In this document: one piece after another, positions 1 to 64,000 of the stretch | Layout of the letters: every line of letters begins with the position of its first letter | Position numbering within the stretch: the stretch's first letter is position 1 | DNA from: Ferriphaselus sp. R-1 | Lineage (GTDB): Bacteria > Pseudomonadota > Gammaproteobacteria > Burkholderiales > Gallionellaceae | Length of the DNA: 64,000 bases | Assembly: GCF_000746095.1 (NCBI RefSeq) | Contig: NZ_JQKP01000007.1 | Coordinates: 62,001 to 126,000 of the forward strand | Direction: 5' to 3' | The notes under the pieces: model-generated | The model's database searches: none | What the model was told of the DNA's origin: nothing | Seen by the model: the letters and a program-made list of their open reading frames with translations, nothing else | Program-made: the position numbers and the translations under genes

Positions 1-1
1 G

Positions 2-628
2 GCGGGCCTGTTTGAGCGCGATGGCGAGAACTACTACAACAGCGTGGTCAGTCTGGGCGCGTCGCCCGAGCAGCACTACCGCAAGGATCATCTGGTGCCG
101 TTCGGCGAGTTCATTCCGCTGCGCTCGCTGTTCGGCGCACTCATCAACGACGTGCTGCAGATCCCCATGTCCGACCTCGGACGCGGCGGCAAGACGCAAG
201 TGCCGCTGGCGGTGGCCGGCCAGCAGGTCGCCGTCAACATCTGCTACGAAGACGTGTTCGGCGAAGAGATCGTGCGCGCGCTGCCCGCCGCCACGCTGTT
301 GGTCAACGTCACCAACGATGCCTGGTACGGCCATTCCCACGCCGCCGCCCAGCACAACCAGATCTCGCAACTGCGCGCGCTGGAAAGTGGCCGCATGATG
401 CTACGCGCCACCAACACCGGCCAGACCTCCATCATCGGTCGCGACGGCGTGGTGCAAGCCGCCCTGCCGCCATTCCAGGAAGCGGTACTGAGCGGCATGG
501 CGCAAGGCTATTCCGGCCTGACGCCCTACGCCCGCTGGGGCAACGCACTGGTACTGGGCTTGCTGGTGCTGATGCTGGGCAGCGCAAGAATGCTGCGCAA
601 ATCATGCCCTCGCCCGCAAGCGGGATAG
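2..628 (+). CDS. lnt: Apolipoprotein N-acyltransferase, C-terminal part (5' end outside window)
   Basis: Lnt adds the third acyl chain to the N-terminal cysteine of lipoproteins in the inner membrane. The window holds the last 208 codons, which are the end of the nitrilase-like (CN hydrolase) periplasmic domain plus the final membrane helix. Visible are the catalytic lysine segment YRKDHLVPFGEFIP, the catalytic cysteine segment NICYEDVFGEE and the conserved VNVTNDAWYG. A closing hydrophobic stretch (ALVLGLLVLMLG) precedes a basic tail. The reading frame is open to the window edge, so the N-terminal helices lie upstream. The start and true length cannot be seen. Confidence 0.95.
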   Translation, partial: AGLFERDGENYYNSVVSLGASPEQHYRKDHLVPFGEFIPLRSLFGALINDVLQIPMSDLGRGGKTQVPLAVAGQQVAVNICYEDVFGEEIVRALPAATLLVNVTNDAWYGHSHAAAQHNQISQLRALESGRMMLRATNTGQTSIIGRDGVVQAALPPFQEAVLSGMAQGYSGLTPYARWGNALVLGLLVLMLGSARMLRKSCPRPQAG

Positions 629-637
629 GGAGCGGGA

Positions 638-889
638 ATGTCTGGCTGGTTCTGCTACCTGCTCGAATGCGCCGACGGCACGCTGTACTGCGGCATCAGC
701 AACGACCTGGACCGCCGCCTCGCCGCCCACAGTTCCAGCGAAGGTGCCAAGTACACGCGCAGCCGCTTGCCCGTGAGGTTGGTCTATGCGGAGTCTTGCG
801 AAGATCGTTCAGCGGCGCTGAGGCGCGAGGCGGCTATCAAGAAACTGCCGCGCGCCGCCAAGCTGGCACTGGCTGCATCAGTGGCTTGA
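638..889 (+). CDS. GIY-YIG domain protein (YhbQ/UPF0213 type)
   Basis: A single GIY-YIG nuclease-fold domain of 83 residues, the normal size for the YhbQ/UPF0213 group. The hallmark appears as CYLLECADGTLYCGIS near the N-terminus, followed by the conserved arginine in DLDRRLAAH and the K/R-rich LRREAAIKKLPR helix typical of the family. Members are small proteins suspected of acting on damaged or branched DNA, and no specific substrate can be read from sequence. The start is only nine bases after the lnt stop with a GGGAG-type ribosome site, suggesting co-transcription with lnt. Confidence 0.9.
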   Translation: MSGWFCYLLECADGTLYCGISNDLDRRLAAHSSSEGAKYTRSRLPVRLVYAESCEDRSAALRREAAIKKLPRAAKLALAASVA

Positions 890-1039
890 GTCCTCGCACT
901 GGACAGAGTGTTTTTCGCTGGCAGGATAGGCCCGCGCGAAAGTTTCGATGACTTCGCGCACCACCTTGCTAATAACGTAACTAATGATAAAGTTCCGCGC
1001 CGGGCGGTTTCGCCTGATCAAGACTCCAGGAGAAAAGTA

Positions 1040-1972
1040 ATGGGAAGGCAATTTTTGAGCGGCGCGCGTTTGGCCGCCGTGTTTTTGGCAGCATTATTGG
1101 CCGCGCCGCTGGCACATGCGGATGCAACGGACATTTGTTTTAATTATTACAATGCGCAGGACTATGCCCGTGCAGAAAACGAGGCGCGAGCACTGTTGCA
1201 ACGTGGCGGCTTGGATCGGGTTGGGGAGATGTTAGCCCATCTATGTCTGGGGAAGGCGCTTTCCGCGCAAGGACGGGCACGCGATGCCTTGCCCGCGTTC
1301 CAGCAGCTTGAAGCACTGTCGCAGAGTACGAAGGAGTTGGTCGCGGCCTATGTCTGGCTGGGTTCTGTCTATCAGGGCGTGGGCGATCTGGATCGCGCTG
1401 AGCTGTATGACCGACGCGCCCTCAAGGCTGCTCGGGAGTTGGGAGATAAAAGCCTTGAGGCGTCAATGCTCAGCAACCTGGGGCTGGTGGCACAAGCGCG
1501 CGGCGATACCGAGCGTGCGCTGGCCTTGTATCAGGAGTCGCTGGCGCTCCAGTCCGATGGGGCGAAGAAACCCACTATATTGAACAACATGGCAGTGATT
1601 TATTTGGATCGCAAAGATTACGCCAAAGCGGTGACCAAGTTGCGTCAGGCCATTGAAATTAATCGCAAGAACGGTGATGCGCATAGTCTAGCAAGATACC
1701 AACTGAATCTTGGTGACGTATTACGACGACAGGGCAAATTGAAGGACGCAGAAAAGGAGCTGACGGCAGGCTACAACGCCATCCGTCTGATCGGAGATAA
1801 GAGCTGGGAGGCGGCAGCCTGCGGGAAGTTAGCTGCGCTTTCCTTTGAAAAGAACGATGTGGTCCTTGGCCGTCCATGGCGGGAATGGGGTGAGGAGGGA
1901 GTCGCTCTGTATCGCGCAATCGGGGATAACGCATCGGCCGATGCGTTGGCCAAAATTATTGCTCAAGAATGA
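1040..1972 (+). CDS. Exported tetratricopeptide-repeat protein
   Basis: A 310-residue protein with a signal peptide (LAAVFLAALLAAPLAHA) followed by about six TPR units, for example DLDRAELYDRRALKAARELG and DTERALALYQESLALQS. Such repeats form a protein-binding superhelix; here it would lie in the periplasm. The frame is open from 908, but ATG 1040 has an AGGAG site eight to twelve bases upstream and starts directly at the signal peptide, so it is preferred. The partner is unknown. It is followed closely by a small membrane protein and another exported protein on the same strand, suggesting one operon. Confidence 0.8.
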   Translation: MGRQFLSGARLAAVFLAALLAAPLAHADATDICFNYYNAQDYARAENEARALLQRGGLDRVGEMLAHLCLGKALSAQGRARDALPAFQQLEALSQSTKELVAAYVWLGSVYQGVGDLDRAELYDRRALKAARELGDKSLEASMLSNLGLVAQARGDTERALALYQESLALQSDGAKKPTILNNMAVIYLDRKDYAKAVTKLRQAIEINRKNGDAHSLARYQLNLGDVLRRQGKLKDAEKELTAGYNAIRLIGDKSWEAAACGKLAALSFEKNDVVLGRPWREWGEEGVALYRAIGDNASADALAKIIAQE

Positions 1973-1981
1973 GGTTGAGTG

Positions 1982-2359
1982 ATGTCTGATCAAGAATTCA
2001 AATCGGCGTATGCGAGAGAGAAGCATGGCCAATTTATGTTGGAAATAGCCAAGTCGATATTGACTTCCGTCTTCTCAGCTTTGGTGGGCGGTGGGTTTGC
2101 GGTGAAATTAATTAGTGCAACGGATCAATTGTTTATGTGGGCAATTTTATTGCTTGGCATCGGGGGAATAATAGCTGTGGGGCTGATGATTGCAGGGTTA
2201 AGGCAAATTGATCTGGCCCGCATTCAGCGTGGGGATACGGCTTCTGCCGTGGAGACAGTGAGTGCAGGTGGAAATGGTTTGAATATTTCCATCCATCATG
2301 ATGGAAAGCAAACGGCAATTCGCATCATACAGGGAGGTAGCCATGAAAAAGTTGATTGA
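1982..2359 (+). CDS. Small two-helix membrane protein, unknown function
   Basis: A 125-residue protein that I do not recognise. Two hydrophobic segments can be seen (ILTSVFSALVGGGFAVKLI and FMWAILLLGIGGIIAVGLMI), separated by a short acidic loop. A soluble C-terminal tail is rich in G, S and T. ATG 1982 follows a GAGG site by seven bases; a GTG directly before it (1979) is an alternative. It begins 9 bases after the TPR gene and its stop overlaps the start of the next gene, so the three are probably translated from one message. Confidence 0.7.
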   Translation: MSDQEFKSAYAREKHGQFMLEIAKSILTSVFSALVGGGFAVKLISATDQLFMWAILLLGIGGIIAVGLMIAGLRQIDLARIQRGDTASAVETVSAGGNGLNISIHHDGKQTAIRIIQGGSHEKVD

Positions 2360-2909
2360 GTGGGGGGTGGCGCTGGTGGGCGTGCTATTTTCTGGTTGGG
2401 CCTTCGCCGGTAACGCTGCTCCGCTTGGCTTGGAGTTGGGCGTAGTCAGCTATGCGCAGGTGAAGCAGCAGCTTGGTAGCAAGACGGTGCTGAGTGCGGC
2501 GGGAACCAATCAGTATTCCGGCGGGCGCATGTTGCAAAGCGATGGCGCGGGGCTGGAGATCGAGGGATTGTCGGAGATCACTTTCATCTTTGATCGTACC
2601 GACAAGCTGGCGGCAGTGCTGATGAAGATGCCAAAAGGCGATGGCATGGGGGATCTGGAAAGCAGCAATTTCAAGCGGACGTTAAACACGCTGGCCGCTA
2701 AGTACACGCTGGACGAAAAGCGCGTGCCTTTCGTCGGCGACGCTTATGCCAAGCTGCATCAAGGCGATGCCATTATCGAGCTTTCTGCCCCGCACATGGG
2801 GTTTGGCATGGAGCTGCGTTACTTCACGACGAGCTTTGACAAGGCGTTCCGCCAGCAGTCGTCCAACGAGCGCGCAGCCAAGGCGCGGCGTCAGGCGGGG
2901 GCGCTGTAA
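2343..2909 (+). CDS. Exported protein of unknown function
   Basis: A 188-residue protein with a clear signal peptide (LIEWGVALVGVLFSGWAFA, cleavage after AFA). The mature part has no cysteine pair or repeat that I recognise. It ends in a basic QQSSNERAAKARRQ tail. ATG 2343 lies after GGGAGG and within the last codons of the preceding gene (17-base overlap), which points to translational coupling. The order TPR protein, membrane protein, exported protein suggests a small envelope complex, but that is inference from position only. Confidence 0.75.
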   Translation: MKKLIEWGVALVGVLFSGWAFAGNAAPLGLELGVVSYAQVKQQLGSKTVLSAAGTNQYSGGRMLQSDGAGLEIEGLSEITFIFDRTDKLAAVLMKMPKGDGMGDLESSNFKRTLNTLAAKYTLDEKRVPFVGDAYAKLHQGDAIIELSAPHMGFGMELRYFTTSFDKAFRQQSSNERAAKARRQAGAL

Positions 2910-3193
2910 AGGGCGGGGTGTTGCCCAAGGTACGCAGACCGATCAAATGCGCCATTTGAAGAGCCCACCGGGCCGAACGATGCAGAACCTCTCGCCGAAA
3001 GCCCGTCAGAGGCAGCGCTTTCAACAGGTCACTCACCCTGCAGTAATACTGCGACAAACAAGGCTGCGTCTTGCTGCATCCTATGACATGGAAGTCGGCG
3101 CGGGCATCCGCTTCGGCGCATACGACTGGAAAAATCCGATGTCGGGCGCATGGGCTGAGAGGCGTGGCTGAACGGCGATGACGCAACAACGGC
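2910..3193. other. Intergenic stretch with no supported gene
   Basis: Between the exported-protein gene and the tRNA-Leu terminator no reading frame has a plausible start, ribosome site and coding-like composition together. Frames running through it continue antisense into neighbouring genes. I see no tRNA, repeat or clear promoter here. Confidence 0.5.
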
Positions 3194-3231
3194 AGAAAAC
3201 AAAACGGGCTACGTTGTAACGTAGCCCGTTT
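3194..3231 (-). terminator. Rho-independent terminator of tRNA-Leu
   Basis: A perfect 14-bp inverted repeat (AAACGGGCTACGTT against AACGTAGCCCGTTT, 3202-3215 and 3218-3231) lies just past the tRNA 3' end. Read leftward it is followed by TTTTGTTTTCT. It therefore ends the leftward tRNA transcript. Confidence 0.85.
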
Positions 3232-3237
3232 GCTATT

Positions 3238-3324
3238 TGGTGCCGGGAGGGGGACTTGAACCCCCACGCCATCTCTGGCACCGGATTTTGAGTCCGGCGC
3301 GTCTACCAGTTCCACCATCCCGGC
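3238..3324 (-). tRNA. tRNA-Leu (anticodon CAA), CCA encoded
   Basis: The reverse strand folds as an 87-nt class II tRNA. The acceptor stem is GCCGGGA pairing with TCCCGGC, followed by A73 and an encoded CCA. The T arm contains GGTTCAAGTCC. The anticodon loop reads CTCAAAA with CAA at 34-36. A long variable arm (around TGCCAGAGATGGCG) is expected for leucine tRNAs. It has its own promoter and terminator, so it is monocistronic. Confidence 0.95.
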
Positions 3325-3337
3325 TGGGAAGGGGCGC

Positions 3338-3366
3338 ATTATCCACGAATCGCCCCTGCGGTTCAA
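3338..3366 (-). promoter_or_regulatory. Sigma-70 promoter of tRNA-Leu
   Basis: On the reverse strand TTGAAC (3361-3366) and GATAAT (3338-3343) are separated by exactly 17 bases. The -10 box ends 13 bases before the mature tRNA 5' end. The promoter begins just after the ccmI stop codon. Confidence 0.75.
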
Positions 3367-3369
3367 CTT

Positions 3370-4632
3370 CTACTTCGCGCCCTGCTGGACGATGTTGTTG
3401 ATCGTCACGTTCACGTCCTTGCTGCCCGGCTTGAGCGGCTGGCTCATGCCTTCCAGATCACCGGCTTGCAGCATGGCGGTGCCGGATTTCGACACGCGGG
3501 CGATCACCACCACTTGATCGAAGTTGGACAATTTCATCTCGCTCGACATCGCCATGCTGTCATCCAGCGTGAACTTGAGCGGCAGATCCTTGACCTGCTT
3601 GCGGATGATGGCCAGCGGCATCTTGGGACCGGGGACTGCGCGCGCCACGACGAACAGCGTGTCTTCCGGACTTGCGTTCGCCTTGACCACATCGCCCAAG
3701 GTGATGGTGCCCGTGATGCGCTCCTTGCCGTCGCTGACGATCTTCTCCGGCTGCTGGGGCGCGGCCATCATCGGCGCTTTGCCGCTCTTGGATAGCTTCA
3801 GGAACTCACGCGCCTGCTGGACTCCGCCCTCGACCATCTTGGCATCCTCGCTGTCCTTGGGCATCTGCTTGAGCAGGTTCTCCCAGTGGCGGATGGCTGC
3901 CGGATAGTCGCCACGCTCCATCGCTGCCGAGCCGGACAGTGCCAGTGCCTTGGGATTGGCCGGATCGATGGCCAGCGCCTTGTCCAGCATCTTGGTCGGC
4001 TCGCCCACCAGGCTCTGGCCGTTGGCCATGGCTTGCGCATCGGCATAGTCGGCCCAGACCGGGGATTCGTTCGGTACCAGTTCCACCAGTTTCTTGAACG
4101 CGCCCACCGCCTCGGGATATTTCTCCAGTTCGACCAGTGAGCGGGCAAGCAGCAACCAGCCCTCGGCATTGGCCGGCTCCTGCGCCAGCTTCTTCTGCAA
4201 CTCTTCCAGCGCCGCCTCGGAACGGATGGCACCAAAACCGTCGGCGGCAGCATGCGTCACCTGCGGCAGAAAGGCGTTCTGATTGCCCACCACTCCGTAC
4301 AAACCCAGCGCCAGCAGCGGGATGACCACGACCAAGCCGATGGCCAGCTTGCGGTGCGGGTCGCCTTGCGTCAGGCCGTCGGCCTGCGACGACTTCACCT
4401 CATCCAGCAGCCGCGCCTGCAATTCACGCTTGCCCTGCTCGTACAGCTCCTCGGTCAACAGGCCGTTGGCAAGGTCGGCATCCATCTCGGCGATCTGGTC
4501 GCGGAAGATGGCGAGGTTGGCCGCATCGCGCGCCACATCGTTGTTGCGTACACGGCTGCGCCACAGCGGCAGCACCACGAAAGCCAGCGCCACCAGCAGC
4601 AGCGCGGCGCAGATCATCCAGAATTGGGTCAT
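3370..4632 (-). CDS. ccmI: Cytochrome c maturation protein CcmI (apocytochrome chaperone)
   Basis: CcmI presents apocytochrome c to the haem ligation complex CcmFH at the periplasmic face of the inner membrane. This 420-residue protein shows the family plan. A first membrane helix (FWMICAALLLVALAFVVLPL) is followed by a cytoplasmic loop with the typical RDQIAEMDADLANGLLTEEL. A second helix (LAIGLVVVIPLLALGLYG) leads to a periplasmic part with TPR units at about residues 140-280 and a beta-rich C-terminal domain. The ATG overlaps the ccmH stop by four bases. It is the last gene of the ccmABCDEFGHI operon. Confidence 0.95.
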   Translation of the reverse strand: MTQFWMICAALLLVALAFVVLPLWRSRVRNNDVARDAANLAIFRDQIAEMDADLANGLLTEELYEQGKRELQARLLDEVKSSQADGLTQGDPHRKLAIGLVVVIPLLALGLYGVVGNQNAFLPQVTHAAADGFGAIRSEAALEELQKKLAQEPANAEGWLLLARSLVELEKYPEAVGAFKKLVELVPNESPVWADYADAQAMANGQSLVGEPTKMLDKALAIDPANPKALALSGSAAMERGDYPAAIRHWENLLKQMPKDSEDAKMVEGGVQQAREFLKLSKSGKAPMMAAPQQPEKIVSDGKERITGTITLGDVVKANASPEDTLFVVARAVPGPKMPLAIIRKQVKDLPLKFTLDDSMAMSSEMKLSNFDQVVVIARVSKSGTAMLQAGDLEGMSQPLKPGSKDVNVTINNIVQQGAK

Positions 4633-5120
4633 GCTTGGGAATCCTTCTTCGACGACGGGGCCGACTCGGCGGCATCGTCCAGCAGTGCGCTGACGCGTTG
4701 CGCCTCAGCACTGGAAAGTTCGGTGGTGGTCAGTTCGGTCTGGCGTTTGCGCAGCTTGAAGAACAGTCCTATGCCGCCCAGCAACATCAGGGCGAACGGC
4801 GCGACCCACAGCGGCGCGGTCTCCTCGTCGATGGGCGGATCGAACAACACCGACTTGCCGAAGCGCTCGACCAGCAGATCGAGGATCTCCTGATCGGTCG
4901 CGCCCGCCTTCATCTTCTCGCGCATGATCTGGCGCACGTCGTTCGACCAGTCGGAATGCGAGGTGGACACGGCTTCGGACTGACACACCAGGCAGCGCAC
5001 CTTCTCCGCCAGCAGGATCATGCGCTTTTCCATCACCGGGTCGTCGGCGATGTCCTTGGCCTCACCCGCCAGCGCGAAGCGCGGCAGCAAGCACAACAGG
5101 GCGATCAACAGGTATCTCAT
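4629..5120 (-). CDS. ccmH: Cytochrome c maturation thiol reductase CcmH
   Basis: CcmH keeps the CXXCH cysteines of apocytochrome c reduced and works with CcmF in haem ligation. The 163-residue product has a signal sequence (residues 1-18). The family redox motif RCLVCQ has cysteines at 43 and 46. A helical bundle around SDWSNDVRQIMREKM follows, then one membrane helix (LWVAPFALMLLGGIGLFF). Length matches the short CcmH form, with the TPR part supplied by the separate ccmI. Start and stop overlap both neighbours by four bases, indicating tight coupling. Confidence 0.95.
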   Translation of the reverse strand: MRYLLIALLCLLPRFALAGEAKDIADDPVMEKRMILLAEKVRCLVCQSEAVSTSHSDWSNDVRQIMREKMKAGATDQEILDLLVERFGKSVLFDPPIDEETAPLWVAPFALMLLGGIGLFFKLRKRQTELTTTELSSAEAQRVSALLDDAAESAPSSKKDSQA

Positions 5121-5644
5121 TTGGCTTGCAACTCCGCAACCAGGGGCAGGATGGTGTCACGCAGGTTCTGCGCGGTGACTGCGCCTATCAGCTTGTAAGC
5201 GATCATGCCCTGCTTGTCGATGACATAGGTCTCCGGCACGCCATACACGCCGTAGTCGAAACCGACCTTGCCGTCGGCATCGGCGATGGTCAGGGAGTAA
5301 GGATCGCCCGCCTTGCGCAGCGTGGCTTCACCGTCTTCGCGCTTGTCCTTGTAATCCAGGCCGACGATGGGGACCAGATTCTGCTGCGACAGCGCCATCA
5401 GTACCGGATGCTCGTCCTTGCACGCGCCGCACCAGGACGCCCAGACGTTGAGCAGCCACACTTTGCCGGCCATATCCTTGGGCGAGAAAGTCTTCTCCGG
5501 CTCGTGCAGCAGCGGCAGCACGAAGGCTGGCGCGGCCTTGCCCACCAGCGGCGAGGGCACTTCGCGCGGATCCAGACTCAGGCCTTTGTACAGAAACCCC
5601 GTCAGTACCAGAAAGATCACCAAGGGGAGGATGAAACGCTTCAT
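5117..5644 (-). CDS. ccmG: Thiol:disulfide interchange protein CcmG/DsbE
   Basis: A membrane-tethered periplasmic thioredoxin-fold reductase that passes electrons to CcmH or directly to apocytochrome c. It has 175 residues, with one N-terminal anchor (LPLVIFLVLTGFLY). The active site WASWCGAC has cysteines 72 and 75, and the cis-proline loop is GVPETYVID. The central pair (Gly-Ala) is less usual than the Pro-Thr or Val-Pro of many homologues. The start overlaps the ccmF stop by four bases. Confidence 0.95.
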   Translation of the reverse strand: MKRFILPLVIFLVLTGFLYKGLSLDPREVPSPLVGKAAPAFVLPLLHEPEKTFSPKDMAGKVWLLNVWASWCGACKDEHPVLMALSQQNLVPIVGLDYKDKREDGEATLRKAGDPYSLTIADADGKVGFDYGVYGVPETYVIDKQGMIAYKLIGAVTAQNLRDTILPLVAELQAK

Positions 5645-7626
5645 GCTGTTTGCTCCTTGAGTTGTTCAGTGTGCGCCGCCTGTTTGCGGCGGGCGTGGAT
5701 GCGGTAGCGACGGTCGGAGATGGCCAGGATGCCGCCCAGCGCCATCATCAGGCAGCCCGCCCAGATCCAGTCCACGAACGGTTTGACGTAGACGCGCACC
5801 GCCCAGGCTCCCTCCGATTCGGGGATGGGCTCGCCCAGCGAAACGTACAGGTCGCGCAGCAGGCCACTTTCGATGGATGCCTCGGTCATCGGCATGCCGG
5901 AAGCGTTGTACTGGCGCTTCTCGGGGAACAACTGCGTCACCTGCTTGCCGTCTCGGGTGATGGTCACCCGGCCTTGTGCGGCGATGTAGTTCGGCCCCTT
6001 TTCTTCGCGCACGCCGTCGAAGCGGAAGGTGTAGCCTCCCGCCAACACGGTGTCACCCACGTTCATGCGCACGTCACGCTCGATCTCGTAGCCCTTCACC
6101 AGCGTCACGCCGACGATGAAGATGCCGATGCCTAGGTGCGCCAGTTGCATGCCGTAATAGCTGGGCGACTGGCTGCGCAGGCGCTCCCACAACACCTTGT
6201 CACGGCCACCGAGACGCTTGCGGAGGTCCAGCGCACAGGTGGTGAACACCCAGAACGCCATCAGCAAACCCAGCGAGATCATGGCCGACCATTTGCCCAG
6301 CACCACCGGCAGGATCAGTGCGATGACCAGACTAGAGGCGAAGGCCCAGCGCACGCGCTTCGCCAGATCAGGCACGCTCGCCTGTTTCCAGCGCGCCAGC
6401 GGGCCGAGGCCCATCATGAAAATCATCGGCACCATCAGCGGCACGAACACCTTGTTAAAGTACGGCGCGCCGACTGAGAGCTTGCTCATGCCCAGCGCGT
6501 CCACGAACAGCGGGAACAGCGTGCCGATGAACACCGAGGCCGAGGCCACCGACAGCAACACGTTGTTGGTCAGCAGCAGGGATTCACGCGATACCAGCTC
6601 GAAACGGCCACCCAGACCGATCTTGGGTGCGCGCCAAGCGAATAGCAGCAGCGAGGAGCCGATGACGATGACCAAAAAGGACAGGATGAAGATGCCGCGC
6701 TTGGGATCGGTGGCGAAGGCGTGTACCGAAGTCAGCACGCCAGAGCGCACCAGGAACGTCCCCAGCAGCGACAGCGAGAATGCGGCGATGGCGAGCAACA
6801 CCGTCCAGCTCTTGAACGCGCCGCGCTTCTCGGTCACCGCCAGCGAGTGCATCAGCGCGGTGCCCACCAGCCAGGGCATGAAGGACGCATTCTCCACCGG
6901 GTCCCAGAACCACCAGCCACCCCAGCCCAGCTCGTAATAGGCCCACCAGCTACCCAGCGCGATGCCCACGGTGAGGAACACCCAGGCCACCGTCGTCCAC
7001 GGACGCGACCAGCGCGCCCAGGTGGAATCCATCTGACCGCCCAGCAGCGCGGCGATGGCGAAAGCGAACGCCACCGAGAAGCCGACGTAGCCCATGTACA
7101 GCATCGGCGGGTGGATCACCAGACCGGGGTCTTGCAGCAGCGGGTTGAGGTCGCGGCCATCCATCGCGGCGGGTAGCAGACGGTCGAAGGGGTTGGAGGT
7201 GAACAACATGAACAGCAGGAAGCCGACCGAGATCAGCCCCATCACGCCGACCACGCGCGCCACCATCTCTTCCGGCAAGTGCTTGCTGAACATCACCACC
7301 GCCACCGTCCACACGGTCAGGATCACCGTCCACAGCAGCAACGAGCCTTCGTGACCGCCCCACAGCGCCGCGATGCGGTACTGCACCGGCAATTGCGAAT
7401 TGGAGTGCTGCGCCACGTAGAGCACGGAGAAGTCGTTGCCGATGAAGGCTTGCAGCAGACAGCCGAAGGCCACCGCCACGAACACGAATTGCCCGGCCGC
7501 CATGAAGCGCGACATGCCCATCAACACCGCGTTGCCTCGTGCCGCGCCCCAAATGGGCAGCACGCCCTGCAACAGCGCCAGCAGCAGCGCGACGATGAGG
7601 GCGAAATTACCGATCTCTGGAATCAT
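5641..7626 (-). CDS. ccmF: Haem lyase subunit CcmF
   Basis: CcmF is the large integral membrane haem lyase that takes haem from holo-CcmE and attaches it to apocytochrome c. The 661 residues form many membrane helices. The tryptophan-rich WWD haem-handling segment GWGGWWFWDPVENASF lies around residue 235. A large periplasmic loop before the last helix (residues about 515-610) is also typical. Length is normal for the family. It starts 11 bases after ccmE and runs four bases into ccmG. Confidence 0.97.
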   Translation of the reverse strand: MIPEIGNFALIVALLLALLQGVLPIWGAARGNAVLMGMSRFMAAGQFVFVAVAFGCLLQAFIGNDFSVLYVAQHSNSQLPVQYRIAALWGGHEGSLLLWTVILTVWTVAVVMFSKHLPEEMVARVVGVMGLISVGFLLFMLFTSNPFDRLLPAAMDGRDLNPLLQDPGLVIHPPMLYMGYVGFSVAFAFAIAALLGGQMDSTWARWSRPWTTVAWVFLTVGIALGSWWAYYELGWGGWWFWDPVENASFMPWLVGTALMHSLAVTEKRGAFKSWTVLLAIAAFSLSLLGTFLVRSGVLTSVHAFATDPKRGIFILSFLVIVIGSSLLLFAWRAPKIGLGGRFELVSRESLLLTNNVLLSVASASVFIGTLFPLFVDALGMSKLSVGAPYFNKVFVPLMVPMIFMMGLGPLARWKQASVPDLAKRVRWAFASSLVIALILPVVLGKWSAMISLGLLMAFWVFTTCALDLRKRLGGRDKVLWERLRSQSPSYYGMQLAHLGIGIFIVGVTLVKGYEIERDVRMNVGDTVLAGGYTFRFDGVREEKGPNYIAAQGRVTITRDGKQVTQLFPEKRQYNASGMPMTEASIESGLLRDLYVSLGEPIPESEGAWAVRVYVKPFVDWIWAGCLMMALGGILAISDRRYRIHARRKQAAHTEQLKEQTA

Positions 7627-7637
7627 GCCGTCTTTCC

Positions 7638-8108
7638 TTATTTCACAGCCGGGGCGCTGGCAGCAGCGGGCACACCGGATTGCGCCTTGGCGGCGGCATC
7701 CAGCGCAGCCTTGGCTTCCGGCGGCATGTAGTTCTCGTCATGCTTGGCCAGCACTTCGTCGGCGCGGAACAGGTTGCCCGCTTCCAGCTTGCCTTGCGCG
7801 ACGATGCCTTTGCCTTCCTTGAACAGGTCGGGCAGGATGCCCTTGTAGACCACATCCATGCCCTGCACGTTGTCGGTGACGCGGAAATGCACCGTCAGAC
7901 CGTCGCCTTCGCGCTTGACGCTGCCCGGCTCGACCAGACCGCCGATACGAAAGTTGCGACCTTGCGGCGCTTCATGGTTGGCCACCTGGGTCGGGGTGAA
8001 ATACAGGCTGACGTTGTCCTTCAGCGCATACAGCACCAGACCCGCCGCCGCGCCCACCAGCGCCAGACCACCCACGATGAAAGCCAGCCGTTTTTGTCTC
8101 TTGGTCAT
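7638..8108 (-). CDS. ccmE: Haem chaperone CcmE
   Basis: CcmE binds haem covalently in the periplasm and hands it to CcmF. The 156-residue protein has an N-terminal anchor ([21 protein letters not shown]), an OB-fold core and the signature [12 protein letters not shown], in which His123 is the covalent haem ligand and Tyr127 the axial ligand. The tail is alanine-rich. The start overlaps the ccmD stop by four bases. Confidence 0.97.
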
Positions 8109-8248
8109 GCCTCGTCTCCTGCGTCACGTTGCAAACGCAAAGCGCGCAACGTGCTCTTGCGGCGCTGCCGCACCAGCAATATCTCGATTACAAAGATCAG
8201 GGCCGCCATACCGTAGGAGCCCCAGATAAAGAAACTGTGATCGCTCAT
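8105..8248 (-). CDS. ccmD: Haem exporter subunit CcmD
   Basis: CcmD is a very small single-pass protein needed to release holo-CcmE from the CcmABC complex. This 47-residue product has the expected [13 protein letters not shown] start, one helix ([15 protein letters not shown]) and a basic tail ([15 protein letters not shown]). The open frame extends upstream to 8356, but ATG 8248 with a GGTGAAGG ribosome site gives the family length. About 145 bp separate it from ccmC, the only sizeable gap in the operon; an ATCAC/GTGAT inverted repeat (8261-8276) lies in it. Confidence 0.9.
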
Positions 8249-8393
8249 GCCTTCACCTCCATCACGCTTTTGTGATAACTGACCGAGTTTCGTTGGAGGT
8301 GAGTCGCGGTCATTGGCTTCGGCATCACGCGCTGTGCGCATGAGCCTACACCGCAACTACGTTGTCCCGCACCCACCGCATACGCGCACCGTG

Positions 8394-9131
8394 TCATGAC
8401 CGCACCTCAGATAATTCACCCACCCATTGTGTCGCGCCTTCGCGTTCCAGAATGATGCTGCGCACCCGCGCCAAGGCGACCGCGATGGCATAGCACCAGC
8501 ATGCCAGCAGCATCAGCAACAGCGCCTGCTGCATGGCGACGTGCATGGAAGTCCCGCTGAACTTGATGGTCGAGCCTTGGTGCAAGGTGTTCCACCACTT
8601 CACCGAGAAATAGATGATGGGCACGTTGACCGAGCCGACGATGGCCAGCAAGGCGGCAGCGCGGTCGGCACGGCGCGGGTCGTCGATGGAGGCGTGCAAC
8701 GCAATGAAGCCCAGATACAGGAACAGCAGGATCAGTTCGGACGTCAGGCGCGCATCCCACACCCACCACGCGCCCCACATCGGCTTGCCCCACAGCGCGC
8801 CGGTCCACAGCGAGATGAAGGCGAACAGCGCGCCGGTCGGGGCCAGCGCCGAGGCCATCATCGCCGAGAGGCGGGTCTTGAATATCAATCCCAGTGCGGC
8901 ATAACCCGCCATGATCAGATAGACGAACATCGACAGGATGGAGGCCGGCACATGGATGAACATGATGCGATAGGCCTCGCCCTGCACTGCGTCGGTAGGC
9001 GCGACCACGAAGCCGACATACATGCCCGCCGCGAAGAGCAGCAGCGCAGCGGCTGCGAACCAGGGGATCAGCTTGCCCGCCAGACTGTAGAAGTTGGTCG
9101 GTGCCGAATATTTGAACCAGTTGATTGCCAA
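8394..9131 (-). CDS. ccmC: Haem handling protein CcmC
   Basis: CcmC loads haem onto CcmE. The 245-residue product has six membrane helices and the WWD motif WGKPMWGAWWVWD at about residues 114-126. The two haem-ligand histidines lie in periplasmic loops: His60 in IMFIHVPAS, and a second in WWNTLHQGS. Size and layout are standard. It lies 16 bases downstream of ccmB. Confidence 0.96.
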   Translation of the reverse strand: MAINWFKYSAPTNFYSLAGKLIPWFAAAALLLFAAGMYVGFVVAPTDAVQGEAYRIMFIHVPASILSMFVYLIMAGYAALGLIFKTRLSAMMASALAPTGALFAFISLWTGALWGKPMWGAWWVWDARLTSELILLFLYLGFIALHASIDDPRRADRAAALLAIVGSVNVPIIYFSVKWWNTLHQGSTIKFSGTSMHVAMQQALLLMLLACWCYAIAVALARVRSIILEREGATQWVGELSEVRS

Positions 9132-9147
9132 GTCTAACTCCCGAAAC

Positions 9148-9831
9148 TCATTCCATAGAAATACGCAAGGCCTGCGCCGTCACCCAGGGCGTGAACACCA
9201 GCGCCATGGTGACGATCGCGCCCATCAACGCCAGATTCGCATTGGGACTCAAGCCGCTGTTCACCGCCTCGACCGCACCGGTACCGAAGATCAGCACCGG
9301 GATGCACAACGGCAACACCAGCAGCGAGACCAGCACTCCGCCACCGCGCAAGCCCAGTGTCAACGCCGCGCCGACCGCGCCCAACATGCTCAGCACCGGC
9401 GTACCCAGCAACAGACCGAACATCAATATCCCCAGCGCCTGCGGAGCCATGTCGAACTGCAAGCCCAGCACCGGTGCCATCAACACCAGCGGCAGACCGG
9501 ACACCATCCAGTGCGCCACCATCTTGCCCAGCACCAGCACCGACAAGGATTGCGGTGCCAACATCATCTGCTCCAGCGTGCCGTCGGCGTAGTCTGCCGC
9601 GAACAAGCGCGCAAGCGACAGCATGGAAGCCAGCAGAGCGGCCACCCACACCACGCCGGGAGCCATCTTGCGCAACATGTCCAGCTCCGGCCCCACGCCC
9701 AGCGGGAACAGGCTCACCACCATCACGAAGAAGATCAGCGTGGTCAGCACATCGGCGCGGCGACGCATAGCCAGCAACAGGTCGCGCCGGATCACCAGCA
9801 GCAACAGGGCGATCAACGAGAGCTTCTTCAC
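9148..9831 (-). CDS. ccmB: Haem exporter membrane subunit CcmB
   Basis: The integral membrane partner of the CcmA ATPase in the CcmABCD complex that releases holo-CcmE. It has 227 residues and six hydrophobic segments, starting MKKLSLIALLLLVIRRDL. The conserved ARLFAADYADGTLEQMML motif after the second helix is characteristic of CcmB. The start overlaps the ccmA stop by four bases. Confidence 0.95.
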   Translation of the reverse strand: MKKLSLIALLLLVIRRDLLLAMRRRADVLTTLIFFVMVVSLFPLGVGPELDMLRKMAPGVVWVAALLASMLSLARLFAADYADGTLEQMMLAPQSLSVLVLGKMVAHWMVSGLPLVLMAPVLGLQFDMAPQALGILMFGLLLGTPVLSMLGAVGAALTLGLRGGGVLVSLLVLPLCIPVLIFGTGAVEAVNSGLSPNANLALMGAIVTMALVFTPWVTAQALRISME

Positions 9832-10442
9832 GACAACACCAAGCGCCGCAATTCGACGCCCTCGACCACTAGCGGCTGGTGCGTGGTGAAGATCACCATG
9901 CCATCGCGCGCCAGATGCTCGCCCAGTAATTCCTGTATCAGACCGACGGCTCCGACATCCAGCGCGGTCAATGGTTCATCCAGCACCCACAATGGCGCGT
10001 CCGACACCAACATGCGCGCCAGTGCGGCACGGCGCCGTTGTCCCTGCGACAGCACTTTCACCGGCAGATGCTCGCGCCCTTTCAGTCCCATGCGGCGCAA
10101 GGCGGCGACGGCCTCCTTTTCGCTCAACGCGATACCGGCCAGCCCGGCAGAGATCTGGAGATTCTCCAGCGCGTTCAACTCATCCTTGATGGCATTGTGA
10201 TGGCCGAGGTAGAGCAGTTCGGCGTAGTAATCCTCGTCCAGCTCCTCGATGTTTTCGCCGCGCCAACGTATCTCGCCCGCCACCGGCTGCATGAAGCCGC
10301 ACAACGTGCGCAGCAAACTGGTCTTGCCCTTGCCGTTCTCGCCCTGCACCTGCAAAAGCTCACCCGCCTCCAGCGCGAAGCTAAGGTCAGTGAACAGCGG
10401 GTGGTCTCCTCGGGAACAAGCCAGGTTGCTGACTTCCAGCAT
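9828..10442 (-). CDS. ccmA: Haem exporter ATP-binding protein CcmA
   Basis: ABC ATPase powering release of haem-loaded CcmE. In 204 residues the Walker A is GENGKGKTS (34-42), the signature LSQGQRRRAALARML, and the Walker B LWVLDEPLTALD. Length is normal for CcmA. It is the first gene of the leftward ccm operon, and a TATAAT box lies about 40 bp upstream of the start. Confidence 0.96.
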   Translation of the reverse strand: MLEVSNLACSRGDHPLFTDLSFALEAGELLQVQGENGKGKTSLLRTLCGFMQPVAGEIRWRGENIEELDEDYYAELLYLGHHNAIKDELNALENLQISAGLAGIALSEKEAVAALRRMGLKGREHLPVKVLSQGQRRRAALARMLVSDAPLWVLDEPLTALDVGAVGLIQELLGEHLARDGMVIFTTHQPLVVEGVELRRLVLS

Positions 10443-10478
10443 GGTTACAGCGCGATCCTGAAATACAAACAGCGCGGG

Positions 10479-10484
10479 ATTATA
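10479..10484 (-). promoter_or_regulatory. Possible -10 box of the ccm operon promoter
   Basis: A perfect TATAAT on the reverse strand lies in the 93-bp gap between ccmA and the MEKHLA gene. I see no good -35 box at 16-18 bp, so an activator or extended element may be involved. It is the only promoter-like site found directly in front of ccmA. Confidence 0.4.
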
Positions 10485-10535
10485 TACGAAGCTGCGCGGC
10501 AGGCACCGGAATCGGCATGACCGGCTCCCCCCGCA

Positions 10536-11015
10536 TCAGTCCGGCAAACCAAGCCATTCAGTGAAAGTCGCCGCCTGACCATGCAGCTTGCCAGCTTCAT
10601 CCAGCAGATTCCACACGATGACGCGCTCGATACGGAAGCGCTTGCCACTACTGGAGATGCGCACGCCGGAATAGTCGTCGATGTAGCCGTGCTGCGTCAC
10701 CCGCTCCAGCAGCCGGGCGCGGGCCTCGCGCGCCAACGGCTCAGCGGAATAGCGCGACGGCAACCGGGTGAAGGCCGCGAAATCCAGCTCGAACAGCTCC
10801 AGCGCGAGCCGGTTACCATAGAAGAACACCGGATCAGCCTCCGTGCCGTGGGCCAGAATGGCGCGCGGCGCGTCCCACAGCAGGTCAGACAAGCGCTCGT
10901 GCTGGTTCGACTCGACCAGCACCCGCCCGGTCAATCTATGGAAGCTATCGAAGATCAGATGCAACCGAGCATCCAACTCGGCGGATATGACTGGTTTTTT
11001 GATGGATTCCGGCAT
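10536..11015 (-). CDS. MEKHLA domain-containing protein
   Basis: A 159-residue single-domain protein resembling the MEKHLA domain, which is related to PAS folds. The visible core is PVFFYGNRLALELFELDFAAF, followed by RLPSRYSAEP and the C-terminal strand region RFRIERVIVWNLLDEAGKLHGQAATF. Such proteins are thought to bind a small ligand or act as sensors; no catalytic residues are recognised. The frame is open up to 11063, but ATG 11015 (MPESIKKP) gives the usual length. It reads away from rpmH and toward ccmA. Confidence 0.75.
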   Translation of the reverse strand: MPESIKKPVISAELDARLHLIFDSFHRLTGRVLVESNQHERLSDLLWDAPRAILAHGTEADPVFFYGNRLALELFELDFAAFTRLPSRYSAEPLAREARARLLERVTQHGYIDDYSGVRISSSGKRFRIERVIVWNLLDEAGKLHGQAATFTEWLGLPD

Positions 11016-11068
11016 GACGCGGATTATAGCCAGCCGCCGCGCCCCTTGTCTTTTCGGGCACAAACAGC

Positions 11069-11097
11069 TTGACAGAAAGTCGCTCAGGCATTGTAAT
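11069..11097 (+). promoter_or_regulatory. Sigma-70 promoter of rpmH
   Basis: TTGACA (11069-11074) and TGTAAT (11092-11097) are 17 bp apart, about 38 bp before the rpmH start codon. This is the strongest promoter match in the window, as expected for a ribosomal protein gene. Confidence 0.85.
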
Positions 11098-11134
11098 TGC
11101 GCGCTTTTTTACAATTCGCCACAGGAGTCTCCAA

Positions 11135-11269
11135 ATGAAACGTACATACCAACCTTCCGTCACCAAGAGAAAGCGCACTCACGGTTTTCTGGTCCGCATG
11201 AAAACCAAGGGTGGCCGCGCCGTCATTCGCGCACGTCGCGCCAAGGGCCGCGCACGTCTTGCCGTCTAA
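11135..11269 (+). CDS. rpmH: 50S ribosomal protein L34
   Basis: The 44-residue basic protein [18 protein letters not shown]... is the unmistakable L34. It ends [11 protein letters not shown]. An ACAGGAG ribosome site lies eight bases before ATG 11135. It leads the conserved rpmH-rnpA-yidD-yidC-mnmE cluster. Confidence 0.98.
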
Positions 11270-11609
11270 GGAAAGACAGGTTTTTTCGGGCGAGCGCCGC
11301 TTGCGCCAGCGTGTCGAGTTCGATGCGGTGATGGTTGGCAAGGGCCTGCCCAACAAGTGTTTTGTGATTTACCAGCGGGCGAATCAGGTGGGAGTCTCCC
11401 GCCTCGGCATCGTCGCCAGCAAACGGGTGATGCCGACCGCCGTGGCGCGTAATCTGGCCAAGCGGACGGTGCGGGAAGCCTTCCGGCAACTCTTCCCCGT
11501 GGAATGCGCGCTGGATGTGGTGGTGCGAGTGCGTCGTCCGGTACGGCGTGAAGCGATGGCGGAGTGCCGTGAGGCGCTGACGCAGTTGTTTCAGGCGGTG
11601 CAGGCGTGA
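11259..11609 (+). CDS. rnpA: Ribonuclease P protein component
   Basis: RnpA assists the RNase P RNA in maturing tRNA 5' ends. The core [17 protein letters not shown], the RNR motif [19 protein letters not shown] and a following beta strand [11 protein letters not shown] identify it. No ATG is available. The most suitable start is TTG 11259, giving 116 residues and an 11-base overlap with rpmH; GTG 11211 is the other in-frame option and would overlap more deeply. Overlap with rpmH is common in this cluster. Confidence 0.92.
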
Positions 11610-11818
11610 TGCGCTGGCTACTGCTCAAACTGATACGCGGCTATCAATGTGCGATCAGTCCGATGTTTCCGCCGTCGTGTCGTTTTACTCCCAGCTGTTC
11701 CTGCTATGCCAGCGAGGCGGTGGAGAAACACGGCTCGGTGCGCGGCGCATGGCTGGCTATCAAACGGGTGTTGCGTTGCAACCCGTGGAACGACGGCGGT
11801 TACGACCCCGTCCCTTGA
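11609..11818 (+). CDS. yidD: Membrane protein insertion efficiency factor YidD
   Basis: A small amphipathic, cysteine-containing protein that aids YidC-dependent membrane insertion. The 69 residues carry the family signature [20 protein letters not shown] and the ending [12 protein letters not shown]. The ATG overlaps the rnpA stop by one base; GTG 11606 is an alternative. It sits in the canonical place between rnpA and yidC. Confidence 0.95.
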
Positions 11819-11836
11819 ATTTACGCAAAGATCATC

Positions 11837-13477
11837 ATGGACCTTCAACGGCTGTTTCTCTTTCTGATCTTTTCTGTCTCTTCCATGTTGGTGTGGGAGA
11901 ACTGGCAGCGCGCGCAACATCCCGCGCCTGCGCCGGTCACCGCCGCTTCCGGCGTGCCTACGGCGACCACCGCGCTGAACGCAGCCCCGGCAGCCAACGC
12001 TGCCGCCACAGTGGCGACCGAAGTCAAGCGTGCCAGCGGTACGAAGATCCTCGTCAAAACCGACAACTTCGTCGCCGAGATCAACACCGTTGGTGGCGAC
12101 CTGCGCCATCTGGAGCTGGCCCAGCACCGTGACGCCAAGGACAAGAGCAAGCTGTTCGTGCTGATGCAGGAACAGGGCGCACACAACTACCTGGCCCAGA
12201 CCGGACTGCTGGGTGCGGGCTTGCCGACACACAACTCCGCCTTCAGCAGCACCGCCACCGAATACAGCATGGCCGCTGGCCAGAACGTGCTTGAAGTTCG
12301 CCTGACCGCCACCGACATCCCGAATGCCACCGTCAGCAAGGTCTACACCTTCCATCGCGGCAGCTATGTGGTGGACGTGAGCTACGAGATCCAGAACACT
12401 GGCGCGACCCCGATCGCAGCATCGGCCTACTTCCAGCTGGTGCGTGACAAGTCTGCCCCCGAAGGCGACTCCAAGTTCGTGCCAACTTATACCGGCCCGG
12501 CGGTGTATACCGACAAAGAGAAGTTCCAGAAGGTCGATTTCTCCAACATCGAGAAGGGCAAGACCGACTACCCGAAAACGGCTGACAACGGCTGGGTGGG
12601 CATGCTGCAACACTACTTTGTCTCGGCCTGGCTGCCCAAGGACAAGACGCAGCGCGAGTATTACACCAAGGCGCTGGGCAACAACCTGTTCGCTGCCGGT
12701 GTGATCGTGCCGGTGGCCGCCGTCGCACCGGGACAATCGGGTAAAGTCACCGTGCCTTTGTACGCCGGCCCGGCACAAGCCAAGCTGGACGAGATCGCGC
12801 CCGGCCTCGGCCTGACCGTGGATTACGGCTGGCTGACCATCATCGCCACGCCTATCTTCTGGCTGTTGACCCAGATTCAGGGCATCGTCTCCAACTGGGG
12901 TGTCGCCATCATCCTGCTGACCGTGCTGATCAAGCTGGCCTTCTTCCCGCTCTCCGCCGCGAGCTATCGTTCGATGGCCAAGATGCGCGTGGTCGCGCCC
13001 AAGCTGGAGCGCATCAAGCAGAAGTACGGCGACGACCGCGAGCGCCTGCACAAGGAGATGATGGAGCTGTACAAGACCGAGAAGATCAATCCGCTCGGCG
13101 GCTGCTTGCCGATGCTGATCCAGATCCCGGTGTTCATCGCGCTGTACTGGTCCATCCTGTCCAGCGTCGAGATGCGCCACGCGCCGTTCGTGGGCTGGAT
13201 CACCGACCTCTCGGCGGCTGACCCGTATTACATCCTGCCGCTGGCCATGGCGATCAGCATGTTCATCCAGACCAAGCTGAACCCGACCCCGGCTGACCCG
13301 CTGCAAGCCAAGCTGATGCAAATCATGCCGCTGGTCTTCGCCGTGGTGTTCTTCTTCTTCCCTGCGGGCCTGGTGCTGTATTCCATCGTGAACAACGCAC
13401 TGTCCATCGCCCAGCAGTGGTACATCACCCGCAGTCTGGAATCTGCCCCCAAAGGTGCAGCGAACGACCCTCGATAA
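11837..13477 (+). CDS. yidC: Membrane protein insertase YidC
   Basis: YidC inserts and folds inner membrane proteins alone or with SecYEG. The 546 residues show the Gram-negative arrangement: TM1 ([19 protein letters not shown]), an Ala/Pro-rich linker, a large periplasmic beta domain (about 60-330), then the conserved five-helix core. The core starts at [20 protein letters not shown] and contains [20 protein letters not shown] and the cytoplasmic hairpin [20 protein letters not shown]. Length is normal. The 3' end overlaps the mnmE start by 23 bases. Confidence 0.97.
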
Positions 13478-14846
13478 CATCGCCGCCATCGCCACCGCCC
13501 CCGGGCGCGGTGGCATCGGCGTGGTGCGCATCTCCGGCCACGGCCTGACTGCGCTGGCGCAAGCCATCACCGGAAAAACACCCGCGCCGCGCCGCGCCAG
13601 CTACGCTTCCTTCCTCGATGCCGACGGCAGCGTGCTGGATCAAGGCCTCGCGCTCTACTTCCCCGCGCCGCATTCCTACACCGGCGAAGACGTGCTGGAA
13701 CTGCAAGGACATGGCGGTCCGGCGGTGCTGCAAGCCGTATTGCAACGCTGCCTCGACCTCGGCGCACGACTGGCCCGCCCCGGCGAATTCACCGAACGCG
13801 CTTACCTCAACGACAAGCTCGACCTGGCCCAGGCCGAAAGCGTCGCCGACCTGATCGACGCCACCACCGCGCAGGCCGCGCGCAGCGCCATGCGCTCGTT
13901 GCAAGGTGACTTCTCCCGTGCCATTCACGCCCTGGTGGACGAATTGATCCGCCTGCGGATGCTGGTCGAAGCGATGCTGGATTTCCCCGAAGAAGAGGTG
14001 GACGAGCTCGATCTCGACCGCCGCAACCGCCAGCTCGCCGCCGTGCGTGCGGAGCTGGAGCAAGTGAGCAGCCTCGCCCGTCAGGGCAGCTTGCTGCGCG
14101 AAGGCGCGCACATCGTGCTGGTCGGCCAGCCCAACGTCGGCAAATCCAGCCTGCTCAACCGTCTCTCCGGCGAAGAGGTCGCTCTGGTCAGCGACATCCC
14201 CGGCACCACCCGCGACGTGATCCGCCAGGCCATCCAGCTCGAAGGCGTGCCGCTGCACATCCACGACACCGCCGGGCTGCGCGAATCCAGCGACGTGGTC
14301 GAACAAATGGGCATCGCCCGCACCCGCAGCACCGCCGAAAAGGCCGACCTCATCCTCGTCCTGCTCGACGCCCGCCACGGCCTCACCCCGGCTGACCAGG
14401 ACATCCTCACCCAACTCCCCGCCGCGATTCCGCGCCTGTTCGTGTTCAACAAGAGTGATTTGCTGAGCGGTGATGAGTTCGAGATTCCCGTTCGCGGTGA
14501 GTCCTTCGACTCCGCTCAGGACAGGCCAGTCGAACCACTTGCGCCCACCGAGCACCTCTACCTCTCCGCCAAAACCGGCACCGGGCTGGACGAGCTGCGC
14601 CAGCGCCTGCTCGCCCTCATCGGCTGGCATCAGGAAGCTGGCGTATTCATGGCCCGCGAACGCCACCTTCGCGCCCTATCCTCCGCCCGCAGCCACCTCG
14701 CACACGCCGCCGCCGAGATCGCCCGCGCCGAACTCTTCGCCGAAGAACTCCGACTCGCTCAGGAAGCCCTCAACACCATCACCGGCGAATTCACCGCCGA
14801 CGACCTGCTCGGCGAGATATTCAGCCGATTCTGCATAGGCAAATAA
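13455..14846 (+). CDS. mnmE: tRNA uridine-5-carboxymethylaminomethyl modification GTPase MnmE
   Basis: MnmE with MnmG modifies U34 of certain tRNAs. The 463-residue protein has the N-terminal tetrahydrofolate-binding domain ([17 protein letters not shown]), the G domain (G1 [13 protein letters not shown]3 DTAG, G4 NKSD) and the C-terminal CIGK with its catalytic cysteine. GTG 13455 gives the expected N-terminus. After NKSD an unusual in-frame segment ([18 protein letters not shown], bases about 14500-14554) is encoded by a palindromic repeat; the reading frame is intact, so function is probably kept. Confidence 0.96.
14505..14534. repeat. Short palindromic repeat inserted inside mnmE
   Basis: TTCGACT (14505-14511) and AGTCGAA (14528-14534) form an inverted repeat around CCGCTCAGGACAGGCC. 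From general knowledge, variants of TTCGAC..GCTCAGGACAGGC occur as dispersed short repeats in many proteobacterial genomes and translate as SFDSAQDRP. Here it lies within the G domain coding region without breaking the frame. Confidence 0.6.
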
Positions 14847-15067
14847 CCAAGCTGCGCCGGAAACGTCGTGCCGTCGTCACGTTCTAGTTACGCGGATTTT
14901 CAAAAAAACCAGAGTTGCGCAGAGAGTTTTTAATCATTATCAATCAGCAACCTGCATCGCTCGCCATCTAGAATAACAGCCACATCAAATAACGAAATGG
15001 CTACACCGCCTCTGGCCAGAACAGAAAATTTTCTTGCAATATTCGTATAGTTTCATAATATACACAC

Positions 15068-15367
15068 ATGACTGATTTCTCCAAAATCACCGGGTTTGAT
15101 TGGGACGATGGGAATTCTCGGAAAAATGAGAAGCACGGCGTTTCGATAGCCGAGGCGGAACAGCTTTTCTTCAACGATCCGCTATTGCTCCTGCATGACG
15201 TGAAGCACAGTCAGCAGGAGCCCCGACTCCACGCGTTGGGCCAAACCGATGACGGACGGCTATTGCACATTACATTCACCCTGCGGGATGCAGGAAAAAG
15301 GATTCGCGTGATTTCGGCCCGAGACATGCACAGAAAGGAGCGAAGCATCTATGAACAAGCCAACTAA
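15068..15367 (+). CDS. brnT: BrnT family toxin
   Basis: BrnT is a RelE-fold ribonuclease toxin of a type II toxin-antitoxin system. The 99-residue product has the signature FDWDDGNSRKNEKHGVSIAEA, the catalytic-type arginine and histidine region GRLLHITFTLRD, and the RVISARDMHRKERSIYE ending. The 221-bp gap before it is AT-rich and contains promoter-like hexamers (for example CATAAT at 15054) but no certain promoter. It overlaps brnA by 17 bases, toxin first, the normal order for this family. Confidence 0.9.
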   Translation: MTDFSKITGFDWDDGNSRKNEKHGVSIAEAEQLFFNDPLLLLHDVKHSQQEPRLHALGQTDDGRLLHITFTLRDAGKRIRVISARDMHRKERSIYEQAN

Positions 15368-15617
15368 AACTCTACCGCAATTCGCCAGCGAGGCTGAAGA
15401 GCGCGCCTTTTGGGAAGCCAACAACTCCACCGAATACTTGGACTGGTCGCAGGCCAAGCGCGTAACCCTGCCCAACCTGAAGCCCTCGACAAAAACGATT
15501 TCGCTGCGCTTACCGCAGCACATGCTGGACTCGATCAGAGCCGCCGCCAATTCCCGCGACGTACCTTACCAGTCCCTTATCAAGGTATGGTTGCAGGAAA
15601 AGCTGCACAGCCACTAG
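15351..15617 (+). CDS. brnA: BrnA family antitoxin
   Basis: An 88-residue antitoxin with a C-terminal ribbon-helix-helix DNA-binding domain. Visible are FWEANNSTEYLDWSQAKRV, the RHH strand STKTISLRLPQHMLDSIRA and the closing PYQSLIKVWLQEKL, all typical of BrnA/CopG-like antitoxins. It neutralises BrnT and would repress the brnTA promoter. The pair ends 60 bp before the left duplication that bounds the tRNA-Phe islands, so it may be chromosomal or a remnant of an earlier insertion. Confidence 0.88.
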   Translation: MNKPTKTLPQFASEAEERAFWEANNSTEYLDWSQAKRVTLPNLKPSTKTISLRLPQHMLDSIRAAANSRDVPYQSLIKVWLQEKLHSH

Positions 15618-15771
15618 TTTCACCGACGGATGAGAATAAGTGCCGCCTTAACAGTGTCCATCGCCATGTTAGGATGATCGCAAAATGGCACGCGGATTTT
15701 TGGGGGCAATTCGCCCTTTCTCATCAAGGCATTGCGAGTGACTCGCGGACTGCGATGGCATGCGGACTTCA

Positions 15772-15803
15772 GAAAGCAAAAAGGCCACCACGATGGGTGA
15801 CCT
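15772..15803 (-). terminator. Displaced tRNA-Phe terminator, left copy
   Basis: Read leftward, AGGTCACC, a six-base loop, GGTGGCCT (one G-T pair) and then TTTTGCTTTCT. It stands about 15 bp beyond the tRNA 3' fragment, where a tRNA terminator belongs. It was probably the original tRNA-Phe terminator before integration separated it from the intact gene. Confidence 0.7.
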
Positions 15804-15818
15804 AAGCGCCTGTTTTGT

Positions 15819-15864
15819 TTGGTGGCTCGGGGCGGAATCGAACCACCGACACGCGGATTTTCAA
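15819..15864 (-). other. Attachment site copy 1 (46-bp tRNA-Phe 3' fragment)
   Basis: Identical to 37549-37594 over 46 bp, from two bases beyond the CCA end to the anticodon loop of tRNA-Phe. The match stops in the anticodon loop, a usual crossover position for tyrosine integrases. It is the left end of element A. Confidence 0.9.
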
Positions 15865-16235
15865 GACAAAAAACAGTCCGGTCTTTCACCTCATAGTTGA
15901 AGAAACGTAAGGGAATTTTTTGACCTCCCCTTTGGTTGCCACGGCGACCGAGCCTATACCGAGCTCAATCATGCACACTTTTCCACAAATTTTCAGTTTC
16001 CCGAACAGGTTCAATGGCTTTCTCGCGTGCTGACCGGGCTTTTTCCGAACCTCCCCGCGACCGAACTGCTGGCGTAATGACCGAACCGGCTGGGGGGGCA
16101 CGTCAAGTCGTCGAGTGCGTCGATTGGCAAGGGAAATTCGATTGGCAGCTCCCGCAATTACTGACTTTTTGTCGAAGCAGAATTTGTTCTACATACCTAA
16201 TCAACACCGGACGTTCAACATTTGAACTTACCGGC
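15865..16235. other. Non-coding left end of element A
   Basis: Between the left attachment site and the nucleotidase gene I find no frame with a convincing start and ribosome site. The stretch contains a G7 tract near 16090 and several T-rich runs. Integrase arm-binding sites could lie here but cannot be identified by eye. Confidence 0.45.
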
Positions 16236-17204
16236 CTACGCGGATTCTTGCGCAGGTGTGGTTGGATGAGTTGTTGGATTTCTGTTTGCGATCCCGAACG
16301 GAATATGAACCATTGGAATATCGCCAGCAGGCGATTCCAAATGACTCCGTTGGTCATCAAAAAACATGTGAGGCTTAAGAACCGTCAGTATTCGTGACTT
16401 TTGCATTCCGCCTAGGAAAAATGACTCGTCTGCTGACACTCCCCACACTTTCAATGTGGTTACAACTCTTTCATGGGCGGGGGCATTACGAGCTGTGACG
16501 ATTGCAATCCTCAGAATCTTCTTGTATGCAGAATCATCCTTTTGACGCTTTTCCTCTAGCTTTTGCATAAACGAAAGCTTCTTAAATAGGTCAGCTAGAG
16601 GACCGGGTTTGTGCGGTACGGATTGCTTTGCTGTTTCGTGGGCTTGGAATTCATCGAGATTGTTATTTCTCTTGAAAACAGATTCTGCTTCGTCGTCGGC
16701 AATTACACCGTCAAAGTCGAAGGCAACCCTTAATTCTCCGTCAAGCTCATCGTCATAGACTATTGAAGGAAGCACCACTCCGGCCGGATGGCCGGCATCG
16801 ATAGCCTTTTGAACGTCGTCCTCGTTAGAACTTAGAAATAATGAAGCGTTAAATGCGGGTATGTATTCATGAGGAGAATTTCCCCTCATGAATCCTGCAC
16901 GAGTGATGTCAAGGCCGTAGTGTCGAATTGAGCGAAAGACCCTTAATCCTGTTTCTGGAGAGTTTCTTGATAGAAGCACTACCTCGACAGGCAATTGCTT
17001 GGGGAATGCTTTGTTAATACTTAAAAAGCGACGGATAAAAGGAAAGGCAACCCCCTTCGGAAAGGGGATGTCGATGTTCTCTTCTTGATGCTTCCGATAT
17101 TCATCGACCCCTTTGGTCAGATAGATGTCGTGGGATTCAGATAGATCAAACAGCGCGCTGGATGCGATGCTGATAACTAATTTGCGTTCTATCGGGTATG
17201 CCAT
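16236..17204 (-). CDS. 5'-nucleotidase of the cytosolic cN-I (NT5C1) type
   Basis: A 322-residue protein resembling the 5-nucleotidase family that includes animal cN-IA, which dephosphorylates nucleoside monophosphates. The HAD-type nucleophile motif is FDFDGVIADDEAE near residue 165. The N-terminal half has KLVISIASSALFDLSES, VEVVLLSRNSPETGLRVFRS and ITRAGFMRG, as in this family; the C-terminal half has IVTARNAPAHERVV and MFFDDQRSHLES with the acidic metal ligands. It is the leftmost gene of element A, reading toward the left end. Its role in the island is unknown; nucleotide depletion during phage attack is one speculation. Confidence 0.8.
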   Translation of the reverse strand: MAYPIERKLVISIASSALFDLSESHDIYLTKGVDEYRKHQEENIDIPFPKGVAFPFIRRFLSINKAFPKQLPVEVVLLSRNSPETGLRVFRSIRHYGLDITRAGFMRGNSPHEYIPAFNASLFLSSNEDDVQKAIDAGHPAGVVLPSIVYDDELDGELRVAFDFDGVIADDEAESVFKRNNNLDEFQAHETAKQSVPHKPGPLADLFKKLSFMQKLEEKRQKDDSAYKKILRIAIVTARNAPAHERVVTTLKVWGVSADESFFLGGMQKSRILTVLKPHMFFDDQRSHLESPAGDIPMVHIPFGIANRNPTTHPTTPAQESA

Positions 17205-17649
17205 AGGAAAAATCTAACGATTGTAGAGACACATTGGTCCTCACCCTATTTTACATAGGGATAGACAAATATCGAAGATATCCTTATGAAACATAAGTGT
17301 TTGTTCATTATGGAATCTCCTTGTCACATGGTTAATATAGATACGCAGACTCAGAGATACATTGAACCACATTGCCCCGCATGAATATATAGGCCGAGGG
17401 ACTAGATATTCGGCCTAGTCTCGATGAGGGGACGATGTTCGAAATGATGTGGAAAGCGGCCATACCCTCAATTGTCGAGGATGGCTGCCCCCGACTGAAT
17501 CTCAGACAGATGACTTGTACCTCATATCGTCCGCCTCTGGTTCATAACCTACTGAAGCAATTGTATCTGCCCGCCGTACATCCTTCGTTCAAACGGAATG
17601 GCAGCATTCCGTGGCGGTTTGCCTGCCCTGTCAAAATGGGTCGAAAAAA
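17205..17649. other. AT-rich intergenic region between nucleotidase and integrase genes
   Basis: About 450 bp with no supported gene. The part next to the nucleotidase start is strongly AT-rich (for example around 17220-17340) and probably holds its leftward promoter. A frame at 17435-17785 on the plus strand runs antisense into the integrase and lacks a ribosome site. Confidence 0.45.
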
Positions 17650-17695
17650 TATATTGAAAGAAATAGGCCCGAGACAGGTTTCCCCGTCCCGAGCC
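17650..17695 (-). terminator. Probable terminator after the element A integrase
   Basis: Read leftward, a 10-bp stem with three G-T pairs (17686-17695 with 17666-17675) is followed by TATTTCTTTC and an AT-rich run. It starts ten bases past the integrase stop. Confidence 0.6.
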
Positions 17696-17704
17696 ATGGT
17701 GTTG

Positions 17705-18886
17705 CTAAGCAGCCTGCTTGGTACGCATCACCTCCCTGATGATCTCCGAGGCTGTGTTCGATGCCGCCTGCAAGGTCTTCGCTGACAAGTGCGAGTAACG
17801 TTGCGTTGTGACCGGACTGGCGTGACCCAACAGGTTCTGCACGGTGTACAAACTCTGCCCTGCGCTAACAAGCAGACTGGCGTACTGGTGGCGCAGATCA
17901 TGGAGCCTAAGCTGAGGCAGCCCAGCCTTCCCCCGGAGTCGGTGCCATACGCGGGTTATGGTGGTGTAGGCCAACCCGGTTTGAGCGTTCACGAACACAT
18001 CCTCGAACCTACCTTCCGTTCCGACATGATCCAAGATTTCTAGTGCGGTGTCGTTTAGCGGGATGGTTTTGACCTTCTTGGACTTGCTCGTGCTGGCCGG
18101 AATTCGCCATAACCTATTCTGCCGGTCGATATGCTCCCACTTTGCAGAGAGAGCTTCGTTCAGGCGGGCACCGGTCGAGAGCAGGAACAGTGCGATATTA
18201 CACACGGGGCGATTCTCATCGGTGTGCAGCACGGTCAGCAGCTTCTGCAGTTCACTGTCGTTCAGCAGATGATCGACCTTGTTGTCCGGGTTAGCTAACT
18301 GAATACGGGCAACTGGATTACTGCCCTCGAACATCCCCCAATCGTGAGCAAGATTAAACATCCTTTTGAGCAGCTTCAGATGGTGATCTGCAGAGGCCGG
18401 GGCCAACCCTTCCGCCAGCAACGCAGTGTGGAATGACTGCACCTGATGCCGGGTGATTTGATTCAGACGCATCTTGCCGAACTTGCCCTGGATGCGGATG
18501 CGATATAGCTGCTCGTCCCGCGTGAAGGATCGCTTTCTTGGCTTGGCATAGGCGAGGTAGTGCTGCCACAGCTCGTCTAGGGTAATCACAGCCTTCTTGG
18601 CTTCAGCCTCAGCACGTGGATCGGAGCCGAGTTGAATCTCAGCCTTCAATGCACGGGCCTTCTTCCGGGCCTCGGCAAGCGATACCACATCACCGCGACC
18701 TATCTTGGCGTACTTGGTCTTGCCATCCTCCTTTCCTTTGTAACGAAGTTGGTACGTACTGCCGCCATTTCTCCTGACCTCAAGGACTAGTCCAGGCAGA
18801 TCACGGTCGCAGTACTCGATGCGAAGCTTCCCGTCTGGACACTGCAGGCTGGGGATGAGTTGTTGCGTGAGTTGTACGATTGGCAT
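17705..18886 (-). CDS. int: Tyrosine recombinase/integrase of element A
   Basis: A 393-residue integrase with an N-terminal DUF4102-like arm-binding domain (DLPGLVLEVRRNGGSTYQLR), a SAM-like core-binding domain (about 100-200) and a C-terminal catalytic domain. The catalytic set is complete: Arg in STGARLNEAL, Lys in TSKSKKVKTIPL, HDLRH, LLGHASPVTTQRYSHL with the final His and nucleophilic Tyr. It would recombine the tRNA-Phe sites at 15.8 and 32.6 kb. It lies 1.8 kb inside the left end, with the nucleotidase gene between it and the attachment site. Confidence 0.95.
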   Translation of the reverse strand: MPIVQLTQQLIPSLQCPDGKLRIEYCDRDLPGLVLEVRRNGGSTYQLRYKGKEDGKTKYAKIGRGDVVSLAEARKKARALKAEIQLGSDPRAEAEAKKAVITLDELWQHYLAYAKPRKRSFTRDEQLYRIRIQGKFGKMRLNQITRHQVQSFHTALLAEGLAPASADHHLKLLKRMFNLAHDWGMFEGSNPVARIQLANPDNKVDHLLNDSELQKLLTVLHTDENRPVCNIALFLLSTGARLNEALSAKWEHIDRQNRLWRIPASTSKSKKVKTIPLNDTALEILDHVGTEGRFEDVFVNAQTGLAYTTITRVWHRLRGKAGLPQLRLHDLRHQYASLLVSAGQSLYTVQNLLGHASPVTTQRYSHLSAKTLQAASNTASEIIREVMRTKQAA

Positions 18887-18959
18887 ATTAAATCTCCATA
18901 TTGAGTGAATAGGTGGCCGCGCCCCTCCCCTCGAAGGGAGGGGTTAGCGAGATACATAG

Positions 18960-20204
18960 TCAGAAATCGGCCTCGGTCCTACCTGGGGGCAGTCCATTCA
19001 CCCAAGTCCGCTGGAACGGGGTTAAACCATCGTCAGGCGCTTCTTCGTCATATGTTGCCGAGGTGTCCGGAATTTCCTCTGGTGTTTTCGGTGAAGTTAG
19101 GTAGCGGTCGAAAGCATCTTCGAACTGGGTAAGCTCAAAGCCCTTGGGCGTGCTATACGGGCCTTGCCGGACGGTTTTTGACTTGATGCCGTACGGTGAA
19201 AGAAGCTTCGCAAGCTGGCGTGGGGTGATCGGCTTGCCGTAGTTGTACGTCGCCCAGGGCCGCTCATCATCCTCGATCAACCCCCCGATCATCTCGGCAG
19301 TGGTGATGCGACCGACACGCTTCCCCTGAAACACATCCCGGATGTCGCCGAGCAACTCGTTTCCGAAGCTGGTCGACGGCTCATTCAGATTGGACAGAGC
19401 AAGCGCAGCAGCTGTGGCTCGTTCAAGCCACCCATGACCAGCCAGCTCAGCAATGGCAAGCAAAGGCTCCCAGTTGTCCTGATCACGATCGCCAAGCGCA
19501 TCAGGGACGGGTGGACGAGCAGTGCGGATGGCATCACAAAAATCAACTGCAAAGCGCGCAAGTTTTGATGCAATGTGCCCAAACAATCCAGCATCGGCGT
19601 GTCGAAGTCGCTCCACCCTTTCTTCGAGCGTTTTACGGCGCAAGTTGATTTGGATTCCCCGACTCATCGTCGCTGAGGGAAGGTGCCGTTCAAGGCCAAT
19701 TCCGGCAATGGCCTTAGCTCCCCAGACCGAGAATCGCATGGGCTCGTGGTTTTCACCAACGATGCGAAGTACATAAGCAGCCGAGCGAGAGTGCCCGGCG
19801 TTGATCAGACCAGTCAGCTCATTTTTTTCACGGAAGAACGTGTCGGCTTCGTCGATGAGCAGCGTTGGCGAATATTTCTCAATCACCCGAAACAGGCCCG
19901 CTAGGGTGATGTTCGACACCGAAAGCTGACGAGCTGACATACGTCCGACCAGTTCTAGAAGTTGCGATTTCCCGCATGACTTCTCGGGCGCATTGATCAG
20001 CAGAAGTGCGGCAATCTGGACAGAATCGATGCCCCAAGTAAGGGCAATCCACAGACTGACCGCATCGGCCTGATGAGGGGTAAGCACGATGTAGCGCCGA
20101 ATCAGCTTGGAGACTTCATCCAGCAGCTCGGCAAGGTTGATTGGATCTGGAAACGGTGAAACTGGTGGGAACAGTTCGCCACCACTGCTAGCTTTAATTG
20201 CCAT
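18960..20204 (-). CDS. DUF3631 domain protein (helicase/primase-associated ATPase)
   Basis: A 414-residue protein with a P-loop ATPase core. A Walker A-like NAPEKSCGKSQLLELVGRM and Walker B TLLIDEADTF are followed by a sensor-like region and the DUF3631 C-terminal domain (GNELLGDIRDVFQ, then RQLAKLLSPYGIKSKTVR). DUF3631 proteins are common in integrative elements and phage-derived islands, often with primase functions, and may support replication of the excised element. ATG 20204 follows AAGGAAA. It precedes the integrase gene by 73 bp on the same strand. Confidence 0.85.
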   Translation of the reverse strand: MAIKASSGGELFPPVSPFPDPINLAELLDEVSKLIRRYIVLTPHQADAVSLWIALTWGIDSVQIAALLLINAPEKSCGKSQLLELVGRMSARQLSVSNITLAGLFRVIEKYSPTLLIDEADTFFREKNELTGLINAGHSRSAAYVLRIVGENHEPMRFSVWGAKAIAGIGLERHLPSATMSRGIQINLRRKTLEERVERLRHADAGLFGHIASKLARFAVDFCDAIRTARPPVPDALGDRDQDNWEPLLAIAELAGHGWLERATAAALALSNLNEPSTSFGNELLGDIRDVFQGKRVGRITTAEMIGGLIEDDERPWATYNYGKPITPRQLAKLLSPYGIKSKTVRQGPYSTPKGFELTQFEDAFDRYLTSPKTPEEIPDTSATYDEEAPDDGLTPFQRTWVNGLPPGRTEADF

Positions 20205-20866
20205 GGTATTTTTCCTTAAATAGGAGGTTGCACGATGGTTTTTTGAGCTTCGCGTCCGTCATGCCGCAGGATTTATCCTGCGCGGTGGAAGCTCCGTGCT
20301 TACGAATTCCGAGTACTCGAAATCGGCAAGCGCCAGAAGGCTGAAAGTGGTGCCGAATAGTCGGCGTGAGGTAGGTCAGGCGGGAGATATCAGGTGAGTA
20401 TTACTCCAGAAAGTTGGCAATGTACGCATGCTACACGTCGAGCAAGGCGATTGCAACTACTTGATAGCAAACAAATACATTCATTGAAAAGTGTCTTGCT
20501 TGGGGCGAAACTGTTTTGGATGGACGTTTATCAAGCGAAGAACATTCCGTGCTAAACCTATTAAGTCTCCAGTCGAACGGCGAGTTGCTCGAAGTCTAGT
20601 AACGTGTCACGAAATCGCTAGCAAACGTCGAAAATTGGGCAGCAGGATGCTTGTGTAGATGTCGGGGGGGGATTGGCGCAACGCCGCAACTTCGTTGAAA
20701 AATATGGGGAAAAATGTTTCGGCTAAATAGGGCGATGCGAAACCGGGGAGATCAACAATGCGTTTCGGATAGGCTGACGATGAATCCGCAACACCAAAAC
20801 CCATACAGTTCAGTTAGTTATGTCCCGTGTTGCGGCGTTGCGGCAAATCCCCCTAGTCGCAGGGCA
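20205..20866. other. 660-bp non-coding region with inverted repeat and G8 tract
   Basis: No frame here has both a ribosome site and recognisable sequence. A perfect inverted repeat CGCAGGAT-TT-ATCCTGCG lies at 20265-20282 and a G8 run near 20664-20671. Its position upstream of the DUF3631 gene makes it a candidate for a regulatory or replication region, which is inference only. Confidence 0.4.
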
Positions 20867-21280
20867 TCAGTCGATGGCCCTCAGCACCTGCCCGGCCTCC
20901 GGGTGATCCAGCATGTACTCGCGCAGCAGGTGATAGTGTTCTGAGCAGCTTAGAGCGAACTGCCCATCACCGAACGACAGATGGCTGTATGCGTACAGGC
21001 AGCAGACGATCCCGAACGCATCAGGTGACAGTGCACCATCAAAACCATTCTCGCAACCGACCTTGAATGGCGTGCCCGAGTGCGGTGCCATGTAGAAGCC
21101 GCCGTTGGACAGCGCAAAGAAATCCCAATAGCCGCCCTGGTACTCCTCGCACATGCTATCGGCCATGGAGTAGACGAAAGGCTCAAGCTGCAGAGGAAAG
21201 TGGAGGCCGAACAGCTTGGCGGTATGAGTGATGCGCAACTCTTCTGGGATGAGGACTGCGGAAATGGATGGCGTGTTCAT
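20867..21280 (-). CDS. Antirestriction protein, ArdB/KlcA-like
   Basis: A 137-residue protein of the ArdB/KlcA family, which protects incoming DNA from type I restriction. The family core is intact: LIPEELRITHTAKLFGLHF, then EYQGGYWDFFALSNGGFY, and MAPHSGTPFKV. The frame extends to 21517, but ATG 21280 with AAGGAGACAAA gives the family length. The presence of such a gene supports horizontal transfer of element A. Several small genes of unknown function lie upstream on the same strand. Confidence 0.9.
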   Translation of the reverse strand: MNTPSISAVLIPEELRITHTAKLFGLHFPLQLEPFVYSMADSMCEEYQGGYWDFFALSNGGFYMAPHSGTPFKVGCENGFDGALSPDAFGIVCCLYAYSHLSFGDGQFALSCSEHYHLLREYMLDHPEAGQVLRAID

Positions 21281-21411
21281 TTTGTCTCCTTGGGATGAAA
21301 GACTCCCCGGCAACTTCTCCAGACGAACGGGAGCTTCCGCATGGCGCGGATCGCATGTGAGTTCAATTGGAAGAAACTGCTGGGGAGGAAGTATTGAAGT
21401 ACTGCGGGAAA

Positions 21412-21564
21412 TCAATCGTTGCTGTAATGCCAGAGCATGTCGTCCGGACTGATACCAGCCAGTAGGCAAGCGTGGGAATGGACAGCTTCTGCGAAGCCCT
21501 CCTCGGGCATATCCCAAGTCAGAGCAGCATCAACGGCGGATGAAAGGCAATCTAGGAAATTCAT
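21412..21564 (-). CDS. Small hypothetical protein
   Basis: A 50-residue acidic protein (MNFLDCLSSAVDAALTWDMP..., ending LAGISPDDMLWHYSND). CTGGAG precedes ATG 21564 at a good distance. I do not recognise a family. It overlaps the preceding gene by 35 bases and belongs to the leftward accessory operon with the antirestriction gene. Confidence 0.55.
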   Translation of the reverse strand: MNFLDCLSSAVDAALTWDMPEEGFAEAVHSHACLLAGISPDDMLWHYSND

Positions 21565-21739
21565 GGTGTTTTCTCCAGTGGTGGTAAAAGTAATATCCAA
21601 TGCCTCCCAGAATCAGAGCGATCAGGAAGAGCGGCGGAAACAAAAGTGACAGCAAGGTCAGGCCAGCCACACCTATCCATCGGGTGGATCGACTGGCGAG
21701 GCAAAGCAGAGCGACGACGATGAGAGTCAGAACGTGCAT
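21530..21739 (-). CDS. Small membrane protein
   Basis: A 69-residue protein almost entirely hydrophobic in its first 50 residues (MHVLTLIVVALLCLAS, then LTLLSLLFPPLFLIALILGGIGYYFY), ending in a basic HHWRKHHEFPRLPFIRR tail. An AAGGAG site stands eight bases before the ATG. The function is unknown. It overlaps the next small gene. Confidence 0.55.
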   Translation of the reverse strand: MHVLTLIVVALLCLASRSTRWIGVAGLTLLSLLFPPLFLIALILGGIGYYFYHHWRKHHEFPRLPFIRR

Positions 21740-21918
21740 TGAAGAACTCCTTGCGTGTTGGGAATGGAGGGGGTATTGCGAGGAATTGCTGTGTCAGGCC
21801 CGGTATAGGTTTGTCATTGAAGCGAGGGAAATTTCAGCGAAAAAGATGCCCTTTGAATTCAAGGACAATGGAAGGACTTTCTTGAGTGGCACGCGGATTG
21901 GATATCCGCAGAACAGTT

Positions 21919-22413
21919 TTACTCGGCTGATGGTGCGGTTTCTGATGACTGTTTCTTTCTCGATGGCTTCCTTGGTCGGGTATCAGGATCAAGACTCACG
22001 CCAGACTCGATGAGTTGCTGCATTGCATCGAAGAACGCCTTTCCGTCTGCGACCTCGTGGCAACGATCCCGGACAGCGGATGCCTGAACAAGCCCCTCTG
22101 CCAGCAATGCCGCCAAGAGGAAACCACCGTTGTTCTGGCTCTTGCCAACATAGACCTGCTGCAGGGTGAAGGAGGTGATGAGTGCGCCATTCCCTAGCGC
22201 CTTGCCGATCTTCTCGGAGGGCACCCATTCGCGGCTGAAATATCCCTTGGCGGAATTGGCGTTGATGCGGAAGTAAATCGCCCCTTCGGCATCGCAACCT
22301 ATGTGATACATCAGCTCGGACTTCTGACTGAGTGATGGGCATGATGCAACCTTGAGTATGCGCATCTCGGGTGCGGATGTTGCAACTTCAGTTTGTGTTT
22401 CCTTCTTGCTCAT
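21919..22413 (-). CDS. Hypothetical protein of the accessory operon
   Basis: A 164-residue soluble protein without recognised motifs. The central part (LMYHIGCDAEGAIYFRINAN, then KGYFSREWVPSEKI) looks well folded. The C-terminus is charged and low-complexity (RPRKPSRKKQSSETAPSAE). An AAGGAG ribosome site precedes ATG 22413. Its place among antirestriction and small membrane genes is typical of island accessory operons. Confidence 0.7.
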   Translation of the reverse strand: MSKKETQTEVATSAPEMRILKVASCPSLSQKSELMYHIGCDAEGAIYFRINANSAKGYFSREWVPSEKIGKALGNGALITSFTLQQVYVGKSQNNGGFLLAALLAEGLVQASAVRDRCHEVADGKAFFDAMQQLIESGVSLDPDTRPRKPSRKKQSSETAPSAE

Positions 22414-22499
22414 GTGTAACTCCTTGTGGTGTGTTGAAGTGACGAGATAACTGGTACCTCATATAAGATGGCGGATATGGCGCTAGTAAGCATTTGCAA

Positions 22500-22997
22500 T
22501 TACGCCCAATTCTGCTGTGTTAGAGCAATGTGTTCAGCTATGCGAGCAGCCAGCCAGAGCTGTTTCGGGATGTAATAGACAGGCCCACCCGCATCGTTCC
22601 AGCAGAGCAGGAAAAATGCCCATTGAGCTTCGCCGGATGGTTCCTTAAGGTAGTCGCAGGCATCCCACCCCATGACTTGATCCGTGACGTTGGGCCATCT
22701 TCCGCCGTGGGATTTAGCAAACTCCATATCCATGCCCACGATCTGCTTGAGGTCGGTTTCGGTTTCGCAGACATGGAAGTTCCCGCCCAGCATGTCGGCA
22801 TAGGACGCTGCGGCATCTGGCCTGGACAGCAGTCGGTCGATGTCGTGAGCATCAATCTCGATGGCATCGTGGATGTGTCGGCCAGGCCACGGGCAGGCAC
22901 TCAGTAGAACCATTGCCTGATCCTGAACAAGCCGGAAAGGGATGCGTCCTTGCCTGTGCAGGTTGTGGGCTTCGGTGAAGTTGTGAATGTCGATCAT
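22500..22997 (-). CDS. Hypothetical protein of the accessory operon
   Basis: A 165-residue soluble protein, acidic and rich in His, Trp and Asp (HNFTEAHNLHRQGRIPFRLV at the N-terminus; MGWDACDYLKEPSGEAQWAF near the middle). I do not recognise the family. AGGAGG stands just before ATG 22997, which overlaps the stop of the upstream small membrane gene by four bases, so the two are translationally coupled. Confidence 0.7.
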   Translation of the reverse strand: MIDIHNFTEAHNLHRQGRIPFRLVQDQAMVLLSACPWPGRHIHDAIEIDAHDIDRLLSRPDAAASYADMLGGNFHVCETETDLKQIVGMDMEFAKSHGGRWPNVTDQVMGWDACDYLKEPSGEAQWAFFLLCWNDAGGPVYYIPKQLWLAARIAEHIALTQQNWA

Positions 22998-23164
22998 GAC
23001 TTCCTCCTGATGATGAGATTAAGGGCGGTATAGGTGGCAAAGGCGGCAAGGCAAGCCATCGCCAACTTGAGAGCCAAGGACAGTGCAGCTACCCAGACGC
23101 TCAATGCGCCGAGAGCGATGAAAGTGATGGCGAGTGCGACAAGGATCAGAAAGAACCAGTGCAT
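22994..23164 (-). CDS. Small membrane protein, first gene of the accessory operon
   Basis: A 56-residue protein with two hydrophobic segments (WFFLILVALAITFIALGAL and LALKLAMACLAAFATYTALN) and a basic end (LIIRRKS). AAAAGGAGC precedes ATG 23164. The frame continues upstream to 23206, but no ribosome site supports that start. Function unknown. Confidence 0.6.
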   Translation of the reverse strand: MHWFFLILVALAITFIALGALSVWVAALSLALKLAMACLAAFATYTALNLIIRRKS

Positions 23165-23188
23165 AGGATTGCTCCTTTTGGGTGATGG

Positions 23189-23232
23189 GAAAAAAGAAAG
23201 CTCCAATGACCGGGATGGCCAAAGGAGCTTTC
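23189..23232 (-). terminator. Intrinsic terminator-like hairpin in the leader of the accessory operon
   Basis: Read leftward, GAAAGCTCC (23224-23232) pairs with GGAGCTTTC (23196-23204) and is followed by six T. It stands upstream of the leftward small-gene operon rather than behind a gene, so it may act as an attenuator or shield the operon from leftward read-through. Confidence 0.6.
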
Positions 23233-23338
23233 GAGGGATACGACGCTTTCATAATTATTGAGCCCATAGCGTCGTCGAAGGCTCTTGTTATCAGAGGGAA
23301 GCTGGTACGATTTGAGGAAAAGTTAAGAAGGGAAAGCC

Positions 23339-23764
23339 ATGAAACAAAAACCACGATTTCAACTGAACCGCGCTGCCGTGGTCATTCGATACAAACAGCC
23401 TTATGTGGATTGGGCGCGAGTCGCAGGCCCCGAACCGGCCACTGACTACTCCTTGGAGCAAGCCAACGATGATGGGGAGATGTTTCTAATCCCCTCGTAC
23501 GATAGCCCTGTCGATGCTGTGGATGGGACAGGTGATGCGATCAAGTGGGTGGAGAAACGCTGGAAAATGCTCTTCGAGTATTTCCTTGGCGAATGGATAC
23601 TGGACGAATCCGCTTGGCCTCAGAAACGCACGCTCAAAATGTTCCGGGAATGGTTTGAGGTCGAATACCGCTCGATCGTCTGGGACATGGGGCATGAACC
23701 GCTGATGATCGACGAGTGGATATATGACGAGGATGACGGGATGGATTGCTCAGTAGTACACTGA
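23339..23764 (+). CDS. Conserved-looking hypothetical protein
   Basis: A 141-residue acidic, tryptophan-rich protein. It opens RAAVVIRYKQPYVDWARVAG and ends in an acidic segment, WDMGHEPLMIDEWIYDEDDG. Its compact size and the conserved look of the QPYVDWA segment suggest a real family whose function I do not know. It is divergent from the accessory operon and convergent with the gene at 23767, ending two bases from it. Confidence 0.7.
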   Translation: MKQKPRFQLNRAAVVIRYKQPYVDWARVAGPEPATDYSLEQANDDGEMFLIPSYDSPVDAVDGTGDAIKWVEKRWKMLFEYFLGEWILDESAWPQKRTLKMFREWFEVEYRSIVWDMGHEPLMIDEWIYDEDDGMDCSVVH

Positions 23765-23766
23765 TT

Positions 23767-24060
23767 TCAAATGGTTATTAGATACGGTAGCACGTAGGCG
23801 ATGAGCAGGAACACCCATACAGCCCCGATCAACGTGGTCACGACCGACGTCGCGAGTTGCCTCATGATGTACTCCACGGAGTCCCAGAGGCCCATCTCGG
23901 GCATGAGTGACATGGCACGACTAAATCGAGTGTGGTCGGTAGATGCCCACTTGAACGTGCTGACGATAGCTTTGCTGGCGAGGTTGAGGGATGATCGAGT
24001 GGCTTCAGAGGCAGCGGATTGAAGGTTGCGCTGGATACGGGTACGGCGGGGAGGGGGCAT
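23767..24060 (-). CDS. Small membrane-anchored protein
   Basis: A 97-residue protein with a basic N-terminus (MPPPRRTRIQRNLQSAASEA) and one C-terminal membrane helix (VVTTLIGAVWVFLLIAYVLPYL). AAAGGA precedes the ATG. I do not recognise it. It is separated from the XRE gene on the same strand by a strong terminator, so it needs its own promoter. Confidence 0.6.
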   Translation of the reverse strand: MPPPRRTRIQRNLQSAASEATRSSLNLASKAIVSTFKWASTDHTRFSRAMSLMPEMGLWDSVEYIMRQLATSVVTTLIGAVWVFLLIAYVLPYLITI

Positions 24061-24082
24061 CGGCAGTCCTTTCTTGGGGATA

Positions 24083-24116
24083 GAAAAAGAAAAGCCCCAA
24101 GAGTTATCTCGGGGCT
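24083..24116 (-). terminator. Rho-independent terminator of the XRE regulator gene
   Basis: Read leftward, a 10-bp stem (AGCCCCGAGA with TCTTGGGGCT, one G-T pair) and a four-base loop are followed by TTTCTTTTTCT. It begins 28 bases after the regulator stop codon. Confidence 0.85.
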
Positions 24117-24143
24117 ACGGGGAGAACTAGAAAGTAGTGGGGA

Positions 24144-24392
24144 CTAATCAGACTCTTGGGAGAGCCGACTCTCAACTAGGGCGATTAGCTCGCTGGCAGG
24201 AATATCCAGTGCCTTAGCAAGACGGAAGACGGTCGCAAACGCCGGGCCCTTTTCTGCCCGTTCCAGTGCGCTGATGTGACTGCGTTCCGTGTCGGCCAGT
24301 TCGGCTAGGCGGTCTTGAGTCAAACCCTTCTGCAGTCTTAGTTCATGCAGTACAGCGCCAAATACTCTGATTGGTTGTTTCTTGTCTCCCAT
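24144..24392 (-). CDS. XRE-family transcriptional regulator
   Basis: An 82-residue protein that is essentially one Cro/C1-type helix-turn-helix: LHELRLQKGLTQDRLAELAD, then ERSHISALERAEKGPAFATV and FRLAKALDIPASELI. It is probably the master regulator for this part of element A. It is divergent from the lipoprotein gene at 24626. The 233-bp space between contains an inverted repeat GCATAC-N4-GTATGC (24430-24445), a plausible operator. Confidence 0.88.
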   Translation of the reverse strand: MGDKKQPIRVFGAVLHELRLQKGLTQDRLAELADTERSHISALERAEKGPAFATVFRLAKALDIPASELIALVESRLSQESD

Positions 24393-24429
24393 GGACTAGG
24401 GAGGGTCATATAACCAACTTCGCTTGTCT

Positions 24430-24445
24430 GCATACGCATGTATGC
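24430..24445. promoter_or_regulatory. Inverted repeat upstream of the XRE gene, candidate operator
   Basis: GCATAC and GTATGC are separated by four bases, 38 bp before the regulator start codon. A further GTATGC half-site occurs near 24577 on the way to the lipoprotein gene. Autoregulation by the XRE protein is the simplest reading but is unproven. Confidence 0.4.
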
Positions 24446-24502
24446 GCTATTCTGAAAACCTTGCGACTTCAGCGCTAAGAGTCACGGGGCATAGACCACC
24501 CG

Positions 24503-24552
24503 GCTAGGCCGAGAGACATATAGGGATAGTGGAGTGGATGAATTACGATTGG
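24503..24552 (+). repeat. 50-bp repeat, copy 1, upstream of the lipoprotein gene
   Basis: Matches 25261-25310 at 43 of 50 positions by eye, with a fully conserved GGATAGTGGAGT core and TTACGATTGG end. Both copies have the same orientation and lie 75-90 bp before a rightward gene. Confidence 0.65.
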
Positions 24553-24625
24553 AGCCGCACTGACGCAATACTTTTGTATGCAGCTCGAAACAGCTTATAA
24601 GTCAGAGAAATAAGATCATTCAGGG

Positions 24626-25165
24626 ATGATGCAGGGCATGAAGAAAAATATCGCAATTTTGGTGGCGGCAATGTTGGTTACAGGGTGTGGCTATGTTACT
24701 AACAGGTATTCAATGTCTGCCGACAATGTCATGGCAGCCCGATCCTGGAACGGGGTTATGGTCAATGTGGGTAATTTTACTGAGGCACCAAACACCAAAG
24801 CCTCTTGTAACTACAAGGGACCGATTAATACGATCGATGGCGAGAGCTATGGGCAATTCGTCAGGAATGCTCTTGTTTCAGAGTTGACAATTGCTGGGGC
24901 CTATTCTGAGAGTGCTCCGATAACAATTACTGGTCGATTGGATAGGCTCGATAACGCAACAGCCTTCGATACAAGCTGGTCGCTTGACGTAACTCTGACC
25001 TCATCGAATGGCAAGTCTGCCAGCGTAAAAGAGACCTATAAGTACCATGGGTCGATTGTTGGGACAACAGATAGCACTTGCAGTGCGGCGGCGGCGGGCT
25101 TTGTTCCGGCAGTCCAGAATCTAGTTGGGAAAATGATCCGAGAAATCCCCAAATCTTTGCTTTGA
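24626..25165 (+). CDS. Putative lipoprotein
   Basis: A protein of 175-179 residues with a lipoprotein signal (MKKNIAILVAAMLVTGCGY, lipobox VTGC). The mature part is Ser/Thr-rich, with WNGVMVNVGNFTEAPN near its start and a two-cysteine content (Cys in KASCNYKGP and DSTCSAAAAG). ATGs at 24626, 24629 and 24638 are all possible; 24638 starts directly at the signal peptide. Family unknown. It is the first rightward gene of the cargo block and has a 50-bp repeat in its upstream region that recurs before the WYL gene. Confidence 0.7.
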   Translation: MMQGMKKNIAILVAAMLVTGCGYVTNRYSMSADNVMAARSWNGVMVNVGNFTEAPNTKASCNYKGPINTIDGESYGQFVRNALVSELTIAGAYSESAPITITGRLDRLDNATAFDTSWSLDVTLTSSNGKSASVKETYKYHGSIVGTTDSTCSAAAAGFVPAVQNLVGKMIREIPKSLL

Positions 25166-25260
25166 TGAATAGTTGACCGATACCACGCTGCATAAAAAGA
25201 ATTGGCTGTGGTTACGCCCATTAGCCATCTTGTATTGACCCAGCGAAGATCTGCTCAGAA

Positions 25261-25310
25261 GCTAAGCCAAGGGACATATATGGATAGTGGAGTAGCTGAG
25301 TTACGATTGG
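25261..25310 (+). repeat. 50-bp repeat, copy 2, upstream of the WYL gene
   Basis: Second copy of the element at 24503-24552 (86 % identical by eye). It ends 24 bp before the palindromic site at 25334, so both elements lie in the WYL gene promoter region. Confidence 0.65.
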
Positions 25311-25333
25311 TGACATGTTGCTGGGATAGAAAA

Positions 25334-25349
25334 AACGACACACCCTGTC
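25334..25349. promoter_or_regulatory. Palindromic site AACGACACACCCTGTC, copy 1
   Basis: This 16-mer contains the inverted repeat GACA-N5-TGTC and is repeated exactly at 28644-28659. Copy 1 is 48 bp upstream of the WYL regulator start, where an autoregulatory operator would sit. Assignment to the WYL protein is inference. Confidence 0.55.
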
Positions 25350-25396
25350 AGGACTGGCCCGCAGAATATGTGCCTTCGCAAACTGTATGGTGAACC

Positions 25397-26308
25397 ATGA
25401 GCTCAGGCACACACGACACACTGGTGTATCGACTTTCAATGATGCTAGTGAAGCTTAATCAAGGGGAGAAGCTTGACCTGCACGATTTGGCTGATGAGTT
25501 TGGCGTGAATGTCCGTACGGTTCAGCGCGACATAAATGAACGCTTTGCGTATCTGCCCATTCAACGATCAGGTACCAAATATCATCTTGACCCGGCATAT
25601 CTTGGGAAACTCACGACGCGGGATATAGAGCGTTTTGCAGGTTTGGCCGGTGTTCGGGGGCTATTCCCCTCGCTGTCTGACGAGTTCATGCGCGACATTT
25701 TTGATGCCCGCATTCAATCTGCCTTATTGGTAAAGGGACACAGCTACGAGAGTCTGGCAGGCAAGGAACAACTATTCCGCGAGCTGGAACAAGCCATCAT
25801 CGCACGCCGCCACATTGCGTTTGACTACAGCAAGGCAGATGGCATCAAGAGATACCAAGCCATCGCGCCGTTCAAACTAATGAACCACAAGGGCATCTGG
25901 TATTTGGCCGCACGCGATGGAGACAAGCTCAAAACCTACTCCTTCGCAAAGATTGCCGCGCTGCGGTTGACTGACACTCATTTCGAGCCAGCCCCTTCCA
26001 TAGACCAGCGACTTGCCGAAGAAGATGGCATCTGGATGGGCGAAGAAAAGAAAGAGATCGTGCTGAAGATCTCCCGCGAAGTGGCGAGCTACTTCAAACG
26101 CCGCAAGCTGATCGCCAACCAGGTCATCGAAAAAGAATTGGAAGATGGTGGATTGATCCTCTCCGCCAAAGTTGGGCATGTAAATCAGGTGTTGCCGATT
26201 GTCAGGTACTGGATACCCAACATACGCATCATCAGCCCAGAGGGATTGCAGGAAGAGTTAGAGCGTGAGTTAAAAGCGTACGTTGAGCGAGTCGGCAGTT
26301 TGGTCTAA
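25397..26308 (+). CDS. WYL domain-containing transcriptional regulator
   Basis: A 303-residue regulator. It has an N-terminal winged HTH (LDLHDLADEFGVNVRTVQRD), a linker, a WYL ligand-sensing domain (AIAPFKLMNHKGIWYLAARD) and a C-terminal WCX dimerisation part (VASYFKRRKLIANQVI...). WYL proteins commonly control phage defence and DNA-damage loci by sensing nucleic acid or nucleotide ligands. It is the first gene after a promoter region holding two repeated elements and is followed 16 bases later by the Sel1 gene. This makes it the likely switch of the cargo block. Confidence 0.9.
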   Translation: MSSGTHDTLVYRLSMMLVKLNQGEKLDLHDLADEFGVNVRTVQRDINERFAYLPIQRSGTKYHLDPAYLGKLTTRDIERFAGLAGVRGLFPSLSDEFMRDIFDARIQSALLVKGHSYESLAGKEQLFRELEQAIIARRHIAFDYSKADGIKRYQAIAPFKLMNHKGIWYLAARDGDKLKTYSFAKIAALRLTDTHFEPAPSIDQRLAEEDGIWMGEEKKEIVLKISREVASYFKRRKLIANQVIEKELEDGGLILSAKVGHVNQVLPIVRYWIPNIRIISPEGLQEELERELKAYVERVGSLV

Positions 26309-26324
26309 ATCAAGGGAGAGAAAA

Positions 26325-27383
26325 ATGGCAATGATTAAGTGTGACGAGTGCGGCAAGGATATTTCTGACAAGGCAGCGGCATGCGTTGGATGTGGAGCTC
26401 CTATAACCAAGCAAATTTCTGAATTCGAGATGCTCCAGAAAGCAGCAGAGCAAGGGGATGTGGAGGCTCAATGTACGATTGGCACCCGATATGAAACGGG
26501 CGATGGTGTTGCGGTTGATTATGACAAGGCAATATTCTGGTACCAGTTAGCTGCCGAGAATGGGCACGAAGAATCTCAATACAAACTAGGACTGATGTGC
26601 CAGAAAGGTCAGGTCATTATTGACGGCAAGCGTGTTGGAGATATCTCAGGCGATGGAGTAGTGGATTACGAGGATTTCAAGCTTGCAGTTACCAAGCCAA
26701 AAGTGCTTCCTGCTGCAGGAAAAAATGAGCCAAGCGTAGGTCATACTGAAGTTGACAGGCTAACCAGCCTCACTCAGGAGGCTCAGCCAGTAAAGATGAC
26801 TGAAAGCCAAATCAAAAGGGAGAAATTTAAAGCAGCATTAGAAAGCACTATAGACGCAAAATTTGCGAATATCATGAGCAGTAAGTCTGGTGATGACAAA
26901 TTCTTAACCTATTTTGATGCACAAATCCTTACCACTTCCGTACGAAATATATTCAAGAATCTACTGCAAATCGTCCCGGCTCAAATCGAGGCTGCGCTTC
27001 AGTTGAGTGAAATGGTTGTTGCCCCCACAAAACTGGAAAAGATAACGCATCTTAAGGCCGCGATTGGCATTGGAGGTGCTGTGACGGGGATTGGTTTGGT
27101 TCTGACTGGTGTGGGTGCCGCACTTGGTTGGGGCGCAAGTGCTGTAACAGCATTTACGACATTCTTTACGGGAGCTCACCTTTTGGGCCCTTTGGCTTGG
27201 GCAGCAAGTGGTGTAACTTTGGCCGGATTTGCCGCTTATTTTGCGACAACAAGTGACAAATACAAGGATTCCGAGAAGTTTATCAAAGTCCTAAAGAGCT
27301 CCACCTCAAAGGGTGTTGACGCGATATGGGATGAATATCAAGTAGAGCTATCAAAGATCGTTACTTCGGATGTTCAAGGTTAA
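26325..27383 (+). CDS. Zinc-ribbon, Sel1-repeat, EF-hand-like membrane protein
   Basis: A 352-residue modular protein. Residues 1-30 form a zinc ribbon (CDECG...CVGCG). Two Sel1-like repeats follow (GDVEAQCTIGTRYETGDGVA, then AENGHEESQYKLGLMCQKG). Next is a dockerin/EF-hand-like calcium loop, DISGDGVVDYED. After a soluble segment come two Gly/Ala-rich hydrophobic stretches (IGIGGAVTGIGLVLTGVGAA and GPLAWAASGVTLAGFAAYFA), suggesting membrane insertion near the C-terminus. ATG 26325 has GGGAG upstream. I know no protein with this exact order. It probably forms a unit with the next gene. Confidence 0.75.
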   Translation: MAMIKCDECGKDISDKAAACVGCGAPITKQISEFEMLQKAAEQGDVEAQCTIGTRYETGDGVAVDYDKAIFWYQLAAENGHEESQYKLGLMCQKGQVIIDGKRVGDISGDGVVDYEDFKLAVTKPKVLPAAGKNEPSVGHTEVDRLTSLTQEAQPVKMTESQIKREKFKAALESTIDAKFANIMSSKSGDDKFLTYFDAQILTTSVRNIFKNLLQIVPAQIEAALQLSEMVVAPTKLEKITHLKAAIGIGGAVTGIGLVLTGVGAALGWGASAVTAFTTFFTGAHLLGPLAWAASGVTLAGFAAYFATTSDKYKDSEKFIKVLKSSTSKGVDAIWDEYQVELSKIVTSDVQG

Positions 27384-27392
27384 CAGGCCTCG

Positions 27393-28571
27393 ATGGACAA
27401 CTCACAATCAACCCTAATTGCAGGGTCGGCAGTCATAGCGCCAAGTCAAGCTGCTTATGTAAAACTACCCTCTGATGTAGTTTTGAAATGGGTTGATAAA
27501 AAGCTACCAATCATCAGCGAGTGTGCCGACGCTGATTTTGTCAAAGGTGGTGGCCATCGCTGGAAAGGGGGGCATGATTTGTTAGTAGATGTCCCTCGAA
27601 CCTTCATGGAGCATGGACCGAGCAGAGCTATTCATCATGCCGCACACATAGTGCTAACTGATCTTCCAACTAAAGCCGGCATTCCAATCCCCGGACTGGG
27701 CGGCTCGGGCACTTTGGGCCAATGGCTAGTGGATGCAGGAATCCCCAAAGGCTATTTGAGTATTCATTGGGCGGATGGAGCATTTGGTGTGCTTGCTATC
27801 GCAGAAGGCTCCACCGATCTCCTTCAAGCGATAAATGGAACACTAACGATGAGTAGTGAAACATTTTTCGATACTTTTGTTGAAGGCGGCGTGGAAATTG
27901 CGCTTGCGTTTGCAGCAGAAAATGCTTGGAAACTGGGTGCTTTTAATCCAGCCATCGCAACTATAGGAGGTGCTGAGAATATTATCGCAGGCGTTATATC
28001 AACCTATCAAACCGTATCAATCTATGTTGATCCACTCGCGTTTCTCGGTAGTGCGGGGACTTCTGCTTTACTCGGGTTTGGCCTTGCATATGGAGTTGCC
28101 GGTGAAACTCTAGGCGAATCATCAATCAACGCAATTCGCGGAGGCGCAATCGGGGGACTATTCTCATTGTCGGTGGCATTCGGCTATGGGGCGCTGGCGG
28201 GACTGGTTGCCTATAAGCTAGGAGAACAACTTGCCAAAGTTCACGATGGGCAACTGAGCGCGACACTACAAATTAACGAGGCAGCTTATCAAATGCTGCT
28301 GGGTGAGCTGTGTAAAGGGAATGTACATCTCAAGGACTTTTTAGATCGTGCCGAGTTCAACATTGTATTGACCGATCAAGCTACCACGCTAGCCGCACAA
28401 CACTTGGATATTAGTGGGGAAGTTCGGCGGCTATCGGAGGATAATTTGCAACTCGATACTCATTCTGCCGTGCTTTCAGATAATCCCCCCCAACTGAAAT
28501 CGAACGTCCGAACTTTACCTGAGGACAACCCGATACTGACGGAGTGGTATCGGACCGTTTTTTCCAAATAG
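27393..28571 (+). CDS. Glycine-rich membrane protein of unknown function
   Basis: A 392-residue protein. A soluble N-terminal part (PSDVVLKWVDKKLPIISECA, HRWKGGHDLLVDVP) is followed by a middle with several Gly/Ala-rich hydrophobic segments (FLGSAGTSALLGFGLAYGVA, GAIGGLFSLSVAFGYGALAG). The C-terminal part is soluble and leucine-rich. Histidines cluster in MEHGPSRAIHHAAHIVL. The layout recalls pore-forming or effector-type membrane proteins, but I do not recognise a family. It starts 9 bases after the Sel1 gene, so the two are surely co-transcribed. Confidence 0.65.
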   Translation: MDNSQSTLIAGSAVIAPSQAAYVKLPSDVVLKWVDKKLPIISECADADFVKGGGHRWKGGHDLLVDVPRTFMEHGPSRAIHHAAHIVLTDLPTKAGIPIPGLGGSGTLGQWLVDAGIPKGYLSIHWADGAFGVLAIAEGSTDLLQAINGTLTMSSETFFDTFVEGGVEIALAFAAENAWKLGAFNPAIATIGGAENIIAGVISTYQTVSIYVDPLAFLGSAGTSALLGFGLAYGVAGETLGESSINAIRGGAIGGLFSLSVAFGYGALAGLVAYKLGEQLAKVHDGQLSATLQINEAAYQMLLGELCKGNVHLKDFLDRAEFNIVLTDQATTLAAQHLDISGEVRRLSEDNLQLDTHSAVLSDNPPQLKSNVRTLPEDNPILTEWYRTVFSK

Positions 28572-28643
28572 CCTAATCGGATGTTGATCCAGAAGCGAGA
28601 AACTAGCGCTACAAAATTTCCATCCGAGAAAATTATGGCGAAT

Positions 28644-28659
28644 AACGACACACCCTGTC
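28644..28659. promoter_or_regulatory. Palindromic site AACGACACACCCTGTC, copy 2
   Basis: Exact 16-base copy of the site at 25334-25349, in the 150-bp gap before the second run of cargo genes. Its presence before both runs suggests one regulator controls them together. Confidence 0.55.
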
Positions 28660-28723
28660 GCCCAACCTTTTTATGATGCCCTCACTTGGTCATTTCGATC
28701 AAGCCACTAAGGAGGGAATGAAA

Positions 28724-28933
28724 ATGGTCTGGATTGTCGGCTTGCTCATGGCATTCGTGTTTATCAAACTCGGGATGCTCATCATCATGGTGAAATTGCT
28801 GGCGGTTGCGCTGCAATTGGCCTTATTGGCTCTTGCTGTTCTGGGCATCATCTATGTTTGGCGCAAGGTGTTCGCGGCCAAGCCTAATCAGCAGGTGGTT
28901 TGGCTTTCCAAACAAATCAACAAAGGGGAATGA
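28724..28933 (+). CDS. Small membrane protein of the cargo block
   Basis: A 69-residue protein with two hydrophobic helices (MVWIVGLLMAFVFIKLGMLI and LLAVALQLALLALAVLGIIY) and a short basic tail (RKVFAAKPNQQVVWLSKQ). AAGGAGG lies eight bases before ATG 28724; ATG 28718 is in frame but too close to it. The following gene begins at or just after its stop. Function unknown. Confidence 0.65.
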   Translation: MVWIVGLLMAFVFIKLGMLIIMVKLLAVALQLALLALAVLGIIYVWRKVFAAKPNQQVVWLSKQINKGE

Positions 28934-28935
28934 TC

Positions 28936-29355
28936 ATGTCATGGCTCATGTGGCTGTTCGCTGCCCTTGTTATTTTGGGGATGATTGGAAGCAGTGCCGA
29001 AAAGAAGAAAAAACTGGAGGCCGAGCAAGAAGTACAGCGGCGGCGTAAAGAGGCCGAAGATTACATCTTGAATAGCGGAGACTCCGAAGCCATCAAAACC
29101 CTGATGCTGGCTCGGGCCAATCCTGCGAACTACAGTCAGGTTATGGCGGGCGGAATAAACCGTGGAAACGACACACTTAAGACTGCGCTTGGGGTAATGG
29201 CTGGCGTTGCAGCGGGAAATCTGGTTGCAAATGCGATTACCGCATCTTCCATTTCGAGCGCTTTGGATGATATGCAGTCTGAGCTGAATACGGCCGACCA
29301 TCCATCTTCAGGTGACTCACCCTGGGGTGGTGACGACACTTCAATCGACATCTAA
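28936..29355 (+). CDS. Membrane-anchored protein with charged helix
   Basis: A 139-residue protein. It has an N-terminal anchor (SWLMWLFAALVILGMIGSS), a highly charged helix (KKKKLEAEQEVQRRRKEAED), a central hydrophobic glycine-containing part (ALGVMAGVAAGNLVANAITA) and an acidic tail. ATG 28936 has GGGG at eight bases; ATG 28930 overlaps the preceding stop and is possible. I do not recognise a family. Part of the second run of cargo genes. Confidence 0.65.
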   Translation: MSWLMWLFAALVILGMIGSSAEKKKKLEAEQEVQRRRKEAEDYILNSGDSEAIKTLMLARANPANYSQVMAGGINRGNDTLKTALGVMAGVAAGNLVANAITASSISSALDDMQSELNTADHPSSGDSPWGGDDTSIDI

Positions 29356-29364
29356 GGACAAACG

Positions 29365-29688
29365 ATGAACATTTCATTCTGTAGCCATGTTGTTAAAGCA
29401 CTCGCCACATCTCTACTGCTGGGTGCCGCGCTATCGCCTTCTGTGTTTGCGGGCGATAACATGCCGCTCAAAGAAGGAACTGAGATCATCCCCATCAGGC
29501 CAGATGGCCAACGTGATTGGAGTGCAAACCGCTACAGAGTCGAAAGTGGACAAGCTGTGCCTATACGCCCCGACGGTCAACGAGACTGGAGCGCCAACAC
29601 CTATCGCTCAGAGGGCGGGAAGATTGTGCCAGTGAGACCGGATGGGCGCAGGGATTGGTCTGTGCCTGCCAACAAAATTGTAAATTAA
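29365..29688 (+). CDS. Secreted RPDGQRDWSA-repeat protein 1
   Basis: A 107-residue protein with a signal peptide (ALATSLLLGAALSPSVFA). The mature part consists almost wholly of three 23-residue repeats, each containing the motif R-P-D-G-Q/R-R-D-W-S: PIRPDGQRDWSANRYRV, PIRPDGQRDWSANTYRS and PVRPDGRRDWSVPANKI. The strict motif with variable spacers suggests short beta-strand units binding a ligand or surface. I know no described function. Ten bases separate it from a paralogous gene. Confidence 0.75.
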   Translation: MNISFCSHVVKALATSLLLGAALSPSVFAGDNMPLKEGTEIIPIRPDGQRDWSANRYRVESGQAVPIRPDGQRDWSANTYRSEGGKIVPVRPDGRRDWSVPANKIVN

Positions 29689-29698
29689 GCAGAACATC

Positions 29699-30004
29699 AT
29701 GAAGACTATTTTCGGATTTATTACACTGCTGTTTTTCAATAACTCTTTTGCTGAATACGCCTTCCCCTGTGTAGAGGATGGAGGCACTCTAGTGCAAATG
29801 AGAGCTGATGGACAACGTGACTGGTCAGCAAACGTGCTTGTCAGGAATGGTGACAAGATCATTCAATACAGACCCGATGGACAAAGAGATTGGTCAGCAC
29901 CTGTCTACAAGATCGAAGGTGGGATTAAGGTATATGTCTATCGTCCTGATGGGCAACGTGACTGGTCAGCTCCTGTATATGTCCTAGAATGTGCGACAGA
30001 ATAA
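29699..30004 (+). CDS. Secreted RPDGQRDWSA-repeat protein 2
   Basis: A 101-residue paralogue of the preceding protein: signal peptide (TIFGFITLLFFNNSFA), then three repeats QMRADGQRDWSANVLVR, QYRPDGQRDWSAPVYKI and VYRPDGQRDWSAPVYVL. A cysteine before the first repeat (FPCVED) and one after the last (LECATE) could close the repeat domain by a disulfide, which protein 1 lacks. Codon use differs between repeats and between the genes, so the duplication is old while the motif is preserved, indicating selection. Function unknown. Confidence 0.75.
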   Translation: MKTIFGFITLLFFNNSFAEYAFPCVEDGGTLVQMRADGQRDWSANVLVRNGDKIIQYRPDGQRDWSAPVYKIEGGIKVYVYRPDGQRDWSAPVYVLECATE

Positions 30005-30007
30005 AAG

Positions 30008-30559
30008 ATGGAATTGGCGATTTCCTATAGTCGGGCCGCTATAATTTCAGGCGAAGTCGGAATAGCGAAAGTTATAAACAAGTCAATTCAGTTTTCTTGC
30101 ATTTCGTTGCTGTTAGTATTAGGCGCTTGTGGTGATCAGCAAAAGATTGAAACGCACGTTCCATCTAACAGTGAAATTATCAGTCTCATTGATAAGTCGG
30201 ATCCTTTGCCCATCGAATTTGAGTTTGTTTCAGATGTGTTCTTGCTGGGAAGTGATTACACTGACCTCCAGCGGTCGAATCTGGAGAAAGGGATTATTGG
30301 AAAACTTGTTCAGTGGGAGTTGCCCATATACGAAATCTCACCGCAGGAAGACGGGACTTACCTAATCATCACTCAGCCTAACTTTAATGGCAAAAGTCAT
30401 TTAACGGCCACAGTGAGTACTCTCGCAAAGAGTGACAAAGATCGGGATTACCTAACTACACTGAAGACTAACGATTTGATCTCATTCAAGGGGGTGGTCA
30501 CCTCGATCAATTTTCGGATGGCTATCAGTGTCGCCCCCGCAGTTTTAGTAAACATATAA
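30008..30559 (+). CDS. Putative lipoprotein of the cargo block
   Basis: A protein of up to 183 residues with a lipoprotein signal (SIQFSCISLLLVLGACGDQQ, lipobox LGAC) after a long N-terminal stretch. ATG 30008 has a poor ribosome site, so a non-ATG start nearer the signal peptide is possible. The mature part has no motif I recognise. It lies between the repeat-protein genes and the large coiled-coil protein gene in the same direction. Confidence 0.6.
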   Translation: MELAISYSRAAIISGEVGIAKVINKSIQFSCISLLLVLGACGDQQKIETHVPSNSEIISLIDKSDPLPIEFEFVSDVFLLGSDYTDLQRSNLEKGIIGKLVQWELPIYEISPQEDGTYLIITQPNFNGKSHLTATVSTLAKSDKDRDYLTTLKTNDLISFKGVVTSINFRMAISVAPAVLVNI

Positions 30560-30581
30560 CTCACCAGAAAATAAGGAAAGT

Positions 30582-32249
30582 ATGCGAAATCCCTTTATTG
30601 GATTGGCTCAATGGGTGGTGCGCCACATCGTTTCATTTTTCATCATCGTAATAATCCTAGTCGTTGGTGCAGTTGTCCAAAGCAAATATCGCTCACTGGA
30701 AATCACTAAAACTGAAATTACGGAGCTAAAGAGTGGAGAGTTAAATCTCCAGTCATCAATTGAAAAATTGCAATCTGAGACTGGTGGTCGAGTTGCTAAA
30801 CTTAAAGCTGAAACGAAAGATAAGGTTGAAGAGCGAATTCGTGCGATTGACAGTGAGCTCAAAACAATCAATTGCAGCTCTATAGGTATTACCCCTGCCT
30901 TTTTGATCAACAAAGCAGAATGCAAGGCAAAAGAACAATTTCTGGGTAAAGAGAAAGAAGCGTTGCAAACTTTGCAGCAAAGACTGACAACAAGTGCCAG
31001 TTTACCTAAATTGATAAATGAGCAGAAAATTGCTTATCAAGCTCATCTTGATAATAGGAAAAGGTACGACGAAATGGTTGCGAACCATACTGAACACTTA
31101 GGCGACTATTTTAGAACTGAAGTTATTGGCTATAAGGGGCTGAATAGTAAAGATAAAGAGCTAATTGACGACTATAACAAAAAGACAGAAGCACGAAATG
31201 CTGCGGAAGCTAAGCTGAATTTATTAAATAAGAAGTTAGAAAGCTCCTTAAAGAGCCTTAGTCAATTTACCGGAACTGCACTCAAGGATTTGAATGCTGA
31301 AATCAAAGAAAAGGAGAAAAGTGTTCGTGAGAATCTGGTAGGGAGAATGCTTAACTTAGCGGGAGAAAAAATTCCTGCTGCCATTATGATTTTAGTTGGC
31401 ATTATTTTTTCGCCGCTGATTATCAAGGCATTGTTCTATTTTGTTATAGCGCCTTTCGCCGCACGCCGACCACCGGTATGTATTCTTCCTGATACGAATG
31501 GGTTAATGACAGGCGTGGGCGGCATTTCAGCAAAATCCCACGAAACTCAGAAAGTCTCATCGGTTTCCATCCCGATTACGTTGCGTGCATCTCAAGAGCT
31601 TTTGATTCACCCTGAATATCTGCAAAGTATCCCCACCAATGGAAAGATTCGCACGAAATGGCTGCTGGACTGGGCATATCCCTTGACCAGCATGGCGGCA
31701 GGGATGGTTGCATTAACGCAAATTTCAGGAGTTGATGGAGAAACCGTAGTTATCTCATCAACGAATGATCCGCTGAGTGAGGTTGGTTGGGTAGAGATAC
31801 CCGAAGGGTCATCAGTTGTGTTGCAGCCTCATTGCCTAATAGGCCTTTCTTATCAGAAGGGCGCGTCTCCAAAAATTACTAAGCACTGGCAACTAGGTAG
31901 CTTACATGCATGGCTAACGCTGCAACTCAGGTATTTGGTGTTTCATGGGCCAGTCAATATCGCACTTAAAGGATGCCGAGGGATTCGAATTGAATCCGCA
32001 GATAGTGGGCGGGCAATCAATCAGGCAGCCACAATGGGATTTAGTGCCAACATCAAATACTCTACATACAGATGCGAAACTTTCGCCTCATACTTACTGG
32101 GCGAGAAAGAGTTGTTTAATGACAGCTTCTCGGGGACCAGTGGTTACTACATCTATGAGGAAATGCCGCACTTTGGAAAGAGGGGCGGGGTAACTGGTCG
32201 TGGGCTTGAGGGAATCACGGACTCAGTACTGAAGGTATTTGGTGTTTAG
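30582..32249 (+). CDS. Large membrane/coiled-coil protein with AIM24-like C-terminal domain
   Basis: A 555-residue protein. It has an N-terminal membrane helix (IVSFFIIVIILVVGAVVQ), a long coiled coil (about 45-260, for example KTEITELKSGELNLQSSIEK) and a second membrane helix (AAIMILVGIIFSPLIIKALF). A beta-rich domain follows (about 300-555: SVSIPITLRASQELLIHPEY, EGSSVVLQPHCLIGLSY, LRYLVFHGPVNIALKG). It has the feel of AIM24/TerD-neighbourhood proteins, but this is a weak inference. Two-helix topology places the coiled coil in the periplasm and the C-terminal domain in the cytoplasm. Last gene of the rightward cargo block. Confidence 0.65.
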   Translation: MRNPFIGLAQWVVRHIVSFFIIVIILVVGAVVQSKYRSLEITKTEITELKSGELNLQSSIEKLQSETGGRVAKLKAETKDKVEERIRAIDSELKTINCSSIGITPAFLINKAECKAKEQFLGKEKEALQTLQQRLTTSASLPKLINEQKIAYQAHLDNRKRYDEMVANHTEHLGDYFRTEVIGYKGLNSKDKELIDDYNKKTEARNAAEAKLNLLNKKLESSLKSLSQFTGTALKDLNAEIKEKEKSVRENLVGRMLNLAGEKIPAAIMILVGIIFSPLIIKALFYFVIAPFAARRPPVCILPDTNGLMTGVGGISAKSHETQKVSSVSIPITLRASQELLIHPEYLQSIPTNGKIRTKWLLDWAYPLTSMAAGMVALTQISGVDGETVVISSTNDPLSEVGWVEIPEGSSVVLQPHCLIGLSYQKGASPKITKHWQLGSLHAWLTLQLRYLVFHGPVNIALKGCRGIRIESADSGRAINQAATMGFSANIKYSTYRCETFASYLLGEKELFNDSFSGTSGYYIYEEMPHFGKRGGVTGRGLEGITDSVLKVFGV

Positions 32250-32478
32250 CTCAGGCTCGATTTTAGCCGCCCGAAACACCCGCCGCACCCGACGACTCGA
32301 TGCCAAGCGCTGCTCCATACCTACCACACTCTGCCCCCGTAGCCCTGCCGGATAGGGAGAGTGAGACCATCCCCTAGTCGCTCCCACTGGGTGCCCTATG
32401 GCCCACCTCGGGCACACTCCGTCCCCAGGTCAGTCCCAACGGCCTAGCAGCCGGGGGCAGGGCCTACCCCTACTTGGC
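32250..32478. other. GC-rich non-coding right end of element A
   Basis: After the AT-rich cargo genes the composition changes abruptly to a C-rich plus strand (about 32270-32470) with no supported gene. A short antisense frame (32223-32417) has no ribosome site. The stretch could hold integrase arm sites or a transfer origin; nothing in it is recognisable with confidence. Confidence 0.4.
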
Positions 32479-32573
32479 ATCGCAAAATGGCATGCGGATT
32501 TATTGGGGCAATTCGCCCTTTCTCATCAAGGCATTGCGAGTGGCTCGCGGACTGGGATGGCATGCGGACTTCA

Positions 32574-32605
32574 GAAAGCAAAAAGGCCACCACGATGGGT
32601 GACCT
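32574..32605 (-). terminator. Displaced tRNA-Phe terminator, middle copy
   Basis: Same hairpin as at 15782-15803 (stem 32584-32591 with 32598-32605) followed leftward by TTTTGCTTTCTG. It lies next to the middle tRNA fragment. Confidence 0.65.
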
Positions 32606-32620
32606 AAGCGCTTGTTTTGT

Positions 32621-32666
32621 TTGGTGGCTCGGGGCGGAATCGAACCACCGACACGCGGATTTTCAA
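32621..32666 (-). other. Attachment site copy 2 (46-bp tRNA-Phe 3' fragment)
   Basis: Exact copy of the tRNA-Phe 3' half from just beyond CCA to the anticodon loop. It serves as right end of element A and left end of element B. Confidence 0.9.
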
Positions 32667-32844
32667 CCCGAATCCGAATCCTTTAAAATTAGCCGCATAG
32701 CCTCCCGGTTTTCTACAAACCGGAATATTTTCTGACGTTGTAACCCACTGACTGCAAGGCCTCGTTTGGAATTGTAGAAAGACTGATATTGGGGGGCGCG
32801 TATCAATTATTGGATTTAGGCAAGTAGATGAGTAGAATCGCGGA

Positions 32845-33555
32845 ATGACATCAGAGAGCAGCCCCGCTATGGTATTTAACGTCTATTGTGACGAGAGTCG
32901 CCATACGTCCGATCCATCGGATCGTTTTGCAGTTATTGGTGCTATCTGCTGCCCGCGAGAGAAAAAGCATGAACTGGTTCGTGCTATCCACGAATTGAAG
33001 GCAAGGTATCGAGCGCAAGGCGAAATAGGATGGAGTCGGGTTTCGCCCAATAAGCTTGATTTCTATCTGGCGATCCAGAAACTCTTTCTGGAAGCTCCTG
33101 AGTTGTCTTTTCGATGTATTTTGGTTGATCGCACAACGTTGGATCACGAAAAATTCAGCAATGGCGATGCCGAGTTGGGTTTTTACAAGTTGTACTATCA
33201 GTTATTAGTGCATTGGTTGGAGCCTGGCGAGACATACTTTCTTTATCTTGATTGGCAACGTAATAGCGATAAAGGACGTTTTGCAACATTGCGAGAAGTC
33301 TTGGCCAGGAAATTGCGCGGGCGTGCCCGTATTGAGTGCCTAGAGCCAGTTGAGTCGCACACGCAACCGTTAGGACAGTTGGCGGATTTGCTTATCGGTG
33401 CAGTTGGTTACCAATGGAATGATCGGAATGCTAGCAAAGCAAAGCTAGTATTTTGTGAACAGCTTGCGCAAGGTTTGGGACAGCAAAGCTTAAAGTTTTA
33501 CACTGGCCCGGCCGAGCCAAAATTCAATATCTTCAAGTGGGTTGGGGCTAAGTGA
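32845..33555 (+). CDS. DUF3800 domain-containing protein
   Basis: A 236-residue protein of the DUF3800 family, which has an RNase H-like fold. The first acidic motif is VYCDESRH; YFLYLDWQRN in the middle and QPLGQLADLLIGAVGYQWND at the C-terminus carry the other conserved acidic residues. Such proteins are frequent in mobile elements and defence loci and are thought to be nucleases. No clear ribosome site is seen; ATG 32869 is an alternative start. Its stop overlaps the next start by one base, so the two genes form a coupled pair. Confidence 0.85.
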   Translation: MTSESSPAMVFNVYCDESRHTSDPSDRFAVIGAICCPREKKHELVRAIHELKARYRAQGEIGWSRVSPNKLDFYLAIQKLFLEAPELSFRCILVDRTTLDHEKFSNGDAELGFYKLYYQLLVHWLEPGETYFLYLDWQRNSDKGRFATLREVLARKLRGRARIECLEPVESHTQPLGQLADLLIGAVGYQWNDRNASKAKLVFCEQLAQGLGQQSLKFYTGPAEPKFNIFKWVGAK

Positions 33556-34064
33556 TGCCAAGGGAATCGTTGTGGCCCTTTCTTACTTTTGATGGCTTGT
33601 CTGACTCCGATTTGATCAATGCGTACCGGAAAGTTTATTTAGAAACTTATGTGCAAGCCCCTGATGGCCAGCGTGTGATGCTACACGATTGGACTGGCGC
33701 GCACGTAAATTTCCCTCCGTGGCAATTTGATCACGCTTTTTCCAAGACTAGTCAATATCGCGAAGGGCTGGATCACGATACCTTCTCATTGGAGCGTGCC
33801 AAGCGCATGCTTTGGATACGAGAAGTAATTCAAGCCACAAATGGAACTGTATTTCGGTATGTCGGGACTCGCCAATCTGGTCGTGGGCGACAGGTTAAGC
33901 GTCGGTCGTTCCTAGTTCATGAGGAAAACTACCTTGTTGTGCTCAACGATCCAGATGCTGAAGGTAAGCCCTTTCAATTTATTACCGCATATCCGGTGTA
34001 TGACTTGGATTACTTGAAGAGGATCAGGCGGGAAAATACGCTTTTGGAAGAACGAAGGGCGTAA
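33555..34064 (+). CDS. Candidate barnase/EndoU/ColicinE5-like (PBECR-type) nuclease
   Basis: A 169-residue protein whose pattern resembles the phage-encoded PBECR nucleases of the barnase-EndoU-colicin E5 group. Visible are PWQFDHAFSKTSQ, SLERAKRMLWIREVIQA, a basic strand GRGRQVKRRSFLVHEENYLV and the ending FQFITAYPVYDLDYLKRI, which matches the C-terminal strand of that fold. The likely catalytic His lies in FDHAF. If correct it is an RNase toxin or effector. The assignment is from remembered pattern, not a search. ATG 33555 overlaps the DUF3800 stop. Confidence 0.6.
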   Translation: MPRESLWPFLTFDGLSDSDLINAYRKVYLETYVQAPDGQRVMLHDWTGAHVNFPPWQFDHAFSKTSQYREGLDHDTFSLERAKRMLWIREVIQATNGTVFRYVGTRQSGRGRQVKRRSFLVHEENYLVVLNDPDAEGKPFQFITAYPVYDLDYLKRIRRENTLLEERRA

Positions 34065-34093
34065 AAAAGCCCCAGTCTTTTGGCGACTGAGGC
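34063..34093 (-). terminator. Rho-independent terminator for the leftward gene at 34196
   Basis: Read leftward, GCCTCAGTC (34085-34093) pairs with GACTGGGGC (34069-34077), with one mismatch, and is followed by six T. It lies 100 bases past the leftward gene and directly behind the RNase-like gene on the other strand. Confidence 0.7.
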
Positions 34094-34195
34094 GCTGCCA
34101 CGTACCAAAGCCTTAGGCAAAGGAACTGTGCGAATATATTAAAAAATCACCCAGAAGTAAACATTTTGTTTAAGCGCGCTTTACCCCACTTTCCT

Positions 34196-34801
34196 TCAGT
34201 TTTCGCCAAAAACCTTCAGTAACGCCATTTGCGCGGTTTTATAGACCCTTTCTGCGGAAGCGGTGTTTTCACGCGTGAAAGTGGTTTTTCCTTGGTCCTC
34301 ATGTAGCCACGCCTCTAATTTGGGGTCGATTTTTGGGGGATCGGTTTCGGGCACTTCCGGCTCTGGGGTGCATAGCCACCGGCCTAGCACGAGGTGTTCG
34401 CTGAGCAGACGTTCCATTACATGCTGCGGGGTGGCACCCAGGGCGGAGGCGATTTCTTCCAGGCGCAGGCGAGTGGCATCGGTCAACGTGACAGCGTTAC
34501 CACTGAGGGATTCGACGTGCTCGTAGTGGTCTGGATCGGCCAGGGTAAAGCCGAAGTGCGCCCATTCGTCGCCGACAAATTCGTACTCAGCACATAACTC
34601 CTCATCGTTCGGATCGAACGCGCCACCTTCCTCCGGGATAAATTTGGTGGTGACCATAAAATTGGTCAGCCTGTTCACGTCCGGTGACTCGCTGAAATCC
34701 TCCTGATAATAGACTGGCAATGTACTGACCACCTGGACGCGCACGCCGGGCACCAGGCCGCACTCGTACACCTTGCCGACTTGAGGGAGGATTGGTTTCA
34801 T
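34196..34801 (-). CDS. Hypothetical protein
   Basis: A 201-residue acidic protein with no recognised motif. It starts MKPILPQVGKVYECGLVPGV, has an acidic middle (FIPEEGGAFDPNDEELCAEY), a helix that looks like a DNA-binding or dimerising segment (DATRLRLEEIASALGATPQH) and a proline-rich linker. ATG 34801 follows GGAG; ATG 34804 is adjacent. Its start is divergent from and slightly overlaps the beginning of the gpA-like gene. It may regulate that gene, but this is inferred from position alone. Confidence 0.65.
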   Translation of the reverse strand: MKPILPQVGKVYECGLVPGVRVQVVSTLPVYYQEDFSESPDVNRLTNFMVTTKFIPEEGGAFDPNDEELCAEYEFVGDEWAHFGFTLADPDHYEHVESLSGNAVTLTDATRLRLEEIASALGATPQHVMERLLSEHLVLGRWLCTPEPEVPETDPPKIDPKLEAWLHEDQGKTTFTRENTASAERVYKTAQMALLKVFGEN

Positions 34802-36139
34802 CATGGCTCCAGATTGGAAGTAAGTGGTGCACAGCTTAAGCAACTGCGCAAACGGTTTCAGAAAATAGAGGCTGCTGCGATTAAAACCGGCTTCGTCCAT
34901 AAGCGTGCCGGTATGTACGCCTCAGATGAAACCGTAAAGCGCCGCCAACAACAGAAGCGCAAAAACGCGAAGCTGATGGAAAACCTCGAAGCCGTCCACG
35001 ACCTGACCGGCGAGGTCTGCACCCTTGCGGAGTTGGCCGCAACCAACACCAGCAATCCGGCCATTCGCCGCACTGAATTGATGACCCGCGTGCGCGGCCT
35101 AGAGGAATTTTCCGGGCAGCTTGGATTCGTTGGCTTGTTCCTCACTTTGACCACACCCAGCCGGATGCACGCCCGCCATTCCGGCGATGGTTCCGCCAAC
35201 CTGAAATACGATGACACCAGCCCGAATAAGGCGCACCGATACCTCTGCAAAAAGGTGTGGGCACCTGTCATGGCGAAGCTACAACGTGAAGGCGTGGATT
35301 ACTTCGGCATTCGCGTAGTCGAGCCACACCACGACGGCACACCGCACTGGCACATGCTGGTGTTCGTCAAGCCAGAACATCAAGACAACTTGACCGCCAT
35401 TCTCCGCGACTACACCCTGCGCGACAGCCCGGACGAACCCGGCGCCCAGGAACGCCGCCTTACCGTGAAGGCCATAGACCCGGCCAAGGGCAGCGCCACC
35501 GGCTACGTTGCCAAATACATCTCCAAGAACATCGACGGCCATGCCGTGGGCGATGACTACGAAGCCGACACCCCCACTGACAGCCGAGCAACGGCGGAGC
35601 GTGTCGAAGCCTGGGCAAGTCTCTGGAGAATCCGCCAGTTTCAATTCTTCGGCGCTCCACCCGTTACCCCCTACCGCGAGTTGCGCCGCCTTCAGGCCGT
35701 GCCGGAATCCTGGCAAAGCGTCCTGGGCGAAGCCTGGAAAGCCGCCGACGAGGGGGACTTCTGCGCATACACCCGCCTGCACCGCGCTGGCTTGATCCTC
35801 AAACCTCTCTGGGAAGAGCGAGAAAGCGCCACCTACTACGGCGAAGTAAACAAGCGCGTGCGCGGCGTGATTGTCAACGGCGAGGTTCGTATCACCACCC
35901 GCGAGGGTGAATGGATTGTGCGCGAGAAAGAAAGCGCACGGCAAGACCGTTTTTCCGCCCCTTGGACTCGTGTAAATAACTCTACGCACAAGGTTTCAAA
36001 GGGTCTGGAGTGTGAACAGGCACTAACTTCAAGCAGTGAAGGAAATGAAATCGGGGGAAATCGGGAAGGGAAAGAAGTCAAGCACCGTGAATCGCCAGAA
36101 TCCGGCGCTCGACCAGCCCAAAATTGGAGGCCGGAATGA
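34781..36139 (+). CDS. Replication endonuclease, phage P2 gpA-like (short form)
   Basis: gpA-type HUH endonucleases nick the origin to start rolling-circle replication. Conserved parts are the EELMTRV-type region, LTLTTPSRMHARHS, the metal-binding EPHHDGTPHWHMLVF, and the two-tyrosine motif GYVAKYISKNIDG with YVAKY spacing as in P2. The 452 residues begin in the middle of the usual protein (around the KRAGMYASDETVKRRQQQK segment); P2 gpA is much longer, so about 250 N-terminal residues are absent. The start is uncertain (TTG 34781 is the first possible). Confidence 0.85.
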   Translation: MREDWFHHGSRLEVSGAQLKQLRKRFQKIEAAAIKTGFVHKRAGMYASDETVKRRQQQKRKNAKLMENLEAVHDLTGEVCTLAELAATNTSNPAIRRTELMTRVRGLEEFSGQLGFVGLFLTLTTPSRMHARHSGDGSANLKYDDTSPNKAHRYLCKKVWAPVMAKLQREGVDYFGIRVVEPHHDGTPHWHMLVFVKPEHQDNLTAILRDYTLRDSPDEPGAQERRLTVKAIDPAKGSATGYVAKYISKNIDGHAVGDDYEADTPTDSRATAERVEAWASLWRIRQFQFFGAPPVTPYRELRRLQAVPESWQSVLGEAWKAADEGDFCAYTRLHRAGLILKPLWEERESATYYGEVNKRVRGVIVNGEVRITTREGEWIVREKESARQDRFSAPWTRVNNSTHKVSKGLECEQALTSSSEGNEIGGNREGKEVKHRESPESGARPAQNWRPE

Positions 36140-36261
36140 AGAATAGCACCACACACAAGACGCGCAAGAACAATCGTCCGAACCAACCCAGCCAGAAAAC
36201 GCAATGGGCTTACGCCTCAAAGCCAAACAGGCGGCACACCGGACAAAGCGCGGAATTGTGA
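36136..36261 (+). CDS. Small basic protein
   Basis: A 41-residue, strongly basic protein (MKNSTTHKTRKNNRPNQPSQ..., ending GQSAEL). Its ATG overlaps the gpA-like stop in an ATGA and a GGAGG site stands before it, so it is probably translated. No family recognised; basic size and place are compatible with a nucleic-acid-binding accessory protein. Confidence 0.5.
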   Translation: MKNSTTHKTRKNNRPNQPSQKTQWAYASKPNRRHTGQSAEL

Positions 36262-36269
36262 GGTAAGCG

Positions 36270-36488
36270 ATGAAATTCCTATCCCAAGCAGAGCTTGCCG
36301 AATTGACTGAGCGCAAGACCAAGGCCAGGCAAATCGCTTGGCTCAAATTGAACGGGTACAAGTTCGCCATCGGCGCGAATGGAAGTCCAAAAGTGTTGCT
36401 GGAGCACGCCCAAGCAAAGCTGGGCGGATTCAACCAGGCCATTCCAAAAATGTCCGCCAACATTGAGCCAAACTGGTCGGCAGTTTAA
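36270..36488 (+). CDS. DUF4224 domain-containing protein
   Basis: A 72-residue protein matching DUF4224: FLSQAELAELTERKTKARQI, then AWLKLNGYKFAIGANGSPKV. Members sit directly in front of tyrosine integrases in phage-derived elements, where an excisionase- or regulator-like role has been suggested. GAGG lies before the ATG. The integrase gene follows 10 bases later. Confidence 0.8.
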   Translation: MKFLSQAELAELTERKTKARQIAWLKLNGYKFAIGANGSPKVLLEHAQAKLGGFNQAIPKMSANIEPNWSAV

Positions 36489-36498
36489 GAGAGTCATC

Positions 36499-37509
36499 AT
36501 GGGAAGAAAAAGAACAACAAACCACAATCTCCCGCCACGGATGCACCTCAAGGGGAAGATGTATTACCACGTCTCCACCGACAGCCCGCGCAAGTGGACA
36601 AAGCTGGCAGACGATCTAGGCTTAGCCAAACGGCTGTGGGCTGAAATCGAAAGCGAGCAGCCCGATCCGAATGACTGCACGTTTTCCGGGATCGTAGCCC
36701 GTTACAAAAAACAGGTGTTACCCAGCAAGGCACCACGCACCCAGCTCGACAATGAAAAGGAGCTGGAAAGGCTAGTGGCCGTGTTTGGCGGCATGCCTAT
36801 CGAGACCATCAAGCCCCACCATATCAAGCGCTATCTGGAAGAGCGCGGAAAGACCGCTAAAGTACGAGCGAACCGGGAGCGCGCTCTTTTCAGCCATGTA
36901 TTCAACTTCGCCAGGGAGTGCGGCTATACCGATGCCACCAATCCGTGCATGGGCGTAAAGGGACACAGGGAAGCCGGGCGGGATCGTTACATCGAGGATG
37001 CCGAATTCCTTGCCGTATGGAATAAAGCAGATGCCGCCGTACAGGATGCGATGGACTTGGCACACCTGACCGGCCAGCGCCCCGCCGACTTGCTCAAGAT
37101 GAATCGAAGCGACATCCGCGAAGGGACACTGTGCCTAGCACAGAACAAAACAGGAAAGAAGCTGCGCATCGAAGTGGAAGGAGAGTTGCTAGCACTGCTG
37201 GAGCGCATACAGAGCCGCGAAGGTTACGGCCTCGCCGTAGATGCTTTGCTGCAAGATGGGAACGGCCAGCGCCTATCCTACGGCGCTTTGCGCTCTCGCT
37301 TCGACAAGGCCAGGATAGCGGCGAAAGTCAGCTTCCAGTTTCGGGACATCCGCGCCAAAACAGCGACAGATACCGAAGACCTAGCACACGCCCAACGGCT
37401 GTTAGGGCATCGCAATCGAGCCATGACTGAGCACTACACTCGGAACCGGAAAGGGGATAAAGTGCGCCCACTGGCCGGAAGAATTGTAGAAACGGAAAAA
37501 GAGTTGTAG
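36499..37509 (+). CDS. int: Tyrosine recombinase/integrase of element B
   Basis: A 336-residue phage-type integrase. It has an N-terminal domain with HLKGKMYYHVSTDSPRKWTK, a core-binding domain (about 60-150) and a catalytic domain. Catalytic residues are Arg in LTGQRPADLL, Lys in QNKTGKKLRI, Arg in FRDIRAKTATD (the first His of the HxxR box is replaced by Arg, as in other phage integrases), and LLGHRNRAMTEHYTR with His and Tyr. ATG 36499 is chosen over the longer frame from 36379, which overlaps DUF4224. The 3' end lies 40 bp from the tRNA attachment site. Confidence 0.93.
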   Translation: MGRKRTTNHNLPPRMHLKGKMYYHVSTDSPRKWTKLADDLGLAKRLWAEIESEQPDPNDCTFSGIVARYKKQVLPSKAPRTQLDNEKELERLVAVFGGMPIETIKPHHIKRYLEERGKTAKVRANRERALFSHVFNFARECGYTDATNPCMGVKGHREAGRDRYIEDAEFLAVWNKADAAVQDAMDLAHLTGQRPADLLKMNRSDIREGTLCLAQNKTGKKLRIEVEGELLALLERIQSREGYGLAVDALLQDGNGQRLSYGALRSRFDKARIAAKVSFQFRDIRAKTATDTEDLAHAQRLLGHRNRAMTEHYTRNRKGDKVRPLAGRIVETEKEL

Positions 37510-37517
37510 AAATGAAG

Positions 37518-37541
37518 AAGGCTTGCACTGACGCAAGCCTT
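37518..37541. terminator. Bidirectional hairpin between integrase B and tRNA-Phe
   Basis: AAGGCTTGC and GCAAGCCTT form a perfect 9-bp stem with a six-base loop. It lies eight bases after the integrase stop and eight bases beyond the tRNA-Phe attachment core. It can end both transcripts and gives the tRNA a substitute for the terminator displaced by integration. Confidence 0.75.
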
Positions 37542-37548
37542 TGTATTC

Positions 37549-37594
37549 TTGGTGGCTCGGGGCGGAATCGAACCACCGACACGCGGATTTTCAA
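37549..37594 (-). other. Attachment site copy 3 within intact tRNA-Phe
   Basis: The 46-bp core shared with the two displaced fragments. Here it continues into the intact 5' half of the tRNA, so this is the functional right end of element B. Confidence 0.9.
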
Positions 37595-37625
37595 TCCGCT
37601 GCTCTACCAACTGAGCTACCGAGCC
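37550..37625 (-). tRNA. tRNA-Phe (anticodon GAA), CCA encoded; island integration target
   Basis: The reverse strand folds as a 76-nt tRNA. The acceptor is GGCTCGG with CCGAGCC, then A73 and encoded CCA. The D arm contains GCTCAGTTGGTAGAGC, the anticodon stem-loop GCGGATTGAAAATCCGC with GAA, and the T loop GGTTCGATTCC. It is intact despite serving as the attachment site of the islands to its left. Confidence 0.96.
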
Positions 37626-37669
37626 ATTTTCTACTTCACCGGAGCGTGTCCGGCTTGGCGAAGGCGCGC

Positions 37670-37675
37670 ATTATA
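37670..37675 (-). promoter_or_regulatory. -10 box of the tRNA-Phe promoter
   Basis: TATAAT on the reverse strand, 44 bases before the tRNA 5' end. The hexamer 17 bp further upstream is CTGGCG, a weak -35. A GC-rich CCGGACACGCTCCGG hairpin separates promoter and tRNA. Confidence 0.6.
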
Positions 37676-37765
37676 CCGTAATTCGCTTTTTACGCCAGCC
37701 CGATGTTTCATTATCGAATGGCCTGCAAACTGGCCGTTTGACGCGCGGTTCCGGCGCCGCTCCGA

Positions 37766-38215
37766 TCAATGCACGTCCACCAGTTCCACGTCGAACAGCA
37801 GCGTCGCGTTCGGCGGAATCACGCCGCCCGCACCGTGGTCGCCGTAGCCCAGAGCGGGTGGGATCGCCAGCCTGCGCTGACCGCCGACCTTCATGCCCTC
37901 CACGCCCTGCTCCCAGCCCTTGATGACCTGCCCGCTTCCCAACGGGAATTCGAAGGCGCCGCCATGGTCAGCCGAGCTGTCAAACTTCGCGCCCTTGTGC
38001 TCTGGCGCGGCCTCGTCGTAGAGCCAGCCGGTGTAGTTCACCAGCACCTTGTGGCCGGACGCGGCGAGCTTGCCCTCGCCGGTCTTCAGTTCGGTAACGA
38101 CAAGCTGCGTCACGCTGGAGGACGGCACCGGCGGCAACTTGGGCTTGGTGACGGTGGTGTAGATCAGACCGATGCCGGCCAGCACCACGGCGAACGGGAG
38201 AAGGAAACTCTTCAT
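37766..38215 (-). CDS. FKBP-type peptidyl-prolyl cis-trans isomerase, exported
   Basis: A 149-residue protein with an N-terminal anchor or signal (FLLPFAVVLAGIGLIYTTV) and one FKBP domain. The domain is marked by [40 protein letters not shown] and [16 protein letters not shown]. The active-site aromatic residues of FKBP are present. ATG 38215 is preferred over the longer frame because the hydrophobic segment then starts at once. It would help protein folding in the periplasm. The adjacent gene encodes a two-domain relative. Confidence 0.93.
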   Translation of the reverse strand: MKSFLLPFAVVLAGIGLIYTTVTKPKLPPVPSSSVTQLVVTELKTGEGKLAASGHKVLVNYTGWLYDEAAPEHKGAKFDSSADHGGAFEFPLGSGQVIKGWEQGVEGMKVGGQRRLAIPPALGYGDHGAGGVIPPNATLLFDVELVDVH

Positions 38216-38317
38216 GACATACCTCGGAAAAGAAACAGGGGAAAGGTGCAAGCGTAGCCTGTGCGGCGGGCACGACACCGGACGGTGCGTGCCCTAAAGC
38301 ATCGGGCGAGGCCGGGA

Positions 38318-39004
38318 TCAGTCCAGACCCAGCAGCTCCACATCGAACACCAGCGTGGCGTTCGGCGGGATCACCCCGCCCGCACCGCGACGGCCATAGC
38401 CCATCTCCGGCGGGATGATGAGCGTGCGCTGCCCGCCCACCTTCATGCCCTGCACGCCAATGTCCCAGCCGCTGATGACGTGACCTTGCCCCAGCGGAAA
38501 GTCGAACGGCTCGTTGCGGTCGCGCGAGCTGTCGAACTTGGTGCCCTTGTTCTCCGGCGCGTTCTTATCGAACAGCCAGCCGGTGTAATGCACCGTCACG
38601 TGTTGACCTTCCTGCGCCTCAGCACCCTCGCCCACCTGGGTGTCGATGCACTCGGTGCGGATCACCTTGAGCAGCTTCACCTCGAACACCAGCGTGGCAT
38701 TCGGCGGGATCACGCCGCCCGCCCCGCGCGGGCCGTAACCCAGCTCCGACGGAATGACCAAAGTGCGCTTGCCGCCCTCACGCATCCCCGCCACCCCCTC
38801 GTCCCAACCACGAATGACGCGCCCGCCGCCCAGCGGAAAATCAAACGGCTCGTTGCGATCGAGCGAACTGTCGAACTTCGCGCCCTTGTTGTCAGGCGCA
38901 GCCGCGTCGAACAGCCAGCCGGTGTAATGCACGATAACGGTCTGCCCGGCCTGCGCTTCCGCGCCTTCGCCGAGGGTGGTGTCGGTTTTGATGAGTTCGG
39001 TCAT
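38318..39004 (-). CDS. Tandem two-domain FKBP-type peptidyl-prolyl isomerase
   Basis: A 228-residue protein without signal peptide, made of two complete FKBP domains (about 1-113 and 114-228) that are very similar to each other. [24 protein letters not shown] and [14 protein letters not shown] occur in both. The internal similarity points to a recent duplication. Cytoplasmic location is inferred from the lack of a signal. The domains also resemble the exported FKBP encoded just downstream. Confidence 0.92.
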
Positions 39005-39111
39005 GCTGATTTCCTATGATTGATTTTCGTAGGGTGGGCAAAAGCACAGCGTTGCCCACCGATTCGTTCCGCGTGGGCACGAGTGCCCACCCTACCTGGC
39101 TGATTTCCTAT
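39005..39111. repeat. MITE-like palindromic element
   Basis: A 67-bp unit bounded by the inverted repeat GTAGGGTGGGCA (39029-39040) and TGCCCACCCTAC (39084-39095), with further internal GTGGGCA/TGCCCAC complementarity. It is flanked by a 13-bp direct repeat GCTGATTTCCTAT (39005-39017 and 39099-39111), with weaker similarity continuing past it. The look is that of a non-autonomous insertion with target duplication. GTAGGGTGGGCA-type repeats are widespread in proteobacterial intergenic regions. Confidence 0.65.
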
Positions 39112-39128
39112 AGCAGATATTCGTTGGA

Positions 39129-39812
39129 TTAGTTGGTCGGATTGACTAAGGCAGTATATCTTTCTCTTGTCTTGCGGTTGAGCAAGACGGTGGTATTAAA
39201 TTTACTGGCGCTGTTAACTTCAAAAAGACCGGATGGGTTAAATTGAAAAGAGGAAGGGCATTTTTTGTGACATCGAAATTCGTATGTGGCATTGAGAACT
39301 AGCCAATGCCAAACTGGCGTAAACTCAAACTCTGACTGTTTGAATATTTGCAAATTCGTTACTCTCTCGCTTCCCCCAATCAACTCAGCAGAGCTGATAT
39401 CCAATGATTTTCTTGTCATCGGTTTAGGGATATTTGATTCAGCAAAACCAAAAATTGAAAATTTTTCCGCGCATATCAATTCTGAATCGTCCGCTTGGAT
39501 ACAGGGTTTCTTCAATAAAGAGAAAGTCAGATTTTCATTAAGCTCGAAATGAACTTCTAACTCCAGTACCTCAGCTCTGCTCGGAATTGAAACTGGGATA
39601 AGAGGTATTCCGACTGGCCCTAAGGCGGTAACTCCTTGTAGTGGGGAAAATTGAAAAAAATCCCGGGAGGAGAAAAAGTCAGAAGCACTCTTTTTGTCCT
39701 CATCTATCGGTGCGTAATAGTCGTAGTTTTCATAAGACGCACAGCCGGTTATCACGAGCAAAAGCAATATTTGCCAGAACAACCAGAATATTCTTGGGGT
39801 CGGGATTTTCAT
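39129..39812 (-). CDS. Putative lipoprotein, low GC
   Basis: A 227-residue protein with a lipoprotein signal (FWLFWQILLLLVITGCASY, lipobox ITGC). The mature part has four further cysteines (PCIQ, ELICAE, FRCHKKC) and is rich in Phe, Ser and Asn. No family recognised. Codon use is clearly more AT-rich than metH upstream and the FKBP genes downstream, suggesting recent acquisition. It lies next to the palindromic element at 39005-39111. Confidence 0.7.
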   Translation of the reverse strand: MKIPTPRIFWLFWQILLLLVITGCASYENYDYYAPIDEDKKSASDFFSSRDFFQFSPLQGVTALGPVGIPLIPVSIPSRAEVLELEVHFELNENLTFSLLKKPCIQADDSELICAEKFSIFGFAESNIPKPMTRKSLDISSAELIGGSERVTNLQIFKQSEFEFTPVWHWLVLNATYEFRCHKKCPSSFQFNPSGLFEVNSASKFNTTVLLNRKTRERYTALVNPTN

Positions 39813-39830
39813 CGAAATGCAATTTTCTCG

Positions 39831-43505
<3,675 letters not shown>

Positions 43506-43658
43506 GGCTGTCGGCTCGAAAAATGAGCGCGGATTTTACCACGCAACCGGCCACTTACCGCGCTTCCGCCCCAGCCCGGTCATGCCCGAACCGAGCAAGG
43601 CGATGGTTACAAATCGACCCCATAGTGCTCTGCGGGGGGGGGGCGACCCGCATCTTGC

Positions 43659-44105
43659 CTAGTGCTCGGGACCGGCGGGGGAAGAACTCACCAGCTTGTA
43701 GACTATCCCGCAGATCAGCAGGCCGCCCAGCAGCAGGCCGTAGTGCACCGGGTTGAACGACTGGGCTGTCGCCGTGGCGCTGGTCATCACCTGCACCGGC
43801 TGGATGATCAGCTCGCGTATCACCGAGATCATCGCCACCTCGACGAACACCCGCACGTACACGCGCCCGGTCTGCACGTAAGTGATCTCCGCCGAGATCA
43901 GCGTGGACAGCGTCCATAGCACGAACAACGAACCCAGCGCATGGAAGAAGCCTTGCGCCGCGTTGCCACCGTGCCAGGCAGCGAGCGCCGACGAGCCGAA
44001 GTCGAGGATCACCATCACGCTGGCCGCCCCCATCGCCACGGCAAGCAATACATGCAGGAAACGATTGAAGCCGTTCAACCCGGTGAGCAAGCGTTGTTCA
44101 AACAT
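43659..44105 (-). CDS. PsiE-family membrane protein
   Basis: A 148-residue protein with four membrane helices resembling the phosphate-starvation-inducible PsiE family: FLHVLLAVAMGAASVMVILD, LFVLWTLSTLISAEITYVQ, then RVFVEVAMISVIRELII, and YGLLLGGLLICGIVYKLV. PsiE function is not well defined. ATG 44105 follows GGAGGGACTT. It starts 12 bases after livF, so it may be the last gene of the liv operon. Confidence 0.8.
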   Translation of the reverse strand: MFEQRLLTGLNGFNRFLHVLLAVAMGAASVMVILDFGSSALAAWHGGNAAQGFFHALGSLFVLWTLSTLISAEITYVQTGRVYVRVFVEVAMISVIRELIIQPVQVMTSATATAQSFNPVHYGLLLGGLLICGIVYKLVSSSPAGPEH

Positions 44106-44117
44106 AAGTCCCTCCAA

Positions 44118-44831
44118 TCATCCGCCAAGATAGGCACGACGCACTCCATCGCTGCCAAGTAAGGTAGCCGCTGCGTCGGCCAGCGTGATTTTGCCGCTTT
44201 CCAGCACATAGCCGCGTTGCGCGACTTGCAAGGCGAGCTTGGCGTTCTGCTCGACCAACAGGATAGACACGCCTTGCGCCGCGATCTCACGCACCGTCTC
44301 GAAGATCTTGGCGACCATCAGCGGCGCCAGTCCCATGCTGGGCTCGTCCAGCATCAGCAGCTTGGGGCGCGACATCAGCGCCCGCGCCATCGCCACCAGT
44401 TGCTGTTCACCGCCCGACAGCGTTCCCGCCAGCTGCTGGCGACGCTCGGCCAGGCGCGGAAAGGTGGCGTACATGCGCTCCAGATCGGCGGCGATGTCGG
44501 CGGTGTCGCTCCGGGTGTACGCGCCCATGTGCAGATTCTCGGCCACCGTCAGCCGGGCGAACACGCCGCGCCCTTCCGGCACCAGCGCCAGCCCGTCGCG
44601 CACTCGCTGATGCGCCGGGACACGCGCCAGATCGTCGCCCTGATAGTGGATGCTGCCTTCCGTCGGACGCAGCAGACCGGCCAGCGTCTTCAGCGTGGTG
44701 GTCTTGCCCGCGCCGTTGCTGCCGATGAGCGCGACCAGTTCGCCCGCACGCACTTCCAGGCTGATGCCCTTGAGCGCCTGGATGCCACCGTAGCTGACCT
44801 TGAGGTCCTGGACGTGGAGCAACGCGCTCAT
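44118..44831 (-). CDS. livF: Branched-chain amino acid ABC transporter ATPase LivF
   Basis: One of the two ATPases of the LivHMGFK-type importer for branched-chain amino acids or related amides. In 237 residues: Walker A IGSNGAGKTTTLKTL, signature LSGGEQQLVAMARALM, Walker B LLMLDEPSMGLAP, H-loop SILLVEQNAKLAL. LivF-type features include the VPAHQRVRDGLALVPEGRG segment. The start overlaps the livG stop by four bases. Confidence 0.95.
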   Translation of the reverse strand: MSALLHVQDLKVSYGGIQALKGISLEVRAGELVALIGSNGAGKTTTLKTLAGLLRPTEGSIHYQGDDLARVPAHQRVRDGLALVPEGRGVFARLTVAENLHMGAYTRSDTADIAADLERMYATFPRLAERRQQLAGTLSGGEQQLVAMARALMSRPKLLMLDEPSMGLAPLMVAKIFETVREIAAQGVSILLVEQNAKLALQVAQRGYVLESGKITLADAAATLLGSDGVRRAYLGG

Positions 44832-45607
44832 TCCTCGCCTCCGCCCAAATACGCCGCGATCACGGCGGGGTCAGTACGCACTTCGTCCGGGATGCCTTCG
44901 GCGATCTTCTGGCCGTAGTCCAGCACCGCCACACGGTCGCACAGCCCCATGATGAGTTTCACGTCGTGCTCGATCAGCAGCACGGTCACGCCACTGGCGC
45001 GTATGGTCTGCATCAAACCCTTCAGGCTTTCGGTCTCGGTCGCATTCATGCCCGCCGCCGGCTCGTCCAGCGCCAGCAGTTGCGGCTCGGTCGCCAGGGC
45101 GCGGGCGATCTCCAACCGGCGCTGCTCGCCATAGGACAGATGCTTGGCCAGCGTCTGGTGCGGGCGGTCTATGCCAACGTAGCTCAGCAACTCGCGGGCG
45201 CGCTGCACGATGGCGCGCTCCTCGGCGCGCGTCGCGGCATTGCGGCTGAGCGCGCCCCAGATACCGGAGCGGGTGCGCACGTGGCGACCGACCATGACGT
45301 TCTCCAGCGCAGTCATGTTGGCGAACAGGCGGATGTTCTGGAACGTGCGCGCGATGCCCGCCTCAGCCAGCACATTCGGTTTGCAACGGGCATACGCCTG
45401 GCCCGCGAAGGTGAAGCTGCCCTCGTCGAGCTGATACAAGCCGGTGACGACGTTGAACAACGTGGTCTTGCCCGCGCCGTTGGGACCGATCAGGCCGTAG
45501 ATCTCACCGCGCCGGATGTGCAGCGAGACATCGGACAGCGCCGCCAGTCCGCCGAAGCGCTTGCCCACGCCTTTGAGTTCGAGCAAGGTGTCGGTGACGG
45601 TCGTCAT
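44828..45607 (-). CDS. livG: Branched-chain amino acid ABC transporter ATPase LivG
   Basis: Second ATPase of the importer, 259 residues. Walker A is IGPNGAGKTTLFNVV, the LivG-type segment is GIARTFQNIRLFANMTALEN, the signature LSYGEQRRLEIARAL and Walker B LLALDEPAAGMN. It ends with the usual GIPDEVRTDPAVIAAYLG. It overlaps livM and livF by four bases each. Confidence 0.95.
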   Translation of the reverse strand: MTTVTDTLLELKGVGKRFGGLAALSDVSLHIRRGEIYGLIGPNGAGKTTLFNVVTGLYQLDEGSFTFAGQAYARCKPNVLAEAGIARTFQNIRLFANMTALENVMVGRHVRTRSGIWGALSRNAATRAEERAIVQRARELLSYVGIDRPHQTLAKHLSYGEQRRLEIARALATEPQLLALDEPAAGMNATETESLKGLMQTIRASGVTVLLIEHDVKLIMGLCDRVAVLDYGQKIAEGIPDEVRTDPAVIAAYLGGGEE

Positions 45608-46680
45608 GCTCCGCCTCCGGTCGCCGCACCCTCATCCTCCAGCTCACGGCGGCGCTTGCCCGACGGCCACAGTCCCGCCGGACGCACCAGCATGATGACT
45701 ATCAGGGCCACGCCGAACAGCAACATACGCAAGCTCTCCGGGTCGATCAGGATATGGCCGAACAGGGCCTGTTGCAGCGGCCCGGCTCCGTGGCGGAAGG
45801 CTTCCGGCAGCAATGCCAACAGCAAGCCGCCCAGCACCACGCCCGCGATGTTGCCCATGCCGCCCAACACCACCATGCACAGGATCATCACCGATTCGAG
45901 CAGGCCGAAGCTCTCCGGGCTGACGAAGCCCTGGAATCCGGCGAACAGCCCGCCGGACAGTCCGCCGAAGGTCGCGCCCATGGCAAAGGCCAGCAGTTTG
46001 ACGTTGCGAGTATTGATACCCATCGATTGCGCGGCGACCTCGTCCTCGCGGATCGCCATCCAGGCACGGCCTATGCGCGAATGCTCCAGTCGGCGCGAAA
46101 CGAAAATCACCAGGCCGGTGAAGGCCAGGAACAGGTAGAAATACAGGTGCACCGACGGCAGGCTGAAGCCGAACAGCTCATGCGTCGCACCGAAGGAAAA
46201 GCCGCCCGGCGCGATGGGATCGATCATGCTGACGCCCTGCGGGCCGTTGGTGATGTTGACCGGCGTGTTCAAGTTATTGAGAAAGATACGGATGATCTCG
46301 CCGAAACCGAGAGTGACGATGGCGAGGTAATCGCCGCGCAAGCGCAAGGTTGGCGCACCCAGCAACACACCGAAACCACAGGCCAGCAGCGCGCCCAAGG
46401 GCAGGATCACCCACACCGGCCAGTGCAGCCCGAACTGTGGCGAGGACAGCAACGCGTAGTTATAGGCTCCGACCGCGAAGAAGGCGATGTAGCCCAGATC
46501 GAGCAGCCCGGCGTAGCCGACCACGATGTTCAGCCCCAACGCCAGCATGATGTAAAGCAAGGCGAAATCCGCGATGCGCACCCAGCCGCGCCCGAGCAAG
46601 GCATCGGTGGCGAACGGCAGGCACAGCAGGACGAGGGTCGATACCACCCAGAACCAACGGGAGTTTGGCGAGCATCGCAT
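45604..46680 (-). CDS. livM: Branched-chain amino acid ABC transporter permease LivM
   Basis: Permease subunit of 358 residues with about ten membrane helices. Conserved LivM segments are ALGLNIVVGYAGLLDLGYIA, the GAPTLRLRGDYLAIVTLGFG loop that contacts the ATPase, and MVVLGGMGNIAGVVLGG. ATG 46680 is preferred to the longer frame (to 46728), which would extend into the divergent promoter region. livM is the first gene of this operon; the partner permease livH and a binding protein livK are not adjacent. Confidence 0.93.
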   Translation of the reverse strand: MRCSPNSRWFWVVSTLVLLCLPFATDALLGRGWVRIADFALLYIMLALGLNIVVGYAGLLDLGYIAFFAVGAYNYALLSSPQFGLHWPVWVILPLGALLACGFGVLLGAPTLRLRGDYLAIVTLGFGEIIRIFLNNLNTPVNITNGPQGVSMIDPIAPGGFSFGATHELFGFSLPSVHLYFYLFLAFTGLVIFVSRRLEHSRIGRAWMAIREDEVAAQSMGINTRNVKLLAFAMGATFGGLSGGLFAGFQGFVSPESFGLLESVMILCMVVLGGMGNIAGVVLGGLLLALLPEAFRHGAGPLQQALFGHILIDPESLRMLLFGVALIVIMLVRPAGLWPSGKRRRELEDEGAATGGGA

Positions 46681-46962
46681 CGCTAGGGTTGCCTCGACAC
46701 CCAGTGTTCGGTCATGGTCACAATGCAAATGAGTAGGAGATCAGAAGGCGCGATTTTACTGACTTCCCGCCCAATCTGGAACGATGGCGCAAGATTTTTC
46801 AGGCAGCACCGGATTATCCGGCAACAGGCGCGGCCCCTCATGCTGCCTTCGCCCCAGCAGCTCAACCGTTGGCGGGCGATTCTCAAGCCCGACCATCTCG
46901 GGTATCCTAGCGCGCACTGGCCGAGCGACCCGGCCACGCCCTCACCATCCAAGAGTGTACTT

Positions 46963-47823
46963 ATGGAAACCGCAGAGAACCAGCACGCACTTAGCCCGGC
47001 TGAAATCCAGCACACCCTGGCCTCCATCGAGATACCGGTATGCCCGGTCCTGGTCACCCAGGTGATGGCCGAGTTCCAGAAGGAATCCCCGGATCTGGCC
47101 GTGGCAACGCGATTGATCGCTGCGGACGTGGGCATGTCCGCCTTCACGCTCAAACTGGCCAACTCTCCCTTCTTTCGACGGGGCGATGCCACCAACAGCG
47201 TGGCGCAGGCCGTCACCCGGCTAGGATCACGCAACATCGTGTGCGTAGTCGTAGCTGCCGCCCTGCGCACGAGCATGAGCTCCGACCTGTCCCCCGAGTT
47301 CCTGGAAAGGTTCTGGACTCAGGCCAGCAACGTCGCCACGGCGGCAGGGCTCATCGCCCGCAAGCTGCGAGGCATCTCGTCGGACAGTGCCTATACCTAC
47401 GCCCTGTTCCACGATGCCGCCATACCCGTGATGATGCGACGCTTCCCGGACTATGCCGAACTGGTGGAATACGCCGGCAAGAACGCACAGGACCTGCCGC
47501 CCCTCGAATCCAAACGCTATCGCTGCACCCATGCCATCGTCGGCGGGCTGCTGGCCAAGAACTGGCTACTCCCTCAGAACATCGTCATAGCCATCCGCCA
47601 CCACCACGATCCGGAAGCCTTCGACCCGAAACTGAACATCGTCTCCGACGAGGTCCGGGCGCTCATCGCCATCGCGCATGTGGCCGAAAAACTGTCCGCC
47701 GAAGTGCTGGGGGAGGCCGCCATGGAAACCGGCCAGTTGTGCGATCTGGCCACTGAATATCTGGGGCTGCATGAAGACGACCAGCAGGACCTGAGGGACG
47801 ACCTGGCCGATGCCCTGCTCTAG
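46963..47823 (+). CDS. HDOD domain protein
   Basis: A 286-residue protein consisting mainly of one HDOD domain, related to HD hydrolases and used in signalling. Visible are VLVTQVMAEFQKESPDLAVA, RLIAADVGMSAFTLKLANSP, VAQAVTRLGSRNIVCVVVAA, YALFHDAAIPVMMRRFPDY and IAIRHHHDPEAF. HDOD proteins often serve chemotaxis, motility or c-di-GMP pathways, but no partner domain is attached. ATG 46963 is taken; the frame is open upstream into the livM promoter region. Confidence 0.88.
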   Translation: METAENQHALSPAEIQHTLASIEIPVCPVLVTQVMAEFQKESPDLAVATRLIAADVGMSAFTLKLANSPFFRRGDATNSVAQAVTRLGSRNIVCVVVAAALRTSMSSDLSPEFLERFWTQASNVATAAGLIARKLRGISSDSAYTYALFHDAAIPVMMRRFPDYAELVEYAGKNAQDLPPLESKRYRCTHAIVGGLLAKNWLLPQNIVIAIRHHHDPEAFDPKLNIVSDEVRALIAIAHVAEKLSAEVLGEAAMETGQLCDLATEYLGLHEDDQQDLRDDLADALL

Positions 47824-47905
47824 CCTGACGCGCCGTCTCCGCACATTCTTGACACCGTCTCCGGGCATCCGGATACTGCGCCCATCCCTTTAATCAGATT
47901 CGACC

Positions 47906-49189
47906 TTGGACGACTTCTCGCTGGGTGCGTTGTTCCTCGCCCTGATTGCCATCCTGCTCTGTTCCGGCTTCTTCTCCGCCTCGGAGACCAGCATGATGGC
48001 ACTCAACCGCTATCGCCTGAGCCACCTGATGCGCAAAGGCATCAAGAGCGCCCGACTGACCTCCAAGCTGCTGGGCCACACCGACAAACTGCTCGGTTCC
48101 ATCCTGCTCGGCAATACGCTGTTGAACGTGGCGGCGGCCATGCTGACCGACCTGATCCTGCAACGCCTGTTCGGGCATGAGGAATGGGTCATCCTGCTGG
48201 GCACACTGGCCATCACCTTCATTATTCTGGTGTTCAGCGAGATCATGCCCAAGGTCATCGCCGCGAGTCACCCGGAGCGGGTGGCCTTGCCCTCCAGCTA
48301 TGTGCTGGCTGCGATCATCAAGCTGTTCCACCCCGTGGTGTTCGTCGCCACCGCACTGGTGAGACTCTTCCTGTGGATGTTGCGCATCAAGGTGCAGACC
48401 GACCAGAGCAAGCACAAGGGCAGCCTGGAAGAGTTGCGCATGCAGGTACTGGAAGCCGAGCACTTCATGCCGCGCAAGCACCAGAAGATGCTACTCAACC
48501 TGGTCGATGTAGAGCGTGTCTCGGTGAATGACGTGATGGTCCCGCGCAACCAGATCGAGGCGCTCGACCTGAACGCCCCGGTGGAGCAATTGCGTGAGCA
48601 ACTCGCGACCTGCCACCACACCTTGCTGCCGGTATACGAAGACATCCTGGACAATATCGTCGGCCTGCTGCACGTGCGGCGCGCCCTGGCCTTGCTGCAA
48701 CACGAGTCATTCAGCCGCGACGAGCTGCGCGAACGCTTGCAGGAGCCGTACTTCATACCTGCCGACACCCGCTTGCTGACCCAGCTGCAACAGTTCCAGG
48801 AGCGGCATTTGCGCCTCGGGCTGATCGTGGACGAATACGGCGAGCTGCTGGGTCTGGTGACACTGGAGAATATTCTGGAAGAGATTGTCGGCGACTTCAC
48901 CACACAGACCCCCATGCACTCCGGGAAATTGCGTCCGCAAGCAGATGGCAGCGTACTGGTGGAAGGTACGATGCCCTTGCGCGACCTCAATCGCAAGCTG
49001 GGCCTGAATCTGCCGCTGACCATCGCCAAGACCCTGAACGGCCTCATCCTGGAGCATCTGGAAGACATCCCCGAGGCCGGCACCAGCATCAAGATCGCAG
49101 GCCACCCCATCGAGATACTGCAGATGCAGGACCGGGTGGTAAAGGTTGCCAAGATATTCCCGATAAGGCAGCAGCAGCTCAACGACTGA
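47906..49189 (+). CDS. CNNM/CorC-HlyC family transporter
   Basis: A 427-residue membrane protein of the CNNM (DUF21) family, implicated in Mg/Co efflux. Its DUF21 membrane part (LLCSGFFSASETSMMALNRY) spans about residues 1-150, followed by two CBS domains (MVPRNQIEALDLNAPVEQLR and LGLIVDEYGELLGLVTLENI) and the C-terminal CorC_HlyC domain (VEGTMPLRDLNRKLGLNL). TTG 47906 gives the normal N-terminus; no ATG is available. It precedes pilC, where a pilB gene is often found in related genomes. Confidence 0.92.
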   Translation: MDDFSLGALFLALIAILLCSGFFSASETSMMALNRYRLSHLMRKGIKSARLTSKLLGHTDKLLGSILLGNTLLNVAAAMLTDLILQRLFGHEEWVILLGTLAITFIILVFSEIMPKVIAASHPERVALPSSYVLAAIIKLFHPVVFVATALVRLFLWMLRIKVQTDQSKHKGSLEELRMQVLEAEHFMPRKHQKMLLNLVDVERVSVNDVMVPRNQIEALDLNAPVEQLREQLATCHHTLLPVYEDILDNIVGLLHVRRALALLQHESFSRDELRERLQEPYFIPADTRLLTQLQQFQERHLRLGLIVDEYGELLGLVTLENILEEIVGDFTTQTPMHSGKLRPQADGSVLVEGTMPLRDLNRKLGLNLPLTIAKTLNGLILEHLEDIPEAGTSIKIAGHPIEILQMQDRVVKVAKIFPIRQQQLND

Positions 49190-49265
49190 AACACCCGACC
49201 CGCCGCTGGCTTTACTTTGGCGCAGATACTCGGCATCATCAACCCGGTTCCCCCTGAGGTCAGAC

Positions 49266-50483
49266 ATGGCAACGGACGACAAGACCAAAAAGATCAGCGA
49301 TACGCTTTACCGTTGGGAAGGCAAAGACAAGAACGGCAAGATCGTACGTGGCGAGATGCGCGCAGCGGGTGAAGCGACTGTCTCGGCGCAGTTGCGTCGG
49401 CAGAACATCAAGGTCAGCAGCATCAAGAAAGTGCGTGGCACAGGCAAGGCTGTCACCGAGAAGGACATCACCCTGTTCACCCGCCAGCTGGCGACCATGC
49501 TCAAATCCGGCGTACCGCTGCTGCAATCCTTCGACATCGTCGGCAAGGGACACAGCAATCCCATGGTGTCGCGCCTGCTGTTCGAACTCAAGACCGATGT
49601 CGAGACCGGCAACAGTCTGCAGCATGCTTTCCGCAAATTCCCGCTGTATTTCGACGACCTGTATTGCAACCTGATCGGGGCGGGCGAATCTGCCGGTATC
49701 CTCGACAGCGTGTTGGATCGCTTGGCGACGCACAAAGAAAAGATCCTCGCCATCAAGGGCAAGATCAAGGCCGCGCTGACCTATCCCATCGCCATCATCG
49801 CGGTGGCGTTCATCATCACCGCCATCATCATGATCTTCGTCATCCCGGCGTTCAAAGAGCTGTTCAGCAGCTTTGGTGCCGACCTGCCCACGCCCACCTT
49901 GGTAGTGATGAACATCTCGGACTTCTTCGTGGCCTATTGGTGGCTCATCTTCTCGGTGCTGGGCGGCGGCATCTACGGCTTCATGTACGCCTGGAAGCGC
50001 GACCGCCGGGTGCAACATTTCATGGATCGCCTGCTGCTCAAGCTGCCGATCTTCGGCGAATTGATCCGCAAGGCCACCATCGCTCGCTGGACGCGCACAC
50101 TGTCGACCATGTTCGCCGCTGGCGTGCCCTTGGTCGAAGCGTTTGATTCGGTAGCCGGCGCGGCAGGCAACGTGGTGTATTACGATGCGACCAAGCGTAT
50201 CCAGCATGAAGTCACCACCGGCACCAGTCTGACCGTCGCGATGCAGAACACAGAGATGTTCCCCAGCATGGTGCTGCAAATGGTCTCCATCGGCGAGGAG
50301 GCCGGCTCGCTGGATGCCATGCTGAACAAGGTCGCCGACTTCTACGATCAGGAAGTGAATGATGCCGTCGAGGCTTTGTCCAGCCTGATGGAGCCGGTCG
50401 TGATGGTGGTGCTGGGCACCCTGATCGGCGGCATGGTGGTCGCCATGTATATGCCCATCTTCAAGATGGGACAGGTGGTTTAA
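49266..50483 (+). CDS. pilC: Type IV pilus inner membrane platform protein PilC
   Basis: PilC is the inner membrane platform that couples pilus assembly ATPases to pilin insertion. The 405 residues hold two T2SSF domains (about 70-195 and 270-395). The first has LFTRQLATMLKSGVPLLQSF; the second repeats this as WTRTLSTMFAAGVPLVEAFD. Three membrane helices are visible, including YPIAIIAVAFIITAIIMIFV. Length is standard. It is followed after three bases by pilD. Confidence 0.96.
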   Translation: MATDDKTKKISDTLYRWEGKDKNGKIVRGEMRAAGEATVSAQLRRQNIKVSSIKKVRGTGKAVTEKDITLFTRQLATMLKSGVPLLQSFDIVGKGHSNPMVSRLLFELKTDVETGNSLQHAFRKFPLYFDDLYCNLIGAGESAGILDSVLDRLATHKEKILAIKGKIKAALTYPIAIIAVAFIITAIIMIFVIPAFKELFSSFGADLPTPTLVVMNISDFFVAYWWLIFSVLGGGIYGFMYAWKRDRRVQHFMDRLLLKLPIFGELIRKATIARWTRTLSTMFAAGVPLVEAFDSVAGAAGNVVYYDATKRIQHEVTTGTSLTVAMQNTEMFPSMVLQMVSIGEEAGSLDAMLNKVADFYDQEVNDAVEALSSLMEPVVMVVLGTLIGGMVVAMYMPIFKMGQVV

Positions 50484-50486
50484 CCC

Positions 50487-51347
50487 ATGCTGGAACTGTT
50501 GCAAGCCTCGCCCCCCGCGCTCATCACCGTTTGTGCCGTACTCGGACTGCTGGTCGGCAGCTTCCTGAACGTGGTCATCCACCGCTTCCCCAAGATGCTG
50601 GAACGGCAATGGCAGGCGCAATGCGCCGAGTTGCAAGGTGCAGAGGTCGCGGCAAGCGCGCCTTACAACCTGACCGTACCGCGTTCCGCCTGCCCGCAGT
50701 GTGGACATGCGATCAGCGCGATGGAAAACATCCCGGTACTCAGTTACCTGCTGTTGCGTGGCCGCTGTCGCGGCTGCGCTGCGCGCATCTCTTTGCGCTA
50801 CCCCATGGTGGAACTGATCAGCGGCAGCTTGAGCGGCCTGGCCGCCTGGCACTTCGGCTACGGACTCGCCACCGTCGGTGCGCTGCTGCTCGTCTGGACC
50901 CTGCTGGCGCTGACCTTCATCGACTTCGACACCCAGTTGCTGCCGGATGACCTGACCTTGCCCTTGTTGTGGCTGGGACTGCTGTTCAACCTTGGCGGCA
51001 CCTATGTCGCGCTGCCGGATGCCGTGATCGGTGCCATCGCTGGCTATCTCGCGCTGTGGTGCGTGTTCTGGGGATTCAAGCTGGCCACCGGCAAGGAAGG
51101 CATGGGCTATGGCGACTTCAAGTTGCTGGCCGCCGTCGGTGCCTGGCTGGGCTGGCAGATGCTGCCACTGGTGATCCTGCTGTCCTCGCTGGTCGGGGCG
51201 GTGGTCGGCATCGCGCTCATCATCGCAGCCCGGCATGGGCGCAACGTCCCCATCCCGTTCGGCCCCTATCTGGCGGGAGGGGCGTTGATCGCCCTGTTCG
51301 CCGGGCAAGAGCTCACCCAGAACTACCTGCAACTGGTCGCGCCATGA
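50487..51347 (+). CDS. pilD: Prepilin peptidase / N-methyltransferase PilD
   Basis: PilD cleaves the leader of type IV prepilins and methylates the new N-terminus. The 286 residues have the N-terminal helix LGLLVGSFLNVVIHRFP, the four-cysteine cytoplasmic domain (CPQCGH...CRGCAAR) and both aspartate protease motifs: FIDFDTQLLPD and GMGYGDFKLLA. The 3' end overlaps coaE by four bases. Confidence 0.97.
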   Translation: MLELLQASPPALITVCAVLGLLVGSFLNVVIHRFPKMLERQWQAQCAELQGAEVAASAPYNLTVPRSACPQCGHAISAMENIPVLSYLLLRGRCRGCAARISLRYPMVELISGSLSGLAAWHFGYGLATVGALLLVWTLLALTFIDFDTQLLPDDLTLPLLWLGLLFNLGGTYVALPDAVIGAIAGYLALWCVFWGFKLATGKEGMGYGDFKLLAAVGAWLGWQMLPLVILLSSLVGAVVGIALIIAARHGRNVPIPFGPYLAGGALIALFAGQELTQNYLQLVAP

Positions 51348-51952
51348 AGCTCCGGGTCGGCCTCACCGGCGGCATCGGCAGCGGCAAGAGCACCGTCGCA
51401 ACACTGTTCGCCGAGCGCGGCGCAGCTATCGTTGACACCGATGTCATCTCGCATCGTTTGACCGGCGCAGGTGGTGAGGCCATTCCCGCCATCGCCGCCA
51501 GCTTCGGAACTGACAGCCTGAATCCGGATGGCTCGATGAACCGGAGCTGGATGCGTGCCCGTGTGTTCACCGACCCGACCGCAAAGCTAGTGCTTGAAGC
51601 CATCCTGCATCCCCTGATCCGCAACCAGGCCAAGGCCGAAGCCGCAACCAGCGACGCGCCGTATGTAATGCTGGTCGTCCCCTTGCTGTTCGAAACCAGC
51701 GGCTACCGCGACTGGCTGGACCGGGCCCTCGTCGTGGACTGTGCCGAAGATGCCCAACTGGCGCGCACCACCCGACGCAGCGGGCTGGATGAGGCAGCCG
51801 TGCGCGCCATCATGGCACAACAGATGATCCGGAAACAAAGACTGCGGCACGCCGATGACATCATCCACAACGATGGCGAACTGGCTGATTTGACAGCGCA
51901 AGTCGCGCAGCTACATCAACGCTATCTGACCCTGGCCGCAGGAAGCGATTGA
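51344..51952 (+). CDS. coaE: Dephospho-CoA kinase
   Basis: CoaE catalyses the last step of CoA synthesis. The 202-residue protein begins MKLRVGLTGGIGSGKSTVAT with a P-loop, followed by VDTDVISHRLTG and the lid-type segment VVPLLFETSGYRDWLDRALV. The region RRSGLDEAAVRAIMAQQM then HADDIIHNDG is also conserved. Its ATG overlaps the pilD stop (ATGA). The pilD-coaE-zapD-yacG order is conserved in proteobacteria. Confidence 0.96.
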   Translation: MKLRVGLTGGIGSGKSTVATLFAERGAAIVDTDVISHRLTGAGGEAIPAIAASFGTDSLNPDGSMNRSWMRARVFTDPTAKLVLEAILHPLIRNQAKAEAATSDAPYVMLVVPLLFETSGYRDWLDRALVVDCAEDAQLARTTRRSGLDEAAVRAIMAQQMIRKQRLRHADDIIHNDGELADLTAQVAQLHQRYLTLAAGSD

Positions 51953-52013
51953 CGTATTTAACTTGTCCATATATCTTTCGGAAAAATATAAATAATCAGC
52001 GTCCCTACGACCT

Positions 52014-52769
52014 GTGATCAACTACGAATTCCCCCTCAACGAGCGCGTGCGCACCCTACTGCGATTAGAAGATCTCTATGCGCGGGCGGACTATTTCATC
52101 GCGCAGGATGACGGTCGGGACCATCACATCGCGCTCGGGCTGCTGTTCGAGATCATGGAAGTCGGCAGTCGCGCGGACCTCAAGTCCGACCTGTTGCAAG
52201 AACTGGAACGGCAAAAGAAGCTGCTGAGCGCCTTGCACAACAACCCCGAGATCTCCGAAGAGGCGCTCGATGCCGTGCTGAGCGAGATGGAGAACGCCAG
52301 CGCCGCCCTGTTGGCCAGTAGCGGCAAGATCGGACAGCACATCCGCGAGAACGAGTGGTTGATGGGCATCCGCCAGCGCGCGTGCATCCCGGGCGGCGTG
52401 TGTGAGTTCGACCTGCCCTCCTACCACTATTGGCAGCACCAACCCGCGCATGTCCGCCGCCAAGCCCTGACCGGCTGGCTGGAGCCGATGCTACCCATCC
52501 GCGAAGGCCTGAAGATCGTGTTGCGCTTACTGCGCGAGAGTGGCAAGTCCTACCATTTCACTGCCCATGCTGGCAGCTTCCAGCAGATGCAAGGGGGGCG
52601 CGTGGCGCAGTTGCTGCGCATGCGCCTGGACGAGTCACTGCCCTGCATCCCCGAGGTCAGCGCGAACAAATACGCGCTGAACATCCGCTTCCTCACGGCC
52701 GACTACGCGGCCAAGAGCATCCTGATCGACCAGGATGTCGAGTTCGATCTGGTCTTTTGCACGCTGTAA
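52014..52769 (+). CDS. zapD: Cell division protein ZapD
   Basis: ZapD bundles FtsZ filaments at the division site. The 251-residue protein opens with [19 protein letters not shown]. It has a helical domain with [20 protein letters not shown] and the C-terminal beta part with [20 protein letters not shown], all typical. The start is GTG 52014, 61 bp after coaE. Confidence 0.95.
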
Positions 52770-52771
52770 GC

Positions 52772-52963
52772 ATGAACAAGCCGCCCGTCGTCAAGTGCCC
52801 GCATTGCGGCAAGGAGGTAGTGTGGGACACCGGGAACCGCTTCCGCCCATTCTGTAGCGACCGCTGCAAACTTATCGATCTGGGACAGTGGGCCAACGCA
52901 GGTTATCGCTTGCCCGACGACTCCGCGCCGGATCAGTTCGAAGAGACCTCCGGCCACGCCTGA
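52772..52963 (+). CDS. yacG: DNA gyrase inhibitor YacG
   Basis: A 63-residue zinc-binding protein that inhibits DNA gyrase by binding GyrB. The zinc ligands are CPHCG and CSDRCK, followed by [15 protein letters not shown]. It starts two bases after zapD. Its last 31 bases overlap the 3' end of the convergent Nudix-ThiE gene. Confidence 0.94.
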
Positions 52964-53922
52964 CGCAGCAACGCAATGCCGTGCGCCCCATGCAGGCGTG
53001 CGGTTTCCTCATCCTTGAGCGTCAACCCGCCCAGAGCGTAGATCGGGATGGAGCAATCCTGCGCCAAGGCCGCGAACCCGCCCCAGCCCAGATGCGCCGC
53101 GCCCGGATGAGACAACGTGGGCAGCACCGGACTGAGCAACGCGAAATCACACCCCAACGCTTCCGCGCGCCGTAACTCCTCCGCCGTATGGCAGGACGCG
53201 GCACACCATTCGACCCGAGGACGCTCGCTCAGCTGCGCCAGTTGCGCACCCGTCAGCTGCACCCCGTCCGCCCCCAATTCCTGCGCCAGAGCCACGTCGC
53301 CGTTGAGTAGCACCTTGGCACCGTGTGCATGTGCCAAGTCCAGCGTGCGTATCGCCAGCGCCCGCAATTCGGCGGGGGGCATATCCTTCTCGCGCAATTG
53401 CAGCAAGCGCAGCCCTTGGGCGAGCGCCCGCTGCAAGCGCCGCAGGAACTCATCGCCACCAAGTTCGCCCGCATTGCTGATCGCATACAGCGCGGGCAAG
53501 GACAGTGCGCGCAATACCGGCGCATTGGCCGGAAGCAAGGGCGCTACGCGCGCCTCAGCGCTGAATGCAGCGAGCGGCTGCCAAGCGAACTGCTGCCCCT
53601 CATGCGGATGCAACTCGCCCTGCCATGCGGTGACGCGAAAGAAATTGAGGCGAACGGTGGCGTGGGGATAGGTGAACTGGCGCACCAGCCAGGGCGTGGC
53701 ACGCTGTACCGCGATGCCCAGCTCTTCGTGCAACTCACGCACCAAGGCCGCATGCGCGGTCTCGCCCGGCTCGACCTTGCCGCCCGGAAACTCCCAGTGA
53801 CCTGCCCAGATCTTGTCGGCGGGACGTTGCGCCAGCAGGAACTCGTCGCCGCTCGCCGAACTACGGATCAGCACGGCGGCGGCCACTTCGACTATTTTGG
53901 GGAAAGACACGGGCTCAGTCAT
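52933..53922 (-). CDS. Nudix hydrolase (MutT-type) fused to thiamine phosphate synthase-like domain
   Basis: A 329-residue bifunctional protein. Residues 1-130 form a Nudix domain with the box GGKVEPGET...RELHEELGI, probably cleaning oxidised nucleotides or thiamine-type diphosphates. Residues about 145-325 form a TIM-barrel like ThiE ([55 protein letters not shown]). This fusion next to yacG is known in betaproteobacteria and gammaproteobacteria, where the ThiE-like part has an uncertain role. Confidence 0.92.
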
Positions 53923-53968
53923 GGCCAGACAGGCACTCCCGAAGCGGGCAGGCTTGACGACGCATCGG

Positions 53969-56900
53969 TCAAATCGCTCTGGCCGCCATGTACTTCGCCA
54001 CCAGCTGCAACAGCTCCTCTTCCTGGAACGGCTTGCCTAGATACTCGTTCACACCCAGCAGCAGCGCATGTTCGCGGTGTTTCTCCGCCGTCCGCGAGGT
54101 GATCATGATGATAGGCAGGCTCTGCGTCGCGGCATCGCGGCGTAGCTGTTTGGTCAGCTCGAAGCCGTCCATGCGCGGCATCTCGATATCCAGCAACATC
54201 ACGGCAGGCATCACGCCGGCAAGCTGCTCCAGCGCATCCACACCGTCTTTGGCGGTGATCACCTGATAACCGGCACGGTTCAGCAGACGGCTGGTGATCT
54301 TGCGCACAGTGAGCGAATCATCGACCACCATCACCAGCGGCTGCACGCGCTGCGGCTCGGCCACGGTCTTGGCGGATCGACGCGCGGGGGCGGCGATGCG
54401 CTGCGCCAATTGCGGCGGATTGAGGATCAGCGCGACCTGGCCGTTACCCAGCACCGTTGCACCGGCGATGCCGCGCATCCGCGCCAACTGCGGGCCGATG
54501 TTCTTGACCACGACTTCGTGGTTGCCCGCCATCTCATCCACATGCAACGCAATGCGCAAGTCACCGCTGCGCAACAACAGCACCGGGCTGTGCGAACGCG
54601 CCTCGGCGACATGATCGACATCGCCCAGCAAATGCGGCAGATAAGCGAGCGGGTAGGTCCGCCCCTGCCAGGTCACGCTGTGCTGCTGATACAACTTGGC
54701 CAGATCGGCGGCACGGTATTGCTGCACCTGTTCCACCATGGTGGACGGGATGGCGAATGACACGTCACCGGAGCGCACCATCAAGGTCTGCATCACCGCC
54801 AGCGTCAGCGGCAGGTGAATGACAAAGCTGGTGCCCTTGCCCATCTCGGTGCTGACGCTGATCAGCCCGCCCAGCGACGAGATCTCGCTGCGTACCACGT
54901 CCATCCCCACACCGCGACCGGCGACTTCGGTCACCACCTCGGCGGTGGTCAAGCCCGAGGTGAAGATGAGCTGGATGATCTGCTCATCGGAGACTTCCTC
55001 GTCGGCCTGCAACAAGCCCAGCTCGACACCCTTGGCGCGCAATTTTTCCAGATCCAGCCCGGCACCGTCATCGCTGAACTCGAACACGATTTCATTGTTT
55101 TCCTGGCGCAGCGACAGCTTCACGTCACCGATCGGCGGTTTGCCGCGCTCGGCACGCACTGCGGGCGACTCCAGACCGTGCACCAGCGCATTACGCAACA
55201 AGTGCTCGAACGGCGCCGTCATCTTCTCCAGCATGGAACGATCCAGCTCCAGCTCGGTTCCGCGCAATTCCAGGTTGGCCTTCTTGTCCAGCTCTTTACC
55301 CGTCTGCCGCACGATGCGGTACAGACGCTCGGAGATGCTGGCGAACGGCACCATGCGGATCGCCATCAAGCCCTGCTGCAACTCGCGCGACAAGTGCGAC
55401 TGTGCCGATAGCGCGCCCGCAGTCTCATCCAGGTTCTTGAGCAAGTTCTGTTGCACCGTCTGCACGTCATGCACCGATTCGTTCATGAACCGGGTCAGCT
55501 CCTGCAAGCGGGTGAATCGGTCGAATTCGAGCGGGTCGAATTTCTCGGCCATGTCCTGCGACAGCGACAAGCGCGCCTGCATCTGGCTTTCCGCCTGGAT
55601 CTCGATCTCGCGCAGTTGAGCGCGCAGACGGCTGACCGAGTCGGTCAGTTCCAACAGGCCGTTCTTGAAGGCGCGCATCTCGGTTTCGATGTGCGAACGG
55701 GTCACGCCGATCTCACCTGCCTCGTTCACCAAACGGTCCACCACGTCCGAGCGCACGCGCAGCACGTTGGACAAGACGGCGCGCTCCGCACCGATCTCCA
55801 GCTGCTGCGGCTGCGCCGACTGGGCCGCAGCGGTCTCAGCCGCCGCAGTCGTTTCATGGAACTCGCCCCGACGCAACTGTTCCAGCAACACGCCGAGATA
55901 ATCGAAGTGGGCATCCAGCTGATCCCAGAATGCCGCCTGCTGCAACTCCGGCTCCGCATAATGGATCACCGAATCCTCCATGCGGTGGGTCAACTCCCCG
56001 GCACGCATCGCACCGGCCATGCGCGCACCGCCTTTGAGGGTATGCAAGGTACGGCGCAAATTGTGCGCCAGCGCGACATCTGCGGGGTGCTCACGCCAGG
56101 CGCGCAAACCTTGCCCGATCTGCGGATACAGGTCGTTCGACTCTTCCAGGAACAGCGGCAGCAGTTGCTCGTCCACGTCATCGCGGATGTCGTGCACGAT
56201 GGTGTCCCCACTGAGCATCGTACGCGCCGTCTCGACAGGCCGGACAAGCGGCTCCGCCACTACGGCGGGCAGAACCGGGGCCGCCTGAGATTCGACAGGC
56301 TCGGGAGCTGCCTCGATCCCGGCCACGACTGATGCGTCGCTACCCTCTTCTGCTACGCTGACCGGCAAGGGCTCAGCCTGCAATGCCGCGACCAGCTCGG
56401 GACGCGCCTCCGGTTCGCGCTTGCGGCATATCGTCTGGATCATCCCGTCCAGGGTGTCCACGCAAACGCCCAGCAAGTCGAGTTGCCCCGCACGCAAGGC
56501 TAGCGGGGTGTCGATGCGCTGCTGTAGCCACAATTCCAGCGCCGAAGCCAACTCGGCCACTGCCGCGAAACCCAGTGTGCGATTGATGCCTGCCAGCGTA
56601 TGGGCGGCACGCATGAAATCGAAATGGACCACCGCAGGCACAGACTCGCGCAACTGCGCCAGATGATCGCGCAACGCGCCGATATGCTGTATCGCCTCGA
56701 CGGTAGCGATATCGAACAGGGTAGGCGATATGGAGACGGAGCCGATCACTACCTCGGTCACCGGTTCCTCGACGGTGACCGGCTCGGTCTCCTCGGCGAC
56801 TACCGGCGGATGCGTCTCCTCTATCGGAGCATCGATTCTGCTCGCTGCCGCCGCCAACTCCGAGCCATCCACCACCGCGTCACCATGCCGCCCCAGCTCA

Positions 56901-58987
56901 TCTACCCAATGCTTGAATGCGGCCTCGGCATGGCCAAGATAGGCCAGCAAGCCCGGCGTGGCAGGTTTCTCGTCCTGCAACCAGCGGTTCATCACCTGCT
57001 CCACAGCCCAGGCGACCTCGCCCAAATCCTTGAGCCCGACCATACGGCCACTGCCCTTGAGGGTGTGGAAGCTGCGACGGATGGTCACCAACGGCTCGCG
57101 ACTCTCGCTGTGCAGGAAACTGGTCCCAAGATGATCGGCGATCGTGGCCAATACCTCGCGCGCCTCTTCCAGGAAGATATCGAGCAACTCCTTGCTCTCC
57201 GCCGCCTGTGCCACGGCATCCGAGCGCGCGTTCGGCCTGGCCCACTCCTGCGTGACCACGACCGATGGCGTGGCAGGGGGAGAAGCATCCTGCACCGCTG
57301 GCTCACCCGGTTGCGATTCGACCAGGCCAGCAAGGACGGCATCCGTAAGCTGATCGTCGTCGCGCCGACCATCCAGCAGGCTCTGCACCACACTCTGCAA
57401 CGCACTCAGCGCCAACGCGCAGGCTTGCAGTTGCTCGTCGGCAGGTGTCGTACCCTCGCGGGCGGCGACAGCGAGGGTGTCGCGCAAACTGTCCAGCACC
57501 CGGGTGGCGCGCGGCAGGGAAAGCATGTGCAAGCCGCCATGGACCTGCGCCAACCAGTGGTCGATCTGAGCCAATTCCGAGCGGCCTGATGGATCGTCGA
57601 AGAAGCTGTTCAGTGCCTGTTCGACCAGTTGCAAATTGCCCAGCATCTCGCTGGCCAAAGGCTGTATGGCGCTGCGCTCCTCGACCAGAGCTTGATGTTC
57701 GACGATGCTGGCCAGATCGGCATCGTCGGTAGGTTCATTGCGCAGACCAGCCTGAATGCGCTGGATCAGCGCGCGTGATTGCTCCCTGAAGCCGGGATCG
57801 AGGTTGGCATAGTGCTCAATGCCGCCGTGCAGCAACAATAGCGCCATCGCCATATCCAGAGCGACATGCTGCAACCTCGCGGGCTCCGCACTGACGGTGG
57901 TCGACCAGATCTGCTCGCACAGGAAGTGCAGCGCATCCTGCTGCAGTTGCGCCGACAGATCGCTGAGTCGCGAAGTATGTCCGGCAAAATCGCCACAGGC
58001 GGCCCCATCCCCCTGGACACAGTGCTCCCAATCCGCCTCGGCCAACTTGAACGCTGCGCGCATCTCGTCCAGCAACCGCAAGTCATCGTCGCTCGCTTCA
58101 TCGAGCGAAACCTCCGCCTCGGGCAGGAAGCGATCCAGCGCGAATGCCTGCTTGAGCGCAGCGACGGTCTCGGTCACCTCATGGCTGCGCGCAAGCAGAT
58201 AGAGCATCTCGGACAGCAAGGTGCGCTCTTCCGTGACCACGCCTTCGATCAGGGCCTTCATCTGCAGATCCAGACGTCCCAACTGGCGCTTGGGATTCAA
58301 CTCCGGGGGGATACCTTCCAGCAGCAGCGCATCCAGCAGACCTTCTGCGACCCACCAGATCTGTCGTCCCTCGTGCGGAGCGCTGTTCAACACCTGACGC
58401 ACCGCATGACGCATGGTCTCCAGCGCCAGCAGAGGCTGATCCTGGCGCAACCACTTCAACAAGGCGTGCTGGTATTTGCCACGGGCCGCCCGCACGACCT
58501 CGGGCAGGGCAGCTGCCACCGGCGTGACCGACAAGGCCTCAGGCAGCGGCACCTTCAAATCGGGGAAGAACAGTTCGGCTTCGGAGGCCGTCTCCAGCCC
58601 ACGCGCCTGACGCATCTCCTGAAAACGCTGGAACAAGCGCACAGCGGCATTGTCGGCACCGTTCAACAGTCCATTCAGATAGCGGGAAATGGCCGTCAAT
58701 GCGCGCCGCACCACATCCCGTTGAGCCTCCTGAGCCGGCACGCCACCGGCGATGATCTCGGACAGCAAACGTTCCAACTCGCTGCTGTAGACCGCCAGGC
58801 CTTCCAGCGCGAACATGCGCATCACTCCGTTGATACGACGTAATTCGGCCACAGCCTGCTGCAAGGGCTGGAGATCGTCTTCGGGGGCGGCGAAGAATTG
58901 CTCCACACCCGCGCTGACCGCACTGAGCGCGGCATCCAGGCTGGGCTTGATCGCCTGGAGCGGCAAGGGATTGGCGTTCTCTGACAA
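53969..58987 (-). CDS. chpA: ChpA/PilL-type hybrid chemotaxis histidine kinase
   Basis: The kinase of the Pil-Chp pathway that controls twitching motility. It has 1672 residues. N-terminal helical domains are followed by Hpt-like modules with histidines near 639 ([13 protein letters not shown]), 793 ([13 protein letters not shown], degenerate) and 980 ([13 protein letters not shown]). A dimerisation domain, a HATPase ([16 protein letters not shown] near 1266, [18 protein letters not shown] near 1362) and a CheW-like domain come next. A C-terminal receiver has phospho-Asp near 1599 ([12 protein letters not shown]). Fewer Hpt modules are intact than in Pseudomonas ChpA. Last gene of its operon. 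Confidence 0.95.
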
Positions 58988-59003
58988 GGATGGATACCAG
59001 TAA

Positions 59004-61025
59004 TTACAGGCGGAAACCAGCCACCGAGCCTCTCAGGTCGGATGCCAGGGTGGCCAACTGGCCCACTTGTGCAGCCGTGGTCTCCGTACCTTCCGTGGTC
59101 TGGCCGGTGATCTGCAGGATATCGGTCATCGCCGCCGCCACTTCCTGCACCATGTCGGTCTGCACCTGGGTAGACACCGAGATCGAGCTCACCAGGTCGG
59201 TCAACTCCTGCGTCGCGGCTTCAATCTCCTTCAGCACCTTACCGGCCTCATCGGACAGTTTGGCACCTTCCACCACACCCTGCGTGCTCTTTTCCATAGC
59301 GGCCACAGCCTCTTGGGTATCGCCCTGAATGGTCTTCACGATCACACCGATCTGTTTCGTCGCGTCTGCCGAACGTTCCGCCAGACGCTGCACTTCTTCC
59401 GCCACCACCGAGAAGCCTCGGCCCGCTTCACCGGCAGAGGCCGCCTGAATGGCCGCGTTCAGCGCCAGCACGTTGGTTTGTTCGGTAATGTCCGAGATCA
59501 GGTCCACGATTTCACCGATCTGTTGCGAGCTTTCGCCCAGTCGCTTGATTCGCTTCGAAGTCTCCTGGATCTGGTCGCGGATGGCATCCATACCGGCGAT
59601 GGAGTTCTGCACCGCCTGCGAACCTTGCGTCGTCACATCCAGCGTACGACGCGCCACATCCGCCGACTGCGCCGCCGAGGAGTCCACCTCCTGAATCGAC
59701 TTGGTGATCAGCTCCACCGCTTCACCGGCCATCTGAATCTCGTCCGATTGCTTCTTCGCCGCATCCAGCAGCCGACGGGTGACCGGCTCGGCTTCCTGCG
59801 TCGCGTGTGCCACCTGCTCCGCAGTGTCGGTGATCCGCTGCACCAATTGCCGCAACTCGTCCACGGTATAGTTCACCGTATCAGCGATCGCGCCGGTGAT
59901 GTCCTCGGTGACCGACGCATGGATGGTCAAGTCACCGTCCGCCAAGTCGCTCAACTCGTTCATCAAGCGCAACACCGCGTTCTGGTTACGTTTGTTGGAG
60001 GCTTCCGCTTCCGCCGCACGACGACGGGAGTCATCCAGATAGACCTTACCCAGCAACAGCAGCGTGACGACCAGCGCAACGGCGGACAGCGCCAGCAAGT
60101 AGGTGGTGACCCGCCCCGACAAGCCGCTCTGATAAGCATCATCCAGCTCGGTCGCCTGCTCCAGCAACTTATCCGATTCGCTCACCAGCGAACGACCGGA
60201 AGTCTTGGAAAGTTCCAGCGCCTGCGCCTGACTCACCAGCGCTTCCACCGACACCTGATAGGTTCCGAACAAATCTCGCACCTTCTCGGTCAGCGGGTTG
60301 ACGGGGAAGGCCGCGACCAAGTCCTCCGCCTCGATGGTGTCAATACCCAACTGGGCCACCATTTCGGTGGTCACGTCCGGTGCCTGCAATGCCGCCGCAC
60401 CCTTGGCCACCCGCTCGGTCAGAATCGTGAAGCGCACCGCCCTGTCCTTGTTGCCCCCATCGGCGCGGGACACCAGTTGCTCGACCGCATCACGCATCGC
60501 GGGAGATTCCTCGTCCAACTGGGACACGGCGCGACCCACCGTCACCAGACCGGCACGACCATCCAGCAGCGCCTGCGCATCGACCAGCGTCTTCTTGCCG
60601 GTGACCAGCAAGGCATCCAGCGGCGCACGCGCGGCACCAGAGGTGGCCGGCAAGCCTTCGCCGCCCTTGTCCAGCAAATCCAGAGTGGCGGCAAACTGGT
60701 CACGCGCCACCGTCAAACCGTCGAAACCATCCACATTACCCGACAAAGCCAGTTCGGCCTGGTTCGCAAGGCGCTGCGACAACATCAGCAACTTACCGGA
60801 GCCTTCGATGTAGCGCGCGCCGTGGGTAGCGGCACGGTTATCCAGATAGACCATCAACAGGGTAAGTGCCAGCACCCACAACAGCGCCGAGCCCAGCAGA
60901 CGCAACTGACGGGCGGCGGGCAGGTGGCCGATGAGCGGCACCTGGAAATCACCGAACAGCCCTGCCGCTTGGCCCGCACCACGTTTGAGTAACTCTGAGC
61001 CTGCGCTGGGTAATTTGATCGCCAT
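59004..61025 (-). CDS. pilJ: Methyl-accepting chemotaxis protein PilJ
   Basis: The transmembrane receptor of the Pil-Chp system. The 673 residues have TM1 ([19 protein letters not shown]) and a periplasmic part with two PilJ-type modules (about 65-300). TM2 ([20 protein letters not shown]), a HAMP-like segment and the MCP signalling domain follow, with the conserved tip [20 protein letters not shown]. The protein ends without the methyl-receptor docking pentapeptide. It lies between pilI and chpA. Confidence 0.95.
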
Positions 61026-61046
61026 GATGTTTTCTCCGACTGAATG

Positions 61047-61544
61047 CTAGTTTTCGATCTGTAAAAAATCCGACCGACCGAGCAGCGCGGCCATGTCCAG
61101 CTTGCGCCAGACCTGCCCCTGCTCGTCGGTGAAACTGACCTGCCCATCCTGCTCGACGCGCCGCCATTGATGCGAGTTGCGCAAGCCCATCACGCGCGAG
61201 ACCACCAGTGCGGTGCTGTAACCGTAACGCGCCGCCACCAGCAGAGCACGGCTGTTCCCCTCACGCGCCGTCTCGTTCTGTTGCAGGAAATCGTCCATAT
61301 CCACCAGACTGTAGAGATTGCCGCGCACGTTGGCCACCCCCCAGAACCAGCGCTTGGTCAGCGGCACTTCGGTGAAGGCCGGCACCGGCAATACCTCGCT
61401 GATGTCCGACATCTCCACCAGCCAGTGCCATTCGCCTATCTGCACGCCCAGCGTGCTCGCCCGCTCACCCGACTGGCCGATGGCCTGCAGGCGGTCGATC
61501 AAGCCTTGCTGGAACTCCCGCAGACTGAGACGTTTGGCTGCCAT
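61047..61544 (-). CDS. pilI: CheW-like coupling protein PilI
   Basis: A 165-residue CheW-type adaptor joining PilJ to the kinase. The CheW fold is recognisable from ISEVLPVPAFTEVPLTKRWF and GVANVRGNLYSLVDMDDFL, followed by LVVSRVMGLRNSHQWR. It has no other domain. It begins four bases after pilH ends in the leftward direction. Confidence 0.92.
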   Translation of the reverse strand: MAAKRLSLREFQQGLIDRLQAIGQSGERASTLGVQIGEWHWLVEMSDISEVLPVPAFTEVPLTKRWFWGVANVRGNLYSLVDMDDFLQQNETAREGNSRALLVAARYGYSTALVVSRVMGLRNSHQWRRVEQDGQVSFTDEQGQVWRKLDMAALLGRSDFLQIEN

Positions 61545-61548
61545 AGAC

Positions 61549-61914
61549 TCAGCCCAACGAAGCGATCTTGCTCATCAGGTCGACACCACTGACCGGCTTG
61601 ACCAGATAGTCCTTCGCTCCTTGGCGCAGCCCCCAGATCTTGTCGGTCTCCTGCCCCTTGGTGGTGCAGATGATGACCGGAATATGCTGGGTATCGGCAT
61701 CGTGAGTGATCGCACGCGTGGCCTGAAAGCCGTTCTTGCCGGGCATCACCACATCCATCAGGATAAGGTCGGGCCGTTCGGATTTGGCCTTGAGGATGCC
61801 GGAATCGCCATCCTCCGCGAAGATGACCTCGAAGCCTTGCTTGGTCAGCAGCTCACCGAGAAAATGGCGCTCGGTAGCAGAATCGTCCACGACCAGAACT
61901 TTTTTGATTGCCAT
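61549..61914 (-). CDS. pilH: Response regulator PilH
   Basis: A 121-residue stand-alone receiver domain. The acidic pocket is VVDDSATERHFLGELL, the phospho-aspartate lies in DLILMDVVMPGKNGFQ, the conserved Thr in VIICTTKGQETDK and the Lys in DYLVKPVSG. By homology PilH opposes PilG, probably favouring pilus retraction via the PilT motors. Confidence 0.92.
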   Translation of the reverse strand: MAIKKVLVVDDSATERHFLGELLTKQGFEVIFAEDGDSGILKAKSERPDLILMDVVMPGKNGFQATRAITHDADTQHIPVIICTTKGQETDKIWGLRQGAKDYLVKPVSGVDLMSKIASLG

Positions 61915-61928
61915 AAGTTGTGTCTTTC

Positions 61929-62333
61929 CTAAGTTGCGTCAATGACAGGTTGCGTATGATGGACCACAGCCTCGATCAGCGTCTCCTTGCTGAAGGGCTT
62001 GATCAGATAAAGGTCGGCACCGACCAGCTTGCCGCGAGCGCGATCGAACAGGCTGTCCTTGCTGGTCAGCATGACGACCGGTGTCTTCTTGAACTGGGGG
62101 TGGCTTTTGATCAGGGCACAGGTCTGGTAACCATCCAGGCGGGGCATCATCACGTCGACGAAGATGATGTCGGGCTTGCTGTCCACCACCTTGGCCAGAC
62201 CATCGAAACCATCCTCGGCCAAAACGACCTTACCGCCCGCCCGGGTGAGAAATATCTCGCCACTGCGACGGATCGTGTTGCTGTCGTCGATCAGCACCAC
62301 ACAGACACCAGACAGGGGCGACTTATCGCTCAC
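61929..62333 (-). CDS. pilG: Response regulator PilG
   Basis: A 134-residue receiver-only protein. Visible are VVLIDDSNTIRRSGEIFLTR, the phospho-Asp motif IIFVDVMMPRLDGYQTC, Thr in VVMLTSKDSLFDRARG and Lys in LYLIKPFSKETL. PilG activates pilus extension downstream of ChpA in Pseudomonas. It is the first gene of the leftward pilG-pilH-pilI-pilJ-chpA operon; a 158-bp gap upstream should hold the promoter, but no convincing hexamer pair is seen. Confidence 0.93.
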   Translation of the reverse strand: MSDKSPLSGVCVVLIDDSNTIRRSGEIFLTRAGGKVVLAEDGFDGLAKVVDSKPDIIFVDVMMPRLDGYQTCALIKSHPQFKKTPVVMLTSKDSLFDRARGKLVGADLYLIKPFSKETLIEAVVHHTQPVIDAT

Positions 62334-62491
62334 GTACCGTTCTCCCAGACAGGATTATCCCCGATAGCAAATTGACCCAGGCCCAACGGCCTCAGGGCGC
62401 AGACAATAACTGAATTCGACTGGCTTGTGAACCGTTTTGACATCCCCCGGAAGCCGCTCGGAACTGGGGGCCACGGCACGGCAGCCATCGC

Positions 62492-63310
62492 TCATTCGCG
62501 CTGCCCACGGACCCAGGCCTTCCACTCCTCGAACAACCCCGCATCGAGCGCGGCGACCGCCGATCGCTCCCACACCCCGCCCTGAAAGAAGTCATCCTGC
62601 TCCAGACAAGCGGCGTGGCCACCGGCTTCGCGCAGGATCAGCGATCCCGCCGCGTAATCCCACAATTTCTGACCACCATGAAGATAGGCATCGAACCGGC
62701 CTGCGGCGGTATAACACCAATCCAGAGTACATGCGCCGAAGTTGCGCTGCGAGCTGAACGGTGGCTGCATGGCGACCTGTCCGGCCAGACGCGGATCCAG
62801 TCGCTTCAAGTCGATGTTGACCAACGCCGCCGACAAGCTGTGCGCCGTGGTGCGACTTTGCAGGCGCTCGCCATTGAGAAAGGCCCCCTTGCCCAGTTCC
62901 GCCGCGAACGCCTCTTCGCCGACCGGATCATAGACCACGCCCAGCACGCTCTTGCCGTTGCGGATCAGCGCCACCGAGACCGCGAAATAGGGCAGGCCGC
63001 GCACAAAGTTGGACGTACCGTCGATGGGGTCGATACACCACAACCCGCCCTCCAGTCCTTGTGCCCACAGCGCCTCCTGTTCGGCGCGCTCCATCTCTTC
63101 GCCCACGACCGGCACATTGAGGATGGCTTGCAGCTTGCGCGTCAACGCTTCCTGCGAGGCCAGATCGGCCTCGGTACACAGGCTGCCGTCGGCCTTGCGC
63201 TGGTGCGTCACTCGCTTGTAGCGCGGCATGATCTCTTCGGAAGCGACCAACTTCACGGCAGCGATCACCGCCTTCAGCATGGCACTCATGCCGGATGGGG
63301 TACGCGTCAT
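62492..63310 (-). CDS. Inositol monophosphatase family protein
   Basis: A 272-residue metal-dependent phosphatase of the SuhB/CysQ superfamily. It has the metal-binding GEEMERAEQEA, WCIDPIDGTSNFVRGLPYFA and WDYAAGSLILREAGG motifs. The second motif is the family hallmark DPxDGT. The exact substrate (inositol phosphate, histidinol phosphate or PAP) is not decided by sequence. ATG 63310 overlaps the upstream stop (ATGA); ATG 63289 is an alternative. Confidence 0.9.
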   Translation of the reverse strand: MTRTPSGMSAMLKAVIAAVKLVASEEIMPRYKRVTHQRKADGSLCTEADLASQEALTRKLQAILNVPVVGEEMERAEQEALWAQGLEGGLWCIDPIDGTSNFVRGLPYFAVSVALIRNGKSVLGVVYDPVGEEAFAAELGKGAFLNGERLQSRTTAHSLSAALVNIDLKRLDPRLAGQVAMQPPFSSQRNFGACTLDWCYTAAGRFDAYLHGGQKLWDYAAGSLILREAGGHAACLEQDDFFQGGVWERSAVAALDAGLFEEWKAWVRGQRE

Positions 63311-63867
63311 ACTGCGTCTTCTCTCCACTTGATCGAGCAGCCCATGCTGGCCAGCTGCTCGCTTGGGCCTTGCCCGGTCCTGGCGACCTGGAGCATGGCC
63401 TCGAACAGGTCACGCTGGGCATCGGGCGCAGCTTCCTTGCGCGAAGCATCCAGCCGGCCGCGATACTGCAACTCCAGCTTGGCATTGAAGCCGAAGAAAT
63501 CCGGAGTACACACCGCGCCGTAATCCTTGGCGATCTGCTGGGTCTCGTCGATGACGTAAGGGAATGGATAAGCGTACTGCTCTGCCACCAGTTTCATGTT
63601 GTCGAAGCTGTCTTCCGCATAGTCAGCGGGGTCGTTGGACATGATGGCGATGCTGTTGATGCCGTGCTGCTGCAACTCGCGGGTATCGCGGATGATACGG
63701 TCGCGGATGGACTTGACGTAGGGGCAGTGATTGCAGATGAACATCACCAGCAGGCCGTTCGGGCCGCGCGCCGATTCCAGAGTGTGATATCGACCATCGA
63801 CACCCGGCAATTTGAACTCGCGCGCCTTCCAGCCGAAGTCGCACAACGGGGGCTGCAAACTGACCAT
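63307..63867 (-). CDS. Thioredoxin-fold protein, CNHCPY type
   Basis: A 186-residue cytoplasmic protein of the redoxin/AhpC-TSA-like group, found as the thioredoxin family protein with the motif FICNHCPYVKSI. The two cysteines are arranged CNHC, unlike the usual CGPC. The cis-proline segment is VCTPDFFGF, with a third cysteine. Its role is probably thiol-based reduction or peroxide handling; no partner is evident. Its stop overlaps the start of the phosphatase gene. Confidence 0.88.
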   Translation of the reverse strand: MVSLQPPLCDFGWKAREFKLPGVDGRYHTLESARGPNGLLVMFICNHCPYVKSIRDRIIRDTRELQQHGINSIAIMSNDPADYAEDSFDNMKLVAEQYAYPFPYVIDETQQIAKDYGAVCTPDFFGFNAKLELQYRGRLDASRKEAAPDAQRDLFEAMLQVARTGQGPSEQLASMGCSIKWREDAV

Positions 63868-63937
63868 ATTCCAACTCCTGACAATGAATCCGTGGCCGGT
63901 ATATTATCACGCTCACCCGTTTCCACCAGCCACCGCC

Positions 63938-64000
63938 ATGCCCCGTTTCTACTGTCCTCCCCCTTTGCCGCATGCCGACCACTGTGAACTTCCGCCCGAG
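63938..64000 (+). CDS. rsmE: 16S rRNA (uracil-1498-N3)-methyltransferase, N-terminal fragment
   Basis: The first 21 codons, starting MPRFYCPPPLPHADHCEL, match the beginning of RsmE, which methylates U1498 of 16S rRNA. Only the start of the PUA-like domain is inside the window, so the identification rests on this N-terminus. It is divergent from the thioredoxin-fold gene, with 70 bp between them that contain TATATTATC near 63900. Confidence 0.7.
   Translation, partial: MPRFYCPPPLPHADHCELPPE

What the first reader, a model, noticed from the sequence alone, without database searches (positions are those of the whole stretch)
29365..30004. Paralogous secreted proteins made of RPDGQRDWSA repeats
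Both proteins have a signal peptide and then three units with the nearly invariant R-P/A-D-G-Q/R-R-D-W-S motif at 23-24-residue spacing and little else. DNA sequences of the units have diverged while the motif is kept, pointing to selection for a specific contact. One copy has flanking cysteines, the other not. I know of no described family with this motif.
Basis: partly seen in the sequence, partly recalled or inferred. Interest (0 to 1): 0.7.

Follow-up and report, generated by a model that had tools for sequence, protein, structure and literature searches.

The report
Secreted three-unit beta-repeat protein pair
Two neighbouring genes make small secreted proteins, each built from three copies of a 23-residue unit; they belong to a rare, so far unnamed family in relatives of iron-oxidising bacteria and sit in a block of envelope-type genes behind a sensor-type regulator, but what they bind is unknown.

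Summary
ORFs 29365-29688 (RPT1) and 29699-30004 (RPT2) each carry a signal peptide and three R-P/A-D-G-x-R-D-W units 23-24 residues apart; motif codons changed while residues stayed. No Pfam, NCBIfam or PADLOC profile passes its cut-off. The coordinates cut the story short: the genes follow a WYL-domain regulator (25397-26308) on the same strand. Of 158 genomes of the bacterial family, 4 have intact RPT genes and 1 a remnant; in all 4 a WYL gene at least 82% identical lies 2.3-3.1 kb upstream. All five intact proteins have exactly three units. AlphaFold gives mature RPT2 a confident antiparallel meander (pLDDT 90, pTM 0.76); the nearest structures, all weak, include the single-layer sheet of OspA. 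Period and DG-x-[RK]-[DE]-W recall MORN-like repeats of a large viral contig, but no MORN profile matches. Best reading: an exported hairpin-repeat scaffold, held together by its conserved Arg, Trp and turn residues, working with envelope proteins of a WYL-headed accessory cassette. 'A specific contact' is only one of two readings of the conservation. Ligand, partner and phenotype are untested.

The parts
25397..26308 (+). WYL-domain transcriptional regulator (HTH + WYL + WCX) at the head of the block
   Evidence: PF13280 E 4.5e-10, PF25583 E 7e-12; copies 82-86% identical upstream of RPT in three other genomes
26283..27383 (+). zinc-ribbon + Sel1 protein with a Gly-rich hydrophobic C-terminal part; true start probably inside the listed ORF
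   Evidence: PF08238 E 9.7e-14; weak PADLOC LeoBC row E 4e-5
27393..28571 (+). 392-aa protein, Gly-rich and hydrophobic by eye, unknown
   Evidence: no Pfam, PADLOC or PHROGs row and one NCBIfam row far below its cut-off
28530..28553 (+). terminator-like hairpin at the end of the 392-aa gene
   Evidence: pattern scan; 11 sites found in the region against 7.8 expected by shuffling, so weak
28718..28933 (+). membrane protein of about 70 aa (start at 28718 or 28724), conserved neighbour of RPT
   Evidence: homologues in L010 and L035 beside RPT, and in G002 without RPT; start codons checked
28936..29355 (+). single-TM protein of about 139 aa (searched as 137 aa from 28942), conserved neighbour of RPT
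   Evidence: 64-88% identical in G414, STC_7 and G002; start codon checked
29365..29688 (+). RPT1: secreted protein of 107 aa, three 23-residue units, no Cys in the mature part, calculated pI 9.4
29365..29451 (+). RPT1 signal peptide (by eye, ends V-F-A)
   Evidence: sequence; helix 5-22 in the model
29699..30004 (+). RPT2: secreted protein of 101 aa, three units spaced 23 and 24, a Cys at each end of the array, calculated pI 4.8
   Evidence: model pLDDT 90.4, pTM 0.76
29699..29752 (+). RPT2 signal peptide (by eye, ends S-F-A)
   Evidence: sequence
30008..30559 (+). lipoprotein with an L-G-A-C lipobox (by eye); true start probably downstream of the listed one
   Evidence: homologue 40% identical downstream of RPT in L034
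30582..32249 (+). 555-aa protein with N-terminal hydrophobic stretch, of a wider family
   Evidence: 51% identical relative downstream of RPT in L035; relatives in 6 of 300 order genomes, own included

Best explanation
RPT1 and RPT2 are small exported (probably periplasmic) repeat proteins. Shown by sequence: exactly three 23/24-residue units each, signal-peptide-like N-termini, selection on the motif, and linkage to a WYL regulator and to membrane and lipoprotein genes. Supported by prediction: each unit adds two antiparallel strands, giving a meander whose R-P-D-G turn and Arg/Trp columns recur every second strand. Inferred: the conserved Arg, Trp, Asp and Gly mainly build this thin sheet, which has little room for a hydrophobic core, and its exposed faces and edges serve as a scaffold or adaptor for envelope proteins of the same cassette (the lipoprotein, the 555-aa protein). 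Inferred: the WYL protein switches the cassette under some envelope or mobile-element stress. I put about 0.9 on the secreted, WYL-linked repeat family, about 0.55 on an open or nearly open hairpin sheet, and about 0.35 on the scaffold role.
For: Linkage: intact RPT in 4 of 158 family genomes (G000 twice, G117, G414, G430), remnant in G459; WYL relatives at E<=1e-40 in 6 of 158, including all 4; order and strand; hypergeometric P 6e-7 if genomes were independent, which they are not. Exactly 3 units in 5 of 5 proteins. Mature RPT2 model pLDDT 90.4 with strands 28-32/35-39 and 51-55/59-63 and short bridges at 12-13, 16, 22, 45 and 69; best VIA row OspA, Z 4.1, 51 residues, rmsd 2.5. CPAP/Tcp10 chains, a single-sheet domain as I recall, are among the Foldseek rows, and Tcp10_C is a sub-threshold Pfam row for RPT2. 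Viral 23-residue DG-x-[RK]-[EA]-W repeats align in the same register (doubled profiles score 27.1, 0 of 200 column shuffles reach it, best 19.2), with the selection caveat given in the Against line. Listed ORFs from 28936 to 32249 are 3-22 bases apart.
Against: No structural row is strong: Z 4.1 is below the level the tool calls meaningful, none of 978 chains reached Z 5, and no Foldseek PDB row reached E 0.001. Other rows are propeller blades and barrels, so openness of the sheet is not shown. Only 3 of the 5 intact proteins went into the predictions. The RPT1 model is poorer (pLDDT 70.5). Coordinates could not be inspected. The viral repeats were found with RPT motif patterns, their units were cut out with a motif expression, and only 11 of 15 RPT units were long enough to be used, so the shuffle control overstates the kinship. 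No partner is shown: among the ORFs compared only the WYL gene is common to all 4 RPT blocks; the 70-aa, 139-aa, lipoprotein and 555-aa genes are each missing from at least one. The 70-aa and 139-aa genes occur in G002 with no RPT behind them.
Confidence: 0.4

Rival explanations
1. The Arg/Trp ladder is a binding surface: three equal sites bind a repetitive anionic or sugar ligand such as LPS, capsule or stalk polysaccharide.
For: Trp and the second Arg are the same in 15 of 15 units; spacing is regular; choline-binding and toxin-A-type hairpin repeats, which bind choline or sugars as I recall, are among the weak Foldseek rows.
Against: The same residues could be structural; calculated pI runs from 4.8 to 9.4 among the five members, so a common charged ligand is doubtful; no ligand-binding family matches by profile above cut-off.
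Confidence: 0.25
2. The three units close into a ring or six/seven-stranded barrel; the two RPT2 cysteines, both at the level of the E-G-G turn, lock the seam.
For: Exactly three units in 5 of 5 proteins, unlike open arrays that vary; in RPT2 the Cys sit at the two ends of the array at the turn position; a redesigned barrel, lipocalin-like proteins and LolB are among the VIA rows.
Against: Only RPT2 of the five has mature cysteines; the four highest VIA rows are open OspA sheets; Z values are all low.
Confidence: 0.25
3. Divergent MORN repeat protein: same lineage as the 23-residue MORN-like repeats of viruses and eukaryotes.
For: Period 23 and DG-x-[RK]-[DE]-W in shared register with the viral repeats.
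Against: No MORN or MORN_2 row for any of the 5 RPT proteins at E up to 10 (HMMER filters hide many weak matches); the GxG and YEGEW features described in PMC7725318 (passages) are absent; only a 12-column core aligns in single units; the viral set was picked by the RPT motif.
Confidence: 0.15
4. Non-functional cargo drifting in an accessory block.
For: Rare (4 of 158 genomes) and broken in G459.
Against: Synonymous change dominates at the Arg and Gly motif columns across 15 units; signal peptides, unit number and linkage are kept.
Confidence: 0.07

Closest known systems
MORN repeats (junctophilin/TbMORN1 type; PMC7725318, passages read)
   Same: 23-residue period, one beta-hairpin per unit, conserved Gly and Trp
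   Different: No GxG/YEGEW consensus, no Pfam MORN row, exported, always three units
23-residue HREDGPA...DGxKEW repeat proteins of a 402-kb IMG/VR contig (L011-L014)
   Same: Period 23, DG-x-[RK]-[EA]-W in the same register
   Different: Longer arrays, extra H-R-E-D-G-P signature, no signal peptide by eye, own N-terminal domain
OspA single-layer beta-sheet
   Same: Best VIA row of the RPT2 model, Z 4.1, 51 residues, rmsd 2.5
   Different: 8% sequence identity, no repeats of this motif, much larger protein
CPAP/Tcp10 G-box domain (Tcp10_C)
   Same: Single-sheet repeats with PDG-type turns (recalled); CPAP chains among Foldseek rows, Pfam row E 0.19 for RPT2
   Different: Far below the Pfam cut-off; eukaryotic centriole protein (recalled)
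PQQ-type beta-propeller blades and designed Cake proteins
   Same: Local N-P-D-G...W resemblance (phmmer E 2e-8 for RPT1 against Cake8, no single stretch significant); Cake4 tops Foldseek for RPT2 at E 0.02
   Different: Blades of about 40 residues; the profile of five RPT proteins lists no propeller at E<=10
WYL regulators of defence cassettes (BrxR family, PMC9122601, abstract read)
   Same: HTH + WYL regulator heading an accessory block
   Different: No known defence effector in this block by PADLOC apart from WYL rows and a weak LeoBC row

Membership tests
MORN repeat | 23-residue period | tested here: met
   Spacing 23 in 9 of 10 intervals and 24 in one, over five proteins
MORN repeat | match to Pfam MORN or MORN_2 profile | tested here: not met
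   No such row for 5 of 5 RPT proteins at E up to 10
MORN repeat | GxG and YEGEW consensus residues | tested here: not met
   Absent from the 15 units as aligned
MORN repeat | beta-hairpin plus connecting loop in each unit | tested here: inconclusive
   Model has two strands a unit; coordinates not seen
Tcp10/CPAP G-box | match to Tcp10_C above cut-off | tested here: not met
   RPT2 11.9 bits against cut-off 36
PQQ/Cake beta-propeller | blades of about 40 residues and family profile match | tested here: not met
   Unit is 23 residues; profile of five proteins lists no propeller among solved chains at E<=10
OspA-type single-layer sheet | sheet open to solvent on both faces | tested here: inconclusive
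   VIA Z 4.1, below the tool's meaningful range
WYL-domain regulator (25397-26308) | WYL and WCX domains with HTH | tested here: met
   PF13280 39.8 bits over cut-off 21.8, PF25583 46.0 over 23.9; HTH rows a little below their cut-offs
Known anti-phage system | effector gene matching PADLOC models in the block | tested here: not met
   Only WYL rows and a weak LeoBC row for 8 cassette proteins; library of 2023, the 70-aa protein not scanned

The most novel reading that the evidence does not exclude
RPT1 (calculated pI 9.4) and RPT2 (calculated pI 4.8, a Cys at each end of the array) add to each other edge to edge, with or without disulfides, and build a periplasmic single-layer beta-sheet fibre or ring whose production is switched by a WYL sensor: a two-part envelope scaffold with no known counterpart.
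Probability: 0.1. Interest if true: 0.7.

Novelty: new variant of a known kind. Interest (0 to 1): 0.38.

Why it matters
The family is a very short natural case of a repeat sheet that seems to rest on Arg/Trp columns rather than a core, small enough for full mutational study. It also marks a WYL-headed accessory block of envelope-type genes in the family of Gallionella that the defence library searched here does not name.

Tried and rejected
Weak database rows judged not to be members, each re-read: L005 and L041 are antisense frames of other genes (L005 with stops inside); L008 lies in another frame of a long ORF; L009 is an in-frame match of the signal-peptide region of a longer protein without the motif; L040 is an in-frame single match (GLKDWRAKSYLEVG) in a rhodanese-like protein; L020, L021 and L022 (G445, G408, G446; E about 0.01) are in-frame single matches (YTIWPDGQRD-YAP) in long proteins that I take from memory for CHASE-type sensors, no repeat; L003 and L004 (own genome) are chance-level. 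L051 is a phage protein with one RPDGQRDWS match. L006 is a phage protein with WSANRYRV-like text but no array.

Plasmid and phage tblastn gave no hit for RPT1 at E 0.01 and only rows of E 1 or worse for RPT2. The viral scan with the five-protein alignment confirmed none of 60 stretches. A designed-propeller match of RPT1 vanished with the family profile. Best sub-threshold Pfam rows are 11-17 residue stretches (PF23163 E 8e-4 for RPT1, PF22987 E 0.0014 for RPT2). Fold searches gave no PDB row at E 0.001; in the viral library one row reached E 9e-4 with the RPT1 model, an unnamed 103-residue phage protein whose sequence I could not fetch. NlpE, PliC and lipocalin-like rows had Z 2.1-2.6, tied with unrelated proteins.

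Neighbourhoods of 555-aa relatives L058-L061 show no RPT motif in ORFs of 70 codons or more; for the Croceicoccus plasmid (L062) and the Acinetobacter WYL plasmid (L064) I saw only the gene tables. The Diaphorobacter WYL block (L063) holds zinc-ribbon (by eye) and TM2 proteins but no RPT motif. Paper searches for Gallionella with WYL domain and for the motif string found nothing in the open library.

Idea of a recent duplication inside the window rejected: RPT1 scores 106 bits (54%) against the G430 protein and 75.5 bits (40%) against RPT2. RPT2 itself is about equally far from all others (69-76 bits), so its line of descent is open.

Full report
What was checked. Positions 29365-29688 and 29699-30004 hold two same-strand ORFs of 107 and 101 codons, ten bases apart. 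Each has a hydrophobic N-terminal stretch ending in a signal-peptidase-like site (V-F-A|G and S-F-A|E, judged by eye) and then three units with R-P/A-D-G-Q/R-R-D-W-S. The motifs are 23 and 23 residues apart in RPT1 and 23 and 24 in RPT2. In 20000 shuffles of each mature protein no shuffle had three R..G.R.W motifs. The finding is real and its coordinates are exact.

Selection. Taking the 15 units of five intact proteins, 105 unit pairs a column, the second Arg column shows 86 synonymous and 0 non-synonymous codon differences, the Gly column 81 and 0, the first Arg 78 and 14, and Trp is the same in all; column -5, just before the motif, shows 6 synonymous and 94 non-synonymous. Over the eight motif codons together there are 351 synonymous, 215 non-synonymous and 274 identical codon pairs. 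These are pair counts over related sequences, not independent events. They do not say whether the motif is kept for folding or for binding.

The family. No curated family passes its cut-off: Pfam for five of five proteins, NCBIfam for five of five, PADLOC for RPT1 and RPT2. PHROGs gave weak, unnamed rows for three of the four proteins scanned. A scan of 84,980 species genomes with RPT1 patterns confirmed 1 of 163 matching stretches, in the MAG Gallionella sp. STC_7 (L010). Profiles in 399 order genomes and of the unit in 398 phylum genomes gave no further member; the two extra order rows were an antisense frame and a rhodanese-like protein. Its closest named relative here is Gallionella STC_7; from memory of genome size I would guess Ferriphaselus, which I did not verify.

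Sub-groups. RPT1 is nearest to the G430 protein (54%, 106 bits); its other scores are 79 bits for STC_7 (52% over 65 residues), 75.5 for RPT2 (40%) and 69 for G414. The STC_7 and G414 proteins pair with each other (56%, 114 bits). RPT2 is about equally far from all four (69-76 bits). So RPT1 and RPT2 are not a fresh duplicate; more cannot be said. Units at the same place in different proteins are about as alike (50%) as units within one protein (51%).

Surroundings. Upstream on the same strand lies a WYL-domain regulator (25397-26308; PF13280 and PF25583). In 158 family genomes a relative at E<=1e-40 occurs in 6: the four genomes with intact RPT (the three others 82-86% identical to the window's), G459 (67-68%) and G473 (41%). 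In all four, RPT follows the WYL gene on the same strand at 2.3-3.1 kb. Treating genomes as independent, which overstates the case, P is 6e-7. Genes in between and behind vary: a 70-aa and a 139-aa membrane protein before RPT in the window, STC_7 and, with insertions, G414; a lipoprotein family behind RPT in the window and G430; the 555-aa protein behind RPT in the window and G414. The window thus combines gene sets seen apart elsewhere. G430 also carries a DUF697 protein, the RPT remnant of G459 lies near an EcsC-family protein, and the G459 WYL gene lies on another contig beside a dynamin-family GTPase and a YjcZ protein. That last pair corresponds by family to RdcA/RdcB of E. coli, which PMC6510439 describes as soluble (passages read). 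The membrane, lipoprotein and signal-peptide genes are why I place RPT in an envelope cassette; this is inference from company. WYL regulators often sit with defence systems (PMC9122601, abstract read), but PADLOC names no effector in this block beyond a weak LeoBC row.

Structure. RPT1 with three aligned proteins gave pLDDT 70.5, higher (block means 80-87) over residues 41-100. Mature RPT2 with the same three proteins gave pLDDT 90.4 and pTM 0.76, strands at 2-4, 28-32, 35-39, 51-55, 59-63 and 76-78, and short bridges at 12-13, 16, 22, 45 and 69. I read this as an antiparallel meander: strand, R-P-D-G-Q turn, R-D-W-S-A-x into the next strand, E-G-G turn, and so on. The coordinates could not be inspected. 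VIA-align found nothing above Z 4.1 in 978 chains; the top four rows are OspA sheet regions (best: 51 residues, rmsd 2.5), followed by hemopexin blades, swapped retinol-binding proteins, and designed propellers and barrels. Foldseek rows in the PDB have E of 0.02 or worse. So a thin hairpin sheet is likely; its openness is not settled. Exactly three units in five of five proteins, and RPT2's cysteines at both array ends at the turn level, would fit a closed ring as well.

Relation to known repeats. Proteins on a 402-kb viral contig (L011-L014, found with RPT motif patterns) consist of 23-residue units with D/N-G-x-K/R-E/A-W. Of 21 intervals between motif matches, 14 are 23 and the other 7 multiples of 23 (five ORFs examined). 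With 26 viral units and 11 of the 15 RPT units, doubled profiles align over 35 columns with score 27.1, against a best of 19.2 in 200 column shuffles; single units give 18.1 against 15.5. Because the viral set was picked and cut by this very motif, the shuffles overstate the kinship; common descent and common turn chemistry are both possible. MORN repeats also have 23 residues with one hairpin each (PMC7725318, passages read), but none of the five RPT proteins draws a MORN row, and the MORN consensus residues are absent. RPT may work like these thin hairpin repeats; it is not shown to be one of them.

How it may work. The simplest account is a small exported scaffold. Arg and Trp recur on every second strand and could stack, as in the Trp-Arg ladder of thrombospondin repeats (PMC6954052, passages read), giving stability to a sheet without a core. 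The faces and free edges would then bind envelope partners made by the same block. This step is inference. The main rival is that the ladder itself binds a repetitive ligand. The decisive tests are a structure and binding assays with Trp and Arg changes.

Limits. Rarity of the family (five intact proteins, three used in prediction) limits every inference about fold and function. No expression, export or binding data were at hand. The search for 555-aa relatives was in 300 order genomes and showed that protein also occurs away from RPT, in G117 on another contig than its RPT gene.

Noticed in passing
window 32845-34064: Two overlapping genes match the PADLOC candidate defence pair PDC-M04A/B (E 1e-71 and 5e-54; DUF3800 for the first), right after the RPT block.
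   Followed up: partly
window 34781-37625: Phage GPA-type replication gene, integrase and tRNA-Phe in a row: a small integrated element abutting the block.
   Followed up: partly
window 17705-20204: A second tyrosine recombinase and a DUF3631 protein on the other strand, with G+C down to 0.42-0.57 between 14 and 40 kb against about 0.6 outside: the region looks like adjoining islands.
   Followed up: partly
L011, L013 (402-kb IMG/VR contig): A run of neighbouring paralogous genes, many with a short N-terminal domain starting M-I-T-I and an array of 23-residue H-R-E-D-G-P-A repeats; best Pfam row is DUF6745.
   Followed up: partly
L049 4307-8595 (G459): A WYL regulator 67-68% identical to the window's sits beside a dynamin-family GTPase and a YjcZ protein, a link between this WYL group and an RdcA/RdcB-like pair.
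   Followed up: partly
L059 3574-7309 (G232): A relative of the 555-aa protein lies beside a protein that by eye resembles the DUF697 protein of G430, in another bacterial family of the order; a further 555-aa relative is on a Croceicoccus plasmid.
   Followed up: no
L020, L021, L022 (G445, G408, G446): A single YTIWPDGQRD-YAP stretch in long sensor-like proteins resembles the RPT motif; probably a chance or turn-level likeness.
   Followed up: partly
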